From contig PSRM01000343.1 in assembly GCA_003176045.1 (NCBI GenBank), positions 1-64,000 of the forward strand: 64,000 bases of DNA. The letters are read 5' to 3'. The position numbers and the translations under genes are program-made. Positions 1 to 64,000 of the stretch are shown one piece after another. Position 1 is the first letter of the stretch, and the number at the start of each line of letters is the position of its first letter. The notes beneath the pieces were generated by a model. The model had not been told where the DNA came from. It made no database searches and saw only the letters and a program-made list of their open reading frames with translations. The stretch is from Verrucomicrobiota bacterium. Lineage in GTDB: Bacteria; Verrucomicrobiota; Verrucomicrobiia; Limisphaerales; UBA8199.

Positions 1-83
1 CGAAAGCCGCGCCGGGCATAGCTGATCTCCTCGACCGGCAGGCCCAGCAAACGACAACGGATTTTAGCCCGGAGGTTCTTCAC
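1..83 (-). CDS. Partial hypothetical protein, 5' end only
   Basis: On the minus strand an open frame begins at a GTG at position 83 and runs off the left edge of the window. It reads through residues such as GLPVEEISYARRGF without a stop. It overlaps the last 20 bases of the small membrane-protein gene at 64-321, which would fit translational coupling. No Shine-Dalgarno sequence is visible. The fragment is only 27 codons, so the family cannot be named, and the frame could be a chance opening. It is listed because the gene order and the overlap are typical of a real downstream gene. Confidence 0.35.
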   Translation of the reverse strand, partial: MKNLRAKIRCRLLGLPVEEISYARRGF

Positions 84-321
84 GCACGATGAAAAGACGC
101 CAGATTCCCACGGCCACGCCGCCGATACAGAACGCGATCCCAAGATAGATCATGTTCCGGTCATTCGGATCGTTGATGAGAACGCCCGTGCTCCAGAATC
201 CGGCGCCTGCCAGAATGAGGGCCAGAGCAATGCCTATGCGGTCGAAGAATGGCGTCTTGACGGGGTTGGTTGCGGATTTTTGCGCAGCGATTTTGGGTTG
301 CTCTTTGGTTTTCTCGTTCAT
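64..321 (-). CDS. Small two-TM membrane protein, hypothetical
   Basis: An 85-residue protein beginning MNEKTKEQPK. A charged, soluble N-terminal stretch of about 25 residues is followed by two hydrophobic segments (around residues 30-46 and 58-75, including 'MIYLGIAFCIGGVAVGIWRL') and a short tail ending EEPPG. This is a typical small inner-membrane hairpin protein with no recognisable catalytic motif. The open frame extends upstream to position 426, but that extension reads through the repeat-rich region and contains Trp/Arg/Pro-rich sequence, so the ATG at 321 is preferred (MPSM at 330 is an alternative). Function unknown. The partial frame at 1-83 may be co-transcribed. Confidence 0.6.
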   Translation of the reverse strand: MNEKTKEQPKIAAQKSATNPVKTPFFDRIGIALALILAGAGFWSTGVLINDPNDRNMIYLGIAFCIGGVAVGIWRLFIVREEPPG

Positions 322-705
322 ACTTGGCATCGGCCTGGGTGGGCGAGCCCAATGGGTATTCTGCCCGCCATTGTATCCAAACACGTGGCGACTTTGCAAG
401 GATTTTCGGACTGTGCCATGTTTCATGTGTCAGGTGTCATGTGTCAGGTTTCAGGTTGCAGGTTTCAGGTTGCAGGCGCAGTCCAAGGTCCAAAGTCCAA
501 GGTCGGAAGAGGGTCGTGGTCGAGGGTCGGGGGAGCCGACTGGCACTGGCTTGCGCCACGGCATAGGCGATAGCCTCCGAATCGGCCAAAGCGGCCAGGA
601 CAACTCCGCTCGTACCCTCGCGTGGGCTGGGCCAGCGCCAGACCTGCGAAAAGCAGGCTGAGGAAAATCGCGCAGGGTTACGAAGTTGTCAAACCTAATT
701 AACCA
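322..705. other. Intergenic stretch with tandem repeats, no gene seen
   Basis: No convincing coding region was found in these 384 bases. Open frames across it are translations of the repeat tract at 421-505. The rest is unremarkable GC-rich sequence. Confidence 0.6.
421..505. repeat. Short tandem repeat tract (TTTCAGG / GTCCAAA type)
   Basis: Degenerate 6-8 bp units such as GTGTCAGG, TTTCAGGTTGCAGG and GTCCAAGGTCCAAAG are repeated head to tail. This is the first of many such tracts in the window. Confidence 0.8.
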
Positions 706-957
706 CTATCTGGCTCTGCTTCTGCGATTGAGCCGCGAGACCATGATGCTGCGGACGGTTTGACGAAGCAGGCGATGCGCTTTCGCAAGGGCCTCATCCA
801 GGCGGGCACACTCTTCCAGCTCAGCCTCGTCGTAGGGATCCTGGCTTACCAAATACTCGGCTGACTGGCTGCAGTGTTTGCGCAGAGAATCAATTTCGAA
901 AGCGAGCCGCGCGGTGCGGCCAACGGGCAAAGATGGCTGGCGTTTGGATGAATTCAC
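706..957 (-). CDS. Hypothetical protein, 83 aa
   Basis: A short, highly charged frame that starts at a GTG and ends in an Arg-rich tail (NRRSRAR). The middle is helical and Leu/Glu/Ala rich (around residues 45-70), which suggests a small helical bundle or coiled coil. There is no signal peptide, no membrane segment and no recognised motif. Codon use is compatible with coding, with a GC-rich third position. The start is uncertain because no ribosome-binding site is visible. It stands alone between two repeat-containing gaps, so context gives no hint of function. Confidence 0.4.
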   Translation of the reverse strand: MNSSKRQPSLPVGRTARLAFEIDSLRKHCSQSAEYLVSQDPYDEAELEECARLDEALAKAHRLLRQTVRSIMVSRLNRRSRAR

Positions 958-1082
958 GGGCGCGAAGATTGCGTTGTTATACGTTTAACCTACATCAGCG
1001 GAACGCCTAATCCGGTGTCAGCGTTTGTCTGACACGAGAGCGGGGGCGAGGGCAAGCGGAGGACTTCGGAAAGCCCGGGGTG

Positions 1083-1229
1083 GAGAGACTGGATTCGTGG
1101 ATTGCTGGATTATTGGACTATTGGATTGTTGGATTGTGTGGTGGACGGACCGCCGCTGCGCGGCGGTTGCGGGCAGGTCCCCGCCCTTGCTTACTCCTCG
1201 CTAAAGCGAGGTGTTGATTAGAGGGCTCT
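1083..1229. repeat. Tandem ATTGGATT-type tract plus GC hairpins
   Basis: Positions about 1095-1140 hold degenerate repeats of ATTGGAT/ATTGTTGGATT. They are followed by two hairpins, CCGCCGC/GCGGCGG near 1150-1167 and CCTCGCTAAAGCGAGG near 1196-1211. The hairpins lie just 3' of the aldolase gene and could end its transcript, but no T-run follows. Confidence 0.6.
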
Positions 1230-1236
1230 GCGGTCC

Positions 1237-2247
1237 TTACTCCCAAATCTGCGTGTAGAACTCGACGATATTGCCCTTTTCGGGCGCTTCTTTGAATTTG
1301 ATGGCGGCGCGGGGGTGCTCGTTGAGGAAACCGGTGAGCATGTACGGGAGATCAAAGCCCCACATCAGTTTTTCACGCATCGGTTCGACGGTGTCCTGAA
1401 CGCAGCGAAGGATGGGCAGGAGGTTGTACTTGGGATTGTGCAGGAATCCGATGAGCAGTTCCATGGGGCAATTACCGGCGCCGCGGCCCAGGCCGGCGAT
1501 GGTGGCATCGAGCATGTTCGCGCCCAGGATGATGGCCTCGATGGTGTTGGCGAAGGCTAACTGAAGATTGTTGTGGGCGTGCATGCCCACTTCCTTGCCT
1601 GCCGCTTTGCAATAATGCAGGTATTTGCGAACCAGGTGTTCCACTTGTTCGCTGTAGAGCACGCCAAAGCTGTCCACGACATAGATAGCCATCGCCTCCG
1701 ACCGGGCAAGCATCTCCAGGCCCTCGTTTAGTTCGTATTCAGGGACAGTGGACACAGCCATGAGGTTGACCGTGGTTTCGTAACCTTTGTCATGGGCGTC
1801 CTTGACCATTTCCAGGGCGGTCGGGATCTGGCTGATGTAGGTGGCGACGCGGATAAGGTCAATCACGCTCTCCTTTTTGGGCGGAATGTCTTGGTGGTAC
1901 TCGGTGCGTTCGGCGTCGGCCATGACCGAGAGCTTGAGGGAGCTGGGATTATCGCCGACGATTCGCCGGACGTCGTCTTCCTTGCAATATTTCCAATCGC
2001 CATGCTCGCCCGGGACGATGATTTTCTGCGAGGCCTTGTAGCCGATCTCCATGTAGTCCACGCCGGCTTCGACGCAGGCTGTATAGACCGCTTTGACCAC
2101 TGCATCATCAAACTTGTGGTTGTTCATGAGGCCGCCGTCCCGAATGGTGCAATCCAACACTTTGATTTCGGGCCGGTAGGAGATCCAGCGGCCGGCGGGA
2201 GTTTCTTTGGGTTTGGCCGCTTTGGAGGCAGCGTTTTTTGCGGTCAT
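1237..2247 (-). CDS. DRE-TIM metallolyase family aldolase
   Basis: A 336-residue protein of the HMG-CoA lyase/isopropylmalate synthase-like superfamily. The N-terminal DRE-type motif is seen as 'KVLDCTIRDGG' (about residues 30-40). The metal-binding His-x-His motif is 'GMHAHNNLQLAFAN' (about residues 222-235), followed by the Gly-rich 'AGLGRGAGN' loop typical of 4-hydroxy-2-oxovalerate aldolase-like enzymes. Length and ending match a stand-alone TIM barrel without a LeuA regulatory domain or DmpG communication domain. It probably performs a divalent-metal-dependent aldol cleavage or condensation on a 2-oxo acid; the substrate cannot be read from sequence. It is monocistronic here. The N-terminal 15 residues are Lys/Ala-rich and probably disordered. 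Confidence 0.85.
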   Translation of the reverse strand: MTAKNAASKAAKPKETPAGRWISYRPEIKVLDCTIRDGGLMNNHKFDDAVVKAVYTACVEAGVDYMEIGYKASQKIIVPGEHGDWKYCKEDDVRRIVGDNPSSLKLSVMADAERTEYHQDIPPKKESVIDLIRVATYISQIPTALEMVKDAHDKGYETTVNLMAVSTVPEYELNEGLEMLARSEAMAIYVVDSFGVLYSEQVEHLVRKYLHYCKAAGKEVGMHAHNNLQLAFANTIEAIILGANMLDATIAGLGRGAGNCPMELLIGFLHNPKYNLLPILRCVQDTVEPMREKLMWGFDLPYMLTGFLNEHPRAAIKFKEAPEKGNIVEFYTQIWE

Positions 2248-2656
2248 AGGATTGTTACAATAGCAAGAAAGGGGCCGATTTTCAAAGTGTTTTAACAGGA
2301 GGGAACAGAGTGAACGGAGAAGGCTGACCGCGGATTACGCGGATTACGCGGATGGTCGACGCGAGGGGCAGTTTATTCGTACCCGCAGGTGGATCAAGGA
2401 AAGTAGGGCTGGTTTCCAACCTGCTGTATCGCCGATTTCCAATCCGCAGACCGTCCGCCCGCGCTGGGCTGTGTGTCCGGCTCGCAGGCTGGAAGCACTG
2501 TGATACAGCAGATTGGAAATCTGCGCTACGAATGAGGCGATCCCGCAATTACGAAGTCCGCTCTGACCGAGGGAAGCTGTGAGCAGAAGCGGGTTTTGGG
2601 ACTTCGGTTTTCGGATTCCGGATTTCGGATTTTAAATCAGAGCCTCCTCACGTCGG
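2248..2656. other. Intergenic stretch made largely of repeats
   Basis: No gene was found. The stretch holds an R1 palindromic element (2403-2530) and a short tandem TTCGGATT-type tract near 2600-2636. Confidence 0.65.
2403..2530. repeat. R1 palindromic repeat, copy 1
   Basis: A long imperfect inverted repeat. The left arm contains GGTTTCCAACCTGCTGTATC and the right arm GATACAGCAGATTGGAAATC. Two internal conserved blocks, GCAGACCGTCC and GCAGGCTGGAAGCACTG, are shared with copies at 20821-20957 and 49159-49282. Confidence 0.9.
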
Positions 2657-2659
2657 CTG

Positions 2660-4069
2660 CTACCTTGACCTTGGAGGTTTAGCCTGAAACGTGTAAGGCA
2701 GCGTATCCGGCACCACGTTGACCTGGGTGGTGAATTTGAAAGGATCCGGGCCGCTGCTCGGGAAGGTTAATTCCACGAAGAAGGCGGTCCAGCCCTTTTC
2801 GGGTTTTTTCACCCTTGCCAAATAGGCGCCGTCCCGGCCAGCGTCGAGTATGGAGCTTTGCCAGGCCGGGCCGATGGTTTCGAGGCGGAAATCCCGAGCG
2901 TTGGGATTAGTTGCCTGCCACAGTTTGGCGCCCAATGGTTTGTCTATCGCCCGCACCCGAATGGCGCCATCTTTTTCCACTGTCCAGGAGAAGCGCGGCA
3001 GTGGCTCGCGATTCAGGACGGTTCGATAACAGGCTGACAAGGTCTCCAGGGCGTCCGAATTCTTGAGCGAATGGTCCGTGTTCGGCACGTAACGCAGGTA
3101 TTTGGCGCCGGGCAGGTCATTGAAATAAAACTGAGCGGAGTCGGGCAAGAAGAATTGGTCCCCGCAGGCGTTTATCATGAACTTGGGCAGCGTGAGCCGA
3201 TGCCGGTATTCGTAGGGCTCCTCGATTTTCATCAAAGCATGAAATTCAGGGGTGCCGTTCCAATCCATGATGCGCAACGCTGTGTAATCGGCCACGGCGG
3301 GCGAATAAAAGCCATAAGCGCAAAAGTGGTGCCGGAACGAGGGTTCGACATTTAATACGTCAATGACCATGGGAATAATCGCGACTACGCGCTTGTCCAC
3401 GACAGCCGTGGTCCAGGTCGTCCAGCCCCGTTTGGACCCTCCAGCCACTACAAAGCGGTTCACTTTGAGCCCGCCACCTTCCGGGCCGGCACAAAACGCA
3501 GTGATTGTGTCCAGCGCGCGCACGGCGCTCTTGGTCATGGGCAGGCGCGCCGGCCATCGCTCGTCGCCCGTCCTTAGAAACTTGTCCCAGGTATAAGCAA
3601 TGAGCGCGTCTTCGGATCGAGGCATGGTTTCGCCGGCAAAGACAAGCGGCTGGTTCGGCACCATTCGCAACTCGGCAACGACCGATTTTGTGGCCACAGC
3701 AATTGCGGCGGTTTTCGCATCGGCAGACTTTGGCGGTCTGCTTTCGTTGTTCCCGCCCGAAATGAATAACAAAGCTTCGGAATGCGTTGTGTCATCCGGC
3801 TTCGCAATGGTCAGCCAATGCTTCCAAACCGGCCGATTCACCTCGTTGGTGGAGAGCCAGGTTTGGGAAGTCATTTCCAGAATGAAAGCCGTGAAACCCG
3901 TCTCCCTGGCGGTCTCAATCAGGTGATAAGAATAGCTTGAGTCCGGAGCGACCACATACTTGTCCAGGGCGGTACGCGGATCCGCCTGGGCCGGAACCGC
4001 GGCGAGTAAGCTGATCGCAAGAAAGGTGTTCCGTCGGGATCTCAATTGGGCAATTAACGTGAGCAACAT
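2660..4069 (-). CDS. pqaA: PhoPQ-activated pathogenicity-related (PqaA-like) secreted hydrolase
   Basis: A 469-residue exported alpha/beta-hydrolase-like protein. The first 29 residues form a signal peptide ending AVPAQA. The nucleophile elbow is 'VVAGGSKRGWTTW' (Ser near residue 212). Acid and base candidates are the Asp in 'NACGDQFFLPDSAQFYF' and the His in 'PNTDHSL', in the expected order. The N-terminal 'LDKYVVAPDSSYSYHLI' and the 'SGGNN' segment are typical of the PqaA family, which is found in many environmental bacteria and whose substrate is unknown. The ATG at 4069 follows an in-frame TTG at 4072. It likely acts in the periplasm or outside the cell, and is unrelated to virulence by itself. 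Confidence 0.85.
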   Translation of the reverse strand: MLLTLIAQLRSRRNTFLAISLLAAVPAQADPRTALDKYVVAPDSSYSYHLIETARETGFTAFILEMTSQTWLSTNEVNRPVWKHWLTIAKPDDTTHSEALLFISGGNNESRPPKSADAKTAAIAVATKSVVAELRMVPNQPLVFAGETMPRSEDALIAYTWDKFLRTGDERWPARLPMTKSAVRALDTITAFCAGPEGGGLKVNRFVVAGGSKRGWTTWTTAVVDKRVVAIIPMVIDVLNVEPSFRHHFCAYGFYSPAVADYTALRIMDWNGTPEFHALMKIEEPYEYRHRLTLPKFMINACGDQFFLPDSAQFYFNDLPGAKYLRYVPNTDHSLKNSDALETLSACYRTVLNREPLPRFSWTVEKDGAIRVRAIDKPLGAKLWQATNPNARDFRLETIGPAWQSSILDAGRDGAYLARVKKPEKGWTAFFVELTFPSSGPDPFKFTTQVNVVPDTLPYTFQAKPPRSR

Positions 4070-4093
4070 CAAGGACTTGCTGCATGTTCAAGC

Positions 4094-4254
4094 GTCGCTA
4101 CGCGACGCGTCGAAGCGTTCAGGCCGCCTACCGTGGGCTGGGAGCCCACGGCTACAATCGAGTTGCTACGCGGCCCAATTAGGCTAAAGCCTGCACTACA
4201 AACGACGAACGGTTTGGATTTTGGACTTTGGACTTTGGACTTTGGACCTTGGAC
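4094..4254. repeat. Small hairpins plus GGACTTT tandem tract
   Basis: A hairpin CCGTGGGCTGGGAGCCCACGG lies near 4131-4151, then a half-palindrome GGCTAAAGCC (4181-4190). Seven-base units of GGACTTT (TTTGGACTTTGGACTTTGG) run to the stop codon of the next gene, so the 3' end of that gene abuts the repeat. Confidence 0.8.
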
Positions 4255-4731
4255 TCACTTGAGCGCTTGCGTCGCCTTTTTATACACGTCCAGGCTGGGC
4301 TTTTGGTTCTCCCGATCTTTGTCGAAGTTTGTCACCAAAAGCATTGAGCCGTCCTCGCCGAATTTGTAGATGGCGGTGTAAGTGTCGTCAATCTCGTCCA
4401 GCTCAGCCTTGGAGCCGCCGGCCTTGATATTCGAAAAGACGATGGTCTGGAACGGGCCGGTCTTATCGAGCTTCACTTCGCCCTGGGCCAGCAATTTCGT
4501 TTGATTGTCTGCATCCAATATCCTGAAGGTGAATTTGTTTTTGCTGATCTCCAATTGATGAGTGCATGGCTGGCCGTTGTCGCTGGTCCGCGGCGCCGAC
4601 CATTTGCCCTGGAAAGTTTCCAGCTCGCTCGCGGTTCCTTCCTTTGCCTGGGATGGTCCGGCCAGGATGGGGATGGTTAAGAAAGTTGCCAGACTGAAGG
4701 TTGCAATGAACGATGTTTTATTTGATTTCAT
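4255..4731 (-). CDS. Secreted TIGR03067-like (lipocalin-type) protein
   Basis: A 158-residue protein with a clear signal peptide (MKSNKTSFIATFSLATFLTI... cleaved after ILAGPSQA). The mature part starts with 'LETFQGKWSAPRTSDNG' and continues with alternating beta strands (FTFRILDADN, LAQGEVKLDK, FQTIVFSNI). This resembles the 'LqGtWk' domains (TIGR03067/lipocalin-like) that are abundant in planctomycetes and verrucomicrobia. A GGAGA sequence nine bases upstream of the ATG supports the start. Role unknown; a small periplasmic beta-barrel that binds a ligand is plausible. It is transcribed divergently from the large secreted protein at 4940 and shares a 208-bp intergenic region with it. Confidence 0.7.
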   Translation of the reverse strand: MKSNKTSFIATFSLATFLTIPILAGPSQAKEGTASELETFQGKWSAPRTSDNGQPCTHQLEISKNKFTFRILDADNQTKLLAQGEVKLDKTGPFQTIVFSNIKAGGSKAELDEIDDTYTAIYKFGEDGSMLLVTNFDKDRENQKPSLDVYKKATQALK

Positions 4732-4852
4732 ATTACGATTCTCCGTTTGACGGTCTCATTAGATTCGTGGTGATTTGGGGAAGGACAACATCGGTTAACG
4801 TTAACGGTCAGCGACAAAAATCAAGGTAGGTGAAGACCCACCGCAAGATTTT

Positions 4853-4880
4853 TTGACTGTTTTGCGATTGGGCTTATTAA
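4853..4880 (+). promoter_or_regulatory. Candidate sigma-70 promoter for the 4940 gene
   Basis: TTGACT at 4853-4858 and TATTAA at 4875-4880, separated by 16 bases, lie in an AT-rich patch unusual for this window, 60 bases upstream of the ATG at 4940. The prediction rests on sequence resemblance only. Confidence 0.35.
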
Positions 4881-4939
4881 ATGTATAAATGTATATATCT
4901 TTCCCCTTGCCGCCACGTCCTTAAGAATAGGTCAAACCT

Positions 4940-7900
4940 ATGAAATCATTCCACTTACTCGCGAGTTCGATTCGACGCTCGATAATCCAATGGCAAAAAG
5001 CCAGAGCCTTTCTGTTCCTGCTCGTTTGCCTGTGTTTGCGCATCACGGCGCTGGGTCAGGTCGCGGTCATGGATAACTTCAATACCGGGGTAGATGCCGG
5101 CTGGGCGCATTACGCCCCAGTGCAAACAGCGCCCTGGAACGAGCAGGTCTCGTGGTCATTCCCCGCCGACCCTTCGGGCGGATTCTATTATCGGATATTC
5201 GGCGGGGTGCCGAACATCAACTACGATCCCGCCGCCAACAACAACACCGGCCCGGCGCGCGTGGGAAGTTTCCGCAATGATGCCCTTTATACTGATTTTT
5301 TAGCGGCCGTTGATCTGGTGGCCTGGAACGACGCGATTCCGGAGAACACCGGCTTTCTGGCTTTCCATGTAACTGCTCCGGGGTTCCTGACGACCTTTGG
5401 ATACTTTGCCGGCTACAGTCGAGGCGCCTGGAACGATCAGCAAAGCAGCTTTGGCTTCGTACACTTTCAAAGCGAATTGAATGTGAGCGGAGTAAGCGAA
5501 TTCAATGGCGGGGGAGCCATACTGTCACGGCTCAATCCCGCGGGGAAATACCGGTTGGTGGCGACGGGCCGCGGCTCACTCTACACTGCGGCGATCTATA
5601 GCCGGACCGATTTGCTGGAGCCCATCGTAAAGATCGCCGGGGTGCCTACCGGCTCCGGTTCAGACACAAACGAAGTCTCCGGCACAACCGGCATTGGCGC
5701 GGTTAATTACAGCACAGACGACGACAAGATAGCCGACTTCACGTTCGACAATTTTTATTCTTCGATAAATCCGGGCGATCCGGTCGGATTTCCTGGCACG
5801 CCGCAGGTGATGGGGCTGCTCCCTGCGCCTCAGACACTCTTTTATTCGATTCCTGCAACAAACCGGATCACGTTTTCGGTGCAAACATTCAACACCAACC
5901 AGATTGCGACCAACTCGCTAAAGATGTTTCTCAACGGGACGGATGTCTCCGCGCAACTTGCCCTGACAGACAACTCGATCTTTTTAATGCCCAAAACCAG
6001 TTTCGGTGTTCGCTATACCGGTGGCCTGGCGGCCAACACGATTTATAGCGGACAAATCATTGCCGTGGATACGAGCGGGAAAGGCACCACGAACAATTTC
6101 GTTTTCGACACATTCTCAACCAACGGAATGTTGGTTGTCGAGGCGGAGGACTACAATTACGGCAGCGGGCAGTTTTTTGATAGTCCTCCCGTCTCTGGCC
6201 TCACCACCAACGGCACCCAGGTGAATGGTTATGGCAGCGGTAACGCCGGTTATTACGGCCTGACGGGAACAGCCAACGTTGATTATTTCAATACCGACGC
6301 CGGGACGGGCGGCAACTACCATCAATATCGGACGTTGGACAGTGTTCCCACTGCCCAAAACCTTTACGCTGGAGACACACCACGCGCCGATCACATCGCG
6401 GCCAACGTGCCCGATTATGGCCTCTGGCGGCTCCAGGCTAGCGACTGGCAAAATTACACGCGCACTTTTCCAAACAACAATTGGAACGTGTATCTGCGCA
6501 CCTCCAGCCAGGACCGCGAGGACGTCCGGTTCGATGAAGTGACCGGCGACACCACCCAGCCCAATCAAACGAAAGTGCTCAGAGGCGAGTTTTTGGTACC
6601 CAATACCGGCAGCTCGACCCGATTTCGCTACGTGCCGCTGACCGACGCCGCCGGAAATCCCCAAGTGCTGGGTTTTTCAGGTGTCCGAACTTTCCGCATG
6701 ACGGCACTCGGGGGTTTCGATTCCAACCGCTCGCATGGCGGAGACGATAACGGCAGTGTGCAACCGACATATTTTTTGTTTCTGCCCACGGCTGCGCCCG
6801 CGTCCCAGGCGCCTTTCATTGCTTTCGCTTCGCCGTCGGCCAACGCGACGGACGTCTCCATTACTCCGACGGTGCAAATCATCATTTGCAATCGCGCGAC
6901 TTCGGTGAATTGTCCCGGCAGCATTCAACTGAGCTTCGATGGAGCTAATGTAACCAGCGCCGCGACTATCTCGTGTACCTCCACCGAGGGGCCAGGAGCC
7001 ACGGTCACCTATACGCCGCCTAGTTTCCTGATGCCCAACTCGACCCATTCCTTAAGTCTGGTGTTTAACGATGGATCCACTACGCAGTCCAATCAATGGA
7101 GTTTCACGGTCGCCAACGTGCCGGCTATTCCCGCCAGCTTCCGTCTGCTGAGCGCGCCGGGGACCAACCTCAGCCTGCAAGTGGCCAAGGCGCCGAACAC
7201 GTACGCCAACCCCGCTGACAACCATATTGTGGACAGCTCGTGGCGGGCCGAGCGGCAATTGGCCAACCAACTCATTCAGCCTTCCACCCTGGCCCCTTAC
7301 ACAAATGAAGCCGCCAACACACCTACCAATTACGGATTCTACACCGAACCGGTTGTGATCAATTACGACACCTGCGGCAACAATGCGGGATTTTTCGCCG
7401 GGGACGCACCATTCCCTGGCATTGATCCCAACACGTTTTGTCCAGGTGAAGCGGACCATTTCGCCATAAGCGCAACCATCAACCTTTCACTGTCGGCGGG
7501 AGCGTACCGAATGGGCGTCCGCAGTGATGATGGATTCAAACTGACGGTGACTACCAATAACGTGACAGTATGGACCAACGCGCCGCAGACCGAGGTTCAG
7601 CTAGGCATCTACGACGCGAACCGCGGCAATAATGAAAGCACATTCGATTTCGTCGTCGCGACAAATGGAGTGTACAAGTTCCGCCTGCTTTACGAACAAG
7701 GCGGCGGCGGCGCGGATTGTGAATGGTATTGGGTGAACCGATTTACGGGCACCCGGCGCTTGATAAATCAGCCTCCGATTCCAGCGAGTTTCGCCGGGCC
7801 GCCCGGTGCGGGCGCGGATTCCGGATTCTTTGTGCAGATCGCTCAGGCGCGCCCTGATGCTCCCGAGTCGGATTTTCCAAACACCTCGGCCCGGGCTGAA

Positions 7901-8635
7901 GCGCAATTGGCCAATCAAATCATTGATGGGAACACCGGACAACCATACACCAACCTGGCCGCGAACTTGCCAGGCAACCTGGGCCTCTACATCGAGCCGG
8001 GCACAATCAATTATGAAGAAAGCGGCAATTTCGCCGGTTTCTTTGGCAACAAACCGTTCCCGGGAATTCCACCCAGCTACGCCCCGTTCGTCGCGATGGC
8101 AGCAACTGCCTACTTGGATCTAAAACCGGGCACCTACAGCTTCGGCGTTTCCAGTGACGACGGCTTCAAGCTGGACGTCGGCCCGGCGCTGGGAACTACA
8201 AACCAGACCCTTGGCATATTCGAAGGTGGCCGCGGCGACGCCGAGACAGCCTTTGATGTAGTTGTCGGAACCGCAGGGCTCTATCCCGTGCGCTTGCTCT
8301 TTTATCAGGGCATCGGTGGCGCCAATGTGGACTTTTACACCTTTGATCCGAACACCGGCGCCAGGATTCTGGTCAACGATCTGAGCAACACAAACTCAGT
8401 GAAGGCCTGGCGCACCGGCGGTTGGCGAATTGTTAATGCGCGGCTCAACGGCGCCAATATCACTTTTGATGTGCCGACGCTTGCCGGCCATACGATCACC
8501 GTCGAGTACAAGGACTCTTTGAGCGCCGTGAGTTGGACGCCTTTAAGCCCGACAATCCCAGGAGACGGCACGGTCCACACTGTGAGCTTCAGCAGACCTG
8601 TGCCGGCGAGGTTTTATCATTTGAGGGTGAATTGA
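4940..8635 (+). CDS. Large secreted protein with CBM-like and twin PA14-like modules
   Basis: A 1231-residue exported protein with a signal peptide ending near residue 38 ('LCLRITALGQ'). Region 40-275 resembles a laminin-G/concanavalin-type beta-sandwich. Residues about 290-395 look Ig-like. A carbohydrate-binding-type jelly roll begins at about 400 with 'VEAEDYNYGSGQF'. A second Ig-like region covers 620-725. Two homologous PA14-like units (about 730-940 and 945-1150) both contain 'SDDGFKL' and a 'GFF...PFPGI' segment. The C-terminal 75 residues end 'PARFYHLRVN', a tail form shared with the 13114 protein. It probably binds polysaccharide outside the cell or at its surface; no catalytic motif was seen. 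It is a paralogue of the 13114-17232 protein. Confidence 0.8.
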   Translation: MKSFHLLASSIRRSIIQWQKARAFLFLLVCLCLRITALGQVAVMDNFNTGVDAGWAHYAPVQTAPWNEQVSWSFPADPSGGFYYRIFGGVPNINYDPAANNNTGPARVGSFRNDALYTDFLAAVDLVAWNDAIPENTGFLAFHVTAPGFLTTFGYFAGYSRGAWNDQQSSFGFVHFQSELNVSGVSEFNGGGAILSRLNPAGKYRLVATGRGSLYTAAIYSRTDLLEPIVKIAGVPTGSGSDTNEVSGTTGIGAVNYSTDDDKIADFTFDNFYSSINPGDPVGFPGTPQVMGLLPAPQTLFYSIPATNRITFSVQTFNTNQIATNSLKMFLNGTDVSAQLALTDNSIFLMPKTSFGVRYTGGLAANTIYSGQIIAVDTSGKGTTNNFVFDTFSTNGMLVVEAEDYNYGSGQFFDSPPVSGLTTNGTQVNGYGSGNAGYYGLTGTANVDYFNTDAGTGGNYHQYRTLDSVPTAQNLYAGDTPRADHIAANVPDYGLWRLQASDWQNYTRTFPNNNWNVYLRTSSQDREDVRFDEVTGDTTQPNQTKVLRGEFLVPNTGSSTRFRYVPLTDAAGNPQVLGFSGVRTFRMTALGGFDSNRSHGGDDNGSVQPTYFLFLPTAAPASQAPFIAFASPSANATDVSITPTVQIIICNRATSVNCPGSIQLSFDGANVTSAATISCTSTEGPGATVTYTPPSFLMPNSTHSLSLVFNDGSTTQSNQWSFTVANVPAIPASFRLLSAPGTNLSLQVAKAPNTYANPADNHIVDSSWRAERQLANQLIQPSTLAPYTNEAANTPTNYGFYTEPVVINYDTCGNNAGFFAGDAPFPGIDPNTFCPGEADHFAISATINLSLSAGAYRMGVRSDDGFKLTVTTNNVTVWTNAPQTEVQLGIYDANRGNNESTFDFVVATNGVYKFRLLYEQGGGGADCEWYWVNRFTGTRRLINQPPIPASFAGPPGAGADSGFFVQIAQARPDAPESDFPNTSARAEAQLANQIIDGNTGQPYTNLAANLPGNLGLYIEPGTINYEESGNFAGFFGNKPFPGIPPSYAPFVAMAATAYLDLKPGTYSFGVSSDDGFKLDVGPALGTTNQTLGIFEGGRGDAETAFDVVVGTAGLYPVRLLFYQGIGGANVDFYTFDPNTGARILVNDLSNTNSVKAWRTGGWRIVNARLNGANITFDVPTLAGHTITVEYKDSLSAVSWTPLSPTIPGDGTVHTVSFSRPVPARFYHLRVN

Positions 8636-8638
8636 GAG

Positions 8639-8668
8639 AGGTTCAGGGTTCAGGGTTCAGGGTTCAGG
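8639..8668. repeat. GGTTCAG tandem repeat
   Basis: Four consecutive 7-bp units of GGTTCAG start four bases after the stop codon of the large secreted protein. Confidence 0.9.
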
Positions 8669-8672
8669 AGCC

Positions 8673-8903
8673 TCAAGGGGAGCTTGGCCTATCATGGGCA
8701 CGCAGCCACTGAAAGCAGGCGCGTTGGGCTTCGCGCCGGAAATCCTGATAACTCGTGCCAGCGCCAAAGCGCTGGTGCAAGTCCTCGAGAGCTTCGAGGT
8801 AAGCCTTCTTGCGGCGCTTCCAATCCAAACTCAAGGGATCGAGGTGATTCGCGAACTGATCGTAGCAAGCGGCCAAACGCGCTAATTCCGCTTCCGGAAT
8901 CAT
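8673..8903 (-). CDS. Small hypothetical protein, second gene of an overlapping pair
   Basis: A 76-residue, charged, helical protein (MIPEAELARLAACYDQF...). It has several Trp/Tyr/Arg residues and 'RREAQRACFQWLRAHDRP' near the C-terminus. Its ATG overlaps the TGA of the upstream gene (8900-9244) as ATGA, so the two are almost certainly translationally coupled. No membrane segment or known motif is visible. A two-gene cassette of this size is compatible with a toxin-antitoxin-like module, but nothing in the sequence proves that. Confidence 0.6.
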   Translation of the reverse strand: MIPEAELARLAACYDQFANHLDPLSLDWKRRKKAYLEALEDLHQRFGAGTSYQDFRREAQRACFQWLRAHDRPSSP

Positions 8904-9244
8904 TCGTAGAGCGCCAGCATGTCCGAAGCTGCGTCTCGGATCGCGATGATACGAGGAAGCGAGGGATGGTCGCCAGGATGCTGCGAAGCGGCCGTTTGTG
9001 CCTCAGCCGCCGACGAAGAAATCAGGTCCAGAGTTTCCCGCCAAATTTCCGCGGCTCGCGCCATCTCTCGCTCCGTTTTTACGGAAAGGACTGCAAAACG
9101 GTAGAGGGAAAGCAGAAAGTTTTCAATTTCCGTCAATTCCAGATCGAACTGCTCCTCATTTGCACGCCCGAGTTGTTCGAGCGCTTTTTCATTCGCACTT
9201 CGTAACTCTGATAACTCTAAGGTCAACGTCACGAAATAAACCAT
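8900..9244 (-). CDS. Small helical hypothetical protein, first gene of an overlapping pair
   Basis: A 114-residue protein starting MVYFVTLTLELSELR. It is rich in Glu, Leu and Ala and is predicted to be mostly alpha-helical, with long heptad-like stretches ('LELTEIENFLLSLYRFAV', 'AAEIWRETLDLI'). The frame extends upstream to a GTG at 9277, but the ATG at 9244 is the better start. It overlaps the downstream 76-aa gene by four bases. The pair is flanked by the GGTTCAG repeat on one side and the TRAP permease gene on the other. Function unknown. Confidence 0.6.
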   Translation of the reverse strand: MVYFVTLTLELSELRSANEKALEQLGRANEEQFDLELTEIENFLLSLYRFAVLSVKTEREMARAAEIWRETLDLISSSAAEAQTAASQHPGDHPSLPRIIAIRDAASDMLALYE

Positions 9245-9335
9245 TGCAGTCACCCGCGAGCCTGTCAAGTTGATCACTTGCGGGGACTTGCGGGCAACCT
9301 TTTACCAATTGTGCTGCGTCAAGAATCATGGCTAT

Positions 9336-11264
9336 TTAATTAGCGGCCATGGTTGGCAACCACGTCGTCAGCCAAGGGATGTACGTGATCAGCAGCACGC
9401 CCCCCAAGAGAATCGCCAGCATTGGGAGCACGGCGCGGGTGACTTCGGTCATTGGTTTGTTGAAGCGGTAGGAGGAAAGGAACAGGTTCATGCCCACGGG
9501 CGGCGTTAGAAAACCCAGTTCGAGGTTGGCCAGGAAAATGATACCGAGATGGACGGGGTTGACGCCGAAGGCTGCGCCGAGCGGGACGATCAAGGGCACA
9601 ACCACGATGATGGCCGAAAAAATGTCCATAAGGCAGCCGACCACGAGGAGGAACAAGTTCAGCGCCAAAAGAAAAACCCAGCGGCTGTGAATGGAGCCTT
9701 GAGCGAGCGCTGCCAATTTATCGGGAACCTCAGCGTAAACGAAGTAGCCTGTGAGCCCCAGGGCAACGCCCAGGATCAGCAGCACGCCTCCGACAAGTAA
9801 GGCGCACTCGGTCATGACTCGGGGCAGATCTTTGAGGATCCGCAGGTCCCGGTAGATGAACACTTCGACAACAAATGCATAGAAGGCGGTGATGGCAGCC
9901 GCTTCGAGTGTTGTGGCAAACCCGCCAAAGAGCGCGACCAGCGCAACAACCGGCAGGAGCAATTCCCATTTGGCTGCCCAAATCGCTATGCCCGCTTCGC
10001 GCCAGGTGAAACTCGGGACAGTCATCTCGCCTGTGCCCTCCGAAGACGATCCTGGTTGGCGGGGCAGGCGGGACGCCTGCCCTACTTTTGGCCCCTGCCA
10101 TATCCCAAGCACTGCCGTCAGAACTACGAGCAAAACGCCAGGCAAAATTCCCCCGACGAACATTTTCTGAATCTGTACGTTGGCAATGATTCCATAAAGA
10201 ATGAGCGGCAAACATGGCGGAAAGAGCAGGCCAAGCGATCCAGCGCCGGTGATCAGGCCAAGCGCCGCGCGCTCGGAATATCGTGACGCGACCAGCACCG
10301 GCATGAGGAGCCCGCCCAAGGCGAGGATTGTCACACCGGACGCGCCGGTGAACGAGGTAAAGAAGGCGCAAGCCAGCGCGGTGGCAATGGCCGGGCCGCC
10401 CGGCAGATGGCCGACCAGGGCCTGGCACACACGCACCAGGCGCTTGGACGCGCCTCCTTCTGCCAGTAAGTAACCGGCTAGAGTAAATAAAGGGATGGTC
10501 GGCAAGGTCGGGTTCACGACAAGGTCGTAGTGGTCTATTGGCAGCACGGTCAAAGGTTGAGATTTGCCCCAGAAAAAAATGACGGCTGCGCCCCCCAGCG
10601 CAGCGAAAACTGGCGCGCCCAGAATCGTGGCTAGCAGCAGAAGCGCAATCCCGGGCAATACCAGTTTTGCAGGGGCAGTCGGCAAGCAAATGCCTGCGCA
10701 GACAATTGCAGCCGCCAACAACGCCGCGCCGCCCCGCCAGCCCCTGCGAGAGGACGAATGCCAAATCAAGCGCAGCGCAATCAAACCGAAGCCGAGCGGC
10801 ATGAAGGCCACGACCATCCAGACCCGCAACCCATACGCGATTTGATCGCCGCCCGTCTTTTCATCCAGCATGAACCGCCAGGAAGCAAGGCAAAGGACGA
10901 CAGAAATCGCGGCGGCGAATCCGCAACTCACAAGGCTTGCGGACGCTTTGGCGCGGCCTTTTAACGCCGAGCTGAGAGTTGAGAGCGAGAGCAGCCGCTG
11001 ATCCCGGGCCGCGATGGCGCCGCCGATCATCCCTAAAATCAGGCAGCAGTGCTGGACGAGAGAGGCGGCAGCCGCAATGCCCGTTTTAAAAAGCGTTCGA
11101 AGCAGCGCTTCGATCAGCGGCAGCAGCACCATCGCCGCGAGGCAAAACACCACCAGGAGGTTCTCGAGTTGCGCGCACCGGGCGCGCCAGCCGCTTGCAG
11201 GAGCTGCGGCAGCAGGTGTTTGACCGGAACCCGAGGCAAGTTCCATTGCAGGGATTTGTTCCAT
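9336..11264 (-). CDS. dctM: TRAP transporter fused DctQ-DctM permease
   Basis: A 642-residue membrane protein combining both TRAP membrane subunits. Residues about 30-165 form a DctQ-like four-helix unit ('GMIGGAIAARDQRLLSL' is the usual DctQ loop). From about 180 the DctM unit follows, with hallmark segments 'PLFTLAGYLLAEGG', 'TALACAFFTSFTGASGVT', 'LLFPPCLPLILYGI' and 'LANLELGFLTPPVGMNLF'. It would import a small organic acid using an ion gradient together with a periplasmic DctP/TAXI binding protein. None is encoded in this window, so the substrate is unknown. Residues about 391-405, in a loop between helices, are encoded by an inserted palindromic element (10050-10090). Fused forms are known in the family. 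Confidence 0.88.
   Translation of the reverse strand: MEQIPAMELASGSGQTPAAAAPASGWRARCAQLENLLVVFCLAAMVLLPLIEALLRTLFKTGIAAAASLVQHCCLILGMIGGAIAARDQRLLSLSTLSSALKGRAKASASLVSCGFAAAISVVLCLASWRFMLDEKTGGDQIAYGLRVWMVVAFMPLGFGLIALRLIWHSSSRRGWRGGAALLAAAIVCAGICLPTAPAKLVLPGIALLLLATILGAPVFAALGGAAVIFFWGKSQPLTVLPIDHYDLVVNPTLPTIPLFTLAGYLLAEGGASKRLVRVCQALVGHLPGGPAIATALACAFFTSFTGASGVTILALGGLLMPVLVASRYSERAALGLITGAGSLGLLFPPCLPLILYGIIANVQIQKMFVGGILPGVLLVVLTAVLGIWQGPKVGQASRLPRQPGSSSEGTGEMTVPSFTWREAGIAIWAAKWELLLPVVALVALFGGFATTLEAAAITAFYAFVVEVFIYRDLRILKDLPRVMTECALLVGGVLLILGVALGLTGYFVYAEVPDKLAALAQGSIHSRWVFLLALNLFLLVVGCLMDIFSAIIVVVPLIVPLGAAFGVNPVHLGIIFLANLELGFLTPPVGMNLFLSSYRFNKPMTEVTRAVLPMLAILLGGVLLITYIPWLTTWLPTMAAN
10050..10090. 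repeat. Palindromic element inside the TRAP permease gene
   Basis: The core GGCAGGCGGGACGCCTGCC (10063-10082 region) is a near-perfect hairpin. It is translated in frame as 'VGQASRLPRQP' within a hydrophilic loop of the permease and has no counterpart in the hydrophobic family core. Confidence 0.75.
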
Positions 11265-11311
11265 GTGCAGTGCCTAAACCTCAAACCAACCAATCAGGTC
11301 TCAGCCCGAAT

Positions 11312-11352
11312 GGGTTAATTGAGTTAATTAAGTTAACTAAGTTAATTAAGGT
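11312..11352. repeat. GTTAATTAA tandem tract upstream of the GbsR gene
   Basis: An AT-rich tract of 8-9 bp units (GAGTTAATTAAGTTAACTAA) in the divergent TRAP/GbsR intergenic region. It may double as a regulator-binding region because of its palindromic GTTAAC/TTAATTAA content. Confidence 0.65.
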
Positions 11353-11467
11353 AAATGACGGTAGCGAAATGTTTGCACAAAGGCTATGAATCTCGATTAG
11401 ACCGTTAATCGCCCTTGACTATCCTCGCTAATAATGCAAATTCTGAACAGACTGAAATTTAAGAAAT

Positions 11468-11998
11468 ATGAAACTAACCCCGGTCCAACAAAAGTTTGTC
11501 CTGCACTGGGGCGAGATGGGGACGCGCTGGGGCATAAACCGCACCGTGGCCCAAATCCACGCCCTGCTCTACGTCTCACCTACACCGTTGAACGCCGAGG
11601 ACATAGCCGAGACTCTCAGCGTGGCCCGCTCCAATGTCAGCACCAGCCTGCGCGAACTCCAAAGCTGGCGCATAGTAAAGTTGGTCCATGTGCTTGGCGA
11701 CAAGCGCGACCACTTTGAAACAATGAAAAATGTTTGGGAAATGTTCCGGATCGTCCTGGACGAGCGCAAGCGCCGCGAAATTGATCCGACTATCGCCATT
11801 CTGGAAGAGTGCGTTGCAGAATCCGCCAAAGACAGAGAAGCGGACAAAAACACCGAAGAGCGCCTGCGCGAACTCCATCGGTTCTTTCAAACTACCACCG
11901 CCTGGTACTCGAATGTCGCCAAGCTGCCCGCATCGGCCCTCATAAAATTCCTGAGCGCCGGAGATAAGCTGCTCAAGGCCATCGGTGTAACTTCCTAG
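11468..11998 (+). CDS. GbsR/MarR-family transcriptional regulator
   Basis: A 176-residue DNA-binding protein. The N-terminal 'LTPVQQKFVLHWGEMGTRWG' followed by 'AQIHALLYVSPTPLNAEDIA' matches the GbsR branch of the MarR superfamily. The winged helix-turn-helix occupies about residues 40-90 ('AETLSVARSNVSTSLREL' is the recognition region). The C-terminal half is a long helical dimerisation part with many charged residues. Such proteins usually repress transport or osmoprotectant genes. It is divergent from the fused TRAP permease with only a 203-bp gap that carries a palindromic AT-rich tract, so it may regulate that transporter. This last point is inference. Confidence 0.85.
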   Translation: MKLTPVQQKFVLHWGEMGTRWGINRTVAQIHALLYVSPTPLNAEDIAETLSVARSNVSTSLRELQSWRIVKLVHVLGDKRDHFETMKNVWEMFRIVLDERKRREIDPTIAILEECVAESAKDREADKNTEERLRELHRFFQTTTAWYSNVAKLPASALIKFLSAGDKLLKAIGVTS

Positions 11999-12021
11999 CC
12001 GGGCGCTTTCACGCCCCCTGG

Positions 12022-12095
12022 GGGCACCGGGTGAGGGCCCCCGGCCTACAGGATCAACGGTTCATAGTTGTAGGCCGCGTGCCCTCACGCGGCGC
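12022..12095. repeat. R2 palindromic repeat, copy 1
   Basis: The arms are ACCGGGTGAGGGC...CGGCCTACAGG and TTGTAGGCCGCGTGCCCTCA, separated by about 20 bases. It is related to copies at 54973-55043 (same orientation) and 59245-59317 (inverted). It lies just 3' of the GbsR gene. Confidence 0.9.
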
Positions 12096-12158
12096 TATCG
12101 CTAACTTCTGCAAGCAAGCACCAGCCAACTCAATGGGTCGTGAAATCTCCGGCGCTCG

Positions 12159-12488
12159 TCACGGATCGCTCCGGCGGACGATGCAACGTCCCACGTAGAT
12201 CAAGCCCAACCCGCCTCCCAGACAAACTCCCTCAAGGAACCGCCATTGCATCCCCTCCCAGGTGTCCCGCTGAACAAACCGCTCGGCGCGCGATCGGTCG
12301 GTGTAATTACGGCCACTATACTGTGTGAAATAACTCGCGAAAACAAATGTCACCCCAAGGACAAATGCTGGCAGCAGGACGATCGAGGCAAACTTCGCCC
12401 AGCGCAGCCAGAGCGGGTCTCTGGCTCCATCTGGATTCAATGGCGGATCGTCAATGGCTTTCTCGTCGGCCTCGAGGAGTGCTTCCAT
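12159..12488 (-). CDS. Hypothetical membrane protein
   Basis: A protein of 109 residues from the ATG at 12488; a TTG start at 12536 would give 125. An acidic N-terminal region (MEALLEADEKAIDDPPL) precedes two hydrophobic helices, 'FASIVLLPAFVLGVTFVFA' and 'FLEGVCLGGGLGLIYVG'. The segment between them is polar and basic. The arrangement suggests a small inner-membrane protein with both ends in the cytoplasm. No family was recognised. It is convergent with the GbsR gene and followed upstream by the serpin remnant. Confidence 0.55.
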   Translation of the reverse strand: MEALLEADEKAIDDPPLNPDGARDPLWLRWAKFASIVLLPAFVLGVTFVFASYFTQYSGRNYTDRSRAERFVQRDTWEGMQWRFLEGVCLGGGLGLIYVGRCIVRRSDP

Positions 12489-12596
12489 CAATGGATTTGA
12501 ATCTTCGTCTTGCAGTTGCACGACTGGAAGCTGCAAGAATGATGCCCAAATCGAGCAAAATCGGGCGTCCCTGGCCCTTTTGCCTCGTTGCCTCGC

Positions 12597-12680
12597 CTAC
12601 AAGGCGGGATTGGACAAGCGACCCAAAAACAGGATGGTGCCTGAGCGGATGTCGCGGATCAGAAAAACGAAGGGGTACTT
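12597..12680 (-). pseudogene. Serpin C-terminal remnant
   Basis: Read on the minus strand, this fragment gives KYPFVFLIRDIRSGTILFLG then RLSNPAL and a stop. This closely matches the last 25 residues of the intact serpin at 18365-19570 (PFVFLIRDSRSGGILFLGRF). The upstream sequence soon meets a stop, so only the final two strands remain. The flanking CCTCGTTGCCTCG is also shared with the 3' flank of the intact gene. It is either a degraded paralogue or a copied fragment. Confidence 0.75.
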
Positions 12681-12889
12681 CCTGATTGAAGTTGCTCCAC
12701 TTTGGCTTTTTGCCCGGACCATCTAAAGCGTCAGAGGACTAGAGGACTGGCGCACTCCAAGAGGCTTCGCGCGGCAGGACGCGGGTGGAAAGTCGCGAAG
12801 CGTCTTGGGGCGGCCGCATCATCCATAGTGCTTCCCATTCTCAGGAGCGGACTCCAAACGCTTCGAGCTTAAGATTACCGCTGATCGAA

Positions 12890-12940
12890 TTCGGCTTCGG
12901 CCCTCGGATTTCGGTCTTCGGATTGCGGCCTTCGGAATTT
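12890..12940. repeat. TTCGGAT-type tandem tract
   Basis: Degenerate units such as CTTCGGCCCTCGGATTTCGG. A similar tract is at 2600-2636. Confidence 0.7.
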
Positions 12941-13113
12941 GGGCATTCCACCCCATCCCCCTAAAGAGGGATAGGCTTGCGAGCAGGGTTTGGGTTAGAC
13001 TACTTTTATAGCCTGGAAGAGCCTCACTATGTGGCGTCCAATTGTTGTTCGAAAATTGCGGCCGCTATCCCCCGCGTCCGAAGTGGCCATAAACCCCTAC
13101 CTTGTACACGTCT

Positions 13114-16100
13114 ATGTCTAACACTTATGCGACAACCAACACCTCGCATTTACCCCGCCCCAGAGCAACTTACTGCCCAATTGCCCTTTCAAGAAGAAGT
13201 TTGAGGATTGGGGTTCCCGCTCGGGCTCGCTGTGCTGCCTTTTGCCGCAGCTTACACTCTTTGTTGTCTTCGACTTATTTGGGGCGAAGCTCCGGGCGGA
13301 TCTGCGCGGCTCTATTTACCGGTGTATTGCTACTGACCGGCGCTGCCACACAGGCGGCGGACCCAACTCTTCAGCTATACTTCCCCTTCACCAACTCGCC
13401 GGGCAGCACCACTATGCCCAGCGACACGAGCGTCAGCGGCACCCTGAACGCGACTCTGACAATGTTTAACCCTGCGGGGACGACGGCCGTGGATTTGCAT
13501 GGCGCAATCGGGTCGGGAGTGAATGGTGCGGCAACCGGGATTCGAGCCATGGATTTCACGCCGGATCTGACTCCCACCCAGACCAACCAGCCGGCGAACA
13601 GCAACCCCAACACCCTCAACAGCGCTGGAAATGCAGTCGTCGCCTTCGACGGCAATGATGCCACCCTTGCAACCCTCAATGGCGGCATCCTCACCAACTT
13701 TGTGGCCACAGTTTGGTTCAAACTAAACGCTACGATGCTCAATGGCGCGACTGTCGGCCCGCGAATTTGGATTTTGAACGCTGGGACCGCCGGGGTTGAC
13801 TCAGGCGGGTCAGCCAACACCTTGGGTTTGAAATTCCAGCAGAACAATCAGCTCGCATTCCAAATGGGAACGGACAATCCCACATTCCTGGGGACCAGCC
13901 CGTCGGGTATTTTCCCAGGCGCCAAATGGCTCTTTTTTGCCATCGTTTATGATGGCACGAACGTCTCGATGTATTACGGCTCGGATAGTGCGGTATCGCA
14001 GTTGATTGGTTCGGCGACCACGGCCGGCCGGACGATTAATCTTGGCTCCGCTGCCTGTCTGGCGATCGGAAACCGGCACAATGCCACTGCCAACGCCCGA
14101 GGGTTGGACGGTTGGGTCAATGACTTTCGTTTTTATAGCGGGGGCGTCCCGGCGAACGCGCTCACCTTTGTAGAAAACATTCGCAAGTCCATCGCGCCGA
14201 AGATACCGACGATCACCGGCATCTACCCGGATGGCACAGCGCTCCTGCAGGGCACCAATACCCTCAGCTTCACAGCCAGCTCGTCCAGCGGGCTCAACCT
14301 CACCAACATCCATGTGGTCTTGAATGGGCTGGATGTTTCCTCGAGTTGCACTTTTGTGACTAACGGGACGGCGGGCACCTCGACGAACGTAAGTGGCAGC
14401 TACGCCGGCCTCCCCCAGCAGACCATCAGCACGGCGGTGATGAGCGCGACAGACAGCCTCGGCCTGGTTGGTTCAGCCTCTGTCACATTCGACACTTTCG
14501 CCACCAATAACTTCATCTTCGAAGCTGAGGAATTCGACTATGGCAGCGGGCAGTTCATTGATAATCCGTCTTACACGGACGGCTTTACAATGAACGAAGC
14601 CACGAGCTACTTCGGTTTGGACAGCGTGGAGGCAGTGGACACGCATAAGGGCGCTTCGACGGGCGGCAACGCTACAGATTATCGCTACGACGACGGAACC
14701 GGCACCAGGCCCCAGACTCCAGCCACTGTGGGCGAGAAGCCGTGGTTCAAATTTAACAATCTCGTGGACACCAACGGCACAGCCATCGTCGGTCACATGA
14801 TCGCCAACTGGTCGAGCGCCGAATGGCAGAACTACACCAAAACTTTTCCATCGGGTCAGTACAATGTCTATGCCCGGGCATCCACGGCCAGCGGCTCCAC
14901 GATTACGTTTGACCAGGTCACCTCCGGCAGAGGCACTACCAGCCAAACAACAACCAATCTTGGCAGCTTCACCTTCTCCGGAACCTCACTGGCCAACTTC
15001 CAATGGGTCCCGCTGCGCGACAGCTTTGGCCAGGTCGCCATTGTGAACCTGGCCGGAGTCAACACGGTGCGCGCCACGACGGGCGGCGGAGCGGATGCGG
15101 ACTTTTTCATGCTCGTGCCGGCCAATTTGAACGTGCCTTTCCTCTCGGGCGTGTATCCCAATGGAAGGGTCCTTTTCCAATCCACGAACCGGCTTGTGTT
15201 CACTGTCAGTTCGCAGGTTGCCAATATTAATACCGCCAACATCCATCTCTCACTTAATGGCACGGATGTTTCCTCCAACCTGGTATTCACAGGCGGCCCC
15301 TCAACCTGGAACGTTAGCTTCACCGGGCTGCGAGTCAGCCAAACTTATGCCGCAGTCATTACTGTGACCGATAACAATGGTGGCGTGGGCGGGGGATCGT
15401 TCACCTTTGATACCTGGAACCCACTCTACCAGCTCGAAGCGGAGGATTTTGATTTTGAGCCGGGCCAAAGCCCAATCCCCAACGGCACTGGCAATCGTTT
15501 CATTGATAACCCGGTGCCGACCAAGCCCGGCGTTCCCGCAGCCAATAGTTACGAGGGCCAGGTCGGCACTCAGGGTGTTGATGAGAGCGGCATCACAGCA
15601 GGGCAGAGTTCGGCCAACTACCGCCCCACCGATCAGGTGGCCACTTCGCGCGTGACTGACGCTTCCCGGCAGCAGTTTCTGGATGCCGGCGCCTTCGATT
15701 ATAACGTGGGCTTTCTCGGACCCGGCTTCTGGCAGGATTACACGCGCACCTGGCCAAGCGGGACGTATAACGTCATCGCGCGCCTAGCCTCCGGCGCCAA
15801 TCTCGGCACACTGCATGCCTCGTGGTCCAAAGTCATCTACGGCGCCGGCACCGCCAGCCAAATTGCGCGGCATATCGGCACCTTCTCGATCCCCTCTAGC
15901 GGTGGTTACTCGTCTTACCTCTATTCGCCGCTGATAGACAGGTTTGGCAATTATGAGCAACTCACCCTTAGCGGGGCCGTTGAAACCTACCGCGTCACTG
16001 AATTGACTCTCGACCAGTCCGATCAAGCAGCCGTAGGCACCTTCGGCCTGAACGCCAACTTCTATATGCTGACCGCGCCGCGTACCGATGTGCCGCGCGT

Positions 16101-17232
16101 GGACAGTGTCTATCCCGACGGCAGTGTGCTGATGCAGCGAACCAACAGATTTTCATTTGTCGCAAGCAGCCCCACGTATGGTATAAACACATCTAACATT
16201 CAGGTCGTTTTGAATGGCGTCAACATCTCCTCAAGCCTGGTCTTCAGCGGCTCGTCGCCAAGCTGGAATGTTTCGTATGCCGGCCTTCAACCTTCCACGG
16301 CCTACACCGCGGTGATCACGGTCACTGACAACACCAACCAGGTCCACACCACGACGGTGAACTTTGATACCTTCGACCCGAACGCGTTTACCTGGGAGGC
16401 TGAGGATTGGGACTTTGATCCTAGCCTCAGTCAGATTCCGAACGGCAGCGGCCTTCGCTACATTGATAATCCAGCGCCAACTTCCTCGGCCGCTACCAAC
16501 AGCTATTTTAACCAAATCAGCGATTTAGGGATTGATATCGCTTCGGTCTTTGGTAACGCACATCCTGGAACTTACGTTTATCGCCCCTCTGATAACGTGG
16601 CGACCGAAGTCACTCTCGACGCGGCCCGGCAGAAATATCTCAATGCTCAGCTCAACACCCCGGATCCGAATATCCACGATTACTCGGTTTACTTCTGGAC
16701 CAATACGGGCTGGATAAACTGGACCCGGACATTCCCCACCGGCAGTTATTTTATCTATGGCCGGCTGGCGGGGGGCAACGGCCCCTTCAACCTCCAATGC
16801 TCCCAGGTGACAAGCGGTTTTGGCACCATGTCACAGACGACCTCTTATCTGGGCACGTTCCGAGGCACTGGCACGAGCTTCGCCACCTATCAATGGGTGC
16901 CCATGATCAATACCAACAACAGCCAGCCAGTGGCGATCAGCTTCTCCGGGCTCACCACCTTGCAGATGACCGCTGACGGCAATGAGGACGCGAACTTCTT
17001 CCTGCTGGTGCCGAATATTTTACCGGTTTCCATTTCGGCCTCCATCAGCGGACCCAATATCCTGCTATCGTTCCCGACTCAAAATGGCTTCACCTATTCG
17101 GTCTATTTCAAGAACAACATCACCGATGCCACCTGGAACTTCCTGACGAGTGTCCCGGGTGACGGCACCGTGAAGACCGTGTCTGACGCAAGCAACCTCA
17201 CTAAACGGTTTTATCGCCTGAGCATCCAGTGA
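13114..17232 (+). CDS. Giant secreted protein with LamG and three Ig-CBM modules
   Basis: About 1372 residues from the ATG at 13114 (a TTG four codons earlier is possible). An unusually long basic N-terminus precedes the export helix 'ICAALFTGVLLLTGAATQA'. Residues about 85-360 form a LamG/concanavalin-like domain ('VATVWFKLNATMLNGATVG', 'WLFFAIVYDGTNVSMYYG'). Three modules of about 310 residues follow. Each has an Ig-like part opening with 'YPDG' or 'YPNG' (about 367, 677, 997), then a carbohydrate-binding-type jelly roll opening 'EAEEFDYGSG', 'EAEDFDFEPG' or 'EAEDWDFDPS' (about 469, 774, 1094). The tail ends 'KRFYRLSIQ'. It is probably a cell-surface or extracellular glycan-binding protein, and paralogous to the 4940 protein. 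No catalytic residues were identified. Confidence 0.8.
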   Translation: MSNTYATTNTSHLPRPRATYCPIALSRRSLRIGVPARARCAAFCRSLHSLLSSTYLGRSSGRICAALFTGVLLLTGAATQAADPTLQLYFPFTNSPGSTTMPSDTSVSGTLNATLTMFNPAGTTAVDLHGAIGSGVNGAATGIRAMDFTPDLTPTQTNQPANSNPNTLNSAGNAVVAFDGNDATLATLNGGILTNFVATVWFKLNATMLNGATVGPRIWILNAGTAGVDSGGSANTLGLKFQQNNQLAFQMGTDNPTFLGTSPSGIFPGAKWLFFAIVYDGTNVSMYYGSDSAVSQLIGSATTAGRTINLGSAACLAIGNRHNATANARGLDGWVNDFRFYSGGVPANALTFVENIRKSIAPKIPTITGIYPDGTALLQGTNTLSFTASSSSGLNLTNIHVVLNGLDVSSSCTFVTNGTAGTSTNVSGSYAGLPQQTISTAVMSATDSLGLVGSASVTFDTFATNNFIFEAEEFDYGSGQFIDNPSYTDGFTMNEATSYFGLDSVEAVDTHKGASTGGNATDYRYDDGTGTRPQTPATVGEKPWFKFNNLVDTNGTAIVGHMIANWSSAEWQNYTKTFPSGQYNVYARASTASGSTITFDQVTSGRGTTSQTTTNLGSFTFSGTSLANFQWVPLRDSFGQVAIVNLAGVNTVRATTGGGADADFFMLVPANLNVPFLSGVYPNGRVLFQSTNRLVFTVSSQVANINTANIHLSLNGTDVSSNLVFTGGPSTWNVSFTGLRVSQTYAAVITVTDNNGGVGGGSFTFDTWNPLYQLEAEDFDFEPGQSPIPNGTGNRFIDNPVPTKPGVPAANSYEGQVGTQGVDESGITAGQSSANYRPTDQVATSRVTDASRQQFLDAGAFDYNVGFLGPGFWQDYTRTWPSGTYNVIARLASGANLGTLHASWSKVIYGAGTASQIARHIGTFSIPSSGGYSSYLYSPLIDRFGNYEQLTLSGAVETYRVTELTLDQSDQAAVGTFGLNANFYMLTAPRTDVPRVDSVYPDGSVLMQRTNRFSFVASSPTYGINTSNIQVVLNGVNISSSLVFSGSSPSWNVSYAGLQPSTAYTAVITVTDNTNQVHTTTVNFDTFDPNAFTWEAEDWDFDPSLSQIPNGSGLRYIDNPAPTSSAATNSYFNQISDLGIDIASVFGNAHPGTYVYRPSDNVATEVTLDAARQKYLNAQLNTPDPNIHDYSVYFWTNTGWINWTRTFPTGSYFIYGRLAGGNGPFNLQCSQVTSGFGTMSQTTSYLGTFRGTGTSFATYQWVPMINTNNSQPVAISFSGLTTLQMTADGNEDANFFLLVPNILPVSISASISGPNILLSFPTQNGFTYSVYFKNNITDATWNFLTSVPGDGTVKTVSDASNLTKRFYRLSIQ

Positions 17233-17392
17233 TTATGGCGGAAACCGGAGAGAATCCGCCGTGGCTTGCAGCAGGCTGGCCCGGTTAAGCAAGGCCAACT
17301 ATGACCGGCGAGGGAGCAGAAAGGTGTCTGGTAGCCAGTGGATGGCCCGGCGCGTGCGGATCTAGAGGGGACCGCCGCGCCGGGCTAATGCC

Positions 17393-17503
17393 GGAGCGCG
17401 GACATTCCTGTCCGCAGCAACGCCCGAACGCTTCACCGTTTGGAACTGTTCCCACGCGCCCATCCCGCTCGAACTTGCTGCGGACAAGAATGTCCGCGCT
17501 CCG
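17393..17503. repeat. GCGCGGACA/TGTCCGCGC palindromic repeat supplying a start codon
   Basis: The left arm is GGAGCGCGGACATTCCTGTC and the right arm GACAAGAATGTCCGCGCTCC. The ATG of the pseudopilin gene (17490) lies within the right arm. Related elements occur at 45418-45525, 53931-54015 and 62880-62906. Confidence 0.85.
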
Positions 17504-18266
17504 TCTGCGCGCCTTCACCCTCATCGAACTTCTCGTGGTCATCGCCATTATCGGCATTCTCGCCGCCCTGCTCCTTCCCGCCTTGAGCCGCGCCAAAGAA
17601 AAAGGCCGGCGCGCTCAATGCAGGAATAACCTGCATCAAATTGGCGTCGGTTGCACGATTTATGCGGGGGACAACGGAGAACGCCTTATCCAGGCCCGCC
17701 CGCAACCTGGCGCTCCTTCTTTCGTCCAGCTTGCCTTAAATCCGCTGGATTCGCAGGCAGCGGCGAATGTGAATCTGTTCGTGCGCTCAAACCTTAACCA
17801 ATCCATTTGGAGCTGTCCCAATCGTCCGGGCCTTCCGTGGTTGGATCCTACGTATAATCAGTGGAACCTCGGCTATCAGTATTTTGGCGGCATCACTACG
17901 TGGGTAAATCCACTGGGCACTTTCGAGAGCCGCAGCCCGACCAAGCTCGCCGCGGCCAAGCCTCATTGGACCCTGGCTGCCGATGCGGTTGTCGAAACTG
18001 AAATGGGGTGGGGCTCGCCCGATCCCACGCGGGCGGGTGTTTATGATAATTTGCCGCCACATCACGGCATGAATCCATTCCCCGAAGGAGGCAATCAACT
18101 CTTTTGCGACGGCTCCGCCCGTTGGATCAAAGCCGACCAGATGCGCTTTCTCACCACTTGGGATGTTAACAACCGAAAATGCTATTTCTTCCAGGACCGT
18201 ATGGATTTTCCGTCGGGCCCCATGACCAGCGCCCTGATGGACCAGCCGTTCATGAAGGTCCAGTGA
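17490..18266 (+). CDS. Type II secretion/pilin-like pseudopilin (DUF1559-type)
   Basis: A 258-residue protein. The short basic leader MSALRLRA precedes the prepilin signal '[20 protein letters not shown]' with Glu at position +5 of the mature form. This is the classical prepilin peptidase recognition and methylation site. The helix continues '[20 protein letters not shown]', typical of verrucomicrobial and planctomycete pseudopilins. Near the C-terminus '[20 protein letters not shown]' matches the H-x(n)-DG motif of that family. The frame opens earlier (17301), but the upstream part is a translated palindrome, so the ATG at 17490 is chosen even though it also lies in the palindrome's right arm. 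These proteins are numerous in such genomes and their individual roles are unknown. Confidence 0.85.
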
Positions 18267-18277
18267 AACCTCTCTTG

Positions 18278-18368
18278 GTAGCAGCCGAGGTGACGAGGCC
18301 TCTGTTCAGAGGAGAGAAGACAGAGGACAGAGAACAGAAGATCTGGGCCTCGTTGCCTCGGCTGCTAC
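18278..18368. repeat. Inverted repeat overlapping the serpin stop codon
   Basis: The arms are GTAGCAGCCGAGGTGACGAG and CTCGTTGCCTCGGCTGCTAC, separated by about 45 bases of purine-rich sequence. The right arm contains the stop codon of the serpin gene. It lies between convergent genes and could terminate both. Confidence 0.8.
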
Positions 18369-19570
18369 GGGGAAGGATTTGAAAACCGGCCCAGAAACAG
18401 GATGCCGCCCGAACGGGAGTCGCGGATCAGAAAGACGAACGGATGATCGGCGCGGAAGACGGGCGGTGGAGGCGCCGGAAGCGCCGCCGATGCGGTAGCA
18501 ACCGCCACAGTCGCGGCAGCCGCCTCCGTCCCTTCCTCATTGATATCTCCCCAGGCTTTGTGAAGCACCGCCGAGATGAAAAGCTCTCGCCTGCCGTCCA
18601 TTCCCGAAAAATCAGCAGTCGGCGTGAAGGCATTTCGCATTCCCATTTTACCGAGAACGCGACTGAGGCTGATCTCCGATTCCAGCTTAAATCTTGGAAA
18701 AAAGATCTCGACCTTGTGCGATTTCATTTGCCCAAGCCAGCCGGCGAGGGAACCTGCGCTCAAGCGGCTTTCCAGTTCCGCGCATCCGTCCACTTTGCGC
18801 GGCAGCAATACTGCCATTGACAGTTGATTCCCAAGGTAAGGCATTTCGACGCCTTGCATGTTATCATCCTCAAAATACCTCACGACGTCGAAATGATGCA
18901 TGAGTGGCACTTCAACCTGCCGCTCCGGACTGAGATGAAACGGCTGTGGTTCCGTCATCGACTTCGGAAAAGGCTGCCTCCAGGCGCCCTTAAAATAGAT
19001 TGCATTGGCCAGGACCAGCCGGGTCATATCGTTCAAAGCACCGGCCGGCACGATGTCCTTGATTTTCTCCTTCGTCTTCCTCTCGACCCAATGGTTGATC
19101 TCCTGACGGATGCTCTCGGCATTTTTCATGAAATCGGCCTGCTCAATCTGCGCCTTGTATTCATCCCGGGCAACATTCAGGTAATCCGTAAGGAAAGGAT
19201 GCCCTTTTTGCGCCCACAAACCATTGGCGATGTTCAGTTCGATTCCCTTAACTTTCTCCGCCTCGGCTAATTGCTTTTGCAGCGCGGCGAAGCCGGAATG
19301 TAGTCGCTTTTGGTCGCTGTCGAAATGCAGCACTTGTGCCATCTGTTTTTCTGTCTCCCCCCGCGCCCCCGCATAAGCCATCGCCAGGCAAGTCGAAATA
19401 CTGTAAGGCGAAAAGAACAGATTCCCAGGCTGATCCTTGAGTTGCGCGTAAAGATCGAAAGCAAACGCGTTGTTGTCTTCGACCGGTGGGGCGCCATGCG
19501 CCCCGAATTCGAAAAGCGAGAGTATTAAGCTTGAGATTGCGAGGACCCGGCCTTTTCGATGGTCATCCAT
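18365..19570 (-). CDS. Secreted serpin (serine protease inhibitor)
   Basis: A 401-residue serpin with an N-terminal signal peptide (about residues 1-27, ending FGAHGA). Family landmarks are visible in order: 'NNAFAFDLYAQL', 'NLFFSPYSISTCLAMAYAGA', 'VLANAIYFKGAWRQPF', 'VEMPYLGNQLSMAVLLP', 'FFPRFKLESEISL', the hinge 'EEGTEAAAATVA' and the closing 'DHPFVFLIRDSRSGGILFLG'. The small-residue hinge is the form found in inhibitory serpins that insert the reactive loop after cleavage. The reactive loop is Ala-rich and ends with a Pro stretch, so the likely P1 residue is small or Leu, implying an elastase-like target. It acts in the periplasm or outside. A C-terminal remnant of a paralogue lies at 12597-12680. 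Confidence 0.92.
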   Translation of the reverse strand: MDDHRKGRVLAISSLILSLFEFGAHGAPPVEDNNAFAFDLYAQLKDQPGNLFFSPYSISTCLAMAYAGARGETEKQMAQVLHFDSDQKRLHSGFAALQKQLAEAEKVKGIELNIANGLWAQKGHPFLTDYLNVARDEYKAQIEQADFMKNAESIRQEINHWVERKTKEKIKDIVPAGALNDMTRLVLANAIYFKGAWRQPFPKSMTEPQPFHLSPERQVEVPLMHHFDVVRYFEDDNMQGVEMPYLGNQLSMAVLLPRKVDGCAELESRLSAGSLAGWLGQMKSHKVEIFFPRFKLESEISLSRVLGKMGMRNAFTPTADFSGMDGRRELFISAVLHKAWGDINEEGTEAAAATVAVATASAALPAPPPPVFRADHPFVFLIRDSRSGGILFLGRFSNPSP

Positions 19571-19654
19571 AAATATCCCATTCGTTGCCAGAGACTAATG
19601 CTCCGGTGGAGGTTTAGGCAAGTCCAACGCGCATCTCGGCGCGGAAAACGAAAG

Positions 19655-19700
19655 CGCGGGAATGCCGCGCACTCCAAACGCTTCGCGAGGCACTTATTTC
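19655..19700. repeat. Partial palindromic element
   Basis: GAATGCCGCGCACTCCAAACGCTTCGCGAGGC resembles one arm of the elements at 26809-26909 and 12733-12800. It lies between the serpin and aldo/keto reductase genes. Confidence 0.5.
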
Positions 19701-19763
19701 AATCCAGCTTGGCTTTATCATAAAACCGCTCTTGCGCGGCCAAGAGCATTTCAAAGGTCGCTG

Positions 19764-20738
19764 CTACTTCCCATCATACCAGAAGCTTCGCCGCCAATAG
19801 TGCGCGCGCAGTTGCTTCTGGAGCCCTTCCGGCATCCCCGGCAAATCACTCACCGCGCAGTTTGCTTCGGCCTGCGCGGGAGTGCGCATTCCTGGGATGA
19901 CTGTGCTGACAGCTTTATGCGCCAGTGCGAATTTCAATGCCGCCTGTGGCAGAGTGTAACCGCTTCGGGCAACCGTTTGGCCGATCGTTGCCGCCCGGGC
20001 CAACGCACGTTCCAGCCGGTCGCCGGCAAAATAATTCCGGCGGAAATCGTCTTCCGGGAATCTCGTCTCTTTCGTCCACTTACCGGTGAGCGATCCTTCA
20101 TCGAAGACCACCCGCACGATGATCCCCACATTATTTTCCAAGGCCACCGGCAGTAACTCGGCGGCGGGCTCCTGCTCAAAAATGTTGAAGATCACCTGCA
20201 CCACGTCCAGCCAGCCTTGCCGCATCGGCTCAATGACACTGTTCTGGTCGTGCTCAGGAGTGGAGATGCCGAAGAATCGGATCTTGCCCTCCTTCTGTAG
20301 TGCACGCAGCAGCGCGAGCGGTTGCGGGTCACGGTTCCATGCGCGCGACCATGTGTGAAGCTGCAAAATATCCAAGTGGTCCGTGCCCAGGCTCCGCAGC
20401 CGCTGTTCTACATTCTCCCGTATGTGCTTCTCGGGATAGCGCTCTTCCGCCGTGCAATAAGGCGAGGGGGGCCACAGGCCGGGCGCCGGCGGCGTTTTGG
20501 TCGCAACGATGATAGATTCGCGCCGCTCTTTCAGGACACGGCTGATGAGTCGCTCGCTTTTGCCGTCGCCATAACCAGCAGCCGTATCAATGAAGTTCAC
20601 TCCCAGATCAATCGCGCGGTGCAATGCCGCGAGTGAATCCGCCTCGTTTTGTGGTCCCCAACCGCCCCCGATGGCCCAGCCGCCAAAGCCGATCTCTGAG
20701 ACTTTTAGTTTTGTTCTCCCAAGCGGACGATAGTTCAT
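19764..20738 (-). CDS. Aldo/keto reductase
   Basis: A 324-residue cytoplasmic NADPH-dependent oxidoreductase with a TIM-barrel fold. The start 'MNYRPLGRTKLKVSEIGFGG' is typical. The catalytic tetrad can be placed at Asp51, Tyr56 ('FIDTAAGYGDGKSE'), Lys81 ('IIVATKTPP') and His128 ('DILQLHTWS'). The cofactor-binding end includes 'VSTVIPGMRTPAQAEANC'. It belongs to the general 'YajO/IolS-like' branch that reduces aldehydes or sugar ketones; the substrate cannot be inferred. It is followed upstream by an R1 repeat and stands alone as a transcription unit. Confidence 0.9.
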   Translation of the reverse strand: MNYRPLGRTKLKVSEIGFGGWAIGGGWGPQNEADSLAALHRAIDLGVNFIDTAAGYGDGKSERLISRVLKERRESIIVATKTPPAPGLWPPSPYCTAEERYPEKHIRENVEQRLRSLGTDHLDILQLHTWSRAWNRDPQPLALLRALQKEGKIRFFGISTPEHDQNSVIEPMRQGWLDVVQVIFNIFEQEPAAELLPVALENNVGIIVRVVFDEGSLTGKWTKETRFPEDDFRRNYFAGDRLERALARAATIGQTVARSGYTLPQAALKFALAHKAVSTVIPGMRTPAQAEANCAVSDLPGMPEGLQKQLRAHYWRRSFWYDGK

Positions 20739-20820
20739 AGGTTGGGTAGTTTAAAAGAAGAATTGCGCCAAACACGCTAAAAGACGCGAAATGAATGCCC
20801 TGGCCCAACTTTGTTTGGGA

Positions 20821-20957
20821 TAGAAGCGCAGATTTCCAATCTGCTGTATCGCCGATTTTCAATCGGCAGACCGTCCAAAAACCCGGGCGCGTCTTTTATA
20901 CGGGCGCTTCACAGGCTGGAAGCACTGCGATACAGCAGATTGGAAATCCGCGCTACA
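20821..20957. repeat. R1 palindromic repeat, copy 2
   Basis: The arms GCGCAGATTTCCAATCTGCT and AGCAGATTGGAAATCCGCGC enclose the conserved blocks GGCAGACCGTCC and CAGGCTGGAAGCACTGCG. It lies between two minus-strand genes. Confidence 0.92.
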
Positions 20958-20979
20958 GGTTTGGCCGATCTCAGTGCCC

Positions 20980-21903
20980 TCAGCGGTGCCCGCCGCCGCT
21001 CACATGGACACCTCCGCCGCCACCCCGGAAGCCGCCACCTCCGCCACCGTGCACTGCGAAGCCGCTGTGAGGTGCAGAAGCGAAGCCCCCGTGCGATGCG
21101 AAGCCGGGCGTTCCCATTCTTCCCGCCGCAAAACCGACACGATTATTAAAGCCTGCCTGCGGAGACATCCTAGCCGTCATGCCCGTCAGGCCCGGTCGCG
21201 TGAATGGGCTATGCGGTGTGTTGACGTCATGGAAATGATGGAACTGGTCGAAACCGTGGTGGTGGAAGTCGTGGAAGTGATGATAATACCCATACCCGTA
21301 GCGGGAGTACGGATAGCCGTAACAGCCGTAGTAAGGATATCCATAACAGCCGTAATAGTAAGGCCACCCGTAAGTGTACCAGGAAGTGTAGTACCAAGGG
21401 TCATAAATCTGCGGATAAATGGGATTACCGTACCCCGAGTAGTCAGCAGGATAAACGGGCAATGCGGTTGCGTCGTACGGAGATTCAGCGTACGGGTAGC
21501 CGCCATAGGGATTAGGGTTTACCGGGGGCAGGTTTGGATACGCACCCGCCATCGCGCCCTGACCACGCAATTCGGCGTTGTGCTGCAGCATCGCGGCAAG
21601 CACATCCTGGGGCACACCCCGGTCCTTGAGCGCGATGACCTGGCTGGCAGTCAGGCTGAAGGCCATGGGAGAACCTTTGATATAGGCTTTGATGGTTTCG
21701 TTATCCACCTTGGCGTCCACGAGTTTCAGGACCTCGTTGAGGCTGGCTGGATAAGTCACCGCCGCGGTTGCGGGTGGTTGAACTGGCGCTGCTGATTCGG
21801 TGGATTGTGCGCGGGCGATGCGTCCGCTGGAGAGCAACCCGGCGGCCAGCAAGCCAACGGCCAGGGAGCCCTTAAAATTGATGCTTCTGCAGAAGCTATT
21901 CAT
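20980..21903 (-). CDS. Exported Tyr/Gly/His-rich protein
   Basis: A 307-residue protein from the ATG at 21903, chosen because GAGAGG lies five bases upstream; the open frame extends to 21933. The signal peptide ends 'GRIARAQ' (about residue 33). Residues about 50-115 form a helical domain ('LNEVLKLVDAKVDNETIKAY', then 'SQVIALKDRGVPQDVLAAML') that is seen in many verrucomicrobial exported proteins. The rest is low complexity: Tyr/Pro/Gly-rich ('YGYPYYGCYGYPYSRYGYGY'), a His/Phe stretch ('YYHHFHDFHHHGFDQFHH') and a Gly-rich tail. The His cluster could bind metal and the Tyr-rich part could be adhesive. Neither is established. The long intergenic leader upstream holds two stable hairpins. Confidence 0.7.
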   Translation of the reverse strand: MNSFCRSINFKGSLAVGLLAAGLLSSGRIARAQSTESAAPVQPPATAAVTYPASLNEVLKLVDAKVDNETIKAYIKGSPMAFSLTASQVIALKDRGVPQDVLAAMLQHNAELRGQGAMAGAYPNLPPVNPNPYGGYPYAESPYDATALPVYPADYSGYGNPIYPQIYDPWYYTSWYTYGWPYYYGCYGYPYYGCYGYPYSRYGYGYYHHFHDFHHHGFDQFHHFHDVNTPHSPFTRPGLTGMTARMSPQAGFNNRVGFAAGRMGTPGFASHGGFASAPHSGFAVHGGGGGGFRGGGGGVHVSGGGHR

Positions 21904-22141
21904 ACATACCTCTCGAAAGTACCCTGCGCCCAATTTGCTGCGTTGTCAAGGGAAAGGAAGCCCGAGGGCCCGAGGGCGAGGGACGAGGAGGCTCTGGTGG
22001 ATTCGAGCGGTGAAGCGGCATAAATGCCGCGCTCCTGCGGGACCGGTCCGTCCTCGACCCCCGACCCTCGACCCTTTTTCCCGTGCAAGTTCGGTTTTTC
22101 TGCTCGTCTGTCCTGTGTGATGAGAGAACAGAACAATTTAA

Positions 22142-22198
22142 GGCTTCGGCACCTGAAACACTCCGGCAGCCACGATTTCTGGCACAGGGGCCGAAGCC
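22142..22198. other. Long imperfect hairpin, candidate structured leader
   Basis: The outer stem GGCTTCGGC/GCCGAAGCC (9 bp) continues after one A-G mismatch as CCTG/CAGG. Inside it is a further small hairpin GCCA/TGGC with a 7-base loop. It lies about 240 bases upstream of the 21903 start codon on the same transcribed strand. Confidence 0.5.
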
Positions 22199-22280
22199 AA
22201 ACGTTTTCGATACCAATACGGTTCTTCATCAGTACCCGCCTCCCAATTCGCATTCGCATCCGCGCTTCTTCTTCCTAACG

Positions 22281-22317
22281 GCGCCACGGTCGAGTCTGGT
22301 TAGCTCGGCCGTGGCGC
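22281..22317. other. 14-bp perfect-stem hairpin
   Basis: GCGCCACGGTCGAG pairs with CTCGGCCGTGGCGC (one G-T pair) around a 9-base loop. It is 3' of the Nudix gene. No T-run follows on the minus strand, so it is not a standard intrinsic terminator; it may be another dispersed palindrome. Confidence 0.6.
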
Positions 22318-22331
22318 TCCTTCCTCCGTAG

Positions 22332-22395
22332 GAAGTCCAAAGTCCAAGGTCCAAAGTCCAAAGTCCGAAGCCCAAGGTCGAGGACGAGGACGAAA
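22332..22395. repeat. GTCCAAA and GAGGAC tandem tract
   Basis: Seven-base units (AAGTCCAAAGTCCAAGGTCC) merge into a hexamer tract (GAGGACGAGGACG) that abuts the stop codon of the Nudix gene. Confidence 0.85.
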
Positions 22396-22396
22396 G

Positions 22397-23038
22397 CTAT
22401 CTTGTATCCTCGACGGGATTCCCAGCCGCGGCTTTAGCCAGGAGGGCGTCGAGGTTTTCGAGGCAGAAGCGGGACCAGGACTCGTAACGGGCGGCGTCTT
22501 TCACGGCTTCCTTTATCGGGACAAATTCGGGAGACACCAATCCGCTTCGGTGGCCGGCCACTTGCTCGTTGCTTAGGTGCATGACATGGACAACGCCGAA
22601 ATGGACCTGGCCGACGTCCGTGCTGTCATCGTTGATGACCGCAACAGCCGTCTCCTGTGTCTGCTCGACTGCCACCTCTTCGGCCAATTCGCGCCGCATG
22701 GCATCGCGGTAACCGAGGTCTTTGGAGAAAAGGCCGTGGTCCTCGTCGGCGATGTGGCCGCCAACGCCGACGGAATACAATCCGTGCAAGCGCGTTTCCT
22801 GGCCGCCTTTGCCGCGGCGGTAGCGCAAGATCTTGTCGTTGCTGATCAGAAGGACGTACGGGATGAGCTGCTTGAAATGTTTGTCGTTTTCGGCCTCGGA
22901 GCGGTTCAGGTAACAGAGCTGGGACTGCGAAGTGACGATGGGGAAATATTTTTCAATTTCGAGGCTGAGGCCCTGAAAGACGCCGGCTTCTTCGAGCAAT
23001 CGGCGGGGGAAACAAAGGACCCGTTCTTCTTTTTGCAT
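22397..23038 (-). CDS. Nudix-like hydrolase/phosphoesterase domain protein
   Basis: A 213-residue cytoplasmic protein from MQKEERVLCFPRRLL (ATG at 23038). The frame extends nine codons further, but those are translated repeat. A Nudix-box-like stretch is visible around 'GGHIADEDHGLF' and 'RDAMRRELAEEVAVE', with the REx2EE core present as RELAEE. The spacing before the core is longer than the canonical GX5EX7REUXEEXGU, as in a known predicted-phosphoesterase Nudix branch. Family members hydrolyse nucleoside-diphosphate-linked compounds; the substrate is unknown. Both ends of the gene are bordered by repeat tracts. Confidence 0.75.
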   Translation of the reverse strand: MQKEERVLCFPRRLLEEAGVFQGLSLEIEKYFPIVTSQSQLCYLNRSEAENDKHFKQLIPYVLLISNDKILRYRRGKGGQETRLHGLYSVGVGGHIADEDHGLFSKDLGYRDAMRRELAEEVAVEQTQETAVAVINDDSTDVGQVHFGVVHVMHLSNEQVAGHRSGLVSPEFVPIKEAVKDAARYESWSRFCLENLDALLAKAAAGNPVEDTR

Positions 23039-23047
23039 GGATAGATA

Positions 23048-23178
23048 ATTAACGCAAAGGCGCAAAGACGCAAAGAACCAAACGCGAAACGAATTTCATT
23101 AATTTGCACGAATTCGTGTTAATTCGTGTAATTGGTGTCTTTTCTTCTTGTCTTTGCGTCTTTGCGTCTTTGCGTTAA
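23048..23178. repeat. TTTGCGTC inverted/tandem composite element
   Basis: The left side is TTAACGCAAAGGCGCAAAGA. The right side is the inverted counterpart TCTTTGCGTCTTTGCGTTAA. The centre holds AATTCGTG units (TTCGTGTTAATTCGTG). It separates the Nudix gene from the FecR-barrel gene. Related fragments lie at 45625-45660 and 56529-56568. Confidence 0.85.
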
Positions 23179-23198
23179 AAATTTTTACCCATCACCGG

Positions 23199-26855
<3,657 letters not shown>

Positions 26856-26978
26856 CGGCGTGCCCGGAATGCCACAGGTCTTGGAGTGCGGCAGTCCCCT
26901 GCCGCTTTTCCTTGGAGTGCTGAGGATGCCCGAAACTCCTGATTCGATCCCAGAAAATGCTTGCGCTTTCGGTAATTC

Positions 26979-27005
26979 GCGCGGGCAGGATGCCCGCGCT
27001 CCCAG
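26979..27005. repeat. GCGGGCA/TGCCCGC palindrome
   Basis: GCGCGGGCAGGATGCCCGCG forms a short hairpin between the FecR-barrel gene and its upstream neighbour. Confidence 0.75.
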
Positions 27006-27145
27006 GAGCCCCGTGGGCTGCTGAGCGCCTGCTGCTGGAGACTGGTTCGTTTTGCCTATCACTGTTGACAATGAGGAAACGAACGAGAAGAAGCAACTTT
27101 CAGTTTAAAACGCGAAAAAGCCGAACAAGTCAATTGCCATCCGGC

Positions 27146-30100
27146 TCAATTGACAGTAAAGGCTTTTTGGACCCTGGAACTGCCAGGATGAGTTCCATTA
27201 CAATCGTTGTAGTTCACGACCACATCCTGCGCAACGCCCTTCGGAGAGAAATTGGGGGGGATGGGGAAGGTTACGACCACAACGCTACTGGAGTGTGGAG
27301 GCTGCTGCGAAGGCGCACAAGGATTATACGGGACAGTGATGCTGCCCATAGTGATACTGGTAATGAGCGCATTTGCAGGCAGGGGGGCAGGGAGATAGAT
27401 GATCACGGTGGGGCTGGTGCCCTGGCCGGCGCTGCCGCATTTGCTGCCGTCTGAGCTGCCTACGGCATAGGACGTGAACGCTGTGCATGGGTCCCAGGCC
27501 GCTCTAAAAAACCTGGCATTGACGGATGGATTGATCGGAAGGACGGTGATGGGAATGTTCACTGAACCGTCCTGACCCGCCGGAACGATGACAGGCAGGC
27601 CACTGGCATCCGTGTAAGGCAGCCAGCTCTGGGGGACCTGGTCACCGAGTCGAAAATCGCTTCTGTATTGGATGTCGTAAAAGACCCCTGGCGAAACGGG
27701 GTTTGGGCAGTTTGGCACGAGCGGCGGCTGTGTTGGCGTGATCGGAGGCTGTTGCGGGAAGTTCTGGGAGAGGGTTAATCCGGTGGCACGATCCAGTTGA
27801 AGGAGAGGCGCCGGGATACAAGGACCCGTGGTTGGGAGATAAGTCACGGAAGGGGGCGTAACCGGAGGTGACTGACAACTGGAGCCCTGCGGCGGCTTGG
27901 GAATCTGGATGGGTACGTAAGGCGGAACAGCATAACCGGGCACGCAGGCAAAGCGCACACGAATGGGAATGGTGGCGACGACCGAAGGCGAGACCGGAGG
28001 CGTGTAGGTAACGTTAACCACTGCGGAGTAACCGCTGCAAAACGGGCCCGCCTCACACCAACCGTTATTGCACTTGGATGTAATAGCGGGAGGGGACGAA
28101 CACAACGGTCCCTTCAAATTGGGTAATATGTAAGAATTGGCACAAAAGCAAGTACTGGCGCTGCAGTCTGCTCCGTTATTGTTGTTGATGCAAGAGCCAC
28201 ACAGGGTTTGCAAATACCAGTACCCGGTAAACGGAGGACTATTGTTAATATTTATAGTGAGTTGGAACGTGTCGCAACAAGTCGCGTTTGCCCCTGGGCC
28301 GCTCATCCAAACACAATCAATGGCCCCAGCCACGGGGGCGGTCCAAAGCCCGTGCCCGACGCCACCCGGCGGAAAGAGCGGGGTGCCGATTGGGTGGCTC
28401 ATGAAATCAGCGCGGTAAATGACATCCACTGCATTGCTGCCGATAGTTAGAAAAGACGCATTGGTAGAAACTGGTAAAGGGCTTCCCGGCTGGCTGGGTC
28501 CCAGATAGACAGCGGCGACATAATAGTTGAGGTCATCGGCCTGAACGAACAGAGGCCCGCCGCTCATTCCCTGGTAGCCGTGAATGGCGCTGGTGGCGAA
28601 GACATTTCCGGACACATGCGATAAGGCAGTGTTTGTGATGGGTGTGGCCTGGAGCAGGCCCTGGACCGATTGGGTTACGACCTCCATCGGATAGCCTGCC
28701 AGGAATTTCAAGCGGCTGCCGTTCACCCAGTTGGTGCCAGGATCGTCGGAGGCCAACCAGCCGGAGTAGCCGCCTCGGCCCACAGATTGGAGTAAGAACA
28801 GCGCGGCCACATCCTGGTTTTGAGATTGGATGCTCGGCACGCCCGGGTCATTGTCTATCTGCCGTTGCGAAGCGTAACCTGAGAGGACGCAGGCCCCCAG
28901 GACATCCTGGCCGGGCGGCTCAAATTTACCATTGTAACGCTGGAAGAACCATCTCACGCCGCTCATGTAGCTCAGGGACACATCGTCGAAGATCACGCTT
29001 GCGGCGGTGAGCACCACCCGGTCTCGGACGACCACCCCGCTGCCAAAGCCGCGGTCAGTGGCGATTTGGCCGACGAATTCGTATGGGGCGCTCGTGCTGG
29101 CGTTAGTGAAACTCACCGGGGCAGGCGGCACGCCGTTGGATTCGCTGCTGAGCAGATAAATAGGGCTGGGGCCGAAGAAGAAATCAACCGAGGCGCCGGC
29201 GAGGTAACCTGGAATGGGCGGCACAACGACGAAGGTTTGCAGCGGGGTCGTAAGCGCCGAGAGCGGTTTGAACTCGACCAGGTAATCGCCAGGCGTAATC
29301 GAAATCAACTGGCCGCTATTCTGCCAGTTGGTCGCTCCACCAACCACACGCCATTGGCCGACGGTGGCGAGATTGGTTCCTTGCGCCAGATTGGTTGGAT
29401 AAACAGAAACACCCAGAGCGCCCGTGCCTTGGGCAGTGGATATAGTGTAGCTATTGGTCACATGCGTCGTGATGCCGGCGGTAATGGGCACGATCATGTT
29501 GTCCGGCTCGACCCAGCCGGGCAGGGGCATAAATTCGACGCGGTAATTGCCGGTAATGAGGTTGCTGACGGCGCCGTCGCTGGGGGTCCAGTCGCGCTGG
29601 CCGGCCAGGCGCCATTGGCCGTTGGCCTGGGGCGGCAGCGTGGTGACGATAAGTACAGCGCCAGCAGCCGGTTGAGCAGCAGGCGGCACACTGCTCGTCG
29701 AGGAACCGCCCGGCCCGAACGGGCTGCTCTCCAGCAGCCTAACAGTCGCGACCGCCGGGTAGGCAATGGCGGCGCCGTTCGAGGGTCCAAGGCTCACGGT
29801 GAATGTTTTATTGCCGTTGAACAGGGCATCGTCCAGCAGAGAAATGGAGATGGTCTTGCTGGTATTGGTGCTGGAGAAATTAAGCGTGCCAAAGGTGGAG
29901 GTGTAGTTGGTGCCGGCAAGGGCCGAGCCGTCAGCCGTGCCATAGCCGATGGCGACCGTGCCGGAGTTTGTGCCTTGTTTGATGATGGTCAGGGTGACTG
30001 CCCCGGCATTTTCGTTCGTTGTATAAGTGGCGCTGCTGAAGCTAAAGACGGGAGTTGGGGTAGCGCTCAAACTGAGCGTGTTGGTCGAGGTGCCGACCTG

Positions 30101-33100
30101 AAATGGATTGAGATCGGAAACGACGCTGACGCTGCCGTTTGTGCCTGAGAAGATCAAACCGTTCAGGCCCTGGGCGGCGGAGATGAAGTCGCCCACCTGC
30201 AACTGGGTGACGCCATCGCTCAGGTAAAGCGTGCCGTTTGTGATGCCGGTGATCAGGAAGCCGCCGACCTGGGCGCCATCGCTTGGGTTGGCCAGGATTT
30301 GGAAGTTGGTCGAATTGTTCAGGACGAAGACGGGGGCGCCGGGCGTGGCCAGGAAAGCGAAGCCGTCGCGCGCGACAGCGCCGGAACCTGAGACATCGCC
30401 GCCAATGGCCTGGTAATCGCCGCCGATATATTCTGAGCCGGTGTGGAGGATGGCCAGGACGTGCGGGGTTTGGGCAGGTTGAGCCACAATGGGCCACTTG
30501 GGTTGAGGATTGGGGTGCCAGGCCAGGTCAATCGTGCCGTCGCAACCATTGATTTTGGCTGCGCCCTGGAGTGTGTTGGTGAAAGTGACAAAAGCGAAAT
30601 TGGCACCCGCATACAAGTTCGTGCTGTCCGTAGCGAGGGAATAAACATTGGCGAAGCCATTTGTGCCGATGCTGTTGGCGCCGATGGGGTCCCAGGTGGA
30701 ATCCACCGCTCCGCTCGATGAGTTCGCTTTGGCGAGGCCTCGACGGACCTGACCCCCGATAAGGTCGAACGTCCCGCCGACGAAGAGATTGGAGCTATAG
30801 GCGGCCAGAGCGCTGACGGACGGTGTGCCGGAAAAGGAGGTGAGGTTTTCGTTCCAGCTCGTGTCAACGGCGCCGCCGCCGCTGGTGCTAAAGCGGGCGA
30901 GGGCTGAAATGGCTTGTCCGCCGATATTCGTGAAACTGCCGCCGGCGAAGATGTAGCCATTGGTGACCAGAAGAGCCGCCAGGCCGGCGGGAGAGTTCGT
31001 GACATTCCAACCGGCATCTGGCAGGCCACTGAAAGGGTCTACGCGGGTTAAGGCGACCGTTTGATTGCTGAGCGTGAATTGTCCACCGACATAGAGCTTG
31101 GCGCCATCCACCGCCAGGGCCGAAACCGAGCCGCAACAAATTGGGGGCACGAAGTTCGTGTCGATTCCGTCGGAGATGCTGGTATCAACTTTGACCAGGC
31201 CGCGGGCTGCATTATCGAAGTCCGGAATGAAATCGCCGCCGGCATAAAGGTTGGTGCCGCTCAGAGCCAAAGCCCTGATCGCGCCAACGACATCGGGTGC
31301 CCAGAAAGGATCCATGCTGCCATCCAGGTTGACTCGGGCCAGGCCCCAGCGCGGGGCGGTGGCGGTCATCCAGAAATCCCCGCCAACAATTACTCTGCCG
31401 TCGGGCTGACGCACCAGGGCATAAACGATTCCCGGAGTCAGGATTTGAGCGTAGAAATTTTCATCGGCGATCGCAGTGGCCTGGTCCACTTTACCGATCC
31501 CCAGCGAGGTGACTCCATTGACGCCTACGAAGTTGCCCCCGACGAACAGCCATGAGCCTTCCGGCACCAATGCGCCGATGGTCGGTGTGCCCCCAGGAAA
31601 GTTGATCTGGGGCGCGAAAGTGGCGTTGGCCGCGCCCGTGCTGTTCGTGCTGATGCTGGCCAGATTAGTGAGATTTTGCCCGCCGATGGAATTGAATGAG
31701 CCGGCGACGAAGAGACTTGCGCCACTGATTGCCATGGCGCTGAAGGTGGCGGGGGCAGCGTTGGTGATGGGATTCCAACTTGCATCCACTGAACCGCTGC
31801 TCAGGCTGACTTTAGCAAGATTGTGCCGGGCCGAGCCGCCAACATTTGTGAAGGAGCCGCTGAAAAAAAGGTCGGTTGGGCTGAGAACAATATGCGAGAC
31901 ACTGTGAGCAGCCTGGCAACAAGTGCCTGCATTGGTATTCACCCCCGGATTCCATGGACCCGCAGTGGCCGGGCTTTGGGTGCTGAGTCTGGCCAGGCGG
32001 TACCTTGCGGCGCCGGCTATGGACGTGAATTGCCCGCCGGCATAAATATTGCCGCCGCTGGCGGCCAGCGCATCCACTTCGCCATTGGGCGCGGCGTTCC
32101 AGGAAGCATCGGCTGCGCCGGAATTGGCCGCATCTAATTTAGCGAGGAAACTCTGCGCGCTTGCTCCGATGGCGGAGAAATTGCCGCCGGCAAAGAGGTT
32201 CGTGCCGCTCAGGACCATGGCATAGACCGAGCCGCTGGGGGCTGGATTCCAGAGCGGGTCGGCGATGCCGGAGTTGGTGGTGCTCAGCAGGGCCAGGCCG
32301 TTGCGCGCCTGCCCGCCGATGTTCGCAAAGGTGCCGGCAACATAGAGGGCCGAGCCGGTGCTGACCAGGCTGGTGACCGGGCCGTCGGGATTCGGCATCC
32401 AGGTAGAATCAACGATCCCAAATCTATCAATTCTGGCGAGGTTCGCCAGAGGCAGGTCGTTGATGGCGGTAAAGCTGCCGCCAACAATAATTTGGCCGTC
32501 AGCCTGCAAGAACATCGTATTGATCGTGCCGGCTTTAGAAAGCCGCAGATCGGGCAGGCTGGTTGGAAAGACCGGGGCACTGGCGCTGACCGGGCAGTTG
32601 GCCTTGAGCACCCTCAGGAGGCCGGCGCCGCTCAACAGACTATTGGTGTACTGTGCGGACGAGCCGGGCGGTCCCCAAGTACCGTTGGCCACAAACGTGA
32701 TGCCGCCATCGAACGACAGGGAGCCAATTGTGGCAGGCCCTGAATAGTTGAGATTTAAGGCCGGCGTGCCCGGGTTCAAGACCAGGCTCACCTGCGAGCT
32801 GAGGGTATTGGAGGAGTCGAGTTTCAATGTGGCGCCACTAGCCACCGTGACCAAAGCCGTGCCGGAGTTGGTGCCGGCCAGTTCCAGCGTGCCTGCGCTG
32901 ACCATTGTGGGGCCGGTGTAAGTGTTCAGGCCGCTCAAAACCAGGGTTCCTGCGCCGGCTTTGACGAGATTCCCCGGGCCGGGCAGGAACAGGTTTGAGC
33001 TGGGAATAACATTGGTGGCGCCGCTGCCTGGAGGCGACCAGTTCAGCACCGCCGAGGCGCCACCGCCGTTCTGGTAGTATTCCATTACGATGTCGTAAAG

Positions 33101-35407
33101 GGTATTGCCTGCCAACGTGATTTGGCCATACTTAGCGACGGCGCTTTGGTCGGTCCAATTATCAACCACCAGCGTGCCATTGACCCAGAGCCTTGAGCCG
33201 TCATCGCAAGTCGTGCCGAACACATAGGTGCCGGCAGTTGTGCTTTGCACCTGGCCAAGCCAGCGGATCGAGAAGGTATTAGTTGCAATTCCGGCATTGG
33301 GCAGCCCAGTTAGATCATTGGTGACCGTGAGGCTGGGGAAATTGACGGTGGCATCGTCGCGCACAGCCTTCAAATTGGTAAAATCTTCGTTATCATAGTA
33401 GTGGCCTCGCAAGCCGTTGCCCGAGGCGGTCGAAGAGCCCGCCAACGCTGAGTTTTGAATGGTCCCGGCGAAGGTGGTGTTGCTGGATTGGTTCACCGTC
33501 AGTGTGCCGCCCCCGAGGTTCACGTTGCCGGCGCCGGACAGTGAAGCCACGCTCTGGCTGTTGGCGTCCAGTTGCAGCGCCGCGCCGCTGGAGATCGAGA
33601 CGGCGGCGTTGGTGGCCAGGCAGTTCGGACTAGCGCCCACAGACAGCGTTCCATTGAGAATATTTGCCGTGCCACCGCTAAAGAGGTTAGTGCCGCGCAG
33701 GGCCATGCAGTGCGTGCCGTCTTTCACGAGGTTGGCCGGGCCGAGAACGGTGCCCCAGAAGCAGGAGTAGGCGGTATTGACGCCCGCGGTCGTGAGACTG
33801 CCGTTCAAGGTGAAGGTGCCGTTGGCGTTGCTCAAGGCGCCTCCACCCATCAGGCTGGCGTAGGTGGGGCTGAAATTGTTGAGGTCAAACGTAGCGCCTC
33901 CGAGGACCTTGACCGGTGTATCAGGCAGGTTGTTCACGGCCACCAGGCGCAGCGTGCCGGCGGCGATCCGGCTGACCCCTGAGTAGGTGTTGGAATTGCT
34001 GAGGATAAGCGTGCCCGTGCCCAACTGGTTGAGGACCCCCGAGGTGTTGCCGCTGATCAGATTGGGGACGATCACCGTGTCGCTGCGGTTAAACGACAGC
34101 GTCGCGTTGTTGGTCACGAGGCCCGTGCCGAGTGTGCCGGTGGTGCTGCCGCTGCCGATTTGCAAGGTGCCCGTCGAGATGGTCGTCGGTCCAGCGTAGG
34201 AATTGGCGCCACTCAGAGTGATCGTGCCAGAGCCCGTTTTGGTCAAAGCCACTGTACCACTACTATTGGTAATACTCCCCTGAAATGTGTTGCCGGCGTT
34301 ACCGGCGCCAACGGTAAACGTGTAGGTCCCTGCGCCAATTGTGTTATCTACAGTGCCGTAACCGCCCAGGCCATTGACGGTGCAATTGAATCCGCCGAGG
34401 TCAAAAGTAGAATACACAAAAAAGGCGCCTTTGCCGGAGCCGCTGGGAACGGCATTTGATGTGCCCTGCTGAAGGATGCCGTTCACGACCTCAGTGGGGC
34501 CGTTGTAAGTATTGGGGGCCTGGATTTGCACGGTTCCAGAGCTGGAAATATAGAGTCCACCCGTGCCGCTGATTACACCGGAGATGGTAACCAGGTCCCC
34601 AACTGAGCCCAGGTAAAGCGGTTGGCTCGAACTGAGACTCCAGGGCCCGGAAAAAATGACGCTCCCTTCGAATGTTATCTGCGCATTAGTGCTCGAGTTA
34701 AAGATCACCTTATTGGTAATAACGATCGGCGCATTTAAACCGATATAACATGTGGAGCCGCCGACGTTATTAATCGTGATCGGGCCCGTGCCGAAGACGT
34801 AGCTGTTATCGAGGGTCAATGTGCCAGTAAAGGCGCTGCCGCTATAGCCGATTTGGGTTCCACCAGTGTGGGTATTGGTGCCATTGAGAAGAATTTGACC
34901 GTTCCCTTCGAATGTCGGCGTGCCCGGGCCGGTCAGGCCAGCGTCCAGCTCCAAGTACGCATAGGAGCCATCAATGCCGTTCTGCACGCTGAAGCCCTGC
35001 AGGGGCGTTGGAACAGTACAAACACCAGGCCCGGTAATCGCCACCTGGCAGGCATTTGCAGCAGGCGACCCGACGAACATGCCTGCAACCGTATGATTGG
35101 TGGCCATGTACACCGAAAAAGCAGGTGTGCCGTTGCCGGTGCCCACGCCAAAACAGGCGGCCGCCCCCTCGATCCAGGGGAGCGGAGAATTCGTCCCATT
35201 CCCACTCGTGCTCCAGGAATAATCTTCCCAATTGCCGCTCAGGTCAAATATGTAAGGGTTAGGGCCGTTCGTTCCTTGCGGGTCCCAGAACATAACGGTG
35301 GCCTTGCAGAGATTCGCCACTAACACCAGTCCCAGGCAGACGTACCATGCCGGGGCCGGACAGCAAACCGGTTTGGAGGTCACGCATGTTTTTCTTTTCG
35401 GAACCAT
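27146..35407 (-). CDS. Giant secreted multidomain protein with PA14, delta-60, Calx-beta and trypsin-like domains
   Basis: A 2753-residue protein; AGGA seven bases before the ATG supports the start. The signal peptide is 'WYVCLGLVLVANLCKA'. Residues about 130-650 are autotransporter-associated beta-strand repeats ('GTGTITLSGANSYAGPTTIS'). A PA14 domain spans about 660-800 ('TTCDDGSRLWVNGTLVVDNW'). Another autotransporter repeat follows, then delta-60-like repeats at about 950-1690 ('GTNLYAGGDF'). A Calx-beta domain is at about 1780-1880 ('YGTADGSALAGTNYT'). A trypsin-fold domain is at about 2100-2340: 'GSGVVVRDRVVLTAAS', 'NQDVAALFL' and 'GYQGMSGGPLF'. The Asp and Ser are present, but Ser replaces the expected His. 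The last 400 residues are Cys-rich. It is probably an extracellular matrix or surface protein. No barrel or anchor is visible, and the downstream barrel protein may be its partner. Confidence 0.82.
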   Translation of the reverse strand: MVPKRKTCVTSKPVCCPAPAWYVCLGLVLVANLCKATVMFWDPQGTNGPNPYIFDLSGNWEDYSWSTSGNGTNSPLPWIEGAAACFGVGTGNGTPAFSVYMATNHTVAGMFVGSPAANACQVAITGPGVCTVPTPLQGFSVQNGIDGSYAYLELDAGLTGPGTPTFEGNGQILLNGTNTHTGGTQIGYSGSAFTGTLTLDNSYVFGTGPITINNVGGSTCYIGLNAPIVITNKVIFNSSTNAQITFEGSVIFSGPWSLSSSQPLYLGSVGDLVTISGVISGTGGLYISSSGTVQIQAPNTYNGPTEVVNGILQQGTSNAVPSGSGKGAFFVYSTFDLGGFNCTVNGLGGYGTVDNTIGAGTYTFTVGAGNAGNTFQGSITNSSGTVALTKTGSGTITLSGANSYAGPTTISTGTLQIGSGSTTGTLGTGLVTNNATLSFNRSDTVIVPNLISGNTSGVLNQLGTGTLILSNSNTYSGVSRIAAGTLRLVAVNNLPDTPVKVLGGATFDLNNFSPTYASLMGGGALSNANGTFTLNGSLTTAGVNTAYSCFWGTVLGPANLVKDGTHCMALRGTNLFSGGTANILNGTLSVGASPNCLATNAAVSISSGAALQLDANSQSVASLSGAGNVNLGGGTLTVNQSSNTTFAGTIQNSALAGSSTASGNGLRGHYYDNEDFTNLKAVRDDATVNFPSLTVTNDLTGLPNAGIATNTFSIRWLGQVQSTTAGTYVFGTTCDDGSRLWVNGTLVVDNWTDQSAVAKYGQITLAGNTLYDIVMEYYQNGGGASAVLNWSPPGSGATNVIPSSNLFLPGPGNLVKAGAGTLVLSGLNTYTGPTMVSAGTLELAGTNSGTALVTVASGATLKLDSSNTLSSQVSLVLNPGTPALNLNYSGPATIGSLSFDGGITFVANGTWGPPGSSAQYTNSLLSGAGLLRVLKANCPVSASAPVFPTSLPDLRLSKAGTINTMFLQADGQIIVGGSFTAINDLPLANLARIDRFGIVDSTWMPNPDGPVTSLVSTGSALYVAGTFANIGGQARNGLALLSTTNSGIADPLWNPAPSGSVYAMVLSGTNLFAGGNFSAIGASAQSFLAKLDAANSGAADASWNAAPNGEVDALAASGGNIYAGGQFTSIAGAARYRLARLSTQSPATAGPWNPGVNTNAGTCCQAAHSVSHIVLSPTDLFFSGSFTNVGGSARHNLAKVSLSSGSVDASWNPITNAAPATFSAMAISGASLFVAGSFNSIGGQNLTNLASISTNSTGAANATFAPQINFPGGTPTIGALVPEGSWLFVGGNFVGVNGVTSLGIGKVDQATAIADENFYAQILTPGIVYALVRQPDGRVIVGGDFWMTATAPRWGLARVNLDGSMDPFWAPDVVGAIRALALSGTNLYAGGDFIPDFDNAARGLVKVDTSISDGIDTNFVPPICCGSVSALAVDGAKLYVGGQFTLSNQTVALTRVDPFSGLPDAGWNVTNSPAGLAALLVTNGYIFAGGSFTNIGGQAISALARFSTSGGGAVDTSWNENLTSFSGTPSVSALAAYSSNLFVGGTFDLIGGQVRRGLAKANSSSGAVDSTWDPIGANSIGTNGFANVYSLATDSTNLYAGANFAFVTFTNTLQGAAKINGCDGTIDLAWHPNPQPKWPIVAQPAQTPHVLAILHTGSEYIGGDYQAIGGDVSGSGAVARDGFAFLATPGAPVFVLNNSTNFQILANPSDGAQVGGFLITGITNGTLYLSDGVTQLQVGDFISAAQGLNGLIFSGTNGSVSVVSDLNPFQVGTSTNTLSLSATPTPVFSFSSATYTTNENAGAVTLTIIKQGTNSGTVAIGYGTADGSALAGTNYTSTFGTLNFSSTNTSKTISISLLDDALFNGNKTFTVSLGPSNGAAIAYPAVATVRLLESSPFGPGGSSTSSVPPAAQPAAGAVLIVTTLPPQANGQWRLAGQRDWTPSDGAVSNLITGNYRVEFMPLPGWVEPDNMIVPITAGITTHVTNSYTISTAQGTGALGVSVYPTNLAQGTNLATVGQWRVVGGATNWQNSGQLISITPGDYLVEFKPLSALTTPLQTFVVVPPIPGYLAGASVDFFFGPSPIYLLSSESNGVPPAPVSFTNASTSAPYEFVGQIATDRGFGSGVVVRDRVVLTAASVIFDDVSLSYMSGVRWFFQRYNGKFEPPGQDVLGACVLSGYASQRQIDNDPGVPSIQSQNQDVAALFLLQSVGRGGYSGWLASDDPGTNWVNGSRLKFLAGYPMEVVTQSVQGLLQATPITNTALSHVSGNVFATSAIHGYQGMSGGPLFVQADDLNYYVAAVYLGPSQPGSPLPVSTNASFLTIGSNAVDVIYRADFMSHPIGTPLFPPGGVGHGLWTAPVAGAIDCVWMSGPGANATCCDTFQLTININNSPPFTGYWYLQTLCGSCINNNNGADCSASTCFCANSYILPNLKGPLCSSPPAITSKCNNGWCEAGPFCSGYSAVVNVTYTPPVSPSVVATIPIRVRFACVPGYAVPPYVPIQIPKPPQGSSCQSPPVTPPSVTYLPTTGPCIPAPLLQLDRATGLTLSQNFPQQPPITPTQPPLVPNCPNPVSPGVFYDIQYRSDFRLGDQVPQSWLPYTDASGLPVIVPAGQDGSVNIPITVLPINPSVNARFFRAAWDPCTAFTSYAVGSSDGSKCGSAGQGTSPTVIIYLPAPLPANALITSITMGSITVPYNPCAPSQQPPHSSSVVVVTFPIPPNFSPKGVAQDVVVNYNDCNGTHPGSSRVQKAFTVN

Positions 35408-35502
35408 AACTCGTTCCTGCTAATTGACGAATGAAGTCCGGGTACTTGCACCGAGTATGCGGGAAAACTGACGGAAGGTCAATTTAAAACCATTCGGAGG
35501 GT

Positions 35503-35569
35503 TCAGGGTTCAGGATTCAGGATTCATGCCCTCTCCCCTTCGGCCCCTTCCCCCTGACGAAGGGGAGAG
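35503..35569. repeat. GGTTCAG tract and CTCTCCCCTTCG hairpin
   Basis: GGTTCAGGGTTCAGGATTCAGG (7-bp units) is followed by a 12-bp perfect stem CTCTCCCCTTCG/CGAAGGGGAGAG (35531-35542 with 35558-35569). The stem forms the 3' end of the small gene at 35524. Confidence 0.85.
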
Positions 35570-35757
35570 GGAGAATCGTCGAGGCGGGCGGTAACGGGGT
35601 CGGGTTGGTGCTCGATTTTATCGCTGAGGATGGCGAGGAGTTCCGAGGCAGTGGTTGTGGCGCGGGCGATAAAGGCGGCCTGGAGGTCGATGGCCTGGAA
35701 ATCGCTGATTGCGTCGAGGGCTTCGCGGGACGCCACGGAAGTCAGGCCATCGTCCAT
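35524..35757 (-). CDS. Small hypothetical protein with repeat-derived tail
   Basis: The core from the ATG at 35757 is 77 residues: a helical, Ala-rich segment 'SREALDAISDFQAIDLQAAF' and 'TTASELLAILSDKIEHQ', then a tail (SPSPLRQGEGAEGERA) encoded by the hairpin repeat. The frame is open to an ATG at 35877. That extension is Ser/Thr-rich because it reads a tandem GTGGACGACAAA-type tract (35783-35838), so the shorter form is preferred. The helical part could form a small coiled coil. Function unknown; coding status is moderately likely. Confidence 0.45.
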   Translation of the reverse strand: MDDGLTSVASREALDAISDFQAIDLQAAFIARATTTASELLAILSDKIEHQPDPVTARLDDSPSPLRQGEGAEGERA

Positions 35758-35782
35758 TTTCTCGATCCGGCGGCGCGGTGGA

Positions 35783-35838
35783 ATCGATGAAGTGGAGGAC
35801 GAAGTGGACGACAAAGTGAGAGACAAAGTGGAGAGCGG
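35783..35838. repeat. GAAGTGGAGGACAAAG-type tandem tract
   Basis: Degenerate units of GACAAAGTG/GAAGTGGAG are repeated about five times near the 5' end of the small gene. Confidence 0.7.
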
Positions 35839-35915
35839 GAGGGGGTAACCTTTCGTCAGCTTGCGTAAGCAGTTCATTGGTCTAAATGTGAACTTTCAGG
35901 TGTGGACTTCCTTCC

Positions 35916-36797
35916 TCAGCTCCACCGACTCGAACTGGCGCCCCGTTGCCTGGGGTTCAACGTTGCATACGCTGCATTGAGGGCTTTAGCCCATCGCTCG
36001 GCCAGGGCCCTTGCTTGCGGGTCCATGGCTGCGAATAGATCCGGATGGCACTCTTTCATTCGCTTACGATACGCCATTTTGATCTCCATCATCGAAGCCG
36101 AAGAAGGCACACCCAAAAGCTCGTATGCCGTAAGCGTTTCGGGCTCGTGCACCGGCACGGCTTCCGGAGATGGCTCGGGCCGCGGCTGAGCCGGTTCCGG
36201 CCTCTGCCAGGCGCGCCCTTCCTGCTCCAGCATCGAGCGCAGGCGCAGGCGGAACGGCTCCATCAAAGTCACCCGCGACGCATCCTTGCGCAAAAACAGC
36301 ACCCCATCCAACAGGGCCAATTGCTCCTTGAGCCGCTCCGGCGACTGTTGCGGGCAATGTCGCAGCAACTCCTCCCAGTTCACCGCTCGGTTTTGTCCTG
36401 CAAGGTAAACCAGCGCCCGCGAGCACTCTATCACATTCAACTCCCCCAGCTCTTCAAAACGCCGGATCTGGCGCAATCCCTCCAGTATCAGCCGAGGACC
36501 GAACGAACAGAGATCCTTGATGATCCAGAATCCCATTGGATCCAGGTCCATGCTGTCTCGCCTGTTTTTCATGTTAAGGGCAAAGACTCCCGCGGCAAGC
36601 CCTAATGCAGCCAACACCTGCCAGGGAGCCACGTCCCTCCAAATGAAGACCAGGGCGACATAAACGAACAAAGCCGCCAGCAGGTACACTGCCGTTCCAA
36701 CGACCAGAGCGAGAGCGCAGAGCACAGCCGCCGTGGTTCGCTCCGTCCGCTGTTGCTGCTCAAGCCAGCGCGCGATGCTCTCCGGGACTTCGTTCAT
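35916..36797 (-). CDS. Membrane-anchored J-domain protein
   Basis: A 293-residue protein. Two adjacent hydrophobic helices lie at about 22-45 and 49-70 ('AAVLCALALVVGTAVYLLAA', 'VLAALGLAAGVFAL'). A cytoplasmic middle region contains 'ELNVIECSRALVYLAGQNRA', which looks like a winged-helix-type segment. A Pro/Glu-rich linker (PEPAQPRPEPSPE) leads to a C-terminal J domain at about 222-285. That domain contains the HPD motif ('MAYRKRMKECHPDLFAAMDP') needed to stimulate DnaK. It would recruit DnaK to the membrane. It is divergent from pqiA. The sequence around its start codon is duplicated at 38599-38639, on the far side of pqiAB. Confidence 0.8.
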   Translation of the reverse strand: MNEVPESIARWLEQQQRTERTTAAVLCALALVVGTAVYLLAALFVYVALVFIWRDVAPWQVLAALGLAAGVFALNMKNRRDSMDLDPMGFWIIKDLCSFGPRLILEGLRQIRRFEELGELNVIECSRALVYLAGQNRAVNWEELLRHCPQQSPERLKEQLALLDGVLFLRKDASRVTLMEPFRLRLRSMLEQEGRAWQRPEPAQPRPEPSPEAVPVHEPETLTAYELLGVPSSASMMEIKMAYRKRMKECHPDLFAAMDPQARALAERWAKALNAAYATLNPRQRGASSSRWS

Positions 36798-36818
36798 CCG
36801 CCACGAGCATAGCAGGGG
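36778..36818. repeat. Direct repeat flanking pqiAB, left copy
   Basis: 41 bases, including GGGACTTCGTTCATCCGCCA, match 38599-38639 with two mismatches and the same orientation. This copy covers the start codon and leader of the J-domain gene. Confidence 0.92.
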
Positions 36819-36938
36819 GCTCTACAGCATCCGAGCTTCCCTTGAGATGACTTGGTACGAACACCCCATGGACATGATACGGACGAATCCTATTTTTAGG
36901 TGGAGTTCGCGCCTGGGTTAAAACTGGAGCGGATTGAT

Positions 36939-37589
36939 ATGCGCTTGTCTTATCCATTCGAAGGTGGGTCGGGTGAATTATGGCTGGGTCAAGGTGGGGG
37001 AAGCGAGTTGCTCGGCTGCCCGATGTGCGGCTTAGTGCAGCGGGCGACTAAAGAGGTTAGTCGCCAAGGAGGAAAATGCTGCCGCTGCGGGACGCGGATT
37101 GCCCGTTGTCTGGAGGGCAGCCGCCGCCGCACGCTGGCCCTGGCTCTGGCGGCCCTGGCCCTCTACATGCCGGCCAACATTTACCCTGTCATGAGCATGG
37201 ATTTAATGGGCCGGCACAGCGAGAACACGGTCTGGTCGGGTGTCGTGGGCTTGTGGCAGGACGGGCAATACTTCATCGGCGGCATCGTGTTCCTGGCCAG
37301 CATTCTCATTCCAGGGCTGAAACTCTCAGGCTTGTTCTTCCTGGCACTGGCCGGCCATCGTTGGCCGCGCCAGGCCAGGTGGATTTACGAAACCATCGAC
37401 AAGCTGGGCCCGTGGGCCATGCTCGATGTGTTCCTGCTCGCTATTGCCGTCGCGCTCGTCAAATTCGGCCAGTTCGGTCATGTCTCCGCAGAGCCGGGTA
37501 TTATTTGGTTCGCGCTCGTCGTAGTGCTGACTCTGCTGGCATCCGGCAGCTTCGACCCGCGAGTACTGTGGGAGGAATCCGATTCGTGA
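36939..37589 (+). CDS. pqiA: PqiA-like membrane protein, single module
   Basis: A 216-residue inner-membrane protein. The start is the ATG at 36939 with GGAG nine bases upstream; a GTG at 36900 is possible. The N-terminal part carries two Cys-x2-Cys knuckles ('LGCPMCGLVQRATKE' and 'GGKCCRCGTRIAR'), as in PqiA/YebS proteins, probably a metal or haem-binding domain. Four hydrophobic segments follow, with the family-typical 'YMPANIYPVMSMDLMG' and 'KLGPWAMLDVFLLAIAVALV'. E. coli PqiA has two such modules; this protein has one. With PqiB it forms an inter-membrane lipid transport system. The GTG start of pqiB overlaps its stop. Confidence 0.88.
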   Translation: MRLSYPFEGGSGELWLGQGGGSELLGCPMCGLVQRATKEVSRQGGKCCRCGTRIARCLEGSRRRTLALALAALALYMPANIYPVMSMDLMGRHSENTVWSGVVGLWQDGQYFIGGIVFLASILIPGLKLSGLFFLALAGHRWPRQARWIYETIDKLGPWAMLDVFLLAIAVALVKFGQFGHVSAEPGIIWFALVVVLTLLASGSFDPRVLWEESDS

Positions 37590-38566
37590 ACAGAACCAGA
37601 GACATCCCCGTTGCCTTGCCGGCTTCAGAATCTTTGCGAGCCGTTCGTCGCGCCAGGATTCCGGTCATCTGGGCGATCCCTTTATTGGCCATAATTGCCG
37701 GTGGTTACCTTGTCTTCGAGCGGCTTTGGGCAGTCGGCCCATTGATAACGGTAACCTTCAAGGACGGCGACGGTCTTCTGGCCGGCCAAACTCCACTTCG
37801 CTATCGCGGTGTTCCAATTGGCATGGTCCGCTTGGTGAAACTAAGTCCCGATGCGCAGCGGGCCGAAGTTGTGGCGCGCCTCGACCGCTCCGCCACGCGC
37901 CTGGCCTCGGAAGGCGCGCAGTTTTGGATTGTCCGGCCCCAGGTTTCGGGGGCGGGTTTGCAGGGATTGCAAACAATCGTCTCCGGACCCTTCATTGAGG
38001 TCGAACCCGGCCATGGCAAGCCCCAAACTTTTTTCACTGGCCTCGATGCCGCCCCGCCGTCCGAGAAACTGCGCGGCGGCCTCGAGTTGGTCTTGAGTTG
38101 CTCGCACATCGGAACGCTAAATTCGGGCGCGCCGGTCTATTACCGCGGCATGGAAGTCGGCGCGGTCGAAAACGTTATGCTCAATAGCGACGCCTCAGGC
38201 ATGAATATTAAGGTATGCATCCAGGCCCCTTTTGCGGTGCTGGTCAGGCGCAACACTGTTTTCTGGAACGCGGGCGGACTGGACGTGACGCTCAAGCTTT
38301 TCGGAGTCAACGTCAGCGCCGAGTCCGTGCGCTCGCTAATCGTCGGCGGGATCGCCTTTGCGACTCCATCCCCGGCCGGACCGCCGGTCGCGGCCAATAG
38401 CAAGTTCGTCTTACAAGACAAGCCGGATCAAAAATGGCTGAAGTGGGAGACGCCGATCCCTGGCTGGGTCGCCAATGGTCCCACCAATACACTGCCCCCC
38501 AGTTCGCTTTCGCCCTCCTCTCCCCAGGGATCCCTGGGCTCCGCTTTGGACAAAGTCCAACAATGA
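37586..38566 (+). CDS. pqiB: PqiB-like MCE-domain protein
   Basis: A 326-residue protein starting at a GTG that overlaps the pqiA stop (GTGA), with GGAGGA nine bases upstream. One N-terminal membrane helix ('VIWAIPLLAIIAGGYLVF') precedes at least two MCE (mammalian cell entry/MlaD) domains. The first is about 55-150 ('ITVTFKDGDGLLAGQTPLRY'); the second is about 165-260 ('GTLNSGAPVYYRGMEVGAVE'). E. coli PqiB has three MCE domains and a long coiled-coil tail; this version is shorter, ending in a Pro/Ser-rich tail, so the periplasmic needle would be short. No PqiC lipoprotein follows. It probably carries lipid between membranes. Confidence 0.87.
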   Translation: MNRTRDIPVALPASESLRAVRRARIPVIWAIPLLAIIAGGYLVFERLWAVGPLITVTFKDGDGLLAGQTPLRYRGVPIGMVRLVKLSPDAQRAEVVARLDRSATRLASEGAQFWIVRPQVSGAGLQGLQTIVSGPFIEVEPGHGKPQTFFTGLDAAPPSEKLRGGLELVLSCSHIGTLNSGAPVYYRGMEVGAVENVMLNSDASGMNIKVCIQAPFAVLVRRNTVFWNAGGLDVTLKLFGVNVSAESVRSLIVGGIAFATPSPAGPPVAANSKFVLQDKPDQKWLKWETPIPGWVANGPTNTLPPSSLSPSSPQGSLGSALDKVQQ

Positions 38567-38598
38567 GGCCCCTGAACCTGGCCAGTTTCCAAATAGAG

Positions 38599-38639
38599 CT
38601 CTCAGGGACTTCGTTCATCCGCCACGAGCATAGCAAGGG
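38599..38639. repeat. Direct repeat flanking pqiAB, right copy
   Basis: This is the second copy of the 41-base repeat, 33 bases after the pqiB stop. On the minus strand it retains ATG and the codons for MNEVPES, the start of the J-domain protein, without the rest of the gene. Confidence 0.92.
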
Positions 38640-38728
38640 TCACTGCAAACTCTGGACTTGACTATCGCGTCCTGATTTGCGAGCCTAACACTGACTACTG
38701 GGGTGGCACCCAAAACAAAATTTGCAAT

Positions 38729-41242
38729 ATGAGTCTGCGCACTTATTCCCCGCGGCTGGCGACAGCCAAGGGTTGGGTTTTGGCGCTGGCCTTGTCTTGG
38801 CTGTTCGCTGCCCCGATCCAGGCGCAAGTGCCGGCTGAATACGCGCGACTGGCGGCAGACATCAATCTATCGCCTGTCAGTCCTGCCTCCGGTAATTTAA
38901 TTGTTTTCAACAATGCTCTCTATTTCGTAGCCAATGATGGCTCTCATGGGAGCGAACTGTGGCGGTACGATGGAACGACCGCAACGCGCGTCACGGATTT
39001 GTCGCCCGGCAGCGCGAGTTCGCTCATCACTTCGCTGGCCTTGTTGAACGGGGCGCTTTACTTCCGCGGTTCGGGAACGACCAATGGCACAATAGATTCG
39101 CAACTCTGGAAATACGATGGCACCAACGCGACACGCATCACTGAGATAAATGCCGGCAGCGGCGGCTTCCTGCCCTCCGGCATGACGGCTTACAATGGCG
39201 CGCTTTACTTCTCCGCCAATGATGGAACCAATGGCAACGAGTTTTGGAGCTATGACGGTTCGACGCTCAGCATGGTGGGCGATCTGAATCCCGGCGCGGC
39301 CAACTCGAACCCGTTTGGCTTCACCGTTTACGACGGGATTCTCTTTTTCACAGCCACAACGGCCATTAACGGGACCGAGTTGTTCACCTGGGACGGCTCG
39401 AATTGGGCGATGCTGGACATCAATTTCGGGTCGGTTAGTTCGTTCCCGTCCGGGTATACCGTTTATAACAATCTGCTCTATTATGCGGCCAGCAATTCGG
39501 TTTCGGGCATGGAGCTTTGGTATCTCGACGGCTCGAACTTTGCCTACGGACAGGTTGCCGACATCAACCCCGGCGCCGCCAGTTCCAATCCCGCCAACTT
39601 CAGAGTGTTTAACGGCGCGCTTTATTTCTCGGCCAATGATGGCGTCAACGGCACCGAGCTGTGGAAGTATGATGGCACCAGCGCCACGCGCGTGACGCAA
39701 ATTGCCGTGGGTAGCAGCAGTTCGAGCCCGGCCAACCTGTGCGTCTATAACAACGCTCTTTATTTTTCGGCCAACGATGGCACCAGCGGCACAGAGTTGT
39801 GGAAATACGATGGCAGCAGCGCGGTGCGGGTGGCGGACATTAACCCCGGCAGCGGCAGTTCCAGCCCCAACAACCTGACCGTATTCAATAACCAGCTTTA
39901 TTTTGCCGCTATTGATACCAACTCGGCGCGGGGCCTGTGGCGCACCGACGGCTCATCAGTCTCCCTGGTCACCAATGTCAATACCGGCAGCGCCGGGTCT
40001 TCGCCTTACGCCGGCATCGCCTTTAACGGGGCCTATTATTTCGCCGCACTGCCCACCAACAATGCCCTGAACAATTACTTCTACAAATACGACGGCACCA
40101 ACACCAGCGTGGTCAGCACCACAAAATATCCTCCGAACGGAGCCATCGCTCAGTTCGGCAACGCCCTGTATTTTTCAACCTGGAAATTCGATGGCACGAA
40201 TTTCACTGCGCTGGCAGGCAATCCTTTGCCCACCAGTGTGAGCGAACTGCGCGTGTGGGGAAACGCGCTCTATTTCAACGGGCGAGACAATACCTATGGC
40301 AATCAACTCTGGAAATGCGACGGCACGAACATGACGCGCCTGACGACCGTCAACCCTAGCTACGGTCTCAATCCGCTGGCGCTCACTGTTTTCAATGGCG
40401 CACTGTACTTTTACGCGACGGCCGACTTTGGCGCGACTTACGGCCTCTGGAAGTATGATGGGGTCAATTCACCGGCGCGCGTCGGCACCATGATTCTTGC
40501 CACCCTCAACAGCCTGCTCCTCTATAACGGCGCGCTCTACATGGGCGCCGCGGCCAGCGGCACGGATTTTGAACCATGGAAATATGACGGGACTAACTTC
40601 ACTCTTCTGGCCGAGGTCAACGCCTTCCACACCAACGCCACGCCAATTTTCTGGACCACGTGCCGGAACCAGGCCTTTTTCTCCGCCAATGACGGCGTCC
40701 ATGGGACCGGCTATCAACTTTGGAGTTGGGACGGCTCCAGCGCCACCCGCATCTCGAATTTCGCAGTGAGCGGCGGATTTTATGCCTTCGCTCTCAGCAA
40801 CACGCTTTATTTTGCAGGGAACGACGGCGTAACCGGGTACGAGCTATGGAAATACGATGGCGCCAATCTGTCGCTGGTTGCCGACATCAACCCAGGTGCC
40901 GGCAGTTCGCAACCACAGCCGCTTTCGCTTTTCAACAACGCCTACATGTTTATAGCCAATGACGGACTGCGCGGCAGCGAGCTTTGGCGGCTGGACCCGC
41001 TGGCCGACGTGTTCCGGCTCACGCGCATCGCGCGGCAGGGGCAAGATGTTTCCCTCACCTGGCTCAGCCCGGGCGGCTGGACCAACATCGTGCAGACGGC
41101 AAATGATTTGGTAAGCGGTTTCACCGATTGCAGCCCCTCCATCATCTCCCCGGGCAGCGGGCTCGCCACCACCAACTACCTGCACCTGGGCGGCGCCACC
41201 AACCGCTTCTCGCGCTATTACCGCATTCGCCTGGGCCCGTAA
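38729..41242 (+). CDS. Secreted ELWxxDGT-repeat protein
   Basis: An 837-residue exported protein. The signal peptide is 'WVLALALSWLFAAPIQAQ'. From about residue 60 to 780 there are repeating units of about 45-50 residues. Each has the pattern 'LYFSANDGTSGTELWKYDGS', then 'V.DINPGS.SS.P', the ELWxxDGT (hyalin-like) repeat that usually folds as a beta-propeller or solenoid. About 14 units can be counted, some degenerate. The C-terminal 80 residues ('VSLTWLSPGGWTNIVQTAND') form a beta domain ending 'RYYRIRLGP', like the ends of the other large secreted proteins here. No catalytic residues. A cell-surface adhesin or matrix role is likely but unproven. Confidence 0.85.
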   Translation: MSLRTYSPRLATAKGWVLALALSWLFAAPIQAQVPAEYARLAADINLSPVSPASGNLIVFNNALYFVANDGSHGSELWRYDGTTATRVTDLSPGSASSLITSLALLNGALYFRGSGTTNGTIDSQLWKYDGTNATRITEINAGSGGFLPSGMTAYNGALYFSANDGTNGNEFWSYDGSTLSMVGDLNPGAANSNPFGFTVYDGILFFTATTAINGTELFTWDGSNWAMLDINFGSVSSFPSGYTVYNNLLYYAASNSVSGMELWYLDGSNFAYGQVADINPGAASSNPANFRVFNGALYFSANDGVNGTELWKYDGTSATRVTQIAVGSSSSSPANLCVYNNALYFSANDGTSGTELWKYDGSSAVRVADINPGSGSSSPNNLTVFNNQLYFAAIDTNSARGLWRTDGSSVSLVTNVNTGSAGSSPYAGIAFNGAYYFAALPTNNALNNYFYKYDGTNTSVVSTTKYPPNGAIAQFGNALYFSTWKFDGTNFTALAGNPLPTSVSELRVWGNALYFNGRDNTYGNQLWKCDGTNMTRLTTVNPSYGLNPLALTVFNGALYFYATADFGATYGLWKYDGVNSPARVGTMILATLNSLLLYNGALYMGAAASGTDFEPWKYDGTNFTLLAEVNAFHTNATPIFWTTCRNQAFFSANDGVHGTGYQLWSWDGSSATRISNFAVSGGFYAFALSNTLYFAGNDGVTGYELWKYDGANLSLVADINPGAGSSQPQPLSLFNNAYMFIANDGLRGSELWRLDPLADVFRLTRIARQGQDVSLTWLSPGGWTNIVQTANDLVSGFTDCSPSIISPGSGLATTNYLHLGGATNRFSRYYRIRLGP

Positions 41243-41422
41243 CCGAACACCTCAGCGACGTGCAGGCGCAAACTGAAAAAGACAGGAATTCGCGTTCTGG
41301 ACAAGTGAGCGAGATGTGGACTAACGCTCGCTTCAGCACACGGCGGGTGGCGTGTCTTGTTTGCATTTGTGGCTCAGTGGCCCGCCGACGCTGAGTTCAT
41401 TTGTTGGGCCCCTCAACGCGCC

Positions 41423-41875
41423 ATGCATCACAGACATTTTGAATTCCTTTTGCTGCTCGGCGCCCTCGTAGCTTTGACGGGTTGCAGGACGCTGTCAGCG
41501 AGACAAGCAGAGCGCATCGCGTGCGCTACAAACATGAGCGCTATCCTTATAGCAGCGCGGCAGTGGTCACTAGATGAGGGTGACTGGTTGCCGCAAGGTT
41601 TCATCTCCATGTCGAACTTATTGACGAGCCCGCTAATTCTACACTGCCCCGGAGATCGTTCGCGGCACCCCATCTCAGACTGGGCATCCCTTACTCCGGG
41701 CCGGTGCAGCTACCAGATTCTGAACCCAGGCGGACCCATCGAATGGACGAATAGCGCGTACCTGCGTTGCAAGGTTCACGGTGATCTCCTTGGGTACCCA
41801 GATGGGAGGGTGTTTGAGGGAGGCGCAAGATTGGAGGGCGGCAGATGTATTGCACCCCTCAAAAAGACAAAGTAG
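41423..41875 (+). CDS. Lipoprotein with pseudopilin-like mature domain
   Basis: A 150-residue protein from the ATG at 41423. The signal is 'FLLLLGALVALTGC' with a good lipobox (LTGC, lipidated Cys near residue 20). The mature part 'RQAERIACATNMSAILIAAR' and 'SLDEGDWLPQ' resembles the segment that follows the hydrophobic helix in verrucomicrobial pseudopilins (compare '[20 protein letters not shown]' at 17490). Near the end 'KVHGDLLGYPDGRVFEGG' matches the H-x(n)-DG motif. The prepilin leader seems to be replaced by a lipoprotein signal, which would anchor the globular head in a membrane. The upstream extension to 41357 is unlikely. Role unknown. Confidence 0.65.
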   Translation: MHHRHFEFLLLLGALVALTGCRTLSARQAERIACATNMSAILIAARQWSLDEGDWLPQGFISMSNLLTSPLILHCPGDRSRHPISDWASLTPGRCSYQILNPGGPIEWTNSAYLRCKVHGDLLGYPDGRVFEGGARLEGGRCIAPLKKTK

Positions 41876-42068
41876 ACAAAGGGGGCGACAAGGGGGGTCT
41901 CCATTTGCGCCGGGAGCTGACCGCGCATTGAAGGCGACCCCTTGCGGCCCCCTGGTCACGTTTTCTGTCTTGCACGCGGGACACCCAATATCCGCGCATA
42001 CGTTCATTGGTTCAGTCCCGCCAACGAGCCGATGGTCCAGTAGAGTACACAGACGGCGGGGTCACCTA

Positions 42069-42707
42069 TCACGCCGAAGAGTTCTCTTCAAGCCGGTGTT
42101 CGATTGCGTAGCGAACCAGTTCGATATCGTTTTTGACGCCAAGCTTTTCCCAGATGCGTGTGTGAAAAGTGCTTATCGTCTTCACGCTTAAGGAGAGCTC
42201 TGCGGCGATTTCTTTCAGCGACTTTCCCGAGACGATCATCTGCATCACCTGAAATTCGCGGCCGGACAACCTTTCATGAGGCAGCCCACCTGTCCGCCCC
42301 ACCTCGGCTGCAAGCCGTTCGGCCATAGCATCGCTCACATAGCGACCGCCCGTGGCGATTTTTTTGACGGCCTGAATGAGGTGTTCCACGGCGGCCTGTT
42401 TGTTCAAATAACCGCTGGCGCCGGCCTTCAGGACCCGCCGCGCCATCTGCTCTTCGGGCGCGCTGCTGATGACGAGGACGGGTGACGGCTTGTCGCTCTG
42501 CCGTATCTCATCGAGGACTTCCAACCCGTTTCGCCCCGGCATGAAGATGTCCAACAAGACCACGTCCCACGCCTGTTGGCGGACGCGCTCCAACGTCTCG
42601 CGCGTCGTGCCGGTTTCTGCAAACTCAGCCTCAGGAAACTCCTCGGCCAGAATCTGCTTGAGGCCTTGTCGCAATAGTCTATGGTCGTCGGCCAGGAGAA
42701 TTCTCAT
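42069..42707 (-). CDS. NarL/FixJ-type response regulator
   Basis: A 212-residue two-component response regulator. The receiver domain (1-120) has acidic residues 'LLADDHRLLR', phospho-acceptor Asp53 in 'VVLLDIFMPGRNG', Ser/Thr in 'VLVISSAP' and Lys in 'GYLNKQ'. The LuxR-type helix-turn-helix is at about 143-205 ('LSGREFQVMQMIVSGKSLKE', 'LSVKTISTFHTRIWEKLGV'). The ATG overlaps the stop of the upstream kinase gene (ATGA), so the two are coupled. Its target genes cannot be inferred. Confidence 0.93.
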   Translation of the reverse strand: MRILLADDHRLLRQGLKQILAEEFPEAEFAETGTTRETLERVRQQAWDVVLLDIFMPGRNGLEVLDEIRQSDKPSPVLVISSAPEEQMARRVLKAGASGYLNKQAAVEHLIQAVKKIATGGRYVSDAMAERLAAEVGRTGGLPHERLSGREFQVMQMIVSGKSLKEIAAELSLSVKTISTFHTRIWEKLGVKNDIELVRYAIEHRLEENSSA

Positions 42708-44752
42708 GGGGTAACCATCTGGTGGTTGGCTGTAAAGGGGATGCGCGCCTCAACAACGGTGCCAAGTCCGGGGCCCGACGTGATATGGCATTCGCCGCCC
42801 AGCGCTGCGGCGCGCTCTTGCATTCCGATCAATCCAAGTGAGTGCGGATCCTTTGAGCGTTGTGGGCTGATCCCGGAACCGTTGTCGGACGTGGTCAGCA
42901 CAAGAGTGTCGCTTTCTGGCCGTAACTCGATCTCGACTCGCGTGGCGCCGGCGTGGCGCGCTACATTGGTCAGGCTTTCCTGTAAAATGCGGAACAGCGC
43001 GGTTGAACATTCCCCATTCAGATGAATATCCTCACTTGGAACCCTGGCGGTGCACGGGATGTCCGTACGAGACTCGAAATCTTTTGCCTGCCACTCGATC
43101 GCGGCGCATAGACCGAGGGTGTCCAGGACCACGGGCCTGAGCTCGGTGGCAATTCGCTGCACCGACCAAATCGCAGCATCGGTCGTTGCGGACATCGCGC
43201 TTAACTTCTCCAGGACCGCCCGCTCATTCAACGCGCGCGATGGCTCGGCCAGCCGGCGCTCCACCCACGCAATATCCAGCTTCATCCGCGTCAACTCCTG
43301 TGCGAGCACGTCATGGATCTCCCGGGCCACCCGTGTGCGCTCCTCCTCCCGGACCGCCTGCAGGCGGGCGGCCAGCCCACGCAGGTTCTCGCGGGATCGG
43401 CTTAGTTCCCGTTCGGCCTGCTTCAAGGCCGTAATCAATTTCTCGAGTTCCACCTGGCGGGAGTGGGCGCGGCGCTGGCTTTCCAGTACGCTGGTCTCAG
43501 CGCGCAGGCGCTCGCTGACGTCGCGCAAAATTACAGTAAAGAGTTTTTCTGAGCCGATCTGCAGTTGGGAAACCGAAGCCTCTACCGGAAATTCTTCGCC
43601 ACTCGCCCGCAAGCCGGTGATTGCGCCCAATTCGCCCATTTCGCGAGTCCTTGTTCCGGTCCGGGCGAACTGGGTAATAGGACAACCGTATCCTGAGCGG
43701 AATCGTTCAGGGATAAAATTGCCAAGGTGTTGACCGATTGCATTGGTGGCAGCAACGCCGAACATTTCTTCCGCAGCCGGGTTAAATATGACGACCCGCT
43801 GCTGCTCGTCCACAGAGATGACAGCGTCCATGGCCGAGGAAATGATTCCATCTAGGCGGGCGTTGCTCCGCCACAAGGCCTCGGCGGCTTTCCGACGCTC
43901 GCGCTCAGCACGGTGCAGCGCCTCGATTGTCCATACAACTACGCCGCCGAGAACGCCTATCCGCAGAACTGTTAAGAAAACTTCCCCGGTAGGGAACCCG
44001 AAAAGGCGAGGTTGATCTTCTACTATCTGCAGGGAACCCTCAAGCAGTGGGAAGAACAGTAAGACGGGCAGGAGCCGGCGCGCCAGGATACCCTCGGGAG
44101 TATTAGTGGCAAAAACGCTCAGAATTCCGTCGCGCTTATGGCGCGCGGAAAGTATTCCAAGCCCCAGTAACCAAAACGCTATTACTGAGTTCAGCGCGAT
44201 CGCAGAATAAGGGGCGAACTGGTTCAGTACATCGACTCTGTAGAAATAACCAAGGAACGCTGCGCCTGTGATCACCATGACCGCCACTGTGAGATCCTGG
44301 GCAATCCAACGGCCTGTCCGGCGAGCTTGAATGTCCAGCGTCAGGAGTGCAGTTCCGAGGAGCACGAAACTCATCGCGCTCGCCAGCGGCATGCGGCCCG
44401 GGCTCGAATCGCTGCCTCCGGTCGTGCTCTCCGGAATTAAGAATTGGTCCAGTCCAAGGTTGGTGCCCGAGAGCCATTCAACGATAATCAAAAGCCCAAC
44501 AACGGCCACGAGTGCCGCGAATGCCCTCGCCAACATCAGGCGCGCGAGCGGCACTGGTTCAGCCCAACTCTGCAGCAACAACGATCCGCCTGCCAAAATA
44601 AAGCAAACGGCCGTGTTGACCTTCATCGAAATCAGCCCCGGCAGAATTGCTTTGAGGGCGTCTATTCCCAGAATCCAGCCGAGCAATGCTGTAACGGCCA
44701 GCATAATCACGCCCCCTCCGGCCCACAGGTGAACATATTTGAGCCTGAACAT
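42704..44752 (-). CDS. Membrane-bound PAS sensor histidine kinase (HisKA_3)
   Basis: A 682-residue kinase if started at the ATG at 44752 (MFRLKYVHLWAGG). The frame is open to an ATG at 44974, but the extra 74 residues are polar and lack family features. Residues 1-290 hold several membrane helices. A PAS domain lies at about 300-420 ('SAMDAVISVDEQQRVVIFNP', 'GQHLGNFIPERFRSGYG'). A coiled coil leads to the NarX-type HisKA_3 domain with the phospho-accepting His at about 477 ('VAREIHDVLAQELTRMK'). The ATPase domain has 'NVARHAGATRVEIEL', 'TSDNGSGI' and 'GLIGMQERAAALGG'. It phosphorylates the adjacent regulator in response to an unknown signal. Confidence 0.9.
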   Translation of the reverse strand: MFRLKYVHLWAGGGVIMLAVTALLGWILGIDALKAILPGLISMKVNTAVCFILAGGSLLLQSWAEPVPLARLMLARAFAALVAVVGLLIIVEWLSGTNLGLDQFLIPESTTGGSDSSPGRMPLASAMSFVLLGTALLTLDIQARRTGRWIAQDLTVAVMVITGAAFLGYFYRVDVLNQFAPYSAIALNSVIAFWLLGLGILSARHKRDGILSVFATNTPEGILARRLLPVLLFFPLLEGSLQIVEDQPRLFGFPTGEVFLTVLRIGVLGGVVVWTIEALHRAERERRKAAEALWRSNARLDGIISSAMDAVISVDEQQRVVIFNPAAEEMFGVAATNAIGQHLGNFIPERFRSGYGCPITQFARTGTRTREMGELGAITGLRASGEEFPVEASVSQLQIGSEKLFTVILRDVSERLRAETSVLESQRRAHSRQVELEKLITALKQAERELSRSRENLRGLAARLQAVREEERTRVAREIHDVLAQELTRMKLDIAWVERRLAEPSRALNERAVLEKLSAMSATTDAAIWSVQRIATELRPVVLDTLGLCAAIEWQAKDFESRTDIPCTARVPSEDIHLNGECSTALFRILQESLTNVARHAGATRVEIELRPESDTLVLTTSDNGSGISPQRSKDPHSLGLIGMQERAAALGGECHITSGPGLGTVVEARIPFTANHQMVTP

Positions 44753-45039
44753 TTTTGGGAAGGGGCTGTTCAACCGGAAATCATTGGACGACGAAGGGCA
44801 TTCACTGTTCGGGGACCGCGACTCATCATTGTGCAACGGATCGAAATCGGCAACGATTATTTCCAGGCACCGCCGGGCCCTCGTTGGGATGGAGCTGTGT
44901 GGGTCCAGGATGGCATGGGAAGCCTTCGAGGGCCCGGTCTTAAGTGCCTTCACGAGCGTAGTCGAATGCCACATCCGCTCGCTGCAAACATTTAACGATA
45001 CCCACTCTTGCTGAAGGAATTACAAAATGGCTGATTGTC

Positions 45040-45059
45040 CTGTAGGCGCTGGCCTACAG
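45040..45059. repeat. CTGTAGGC/GCCTACAG hairpin (half R2 element)
   Basis: CTGTAGGCGCTGGCCTACAG is the junction-like core of the R2 family, standing alone. Confidence 0.7.
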
Positions 45060-45417
45060 ACAGGTTCGCCCCGGTAAAACCGTGTTCCGATGTGCGCTCG
45101 CATGCCCAAGCCGAGCCTGTGCTCGCGGCCAAGTGGCAGTCCAACTGCTCCTATTGTCCTGTGTCGTATCCGCCCTTTCGATACGTGATCCGGCCCCGTG
45201 CAGAGGGAGCGACATCGCTGCTCTTCATCCTCGCACCGGGGCCGGACACCCAAATTCTCAAGACTCGGGACTGTCACGAAACTTGTCGCCTCGAATAGTA
45301 AATCTGGACTCATCCGCGAAACGTATTTCCTTTGTAAGCCATATCCTACAATTGACTCAGCGCATTATAGGCCATCCCAGCAGGATGCAGGCATCGTGGC
45401 TGCTGCATACGTCGCCG

Positions 45418-45525
45418 GAGCGCGGGTGTCCCAGCCGCATCAGGCGCACGCTTATCGGTGCGTCCAGATCGGCACAAAGCCGGTTTGCGATCGAGCGGGC
45501 CCAGCGGGTGGGACATCCGCGCTCC
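45418..45525. repeat. GGAGCGCGG...CCGCGCTCC palindromic element
   Basis: The left arm GGAGCGCGGGTGTCCCAG and right arm GGGACATCCGCGCTCC are related to the 17393-17503 element. Confidence 0.75.
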
Positions 45526-45715
45526 AACCCGGCGGGCTGGGCCACTGGGCTGTTAACGAAATGTCGTTCAGGAAGCTATGAAATATTCGGCTTAGGGGCC
45601 TCAGCCAACAAGTGTCACTTTTTCTGCGCCTTTGCTTCTTTGCGCCTGCGTTAAAATTCTGGTTCCTACGCTTCTGGCTTTCGTGGTTGAAATAAAGCTG
45701 TTTTACTCCCCCTGA

Positions 45716-48172
45716 ATGAATCGTTCCGCAAGAATCTGCCTTCTCCTTCCCACCCTGTTGCTGCTCAACGGCAGCCGCAGCTTCAGCCGATCCGCCGAGA
45801 GCAATCAAACTCTCTTCCGCGCCGAGAAATTGGCCGAGATGGACACGGCCATAAATCGCGCCATCGAGGAGAAGCGGTGCCCCGGCGGGGTACTGTGGGT
45901 CGAGCACCGCGGCGCCAGCTATCACAAAGCTTATGGCGATCGCGCTTTTGTGCCGGAAATCGAGCCGATGACCGAGGACACGATTTTCGACGCGGCCTCG
46001 CTGACGAAGGTCGTAGCCTGCACACCCGCGGTGATGCTTCTGGTCGAGCGCGTGCAGATCAAGTTGGACGAACCTGTCCAGACCTACATCCCGGAATTTC
46101 AGGGGGACGGCAAGGAAGCCGTGACCGTGCGCCAGCTCATGTGTCACATCTCCGGTCTGCGCGGGGATATCGAGACAAAATCAGATTGGCACGGCCAGCA
46201 GGCGGCAATCGGAAAGGCTTGCGCGGAAAAGCTTCAAACCAAGCCGGGCACCGAGTTCCGATATAGCGACATCAATTTCTTTCTCCTGGGGGAAATCGTT
46301 CAGCGCGTGAGTCATACGCCACTGGAGGAGTTTGTCGCGCGCGAGATTTACCAGCCGCTCAAAATGACCGATACCGGCTACGTCCCTCCGGCATCGAAGC
46401 TCGGACGCATCGCGCCCACCGAGGTAGTCGGCGGCAAGCCTTATCGAGGCGTGGTCCACGATCCGACCGCGCGCAAGATGGGCGGCGTGGCGGGCCATGC
46501 AGGGCTGTTTTTCACTGCAGCCGACCTGGCCAGGTACGCCCGGATGCTCCTGAATGAAGGCTCGCTGGACGGTGTCCAGATCTTCAAACCTGAAACCGTT
46601 CGCTTGATGACGACCGTGCAGACACCTGAGGGCTTCCCCGCCCGTCGCGGCCTGGGCTGGGACATTGACACCGGCTACAGCGGCCCGCGCGGAGACATCT
46701 TTCCACTCGGCTCTTATGGACACACAGGATGGACTGGCACCTCACTTTGGATTGATCCTTTCTCTCAGTCCTTCGTGATCTTCCTCTCAAATCGCAATCA
46801 TCCGAGCGAAAGCGGTAATGTTCAGCGGTTGCGTTCAAAGCTCGGTACACTGGCTGCCGAAGCCATCCCGGACTACAACTTCGCCTACGTCCCAGGCGCT
46901 CTGATCGCTCAAACAACCAATCCACGCCGCTCATCCAGCCGCCAATCCGCCAATCCGGCCTCCACCGATTCATCCACCAATCCATCAATACAACAATCCA
47001 ATAACCCAACCACCCAGTCTTCCAACATTCCAACATTCCAACATTCCAATATTCCAGTTTTGAGCGGCATTGACGTCCTGGTTCGCGAGAAGTTCGCGCG
47101 CCTCAAAGGCCTGCGCTTGGGGCTCGTCACCAATCACACCGGCCATGACCGAGACCGCAACCCCACCATTGACCTGCTGAAGACCGCGCCCGACGTCGAA
47201 CTCAAGGCGCTGTTCAGTCCCGAGCACGGCATCCGCGGCGCGGTGGACGAGCATGTGGGCGACAGCACCGACGAGAAGACCGGTCTCCCCATCTACAGCC
47301 TCTACGGCAAAACCTTCAAACCCAAACCTGAACAACTAAAGGACCTGGACGCTCTGGTCTTCGACATCCAGGACATCGGCTGCCGCTTTTACACCTATAC
47401 CGCCACCATGGGGCTCACGCTCGAAGCCGCCGGCGAAAACAACAAAAAGTATTTCGTGTTGGACCGCGTCAATCCAATCAACGCCGTCACTATTGATGGT
47501 CCGGTCAGGCAGGGCGAAGGGAGCTTCGTCGCTTTCCACAAAGTTCCGCTCCGCTATGCCATGACGATTGGCGAACTGGCACGGATGTGCAACGACGAGC
47601 GCAACTGCAAAGCCGATCTTACCGTCGTCAAGGTCGAGAACTGGAAACGTGATTTATGGTTCGACCAGACCGGCCTGCCCTGGACCAACCCCTCACCCAA
47701 CATCCGCAATCTCACCGAAGCCATCCTTTACCCCGGCATCGGCTTGCTCGAAAGCGCCGTGTCTGTTGGCCGCGGGACGGATATCCCTTTCGAAATCATT
47801 GGTGCGCCGTACATCGAAGACACCAAGCTAGCGTCAGAATTGAACAGCGCCGGCCTGCCGGGCATCCGCTTTGTTCCGATCCGTTTCACCCCAACCTACA
47901 GCGTCCACAAAGGCGAAGCCTCCGGCGGCGTTTACATGCTGCTCACCGACCGCGACCATTGCAACGTGGTGGATGTCGCCTTGCAGATCGCCGAAACCCT
48001 TTATCGCCTTTATCCGAAGAATTTCAAGCCTGAGAAGATGAGCCATTTGCTCAAGGACGAACCCACGCTCGAAGCCATCAAAGCCGGAAAGCCCCTCAGC
48101 GAAATTCGCGCCAGCTGGCAAAAGGATTTGGACGAATTCCAGCAAAGGCGCGCCAAATACTTGATCTATTGA
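45716..48172 (+). CDS. Serine hydrolase (beta-lactamase fold)-NamZ/DUF1343 fusion
   Basis: An 818-residue exported two-domain protein with an N-terminal signal helix (ICLLLPTLLLLNG). Residues about 40-395 form a class C beta-lactamase/DD-peptidase-type domain. The SxxK motif is 'AASLTKVV' (Ser95, Lys98) and the second motif Y-S-D is at Tyr183 ('FRYSDINFFLLG'). Residues about 450-818 form a DUF1343 domain ('LGLVTNHTGHDRDRNPTIDL', 'SPEHGIRG', 'FDIQDIGCRFYTYTATMG'), the NamZ family of exo-beta-N-acetylmuramidases. The two may act on the peptide and glycan parts of peptidoglycan during recycling. The linker at about 399-447 is encoded by tandem CCAACATT/CCAATCC repeats. Domain fusions of this type exist elsewhere; this linker is unusual. 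Confidence 0.88.
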   Translation: MNRSARICLLLPTLLLLNGSRSFSRSAESNQTLFRAEKLAEMDTAINRAIEEKRCPGGVLWVEHRGASYHKAYGDRAFVPEIEPMTEDTIFDAASLTKVVACTPAVMLLVERVQIKLDEPVQTYIPEFQGDGKEAVTVRQLMCHISGLRGDIETKSDWHGQQAAIGKACAEKLQTKPGTEFRYSDINFFLLGEIVQRVSHTPLEEFVAREIYQPLKMTDTGYVPPASKLGRIAPTEVVGGKPYRGVVHDPTARKMGGVAGHAGLFFTAADLARYARMLLNEGSLDGVQIFKPETVRLMTTVQTPEGFPARRGLGWDIDTGYSGPRGDIFPLGSYGHTGWTGTSLWIDPFSQSFVIFLSNRNHPSESGNVQRLRSKLGTLAAEAIPDYNFAYVPGALIAQTTNPRRSSSRQSANPASTDSSTNPSIQQSNNPTTQSSNIPTFQHSNIPVLSGIDVLVREKFARLKGLRLGLVTNHTGHDRDRNPTIDLLKTAPDVELKALFSPEHGIRGAVDEHVGDSTDEKTGLPIYSLYGKTFKPKPEQLKDLDALVFDIQDIGCRFYTYTATMGLTLEAAGENNKKYFVLDRVNPINAVTIDGPVRQGEGSFVAFHKVPLRYAMTIGELARMCNDERNCKADLTVVKVENWKRDLWFDQTGLPWTNPSPNIRNLTEAILYPGIGLLESAVSVGRGTDIPFEIIGAPYIEDTKLASELNSAGLPGIRFVPIRFTPTYSVHKGEASGGVYMLLTDRDHCNVVDVALQIAETLYRLYPKNFKPEKMSHLLKDEPTLEAIKAGKPLSEIRASWQKDLDEFQQRRAKYLIY
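46914..47058. repeat. CCAATCC/CCAACATT tandem tract encoding a domain linker
   Basis: About 145 bases of 7-8 bp units (CAATCCGCCAATCC, AACATTCCAACATTCC) are in frame between the two enzyme domains of the fusion. They give a Ser/Asn/Gln/Pro/Thr-rich linker. Confidence 0.9.
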
Positions 48173-48177
48173 CATTT

Positions 48178-48280
48178 TGGAGTGCGGTGGCAAGTGAAGC
48201 GCGACACCGCTTTGGCTGGATTGGCGTGTTCCAAAGGAGCCAAAGCGCCGTCGTCGCTACGCTCTGCCGGCGCACTCCAG
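48178..48280. repeat. TTGGAGTGCGG...GCACTCCA palindromic element
   Basis: Outer ends TGGAGTGCGG and CCGGCGCACTCCA, with inner CACCGCTTTGG/CCAAAGCGCC, resemble 53931-54015. It starts six bases after the fusion gene stop. Confidence 0.8.
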
Positions 48281-48353
48281 ATGGCGATTCTCCCCGATTG
48301 CGCCCTGCTGCGGCACCTTGCAGGTGCGCCTTAGTTAGATTAGCTTTTGTCAC

Positions 48354-48755
48354 ATGACAGCGTTGGAAGCAAAGTGGAGTCCTGCAAAACACCTCATTCT
48401 TGGGGAGGATCCTCAACTGCGACTCTACGCCGAAGCCGCAGTTTGGTTGAAAAAAATTGAGATGTTTCGAAAGAGCGAGGACGAGCGCTTGTTTTCTCAG
48501 GACCCGACGCCGGAAGATCTGGCGGTTCACAAAAGCCTGCTTCAACGACTTATCGCGGACGGAGCGCATCTATTGTCATTGGCCGAGCAGGTTGGTCTGC
48601 CGGAAAATGTTGAGGGCATTACTTCGGGATCGGTGGCAGCTACCGTGGATTTGTTGCGCGCCGACTACCGAGGTTGGCACGAGCCTATGTCGCCGGAAAA
48701 GCGGGAACGAATTCTAAAGCAAGCATTTCCGGATGGCGCGCAACCAGTTCATTGA
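48354..48755 (+). CDS. Hypothetical protein, first gene of an overlapping pair
   Basis: A 133-residue, mainly helical cytoplasmic protein (MTALEAKWSPAKHLILGEDP). It has an acidic/Leu-rich middle ('EDLAVHKSLLQRLIADGAHL') and a C-terminal 'SPEKRERILKQAF' helix. It has no signal peptide and no recognised motif. It overlaps the next gene by 23 bases, which suggests co-translation. The pair sits between a palindromic element and an R1 repeat. A small regulatory or toxin-antitoxin-like function is conceivable but not supported by any motif. Confidence 0.55.
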   Translation: MTALEAKWSPAKHLILGEDPQLRLYAEAAVWLKKIEMFRKSEDERLFSQDPTPEDLAVHKSLLQRLIADGAHLLSLAEQVGLPENVEGITSGSVAATVDLLRADYRGWHEPMSPEKRERILKQAFPDGAQPVH

Positions 48756-48966
48756 AGCCATCCACGAGGCTCGCTACGATTTGGAAACTTGCGCCGAGAA
48801 GGATAAGCCTGCCGCCCGCGCAAAACTCTACACGTTGCTCGATCAGGCTGCCCTAAGGACGGATCCGCCAGTCCGACCAGACGATATACTGGATGCGCTG
48901 TATGACGATTACAAGGACTTTCGGCGGATGAAACTACGACAACAATGGCCCAGGTTGAAGAGATAG
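48733..48966 (+). CDS. Hypothetical protein, second gene of an overlapping pair
   Basis: A 77-residue, charged helical protein (MARNQFIEAIHEARYDLETC) with a basic C-terminus (RRMKLRQQWPRLKR). The ATG is within the 3' end of the 48354 gene in another frame. The basic tail could contact nucleic acid. No family was recognised and no partner can be named beyond its overlapping neighbour. Confidence 0.55.
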   Translation: MARNQFIEAIHEARYDLETCAEKDKPAARAKLYTLLDQAALRTDPPVRPDDILDALYDDYKDFRRMKLRQQWPRLKR

Positions 48967-49158
48967 CCCTCTCCATTCGCCCTCCATCCGTTGCCTGCGA
49001 CTGAACAAAAAAGGGTTAGTTTTGGCCAAAATGCGGGAAGCCGGTTCCTATTCATCATTTAAGTTATCGCCTGATGAAACAATCCATCGGACACCGAGCT
49101 GAATTGATGCACGTGGGTGCATCTTGCGTTTCTGCGTTGAGCCTCGGCCATCAGAAAA

Positions 49159-49282
49159 GTAGCGCAGGTTTCCAACCTGCTGCATCGCCGATTTCCAATC
49201 GGCAGACCGTCCGAACAGCAGAGAGCGGCCGATTCGCAGGCTGGAAGCACTGCGATACAGCAGCTAGGAAATCTGCGCTACG
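49159..49282. repeat. R1 palindromic repeat, copy 3
   Basis: GCGCAGGTTTCCAACCTGCT on the left and GATACAGCAGCTAGGAAATC on the right, with the same two internal blocks as the other R1 copies. One arm has a CTAGG variant. It lies upstream of the cytochrome-biogenesis operon. Confidence 0.92.
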
Positions 49283-49342
49283 AAAAGGCAACTCGGACCG
49301 AAGACCGCCTTGCGCAAAACGCCTAAAAACAGTAAAAATTAA

Positions 49343-50467
49343 ATGGTGAATTCTTGGTTTTCCAGCCTTGCTCTCCTGGTTCTCGCCCTGGTTCTGGCCA
49401 GTTGCGACCGCAATGACATCAAAGTCTATCGGGTTGCAAAGGAAGCCCCCCAGACGCCCGCCGCTCAGGAACCAACCGCCCCAGCAGCACCGAGCGAGCC
49501 GGATACTGTCGCGGCCCGCCCGCGGCTCCAATGGAAGCTGCCCGAAGGCTGGAAAGAAGTCCCTCCCAGCGAGATGCGACTGGCCTCATTTAGTGTTGCC
49601 GGCAAGGATGGCAAGCAGGCTGATGTGAGCATCGTGCCGCTGGGCGGAATGGCGGGCGGCGACTTGCTGAACGTCAACCGTTGGCGAGGGATGGTCGGGC
49701 TGCCGGCTGTTCAAGAGGATGAATTTAGTAAGATGGGCCAGGACGTCGTCGCCGGCGGACAACCTGCCAAACTCTACGACATGGCCGGGGAGAACGCTGC
49801 TTCGGGCGACAAATCTCGCATCCTGGCCGCTGTACAACGACGCGAAGGAACCTCCTGGTTTTTTAAAATGAGCGGAGACGACCAATTCGTTGAGCAACAA
49901 AAGCCTGCGTTCATAGAGTTTTTGAAGTCGCTTACATTTGCAGAAGGTGGCAGTGATAGTTCGGCTGCAGCAATGCCAAACCTGCCACCGAGCCATCCGC
50001 CGATCGACAGCGCGGCTTTGACAACGGCTTCGAGTGGCGCGGTGACTGCCAGTCCGGACAGGCCCGAGTGGAAAGTCCCTGCCGGTTGGAAGGAAACTTC
50101 CGGGCAGTTCCTGGTGGCCAAATTCCTAGTAACTGGATCGGATAACGCCCGCGCTGCAGTCAACGTGAGTATTACGGGCGGCGGGGTCGGCGCCAATGTG
50201 AATCGTTGGCGCGGCCAGCTTGGCCTGGCTCCGCTGAGCGAGGACGACCTGACAAAACAAATGAAACCGCTCGCCAGCGGCACGGAAGCAAAACTCATAG
50301 ATCTCAGCGGCACAGAAGCAACCACCGGCCAGAAAGCCCGCCTGATCGGCGTTATTGTCCCGCAGGCAGACAGAACGTGGTATTATAAACTGATGGGCAA
50401 CCCGCAACTTGTCGCCCAGGAACGCAGTGCGTTTCTGAAATTCGTGCAGAGCGCGAAATACAAATAA
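49343..50467 (+). CDS. Lipoprotein with two homologous domains, upstream of resB
   Basis: A 374-residue lipoprotein: signal 'LALLVLALVLASC' with the lipidated Cys near 20. Two homologous domains of about 135 residues follow a Pro/Ala-rich stretch. The first spans about 55-210 ('WKLPEGWKEVPPSEMRLASF', 'VNRWRGMVGLPAV'). The second spans about 240-374 ('WKVPAGWKETSGQFLVAKFL', 'VNRWRGQLGLAPL'). Both end with a 'F.K...FVEQQKPAFIEFLKSL'-like helix. This duplication is clear by eye. The gene ends two bases before resB, so all three genes form one operon. It probably sits at the outer face of the inner membrane or in the periplasm; a role in cytochrome c assembly is a guess from context. Confidence 0.75.
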   Translation: MVNSWFSSLALLVLALVLASCDRNDIKVYRVAKEAPQTPAAQEPTAPAAPSEPDTVAARPRLQWKLPEGWKEVPPSEMRLASFSVAGKDGKQADVSIVPLGGMAGGDLLNVNRWRGMVGLPAVQEDEFSKMGQDVVAGGQPAKLYDMAGENAASGDKSRILAAVQRREGTSWFFKMSGDDQFVEQQKPAFIEFLKSLTFAEGGSDSSAAAMPNLPPSHPPIDSAALTTASSGAVTASPDRPEWKVPAGWKETSGQFLVAKFLVTGSDNARAAVNVSITGGGVGANVNRWRGQLGLAPLSEDDLTKQMKPLASGTEAKLIDLSGTEATTGQKARLIGVIVPQADRTWYYKLMGNPQLVAQERSAFLKFVQSAKYK

Positions 50468-50469
50468 CT

Positions 50470-51801
50470 ATGTCCGAACGGGTTTTGAGATCAGCGACTG
50501 AGCTTGCTCCTGCGCCTCACACAGGGGTGGGGACGGCCTCGTCCCCACGACCGGTGGCTGAGTTGAGGAAAGGCGGCCAAAAGCCGTCCCCGCCCGTTAC
50601 TGCTTTGAATCCCCTCATCACTTTCTTCAGCTCCCTTCGCCTCACAGTGGCCTGCCTGGCGTTCGGCATCGTCCTGGTGCTCTGGGGCACGCTTGCCCAG
50701 GTGGAAATCGGCACCTTTAAAGCCCAGAATGAGTTCTTCCGCAGCCTTTTCATTTACTGGACTCCCAAAGGCAGTGCTTTGAGAATCCCGATTTTCCCAG
50801 GTGGATATTCTCTGGGCTTTTTGCTGCTCACCAACCTGCTCACGGCACATTTCACCAGATTCAAATGGACAATAAAGAAAGCCGGCATCTGGATCACTCA
50901 CTTTGGGCTCATTCTCCTGCTGCTTGGCCAACTGCTGACCGACATGCTCGCCCGGGAAAGCGTGGTAAAACTTTACGAAGGCGAAACAAAGAATTATTCC
51001 GAGGATTTCCGCGGGACTGAGTTAGTGCTGATTGACAAGACCGATCCGCAGAGCGATCTGGTCTTTTCCATTCCGGACAAACTCGTTCGTGAACAGGCAG
51101 AGATCCATGATTCACGGCTGCCCTTGGCGCTCCGAATAAAGAAGGTCTGGCCAAATGCAGCGGTAGTGAAGCCAGACTCACAAGCTCCCATGGCGGTCCC
51201 TTCCGGCGCCACGGCAGGCAACCTTAAAGACTACCGCCTCATCCCCGAAGCGCCCGTCAGTGAAAACGATCAGCGAAACTCCGCTGCCGCATTGGTCGAA
51301 GTATTGAACGGCACGCAACCTCTCGGCAGCTTCTTTCTCACAGTCCTTTCGTCTGGCGGTCAGAGCTTCTCGCTGGGAGGCAAACAGTATGAATTGGGCC
51401 TGCGCTTCGTGCGTTATTATTACCCCTTCAGCCTCACTCTGCTCAAAGCCACGCACGAACAATATCGGGGCACGAAAACCCCCAAAAACTTTGCCAGCCG
51501 CGTGCGAGTCCAGAACTCCGACCAGAACGAAGCGCGCGAAACCACCATTTACATGAATAACCCGTTGCGATATGCCGGACTCACGTTTTATCAATATCAG
51601 ATGCTGGCCGGCGAGATGGCCCGGGAAGCCGGGGAAGCTCCGAATTCGGTCTTCCAGGTTGTGCGCAATCCGGGTTGGCTGACGCCTTATCTTTCTTGTG
51701 TGCTCATCACCCTGGGACTCGTGATTCAATTTGGAATGCATTTGGTGGGGTTTGTTCGCCGGAGATCAATAAGCCCAAAGCGGGCAAACGCAGCAGCTTA
51801 A
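50470..51801 (+). CDS. resB: Cytochrome c biogenesis protein ResB (CcsB)
   Basis: A 443-residue inner-membrane protein of System II. Family features are 'LITFFSSLRLTVACLAFGIV' (helix 1), a second and third helix near 115-155 ('AGIWITHFGLILLLLGQLLT'), a large periplasmic domain (about 155-400, 'NNPLRYAGLTFYQYQM') and a last helix 'YLSCVLITLGLVIQFGMHL'. ResB and CcsA together export haem and attach it to CxxCH motifs of apocytochromes. Residues about 18-42 (HTGVGTASSPRP...) are encoded by a palindromic element (50524-50596) and are not part of the family, so this cytosolic N-terminus is a repeat-derived extension unless translation begins later. Confidence 0.88.
   Translation: MSERVLRSATELAPAPHTGVGTASSPRPVAELRKGGQKPSPPVTALNPLITFFSSLRLTVACLAFGIVLVLWGTLAQVEIGTFKAQNEFFRSLFIYWTPKGSALRIPIFPGGYSLGFLLLTNLLTAHFTRFKWTIKKAGIWITHFGLILLLLGQLLTDMLARESVVKLYEGETKNYSEDFRGTELVLIDKTDPQSDLVFSIPDKLVREQAEIHDSRLPLALRIKKVWPNAAVVKPDSQAPMAVPSGATAGNLKDYRLIPEAPVSENDQRNSAAALVEVLNGTQPLGSFFLTVLSSGGQSFSLGGKQYELGLRFVRYYYPFSLTLLKATHEQYRGTKTPKNFASRVRVQNSDQNEARETTIYMNNPLRYAGLTFYQYQMLAGEMAREAGEAPNSVFQVVRNPGWLTPYLSCVLITLGLVIQFGMHLVGFVRRRSISPKRANAAA
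50524..50596. repeat. Palindromic element in the resB 5' coding region
   Basis: GTGGGGACGGCCTCGTCCCCAC forms a strong hairpin. A second half (GGCGGCCAAAAGCCGTCCCC) follows. The whole reads in frame as part of the ResB N-terminus. Confidence 0.8.
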
Positions 51802-51847
51802 GAAATCAAAACCGCGAATGGACTCGAACTGATGCGAAAAAGAAAAG

Positions 51848-53929
51848 ATGAAAATCCTGTTTAAGATAATTCCCTGGTTTTTCGTCGCCCTCTTCGGCTC
51901 CGAAATCATCGCCGTCTTTTTTGCGCCGAAAAAGGATGGTGCGATGCACACGCGCGAATTTGCCCGTCTTCCGGTGGTAATGAATGGCCGTGTGCAACCA
52001 TTCGATTCCGTTGGCCGCAACACGCTCCTTCAAATCCGCTCGACTGGCGACGTCCCGCTCGAAGAAGTCCCTTCGTGGAAATTCTGGCACCATCCCAAAA
52101 AGCTCAAATCCACCGATTGGCTTCTCGAGGTGTTGTTCAAGCCGGAATCAGCGGATGAGCGGCCCATTTTCCTGATTCATCATCCAGACCTCTTGGCCGA
52201 GTTGAATCTGCAGGACAAAGGCGTCAAGAAATCCCTCTTGCGCTACTACACGTTCAATCAACTCAAACCGGTTCTCGCAGAAATTGGCAAGCAGGGCGAC
52301 CAGGCGCGGCAAGTGGATGAAAAATTGCGCAACCCTTTCCAAAAGCAGGTCGTCAAACTCGAAAACGCGGTGGGCCTATACGTCATGATGAAGTCCGCGA
52401 TCCGCCCTCCCGGTTGGGACGATTTAGAGGCCGAGTTGAACACTTTCGAGCAGGATATTCCTGGCGGCGTCAAAGCCGTCCTCGCTCGTGATTCCGGCCA
52501 ACCTTACGACAAGGTTGTTTTCGAACGTTTCGGCGCCCCATTGAGCGAATTACTGGAACTCTCCAAAGACCCAAACGCCGGCCAGAGCTTCCCGCTTGTC
52601 GTGCCTCCATCTAACCCATCCCAAAACCGGGATGCCTGGAACAGCGTAGCCCAGGCTATTGTTGAGTCCGTGCGCGAAGGTAAAATACCCGCGCCGGTTA
52701 AGTATCTCGCAGCCCTCGGCACCGCCTACAGCACCGGGAAGACTGACGCTTTCAACACCGCGGTTGCCGATTACAAAGCCTGGTTCGAGCAAAACGATTT
52801 CGCCCCTGAAGTTAAAAAGGGGCGCAACGAGTTCTTCTTTAATGACACGAAAGCGTTTCTGCACTCGATGATTATCTATATCTGCGCGTTTATTCTGGCG
52901 TGCCTTTCGCTGCTGTTTCTTTCGTTGGTGCCTCTGGTTGGGGAAATTTTTCGCAGATCCTCATTTTACATCATTGCGCTGGCTTTTGTGGTCCATACGT
53001 TCGGCCTCGGCTTCCGCATGTACCTGGAAGGCCGCCCACCCGTCACTAATCTGTATTCATCCGCCATTTTTATCGGTTGGGGCGCTGTCATCTTTGGCCT
53101 GGTGCTCGAAAGAGTTTATAAGTTGGGCTTAGGCAACGTTGTCGCCTCGTTTGCCGGGTTCGTGACTCTGCTGATTGCGCATAATCTTGCCATAGGCGGT
53201 GATACCATGGAAATGATGAGAGCCGTGCTGGATACTAATTTCTGGCTGGCGACTCACGTGGTCGTGGTTACTCTCGGGTACGCTTCGACATTTGTAGCCG
53301 GGTTCCTGGCTATTCTTTACATCTTCCTTGGACTCCTTACGCCGATCCTTCGGCAGAAAATCTCAGCACGAGATGCTTCTGCTCTTGCGGCATCCGCCGC
53401 TCCTGGTGGTGTGCCGGCAGCAGTAGTAACCGCGGCGGTTATGAAGACACAGGCGGGAAAAATAGACGTAGGCCAGGCGCTATCCAAAATGGTTTATGCC
53501 ATCCTGTGTTTCGCCACTCTTTTCAGTTTCACCGGCACCGTGCTTGGCGGCATCTGGGCAGACCAATCCTGGGGCCGGTTCTGGGGCTGGGACCCGAAAG
53601 AAAACGGGGCGCTAATGATCGTCCTGTGGAACGCGCTCGTCCTCCACGCGCGTTGGGGCGGACTTGTTCGCGAACGCGGCATCATGAACCTCGCTGTTTT
53701 TGGAAACATCCTGACCAGCTTCTCCTGGTTCGGCGTGAACATGCTAGGCGTTGGGCTACACTCCTATGGCTTCATGGACGCCGCCTTCAACTGGCTCATG
53801 GCCTTCGTCGGCAGCCAACTCGTCATCATCGGCCTCGGCCTGCTCCCGCTCAACTTCTGGCGCAGCTATCGTTCCGCCGCCGTCCCGCCGCCTATTCCAG
53901 GAATGAGCCCCGAGCCACAGACGACGTGA
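51848..53929 (+). CDS. ccsA: Cytochrome c biogenesis protein CcsA (ResC), extended form
   Basis: A 693-residue inner-membrane protein. The C-terminal half (about 335-690) is a CcsA haem-handling protein with the tryptophan-rich motif 'WGRFWGWDPKENGALM' and candidate haem-ligand His residues in 'FVVHTFGLGFRMY', 'LATHVVVVTLGYAS' and 'GVGLHSYGFMD'. Residues about 30-335, between the first helix and the CcsA core, form a large periplasmic region ('FARLPVVMNGRVQPFDSVGR'), about twice the length of simple CcsA proteins but found in several Bacteroidetes/Verrucomicrobia-type CcsA. It works with ResB, encoded 46 bases upstream. The stop is followed immediately by a palindromic element. Confidence 0.9.
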   Translation: MKILFKIIPWFFVALFGSEIIAVFFAPKKDGAMHTREFARLPVVMNGRVQPFDSVGRNTLLQIRSTGDVPLEEVPSWKFWHHPKKLKSTDWLLEVLFKPESADERPIFLIHHPDLLAELNLQDKGVKKSLLRYYTFNQLKPVLAEIGKQGDQARQVDEKLRNPFQKQVVKLENAVGLYVMMKSAIRPPGWDDLEAELNTFEQDIPGGVKAVLARDSGQPYDKVVFERFGAPLSELLELSKDPNAGQSFPLVVPPSNPSQNRDAWNSVAQAIVESVREGKIPAPVKYLAALGTAYSTGKTDAFNTAVADYKAWFEQNDFAPEVKKGRNEFFFNDTKAFLHSMIIYICAFILACLSLLFLSLVPLVGEIFRRSSFYIIALAFVVHTFGLGFRMYLEGRPPVTNLYSSAIFIGWGAVIFGLVLERVYKLGLGNVVASFAGFVTLLIAHNLAIGGDTMEMMRAVLDTNFWLATHVVVVTLGYASTFVAGFLAILYIFLGLLTPILRQKISARDASALAASAAPGGVPAAVVTAAVMKTQAGKIDVGQALSKMVYAILCFATLFSFTGTVLGGIWADQSWGRFWGWDPKENGALMIVLWNALVLHARWGGLVRERGIMNLAVFGNILTSFSWFGVNMLGVGLHSYGFMDAAFNWLMAFVGSQLVIIGLGLLPLNFWRSYRSAAVPPPIPGMSPEPQTT

Positions 53930-53930
53930 T

Positions 53931-54015
53931 TTGGAGTGCGGCGACATGTCGCCGCTTTGGAACACCGCGACATGTCGCAGTGTTCCAAAGCGCGGACATG
54001 TCCGCGCACTCCAAA
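53931..54015. repeat. Composite GCGACATGTCGC palindromic element
   Basis: TTGGAGTGCGGCGACATGTC, GCGACATGTCGC and GCGGACATGTCCGC occur in succession, with TTGGAACAC/GTGTTCCAA arms. It lies between the convergent ccsA and YfhO genes and may serve as a shared terminator. Confidence 0.85.
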
Positions 54016-54028
54016 AGCTTCGCCCTAA

Positions 54029-56554
54029 CTAAGCTCGCCGTCGGAGGATTCCTGCGAAACAGCCCACGAGAGTAACGAGCGAGACGATGCTTCCGATCTG
54101 GAACGCCCGGTCCTGATACACAAGCCTCAAATGTCCCTTGCCAGGCACCTCGACCGCTTGAAACGCATAATTCGCTCGCAAGACAGCGAGGGGGTAACCA
54201 TTAAAAAAAGCGCGCCAATTGTGATAATAGGTTTGCGAGAGGACGACGAAGCAAGGCTCCGAAGTTTCAATTTGAAAATCCAACTGCTCCGGAGTGAAGC
54301 GCTCCAATTGAACTGCGGATGCACTGGCCGCTCCCTTATGGTCGCGGCTCCGTTGGGACGGAAGAAATACCAGCTTCCGGCCATCGAAATTCGGCGAGAG
54401 CAGCGCTCGCACTGCATTTGTATCATCCAGAAAAACCGGCCGCTGGCCCGCAGTGGCAAACGGGAGAAAGCTATCGCGCGGTTGCCATTTCGAGAGTTCG
54501 CCCGGCGCCGTTTTTTGCGAGACACCCATGAAATCCTCGAGGCGCGTATAATTGGCATTCGTGGAACCGTAGAGAATCGAGGCCAGTTCACCGCACTCAC
54601 GCGGATACAGCGAGAAAAAGCCATTCACCTTGGGCACGTGATCAAGCAGGTTGCAGTCGGCAAAATAGCCGGCTCGCTTGGCGAGGAAGTTTACCCTTTG
54701 ATCTTTGGCAATGAATTCCATGAACCTCTTTTCGGTGGATGGACCGAGCATGGCGCGGGATTGTCCCGCTTCTGGCTGCGGGTCCATTTTCAGCAAAGCA
54801 CGTGCGAGGCCGGGCTCATAAAGCGAGGCTGCTCCGGCCGGCACGGTGGGATTCTGATTCGGTTCGTGCGTCCACACATCGAGCCAGCAAAACACCAGCA
54901 GGACAAGTGGCGCCCATTGCACGAGACGTCCAATTGAACGCTCGCCAACATCAGATTCCTCTGACTCCGAAACGCCGGGTGAGGGCACCCGGCCTACAGG
55001 ACCACTGCTTTGCGCTTGTAGGCCGCGTGCCCCCACGCGGCGCTGCGTTAGCTTCCAGCAGGCAGTCAAGATGAGAACTGCACAAACCAGGAACCCTGCA
55101 CGCTCCAGCCCGTTACGCAATGTGTTGGATAAGTTGTCCGTCGGAAACGGAGCGCGCCAGGCCCAAATAAGAATTGCTCCAATCAGAAACAGCAATATCG
55201 CTCCGACCCAGAGCAATCGCCCTCGCACCCGACACTCAAGGATCTCCGACCTCTGACTTCGTACGTCTGACTTCTGACCTCCATGTTTTCCGCGGCCCAG
55301 CAGGTTGGCGAAGCCGAACGCTGCGAGAAGCGGTACCGCGAAGACGATAACCGTGACATACTTAATCGGATAAGTCATCAGCCCCAGCAAAGGAATGGCT
55401 TGCCTCAGGCAATGGCCGGGGGGCGTCTGGTCGCCCAGTGCGAGAAAGAAAGCGATCGCGACTGCAATCGCAAGCAGTCGCACAGGTTGGGAGCGCCAGG
55501 ACCACAAAGCCAAAATCGCCAGCAATAGAGGGGCAATTCCAAGAAAATAGGATGATGTCCACGACTGATCGTATTGAAAGAAAACCCCAAGGTTCGACAC
55601 GTGTCCGAAAACCATCGGTACAAGAAAGTTGGCCCAACCCCAGCCAGGCAAGGACCACCGCGCATCAGCATACCCACTCTCTCGCTGTGAATGAGCCGCC
55701 AAATCGAGGAAAGGCAAGAGCTGGGCAGCAGCTAAGCCAGCAACCAACGCCACTATGAGCGGAAATCGCCAAAGGTGAGGGTGAAACGTGAAACGTGAAA
55801 CGTGAAACGTGAGACCCGAAGCGCGCGTTGGGATTTTGGAAGGCCGCTCCTCAGGGACCGGGCCTGAACTTTGAACCTCGAACTTTGAACCTTGAACTTT
55901 GAACCCTGAACTATTTGCCCGATCGGTCGCCCAGAGCGCAAGGCAGATCAACCAGGTGAACAAAATCGTCTCCGGCCCGCCGGCGAGCATCTGGAGCGCA
56001 CCCAGGAAGGCGGCTGCCATAATCATCCTTCCGCCTTCCGTCCAGGCCCTTTGCACGAACAAAACCACCCAGGGCATCCAACTCAGCGTCGCGATGTGGC
56101 TGGGCCACATCAGCATATTCAAAGTGAAACCGTTGAAGGCGAAAACCAGGCCTGCCAGCGCAGCCCCCAGCCGATTACCCGTCCATTTGTGCGCGAAAAA
56201 GTACATCCCGAAGCCGGCGAAAAACAGATGGAGCAGGCAAAAGAAACCCAGCGACCATTCCAGCGGCAGGAGGAGGTAAACCAGCGCAGGCGGATAGAGG
56301 CACATCGTGTTCCACTGCGCTAGAAAAGGTAGCCCGCAGTTGTTGTATGGATTCCAGAGCGGCAGTTTGCCATGCCAAAAGCACTCGCGTTGGTAGTACG
56401 CCAGCGGATAGGCAAAAAAGCCATAGTCCCTTACAACAAACGTTTGCAGCCCGAGGATGACCTGCGGAAAGGAGGCAAAAATTAAACCACCAAGAATCAG
56501 GGCGAACCGGCCGGCAGAAAGCCAACTGCCAGATTCGTGTTCATTCGTGTGCAT
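54029..56554 (-). CDS. YfhO-family membrane glycosyltransferase-like protein
   Basis: About 841 residues from the ATG at 56554; the open frame continues upstream to a GTG at 56764 inside the GH9 gene. The GT-C-type layout has 10 or more hydrophobic helices. The N-terminal motif 'VVRDYGFFAYPLAYYQRECF' followed by 'LPLWNPYNNCGLPF' is typical of YfhO proteins, which modify cell-wall or surface glycans using lipid-linked sugars. The C-terminal soluble region (about 560-810) ends with 'YHNWRAFFNGYPLAVLRANY', the usual YfhO ending, then one more helix. At least three segments are translated repeats: 'FKVQGSKFEVQSS' with 'TFHVSRFTFHP', 'KSDVRSQRSEI', and 'RVGARGLQAQSSGPVGRVPS'. It overlaps the GH9 stop by 14 bases. 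Confidence 0.8.
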   Translation of the reverse strand: MHTNEHESGSWLSAGRFALILGGLIFASFPQVILGLQTFVVRDYGFFAYPLAYYQRECFWHGKLPLWNPYNNCGLPFLAQWNTMCLYPPALVYLLLPLEWSLGFFCLLHLFFAGFGMYFFAHKWTGNRLGAALAGLVFAFNGFTLNMLMWPSHIATLSWMPWVVLFVQRAWTEGGRMIMAAAFLGALQMLAGGPETILFTWLICLALWATDRANSSGFKVQGSKFEVQSSGPVPEERPSKIPTRASGLTFHVSRFTFHPHLWRFPLIVALVAGLAAAQLLPFLDLAAHSQRESGYADARWSLPGWGWANFLVPMVFGHVSNLGVFFQYDQSWTSSYFLGIAPLLLAILALWSWRSQPVRLLAIAVAIAFFLALGDQTPPGHCLRQAIPLLGLMTYPIKYVTVIVFAVPLLAAFGFANLLGRGKHGGQKSDVRSQRSEILECRVRGRLLWVGAILLFLIGAILIWAWRAPFPTDNLSNTLRNGLERAGFLVCAVLILTACWKLTQRRVGARGLQAQSSGPVGRVPSPGVSESEESDVGERSIGRLVQWAPLVLLVFCWLDVWTHEPNQNPTVPAGAASLYEPGLARALLKMDPQPEAGQSRAMLGPSTEKRFMEFIAKDQRVNFLAKRAGYFADCNLLDHVPKVNGFFSLYPRECGELASILYGSTNANYTRLEDFMGVSQKTAPGELSKWQPRDSFLPFATAGQRPVFLDDTNAVRALLSPNFDGRKLVFLPSQRSRDHKGAASASAVQLERFTPEQLDFQIETSEPCFVVLSQTYYHNWRAFFNGYPLAVLRANYAFQAVEVPGKGHLRLVYQDRAFQIGSIVSLVTLVGCFAGILRRRA
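54973..55043. repeat. R2 palindromic repeat, copy 2, inside the YfhO gene
   Basis: CGCCGGGTGAGGGCACCCGG CCTACAGG and TTGTAGGCCGCGTGCCCCCA arms, in the same orientation as 12022-12095. Translated in frame on the minus strand as 'RRVGARGLQ...GPVGRVPSPGV'. Confidence 0.9.
55241..55282. repeat. TCTGACTTC-type tandem tract inside the YfhO gene
   Basis: Units of CTCTGACTTC/GTCTGACTTC are repeated four times and translated as 'GGQKSDVRSQRSEI'. Confidence 0.8.
55780..55912. repeat. GTGAAAC and TTTGAAC tandem tracts inside the YfhO gene
   Basis: A GTGAAAC tract of five units (about 55780-55812) and a TTTGAACCTTGAACTTTGAA tract (about 55866-55910) are both in frame. They encode the 'TFHVSRFTFH' and 'FKVQGSKFEVQSS' segments within a loop of the membrane protein. 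Confidence 0.9.
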
Positions 56555-56568
56555 TCGTGGTTTCAAAG
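56529..56568. repeat. ATTCGTGT tandem tract at the GH9/YfhO junction
   Basis: ATTCGTGTTCATTCGTGTGC carries three ATTCGTG units. It encodes both the last residues of the GH9 protein and the proposed first residues of the YfhO protein (MHTNEHESGS). Confidence 0.8.
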
Positions 56569-58352
56569 GAGTCGCATAAAACGAACAGCAGAATAGCAGA
56601 CGCCGTGCCGTCCATCGTCGGCTCATTGGTCGAGTAATCCTGCGCGTCATCATGATAAACCGCCGGCCCCTGGAAAACGGCCAGTGGATCAGGTTCGGTG
56701 ATCCCGACGCCTTTGAGCGATTTAAAAATCCGGGCATACACCGGCCCGTCCACGAGTCCGCCACGAACAGCGCGGCCCGTCAATTGCACGGTCATCAGAT
56801 GCGGATCTCGAGGCCAAACACTGCCGATGCCCGTAAACATGGTATAACCCCACGGATTTCGACCCAGCAACCAGTCCCGTTGCCGTATCGCGAAGCCGCG
56901 GTAGCGTGCGTCGCCAGTCATCTTTTCATACAACAAACATTGCGTCGCTAGCGCCACGATCAGATTGTTCGAGCACCATATAAAGGGCACGCCGGCGCGA
57001 TAAGGACTTTTCTGTCCGACCCGCACGCAGGACTCAATCCCCTCGCGGTAATATCCGGCGAGTGTGCGCTTGAACTTCGCATCCACCAGATCGTAGAGCC
57101 GGAAGTGCCCGAGGTTAATAAACGGGTAGTACTGATAGTGCCCCGTTTGCTCTCGGCCCATCCAGGATTCGGCAGCCACCAGCGTCGCGTAGTGTTTAGC
57201 ACCTGACAAAAATCGGCGTTCATGAGTGGCACGATACAGCTCAGCCGCGCCCCATTCCATGTCGTCAGCCCAGGTTGTTTCTTCGTAGCGATAAGGGGCT
57301 TTATACGAATTCCCCTGCTGCACCCCTGCTTTGGCGCGTCCCAATTCATAGACTTCTTTGCCGGCTTGCAAACAACGCTCGGCGAAAGGCCGTTCGCGAG
57401 GATCATCATTCCAAACTTGCCAGGCCAGCGCCATGGCTGCGGCGTAACGGCCTGCCAGATTCGCGACTCCAGTCGAGTCGCTTTTGTATTGCTCAAGCCC
57501 CTGCGGTTTGCCGTCCGCGAAATACACGACACGCCCGCCGCCCTTGCCCCAGCCATAATCGGTTATTTCATTTTGCGGCAGCCGGCGGCCAATGTGGTCG
57601 CGGTCATCAGCCACCTGGTGATAGAGTTGATCCGGCGCGGGGTGCAGCTTGAGCATCCATTCCAGGCCCCAGCGGGCTTCATCCAGGAGGTCCGGGATTC
57701 CATTCGGTCGTGGCTGGCCGAGGCTGTTTACCCGGTCACGGAAAATGCCACGCGAACTTTGGACTTTGGGCCCTGGACTTTGGATTAGATACGCCAGCAG
57801 CATCTGGGCCGTGGCGTTGCCCGAGGTAAGGAGATATTTGAGCTGATCCGCCGCATCGTGCCAACCGCCACGCGCATCAAGGTAAGTTCCATTTGTCAGC
57901 GGGCCATACGCGATGCGGCCATCGAATGGGTGGCAGACAGCATCGAGAAACGGATTGTAGCCGCAGCGTTGCTCGCGCATGAACTCGAGCAGTTGCTCAG
58001 GCAGTTCTGCATAAGCGTCGCGCGCTATGGCGAACGGCAATGATTTAGTCTGACCCACCTGCAAGAAGTAATGGCCCGGAGATTTGAGCGCTGAGAAATT
58101 AAGCTCCACATGATGATCGAACTGGCCCCAAGCGCTGTCCGTTATGGCCGAAGCCCTTCCCCGGAATACAATCGCCTCGGAATCAGTGGCGATTACCTCG
58201 AAGGAGTCTGGCAGCCTATTCTTTGAGAAGGCGATCGCGATCTTCTTGCCCGAAGGCGAATAGCCTAGTTGGTTTGCGCGCACAAAGATCTCCTCAGCGT
58301 GGAGGGCCATGCTGAGGCAGCAATAGGCTTGAACGAAGATCAGGCAGCGCAT
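56541..58352 (-). CDS. Glycoside hydrolase family 9 enzyme
   Basis: A 603-residue secreted glycosidase from the ATG at 58352 (a GTG at 58382 is possible). The signal peptide is 'CLIFVQAYCCLSMALHA'. Residues about 20-105 form the CelD-type Ig-like domain ('IFVRANQLGYSPSGKKIAIA'). The (alpha/alpha)6 catalytic domain follows. Its nucleophile/base Asp pair is in 'GGWHDAADQLKYL', the His region in 'RDPHLMTVQL', and the proton-donor Glu in 'DYSTNEPTMDGTA'. Family 9 enzymes cleave beta-1,4-glucans, and some members act on glucosamine oligomers. The neighbouring deacetylase favours an amino-sugar substrate, which is inference. Residues near 190-200 (IQSPGPKVQSS) come from an inserted GGACTTT tract. 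Confidence 0.88.
   Translation of the reverse strand: MRCLIFVQAYCCLSMALHAEEIFVRANQLGYSPSGKKIAIAFSKNRLPDSFEVIATDSEAIVFRGRASAITDSAWGQFDHHVELNFSALKSPGHYFLQVGQTKSLPFAIARDAYAELPEQLLEFMREQRCGYNPFLDAVCHPFDGRIAYGPLTNGTYLDARGGWHDAADQLKYLLTSGNATAQMLLAYLIQSPGPKVQSSRGIFRDRVNSLGQPRPNGIPDLLDEARWGLEWMLKLHPAPDQLYHQVADDRDHIGRRLPQNEITDYGWGKGGGRVVYFADGKPQGLEQYKSDSTGVANLAGRYAAAMALAWQVWNDDPRERPFAERCLQAGKEVYELGRAKAGVQQGNSYKAPYRYEETTWADDMEWGAAELYRATHERRFLSGAKHYATLVAAESWMGREQTGHYQYYPFINLGHFRLYDLVDAKFKRTLAGYYREGIESCVRVGQKSPYRAGVPFIWCSNNLIVALATQCLLYEKMTGDARYRGFAIRQRDWLLGRNPWGYTMFTGIGSVWPRDPHLMTVQLTGRAVRGGLVDGPVYARIFKSLKGVGITEPDPLAVFQGPAVYHDDAQDYSTNEPTMDGTASAILLFVLCDSFETTNAHE
57755..57788. repeat. GGACTTT tandem tract inside the GH9 gene
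   Basis: AACTTTGGACTTTGGG and CCTGGACTTTGGATTAG are in frame and encode 'IQSPGPKVQSS' between two conserved helices of the catalytic domain. Similar tracts are intergenic at 4212-4254 and 22332-22395. Confidence 0.85.
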
Positions 58353-58403
58353 TTGAGCCAACAGCTCACAGAATGTTCCCACCCGCCGATGGCTGCAAGA
58401 AGC

Positions 58404-59432
58404 TTATGATCCGGTCTTGAGCAACTCATCCACCCGCACGGGCCTGTAACCGCGTTGGTACAAATGATCGAGCAGCTCACCAAATAGCCTATGGAATTTA
58501 TCTGCCCGCCCCGGCCCGGAACCTACGTGCAGGAGCAAGAGGAATCCGTTCAGTCCGTTTGGGTCTTTCCTCTCTTTCTCGAGGATGCTGGACAGAATTG
58601 CCTTCGACGAAACGAAATTCGTATCGGCTTCTCCGGTGTAATCGGCATTTGAACGCGTGCCGGGAGTGTAATTGACCAGCGTCAATCCCATGGCGCCAGC
58701 CCACGAGACGATTTGCGCATTGTAATGCTCGAATGGCGGAAGGAAATAACCGATCCGCTCCCGGTTCACACCGAACATTTCGATCTTGCGCAAATTGCTT
58801 TCGAGATCGGATTCAAATTCAGCGCGGGTAACCAATGTTTTCTTTGGACCATACCACGGACAATAAAGCAAATGCTTATCCGAATGTGGTCCCAAGTAAT
58901 GGCCTTCAGCCACGATCCGTTCCACGACCCCTGCGAAATTCGTGTCGGCCAGGAAATCGCCAGTGAGAAAGAAAGATGCTTTGGCTTTGTGACGCTGAAG
59001 CTCGTCGAGGATGGTTTGCGCCCCCTCTGCGTAGCTGTGGCCGGTAAAAACAAGCGCAATTCGCTTGGAATCCTTCGGCCCGCGCACGATCCCCCCTTCC
59101 CGAACATCGCATGAGGATTTTTGTGGAGAGGCAGATTCGTTGCCTCTCGCACCCTCATAAGCAATGACAGAACTTGCTAATCCAATCGTCAGGGAGAGGC
59201 AGGCTGGCAGGCGTGTGATCAATGCCGCTGCGAATGCCAACAGAGCGCCGCGTGAGGGCACGCGGCCTACAAGCCAAAACCGGGGCTCCTGTAGGCCGGG
59301 TGCCCTCACCCGGCGTTCCGGTGTGTGGAGGAATTTATTGCAGCCTCTTCCGAAACAGCGCCCGCGTGGAAGGCTGCGCGAAAAAGCGCAGGCACAAACC
59401 CAATCCTCGTGCTGCGCTCCGCACCTGGGCAT
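58404..59432 (-). CDS. Divergent polysaccharide deacetylase (NodB fold)
   Basis: A frame of 342 residues; the functional part begins near residue 115. The NodB-like core reads 'RIALVFTGHSYAEGAQTILD', 'KASFFLTGDFL', 'GHYLGPHSDKHLLYCPW' (the His-x3-His metal site), 'YFLPPFEHYN' and 'GFLLLLHVGSGPGRAD'. In place of the canonical first motif (TFDDG) it has FTGHSYAEG, as in a divergent subgroup seen near GH9 genes, so the catalytic Asp pair is altered. The first 60 residues translate an R2 repeat (59245-59317). A GTG within that repeat, before 'PSRGALLAFAAALITRL', may be the true start of a signal peptide. The gene is 52 bases upstream of GH9 and probably co-transcribed with it. Confidence 0.75.
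   Translation of the reverse strand: MPRCGAQHEDWVCACAFSRSLPRGRCFGRGCNKFLHTPERRVRAPGLQEPRFWLVGRVPSRGALLAFAAALITRLPACLSLTIGLASSVIAYEGARGNESASPQKSSCDVREGGIVRGPKDSKRIALVFTGHSYAEGAQTILDELQRHKAKASFFLTGDFLADTNFAGVVERIVAEGHYLGPHSDKHLLYCPWYGPKKTLVTRAEFESDLESNLRKIEMFGVNRERIGYFLPPFEHYNAQIVSWAGAMGLTLVNYTPGTRSNADYTGEADTNFVSSKAILSSILEKERKDPNGLNGFLLLLHVGSGPGRADKFHRLFGELLDHLYQRGYRPVRVDELLKTGS
59245..59317. repeat. R2 palindromic repeat, copy 3 (inverted orientation)
   Basis: GCGCCGCGTGAGGGCACGCG GCCTACAA and CCTGTAGGCCGGGTGCCCTC arms. It overlaps the 5' end of the deacetylase frame. Confidence 0.9.
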
Positions 59433-60589
59433 TATCTGCGGTGGAACCTGCTTTGAAAACTCGTGGGCGGGGTGATTGCCCCGGGGACGCCCGCATTGGG
59501 ATCAATCACGTTCTCGTCCGGAAGCGTGCCTGGGGCGCCAGGCTGAGTTAAGTGTGTGACCGGCATCGGCGCGATCAGACCTTTCTGCACGTCCTCCGCT
59601 GTGTGCAAACGTTCAGCTTCCATGACGAGACCAAGCTCATCTCGGTTCAGGCCAACGAGCGCAGGATTGACTTCAGCCGTGTATTGCCCGCCTTGGGAGC
59701 CGGGTCCGCCGAGGTTGAGTGTCCTGCCGTCAAGTGATACCGAGGGCGCGATCAATCCAGCGGTGGCAGGATCCACCCCGCCATTTCCCACCGCCGCCCC
59801 GGGAGGATTGTACCCGGCTCCAGGGGTGCGCAAGGTGCGGCTCGGAATGGTGATGGGTTTCATGCCGCCTCCCTGCATGTAAGGGTTGGGCGGAGTGGCC
59901 GGAGTAAACCCAGTAGGCGAAGGCATGGCGCCCGGCATGGGAACGGGTGCACCCGCTGCCATGGGCGGAGCGTTCGTGCTGAAAACAAGCGTTTGCTCGA
60001 CCCCGGCGTTAAGGACTTTGACCTTCTTCGCTATCTCGTCAATTTCCACGACTTCAACATCATCCTGCTTTTCTTTTTCGGTCAGGGTGTAATACCTTTC
60101 CTTTGGCGCTTCACCCGGTTTGGGCGGGCCCGAAGGCGGCGCTTTCATGAGGGCCTGTTTCTTCCCAAAAATGGTCATGATGCCAGTCAGGTAAAGCTTC
60201 GGCGGAGGCGGTTTGTTTGCTTCGGGATCGGGCGGTGGAGGAGGCGGCTTGAGCCTGAACACATTCATCTCGACGATCTTCTGGAACAGATCATCCGAGG
60301 GAACCGATGAGTCATCCGAGTTGGGAGCCATCGCAGGTGCCGCTGTTAACGGCTGTGGCATCGTGCGCGCCGCTTCCATGCGCTTTTGCAAAGCCGGTGC
60401 GGGTTGCTGTGAGCCAGGCTCTCGCTGTGCAGCGGCGAGAAACTCGGCTTTCGTTCTTTTGCCGGGAGCCTGGGGCGAAGGTGAGGCTTGACTCGGTTCA
60501 GGACCGGCCACAGCCGAATTGGCTCCGGCTGTAAGCATAAGCCCAGCCCCGAGCAGCGTAGTAAGCGCCTTTGCGCTATTTGTCATCAT
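59432..60589 (-). CDS. Pro-rich exported protein, possible GspC/PilP-like
   Basis: A 385-residue exported protein. The signal peptide is 'LTTLLGAGLMLTAGANSAVA'. The mature part is Pro/Ala-rich and low complexity at both ends. A folded segment at about 105-210 contains 'DDLFQKIVEMNVFRLKPPPP', 'KLYLTGIMTIFGKKQALMKA', 'YYTLTEKEKQDDVEVVEID' and 'KVKVLNAGVEQTLVF'. This order of strands resembles the HR domain of type II secretion protein C and the PilP pilus lipoprotein. If so, it would connect the inner-membrane platform with the secretin and work with pseudopilins such as that at 17490. It carries no lipobox. Its stop shares the base at 59432 with the ATG of the deacetylase frame, so the genes may be coupled if that start is used. 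Confidence 0.55.
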   Translation of the reverse strand: MMTNSAKALTTLLGAGLMLTAGANSAVAGPEPSQASPSPQAPGKRTKAEFLAAAQREPGSQQPAPALQKRMEAARTMPQPLTAAPAMAPNSDDSSVPSDDLFQKIVEMNVFRLKPPPPPPDPEANKPPPPKLYLTGIMTIFGKKQALMKAPPSGPPKPGEAPKERYYTLTEKEKQDDVEVVEIDEIAKKVKVLNAGVEQTLVFSTNAPPMAAGAPVPMPGAMPSPTGFTPATPPNPYMQGGGMKPITIPSRTLRTPGAGYNPPGAAVGNGGVDPATAGLIAPSVSLDGRTLNLGGPGSQGGQYTAEVNPALVGLNRDELGLVMEAERLHTAEDVQKGLIAPMPVTHLTQPGAPGTLPDENVIDPNAGVPGAITPPTSFQSRFHRR

Positions 60590-60649
60590 TTCAGGATAAC
60601 AGCTTACCTAAGCAAACACCAGTAGAAAAAAGAAGTTGCGACGGCGAAA

Positions 60650-60846
60650 ACGTGAAACACAAGTGAAACACACGTGAAACGTGAAACGTGAAGAAACCTG
60701 CAACATGCCGCAATTAACACCCAGTCTGGAGCCTTGGCGCTGGCGCTGTGCCTCCTCGTGGGGCGCTCTGGAGGTTTTCACGTTTCACGTTTCACTCATC
60801 ACGTTTCACGTTTCACTCATCACGTTTCACGTTTCACTCATCACTT
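60650..60846. repeat. GTGAAAC / GTTTCAC inverted tandem tracts
   Basis: A GTGAAAC tract (60650-60694) is followed 80 bases later by the complementary GTTTCAC tract with CATCAC spacers (60775-60846). The two could fold back on each other over tens of bases. The right tract abuts the stop codon of the RelE-like gene. Confidence 0.88.
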
Positions 60847-61206
60847 CTCCCTCACCTTCGCCGCCTCAATCAATTCCCAAAATTTCGGGTTTTGCTGCAA
60901 GGCCTCGTCCTCTTGCATTTTTAGCCCCGATCGGAAGAGAAAATCTTTCAGCGTGTGGCGGCTGAGGATGCGATGGACCACCACGCCCAGATCGTGCCGC
61001 TCGAAATAAACCCTGTAATCCCCCACACGAAACCGGTGGAGGGTGCGTCCGGCGCGCTCGAGTTTTCCGAACTGCCCGACATCCGTGGCCATCACCTGCT
61101 GCGGAAGGCCGCGAAAATCGCCCAGGATCTGGAGCTGAAGTTCCTTGGGCATCCGCGCCAACTCCGCCGCGCTGGTCGGGTTAAAAATAATCTGAAATGG
61201 CCGCAT
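60841..61206 (-). CDS. RelE/ParE-superfamily toxin-like protein (orphan)
   Basis: A 121-residue protein from MRPFQIIFNPTSAAELARMP (ATG at 61206; the frame extends to 61245). The RelE-like core is 'GRTLHRFRVGDYRVYFERHD' followed by 'VVVHRILSRHTLKDFLFRSG'. The basic residues and the Tyr/Arg/His typical of ribosome-dependent mRNA endonucleases are present. The C-terminal 35 residues form an extra helix. No antitoxin gene (RelB/Phd-like) is found beside it, so it may be a solitary toxin or a degenerate system whose antitoxin is lost. The gene is flanked by tandem repeats. Confidence 0.72.
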   Translation of the reverse strand: MRPFQIIFNPTSAAELARMPKELQLQILGDFRGLPQQVMATDVGQFGKLERAGRTLHRFRVGDYRVYFERHDLGVVVHRILSRHTLKDFLFRSGLKMQEDEALQQNPKFWELIEAAKVREK

Positions 61207-61410
61207 GGAAACACACCATACAACCGAGAGGTAATTTAATAGCAAGAATTAATTGGCTCGCTCCGGCATCGCAAAAGAGGTAGATTTCCGGGCTCGTTTT
61301 ATGAGAGTTGTTTTCCAGAGCGCGTTCGAACCCCTGCATGCGCAAATGAAGCACCTTGCGTTGAATCACATAGGGTGCATTCGGCGGTTGTCAGCGGGCG
61401 ACGGGGGGAC

Positions 61411-61520
61411 GGAGCGCGGCATTCATGCCGCTTCATGCGCCGAACGCACGGAAACACCTGGGTTGCCAAGTCCGTTCATCGCGCTACGGATATTGAAGCG
61501 GCATAAATGCCGCGCTCCTG
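61411..61520. repeat. GGAGCGCGGCAT...ATGCCGCGCTCC palindromic element
   Basis: Complex arms, each with an internal GCGGCAT/ATGCCGC hairpin, enclose about 75 bases. A half-copy is at 22011-22039. Confidence 0.85.
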
Positions 61521-61548
61521 CACGGTGGTTGCATCAAGATGCCTCCAA

Positions 61549-61580
61549 TCACGTTTCACGTTTCACGTTTCACGTTTCAT
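61549..61580. repeat. GTTTCAC tandem tract before the MFS start
   Basis: Four GTTTCAC units end eight bases before the proposed ATG at 61588. They open the frame upstream and would encode 'FTFHVSRF' if a farther start were used. Confidence 0.85.
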
Positions 61581-61587
61581 CCCCCGC

Positions 61588-62877
61588 ATGAGAAAGCCGT
61601 CCGTTCTGGTGATTTTCCTGACGGTCTTCATGGACCTGATCGGGTTCGGCATCGTGCTGGCCTTGCTGCCGCTCTACAGCCGGAACCTGGGCGCCGGCGC
61701 GTGGCTGATCGGGGCGATCCAGGCTTCATTCTCAGCTATGCAGTTCTTATTCGCGCCTGCGTGGGGCCGTTTGTCCGATCGGATTGGGCGCAGACCGGTC
61801 TTGCTGGTCAGCACAGCCGGCTCGGCTGTATCTTATGTAATATTAGCGATCGGCTGCGGCTTAAACGGTTCACTCGCGCTTTGGGTGGTGTTGGCCTCAA
61901 GGTTAGTTGCCGGCATTTGTGCAGCGAACATTACAGTGGCGCAGGCCTATATCGCAGACATTACTCCGCCCGCCGAGAGGTCGAAGCGAATGGGGTTGAT
62001 TGGGATGGCCTTCGGGTTGGGGTTCGTTTTCGGGCCGCCCCTGGGCTCGCTGGGTATTCAACTGATCGGGGTAAGTGGTCCTGGGGTCCTGGCGGCGGGC
62101 TTTTGCACACTGAACTTTTTCCTGGCCCTGGCGATCCTGCCGGAGAGCTGGACGCCCAGCTCCGAACATGTGGCGCAAAGGCCGCGCTGGACCCAATGGA
62201 CACACACGCTGGCACATCCGAAGATTGGCTTGCTGATACTGGTCTTCTTCCTTGCCACGTTCTGCTTTGCCTCATTCGAGACGACACTGGGGCTATTGAT
62301 CAGCGACAATTTCCATCTGAACCGTGCCACGCAGCAGGACATGAAACTGAGTGGCTATCTGATTGCCTACTGCGGAATTGTCGGCGCCCTCGTGCAAGGC
62401 GGGCTGGTCGGGCGCTTGGTGAAGCGCAACGGCGAGGCGCGAGTCATCGCCAACAGCTTGTTTCTGCTGGCAGCCGCCCTGGCTCCGCTGCCCTTTATTC
62501 GAGGCTCAGGGGCGGGCGCGTGGCTGCTTCTGCTTTTTTTCCTGACTATTCTTGCTATAGGGTCGCAATTGACCCGGCCTCCGCTTTTTGGCCTCATTTC
62601 CATTCTGACCCCGGCGCACGAGCAGGGCGCGACCATAGGCGTGGCCCAAAGCGCCGGCAGTTTGGCGCGCATAGTTGGTCCGGTTTTCGGTTCGACCCTG
62701 CTGGCCTATCACCCCCGGGGAATGCCTTGGGCACGAGGGGCTTTGCCGTACCTGATTTGTGCCGCAGTCTCTTTGTGTACTGGTTTCCTGGTCGTCCGCC
62801 GCCTTTGTGCCGACCCCGCGCCTGCAGAACGCAATCCATTTAGCGAAACTCCAAATTCCAAACTCCAAACTCCATGA
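61588..62877 (+). CDS. MFS transporter, DHA1/TetA-like
   Basis: A 429-residue, 12-helix major facilitator. It starts MRKPSVLVIFLTVFMDLIGF; the 'FMDLIGFGIVLALLPLY' opening is typical of TetA-like drug:H+ antiporters. Motif A appears as 'GRLSDRIGRRPVLLVS' between helices 2 and 3, and the helix 5 segment 'GLIGMAFGLGFVFGPPLGS' matches antiporter motif C. It probably exports a small molecule, with the substrate unknown. The last residues (SETPNSKLQTP) are encoded by a CCAAACT tandem tract. The TGA overlaps the ATG of the following esterase gene, so the two are likely coupled. Confidence 0.87.
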   Translation: MRKPSVLVIFLTVFMDLIGFGIVLALLPLYSRNLGAGAWLIGAIQASFSAMQFLFAPAWGRLSDRIGRRPVLLVSTAGSAVSYVILAIGCGLNGSLALWVVLASRLVAGICAANITVAQAYIADITPPAERSKRMGLIGMAFGLGFVFGPPLGSLGIQLIGVSGPGVLAAGFCTLNFFLALAILPESWTPSSEHVAQRPRWTQWTHTLAHPKIGLLILVFFLATFCFASFETTLGLLISDNFHLNRATQQDMKLSGYLIAYCGIVGALVQGGLVGRLVKRNGEARVIANSLFLLAAALAPLPFIRGSGAGAWLLLLFFLTILAIGSQLTRPPLFGLISILTPAHEQGATIGVAQSAGSLARIVGPVFGSTLLAYHPRGMPWARGALPYLICAAVSLCTGFLVVRRLCADPAPAERNPFSETPNSKLQTP

Positions 62878-62906
62878 TGGAGCGCGGACAGCCTTGTCCG
62901 CGCGAT
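62849..62906. repeat. CCAAACT tract and GCGCGGACA/TGTCCGCGC palindrome at the MFS-esterase junction
   Basis: AACTCCAAATTCCAAACTCC encodes the MFS C-terminus. Just after the stop, GCGCGGACAGCCTTGTCCGC forms a 9-bp stem that encodes residues 2-10 of the esterase if its ATG at 62877 is used. Confidence 0.88.
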
Positions 62907-64000
62907 CCCAAGTTTGTGTTGTTGCGGATCTACCAAATCACGTATGCCGCGTTCTTCTGGGCTCTGGCAAGTGCATCCAGAGGCGCGGAGCCTGGTAATA
63001 TTGGGACTTTTCCAGGGTTTGAGGTCTCCGTCACCGAACGACCCCGGGATGCGCCAAAGGTTGGACGCTTATTCGTTATACTTAGTCACACCAATTCGCC
63101 GGAACCGCGCCTCGCGCTGGGCCGCACCGACTCCGACGCTCCCTGGACACTCGCGAAAGACGTTCAGGATTTCAAAGCCGGGGATGTTGCGCTAATGGAT
63201 GGACATTCCTTCGCGTTTCCAACCACGAACCTTCCCCCGGGCGAGTACTACGCGCAGGCTCTCTTTGATTCCAGCTCTGACATTCGCTCTCTCCAGGCCC
63301 CCGGTAACCTGTACAGCGCGCCACAAAAAGTTGGACCTGGAGAGAACCGCCTCGAACTGAATCGGCGATTTCACGACGAGGAGTTGCCCGCGCAGCGTGG
63401 GCCAGTCAGATTTATCAGACTTCAATCGGAACTGCTCAGCAAATTTCACCATCGCCCTATATTCCTTCGGGCCGGCGTCATATTGCCGCGAGATTACGAA
63501 CGCGAATCCTCTCGCCGATATCCACTTTGGATCCGCATCGGCGGGCTGGGTGCGCGTTATGTTGCGGTGAATCGCCTCATGACGCCCGGTTCAGATTTCT
63601 CGAAAACCTGGCTGGCCGAGGACACGCCCCGTTTCATCCTGCTCCAACTCGATGGCGCCGGTCCTTATGGCGATCCCTATTACATAAATTCAGCAAATAA
63701 CGGACCTTATGGTGATGCGCTTTTGAAAGAGCTGATCCCATACGTGGAAAAGCATTACCGCGCGATCCGGAAGCCCCAGGCCAGGGTGATGTCCGGAGTT
63801 TCCACGGGCGGATGGGTCTGTCTCGCGCTTCAAATTTTTTATCCGGATTTCTTCAATGGCGCGTGGGCGGGCTGCCCGGACCCTGTTGACTTCCGCGCAC
63901 TTGAACGGATCAACATTTACTTAGACGAAAACGCTTTCATTGCTCCTGATGGCCGGGACCAGCCTAGCGAGCGCAACTTAAAAGGGGAAGTCATGCTTAC
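62877..64000 (+). CDS. Exported alpha/beta-hydrolase esterase, 3' truncated by the window
   Basis: An open frame of about 374 codons that continues past the right edge. From the ATG at 62877 it begins MERGQPCPRDPKFVLLRIYQ; a GTG at 62916 is an alternative that would remove the repeat-derived residues. A hydrophobic stretch 'TYAAFFWALASASRGA' looks like a signal peptide. After about 150 residues of beta-rich sequence comes an esterase D/FrsA-like domain: 'ILPRDYERESSRRYPLWIRI', 'YGDALLKELIPYVEKHYRAI' and the nucleophile elbow 'VMSGVSTGGWVCLALQ' (Ser in G-V-S-T-G). It likely hydrolyses a carboxylic or feruloyl-type ester outside the cytoplasm. It is coupled to the MFS gene by a one-base stop/start overlap. 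Confidence 0.8.
   Translation, partial: MERGQPCPRDPKFVLLRIYQITYAAFFWALASASRGAEPGNIGTFPGFEVSVTERPRDAPKVGRLFVILSHTNSPEPRLALGRTDSDAPWTLAKDVQDFKAGDVALMDGHSFAFPTTNLPPGEYYAQALFDSSSDIRSLQAPGNLYSAPQKVGPGENRLELNRRFHDEELPAQRGPVRFIRLQSELLSKFHHRPIFLRAGVILPRDYERESSRRYPLWIRIGGLGARYVAVNRLMTPGSDFSKTWLAEDTPRFILLQLDGAGPYGDPYYINSANNGPYGDALLKELIPYVEKHYRAIRKPQARVMSGVSTGGWVCLALQIFYPDFFNGAWAGCPDPVDFRALERINIYLDENAFIAPDGRDQPSERNLKGEVML

Follow-up and report, generated by a model that had tools for sequence, protein, structure and literature searches.

How can one gene for a polytopic membrane protein hold several repeat tracts and still be read as a single frame? The question is raised by a YfhO-like gene in a 64,000-nt window (the whole stretch of DNA that was analyzed) from a Verrucomicrobiota bacterium. 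The initial annotation had reported an R2 palindrome together with TCTGACTTC, TTTGAAC and GTGAAAC tracts in this gene, all in frame, and took them to be unrelated, unusual for one intact gene, and a sign that loops of the protein are permissive sites. The tracts are real and in frame, all lying inside one 841-aa open frame of the minus strand (Table 1), and we consider it quite likely that loops and linkers tolerate them as near-neutral insertions, drawn from known classes of repeat.

The frame begins with an ATG at 56554 and stays open over the whole gene, and hydropathy predicts ~12-13 TM helices and, toward the C-terminus, a large extracytoplasmic domain. The Pfam YfhO model (PF09586) matches the C-terminal 80 residues with a score of 18.7 bits, below its gathering cut-off of 28.5, and another protein of the same genome scores above that cut-off; for both reasons we use the label YfhO-like. 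The YfhO-like gene overlaps, at its start, the end of a gene for a GH9 cellulase-like protein (56541-58382), and the two are therefore probably co-transcribed. R1, the palindromic repeat on the 3′ side, has a 94% copy at another place in the genome (L147:1238-1321), next to a gene for a Y1 transposase, and a 138-nt coding-like unit (GAGCTGTGGAAATACGATGGCACC...) is present at 38911-40908 of the window in diverged copies, both tandem and interspersed. The genome is a draft assembly, 86% complete and in 372 contigs, and misassembly could affect tract lengths.

To call the tracts unrelated was too strong, as three of the four named ones belong to a single class, period-7 heptamer arrays. On the gene strand, GTTCAAA, GTTCAAG and GTTCGAG units alternate at site 1a (TRF), and the TCTGACTTC tract, which had been read as a 9-nt one, consists of five degenerate 7-nt units (GTCAGAA-GTCAGAC-GTACGAA-GTCAGAG-GTCGGAG, 55278-55244). 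GTTCAAA and GTTTCAC are both stop-free on the gene strand and give stops on the opposite strand.

Table 1. Coordinates, in the window, of the YfhO-like gene, its tracts and the neighboring repeat R1
Feature	Coordinates	Strand	Encoded residues	Evidence
YfhO-like polytopic membrane protein, 841 aa (P0001)	54029..56554	minus		ORF, translation, full-length alignment, hydropathy
Palindromic repeat R1, 86 nt, just 3′ of the YfhO-like gene	53930..54015	.		repeat search
Site 1a, heptamer array GTTCAAR (TTTGAAC of the initial annotation)	55863..55912	minus	SGFKVQGSKFEVQSS	TRF, translation
Site 1b, heptamer array GTTTCAC x4.6, exact (GTGAAAC of the initial annotation)	55781..55812	minus	LTFHVSRFTFH	TRF
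Site 2, degenerate heptamer array GTCAGAA, five units	55244..55278	minus		sequence, alignment
Site 3, R2, pair of GTAG-type REP hairpins, tags facing each other	54964..55052	minus	RRVGARGLQAQSSGPVGRVPSPGV	repeat search, alignment
Decanucleotide tract ATTCGTGTGC x2.7 spanning the start codon (fifth tract)	56533..56559	minus		TRF

Insertion sites in relatives and paralogues

A comparison with orthologues had been suggested as a check, and we made it with nine full-length YfhO-like relatives that belong to the same GTDB family. Compared with them, the protein is extended by three segments, each between TM helices: aa ~213-258, corresponding to site 1 with its GTTCAAR and GTTTCAC arrays, aa ~426-437 (site 2) and aa ~504-540 (site 3, R2). 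None of the nine relatives (0/9) carries the same segments in the alignment, and all of them align cleanly on either side of every site, so the frame is not shifted. The three closest relatives share 52-56% identity with the protein over the alignment, and in comparison with them site 1 adds 17-26 aa, site 2 adds 14 aa, and site 3 adds 37 aa in total, a count that takes in the R2-encoded part plus the adjoining SESEESDVGERS. The site 2 loop has 31 aa here versus a nearly constant 13-17 aa in all relatives, and the site 3 loop is also nearly constant among them (5-6 aa in the part counted). At site 1, the loop measures 31, 40 and 38 aa in the three closest relatives and 19 in the rest; since it is already enlarged in those three, a portion of its length may be older than the tracts.

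Hydropathy averaged over the alignment of the protein with its relatives gives 12 helices. In the relatives, the loops at sites 1, 2 and 3 are rich in lysine and arginine (K+R fractions of 0.175, 0.227 and 0.294, compared with 0.05 in loops 1 and 5), and therefore, by the positive-inside rule, all three are predicted to be cytoplasmic. The insertions would thus map to three inter-helix loops on the same side of the membrane, the outcome that the initial annotation had proposed to look for by topology prediction. A single-sequence AlphaFold model of the protein reached a pLDDT of 41, too poor for use, which is why loop placement rests on hydropathy and charge. When the same-side pattern was sought in other tract-bearing membrane proteins, the topology calls shifted with the hydropathy threshold, and this crude method is unstable for the YfhO-like protein alone, too; for this reason, we claim sidedness for the YfhO-like protein only, from its nine relatives.

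A search of related loci for named relatives found none. Within the same genome, two YfhO-like paralogues (C123 and C335) bear different heptamer tracts, those of C123 in the counterpart of the site 1 loop and in the cytoplasmic loop that precedes it, and those of C335 in this preceding loop. The idea of permissive loops is supported, as the inserts lie in three inter-helix loops with aligned flanks and the paralogues are hit in homologous or neighboring loops. The insertions have no counterpart in the relatives, are in frame between predicted helices and consist of repeats that occur genome-wide; we infer that the extra residues are translated and near-neutral.

Repeat classes across the genome and the family

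R2 reads GTAG-G-CCGCGTG-CCCC-CACGCGG and, on the other strand, GTAG-G-CCGGGTG-CCCT-CACCCGG. It has the short hairpin with GTAG at one end and the many copies, as inverted dimers, that define GTAG-type REPs and REPINs, with copies at 12027-12096 and 59236-59324 of the window, at ~40 places in the genome and with matches in 7 other genomes of the family. Dimers of this type encode 20-30 aa inside genes, above all in O. terrae, which also belongs to the Verrucomicrobia, and loops or linkers have been suggested as their sites (PMC3733652, BMC Genomics 2013). R2 shares with them the two opposed GTAG-tagged hairpins, the high copy number and the in-frame intragenic place, and Y1 transposase genes are found in its genome as in GTAG REP/RAYT systems (five Y1_Tnp matches, four above cut-off). 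Unlike in the reported cases, several heptamer arrays are present in the same gene as the R2 dimer, whose link to a particular RAYT is weak: a single R2-type GTAG REP lies ~170 nt from the 3′ end of one RAYT ORF, whose other end has no clear REP of this kind, and this is suggestive only. R2 also lies in frame in the gene for apolipoprotein N-acyltransferase (Lnt, L012:1021-2871, aa ~160-191), and its reading phase there is that of the copy in the YfhO-like gene. A coding test of R2 by hexamer score was too insensitive, as it missed the YfhO-like gene's own copy.

Heptamer arrays are a property of the whole genome. Exact period-7 runs with at least 13 matched positions number 187 in 851 kb versus 0 in a Markov-3 simulation, so the class is not due to chance. 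Of the other periods from 2 to 24, none comes close to this frequency, and the multiples 14 and 21 rank next. Arrays of at least 18 nt number 247 in ~915 kb and comprise 59 distinct units, with GTTTCAC, CCAAACA and GTCCAAA at the top. Long SSRs are known in prokaryotes, among them the TAACTGA heptamer arrays of Beggiatoaceae (PMC4679880) and the GGGNATC arrays of Xanthomonas and Nostoc (PMC4692102), and such heptanucleotide arrays are described as mainly intergenic and under-represented in ORFs (PMC4679880, PMC4692102). The arrays analyzed here belong with them in being exact and genome-wide far above chance, in the dominance of period 7, the many loci, the patchy spread and the presence of the same unit in distant phyla, and places outside genes are still preferred. 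Unlike in those systems, many different units are found here in frame in conserved genes, often several per gene. A literature search on heptamer repeats in Verrucomicrobia found nothing specific.

The patchiness was seen at several levels. In DNA sampled from 13 family genomes, arrays reach 28 per 100 kb in G000, 18 in G007 and 36 in G008 and are rare or absent in the others, among them those that encode the three nearest orthologues. Overlapping matches to three units of GTTTCAC number 216 in the genome studied here, 209 in G008, 17 in G007 and 2 in G003; the remaining genomes have none, and the reversed unit gives 0 matches. Four units of GTTTCAC occur in many phyla among the matches listed, but in only 5 of 289 Verrucomicrobiota genomes, and the TAACTGA precedent (PMC4679880) is similarly patchy. 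The three-unit form has 423 matches in a Desulfococcaceae genome and ~130-160 each in two Chloroflexi genomes and a Thermoanaerobaculia genome, again with none for the reversed control; these genomes were picked because they match, so the counts speak for presence and not for rate.

Several arrangements of the arrays were also observed. Arrays that share a unit frequently lie as inverted pairs separated by 35-293 nt, with 28 pairs within 300 nt (for example, 60672-60844 of the window, L044:4176-4303, L052:19627-19753, L095:12379-12506 and L118:8018-8145), and at L097:9424-9647 inverted CGAAATC arrays bracket an R2 REP dimer. The CCAAACA class resembles a hairpin element with a common AGAGAAACACCAAGCTCC-like core. 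In a related genome (L297 and L298, on G008:C374), a stretch of ~20 kb has GTGAAAC and other arrays at intervals of about 2 kb, perhaps within a tandem gene family, and because this one locus dominates, the in-frame test in G008 was not used as independent evidence.

Frame retention and competing explanations

The YfhO-like gene is not unusual in this genome, as other genes of the genome match or exceed its tract number. A 1273-aa ORF (L108:13777-17598) holds nine exact arrays, and in a family of ten, most of them polytopic membrane proteins that have TPR domains, 8 members carry tracts; at L108:4509-17598, adjacent membrane/TPR paralogues each have different heptamer tracts. Genes called by a crude hexamer gene caller hold 80 of the 247 arrays. 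Array clusters that keep a distance of 50 aa or more from either gene end number 53, and 28 genes of at least 300 aa have such a cluster. Compared with sequences of solved structure, the inserts amount to ~43 aa in DnaK, ~106 in MnmG, ~51 in CarA and 7 in ThiC, and all are located at loops or linkers, that of CarA between its two domains. Tracts also lie inside an L-lactate permease, a copper P-type ATPase and a DEAD/Helicase_C_2 helicase (Pfam). Specificity for membrane proteins was considered and rejected: per gene, 14 of 28 tract carriers versus 41 of 256 gave p = 1e-4, but the enrichment was lost once paralogues were collapsed to families (6/43 versus 16/184, p = 0.39). The permissive places are therefore loops and linkers generally, not membrane loops in particular. 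These findings contradict the expectation from other bacteria that heptamer arrays avoid conserved coding regions, and they provide a natural map of insertion tolerance, in which loops and linkers of DnaK, MnmG, ThiC, CarA and polytopic membrane proteins can be extended without loss of the gene.

By a coding-flank test, which overlooks genes of atypical composition, 29 of 177 array clusters are intragenic compared with 939 of 2000 random sites, and this depletion indicates that insertion into genes is selected against. Of the clusters flanked by coding sequence on both sides, 23 are open and preserve the frame, 4 shift it and 2 preserve it and contain a stop; without selection, about one third would be expected in frame. 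The survivors are mostly in frame and open, and therefore follow the pattern of translated, tolerated inserts rather than bypassed ones. Because 7 is not a multiple of 3, a stop-free heptamer is open in all three frames of its strand, so only orientation and total length modulo 3 constrain coding.

We propose that the YfhO-like gene separately gained two classes of dispersed small repeats, the heptanucleotide arrays and the GTAG-REP dimer R2. R2 may have arrived by RAYT-type (REP/RAYT) transposition, and the heptamer arrays would be kept or expanded by slippage, with purifying selection acting as a filter on insertions. The inserts would have survived thanks to their place in cytoplasmic inter-helix loops, their stop-free orientation and a total length that keeps the frame. 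A further copying process for the heptamers, of hypothetical nature, may exist besides slippage, because a few units recur at very many loci, which slippage alone does not explain. In a bolder form, the arrays would be spreading, frame-tolerant DNA, copied between loci and genomes and a general source of in-frame loops, including those of essential enzymes. The basis for this suggestion, which we regard as doubtful, is that a few units recur so widely, GTTTCAC above all: at many loci of a single genome and also in unrelated phyla. With the same exact heptamer array in unrelated phyla, the origin and spread of such repeats, an old question, becomes testable.

Another explanation is that the tracts are contingency switches, where gain or loss of one 7-nt unit toggles the YfhO-like and other loaded genes by phase variation. 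Each such change does move the frame by one, and exact arrays of 3-5 units are slippage-prone in principle, but the tracts lie mid-gene in many unrelated genes, among them DnaK, MnmG, ThiC and CarA, which would be costly to switch off, of 29 intragenic clusters in this single assembly, 23 retain an open frame, and most tracts are outside genes, making this improbable. We give even less credence to the segments being a conserved functional feature, such as a cytoplasmic binding or regulatory surface: the three additions do share a predicted side, and the three nearest relatives likewise have a longer loop at site 1, but their sequences are common to no relative and the same peptides are found in unrelated proteins of the genome. 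Skipping by the ribosome or excision from RNA, as with the bypassing elements that occur in some yeast mitochondria, might suit inserts inside conserved, probably essential enzymes, but it is hardly credible, as elements of this kind need not keep the frame and both frame and openness are kept here far above the one third expected if the inserts were skipped.

Near-neutral insertion, the reading we prefer, also has a parallel in the Rickettsia palindromic elements (RPEs), which are in-frame inserts in proteins. Like RPEs, the inserts described here are in frame, lineage-specific and tolerated in conserved proteins, but RPEs are palindromes, and simple tandem arrays of a 7-nt unit make up most of the inserts here. 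RPE-4 and RPE-6 are treated in PMC3733652. Intragenic REPs and heptamer repeats are both of known kinds. If orientation and total length are the only constraints on coding, pure heptamer arrays should alter proteins in steps of 7 aa (21 nt), and the additions of 7 aa in ThiC and 14 aa at site 2 of the YfhO-like protein agree with such steps.
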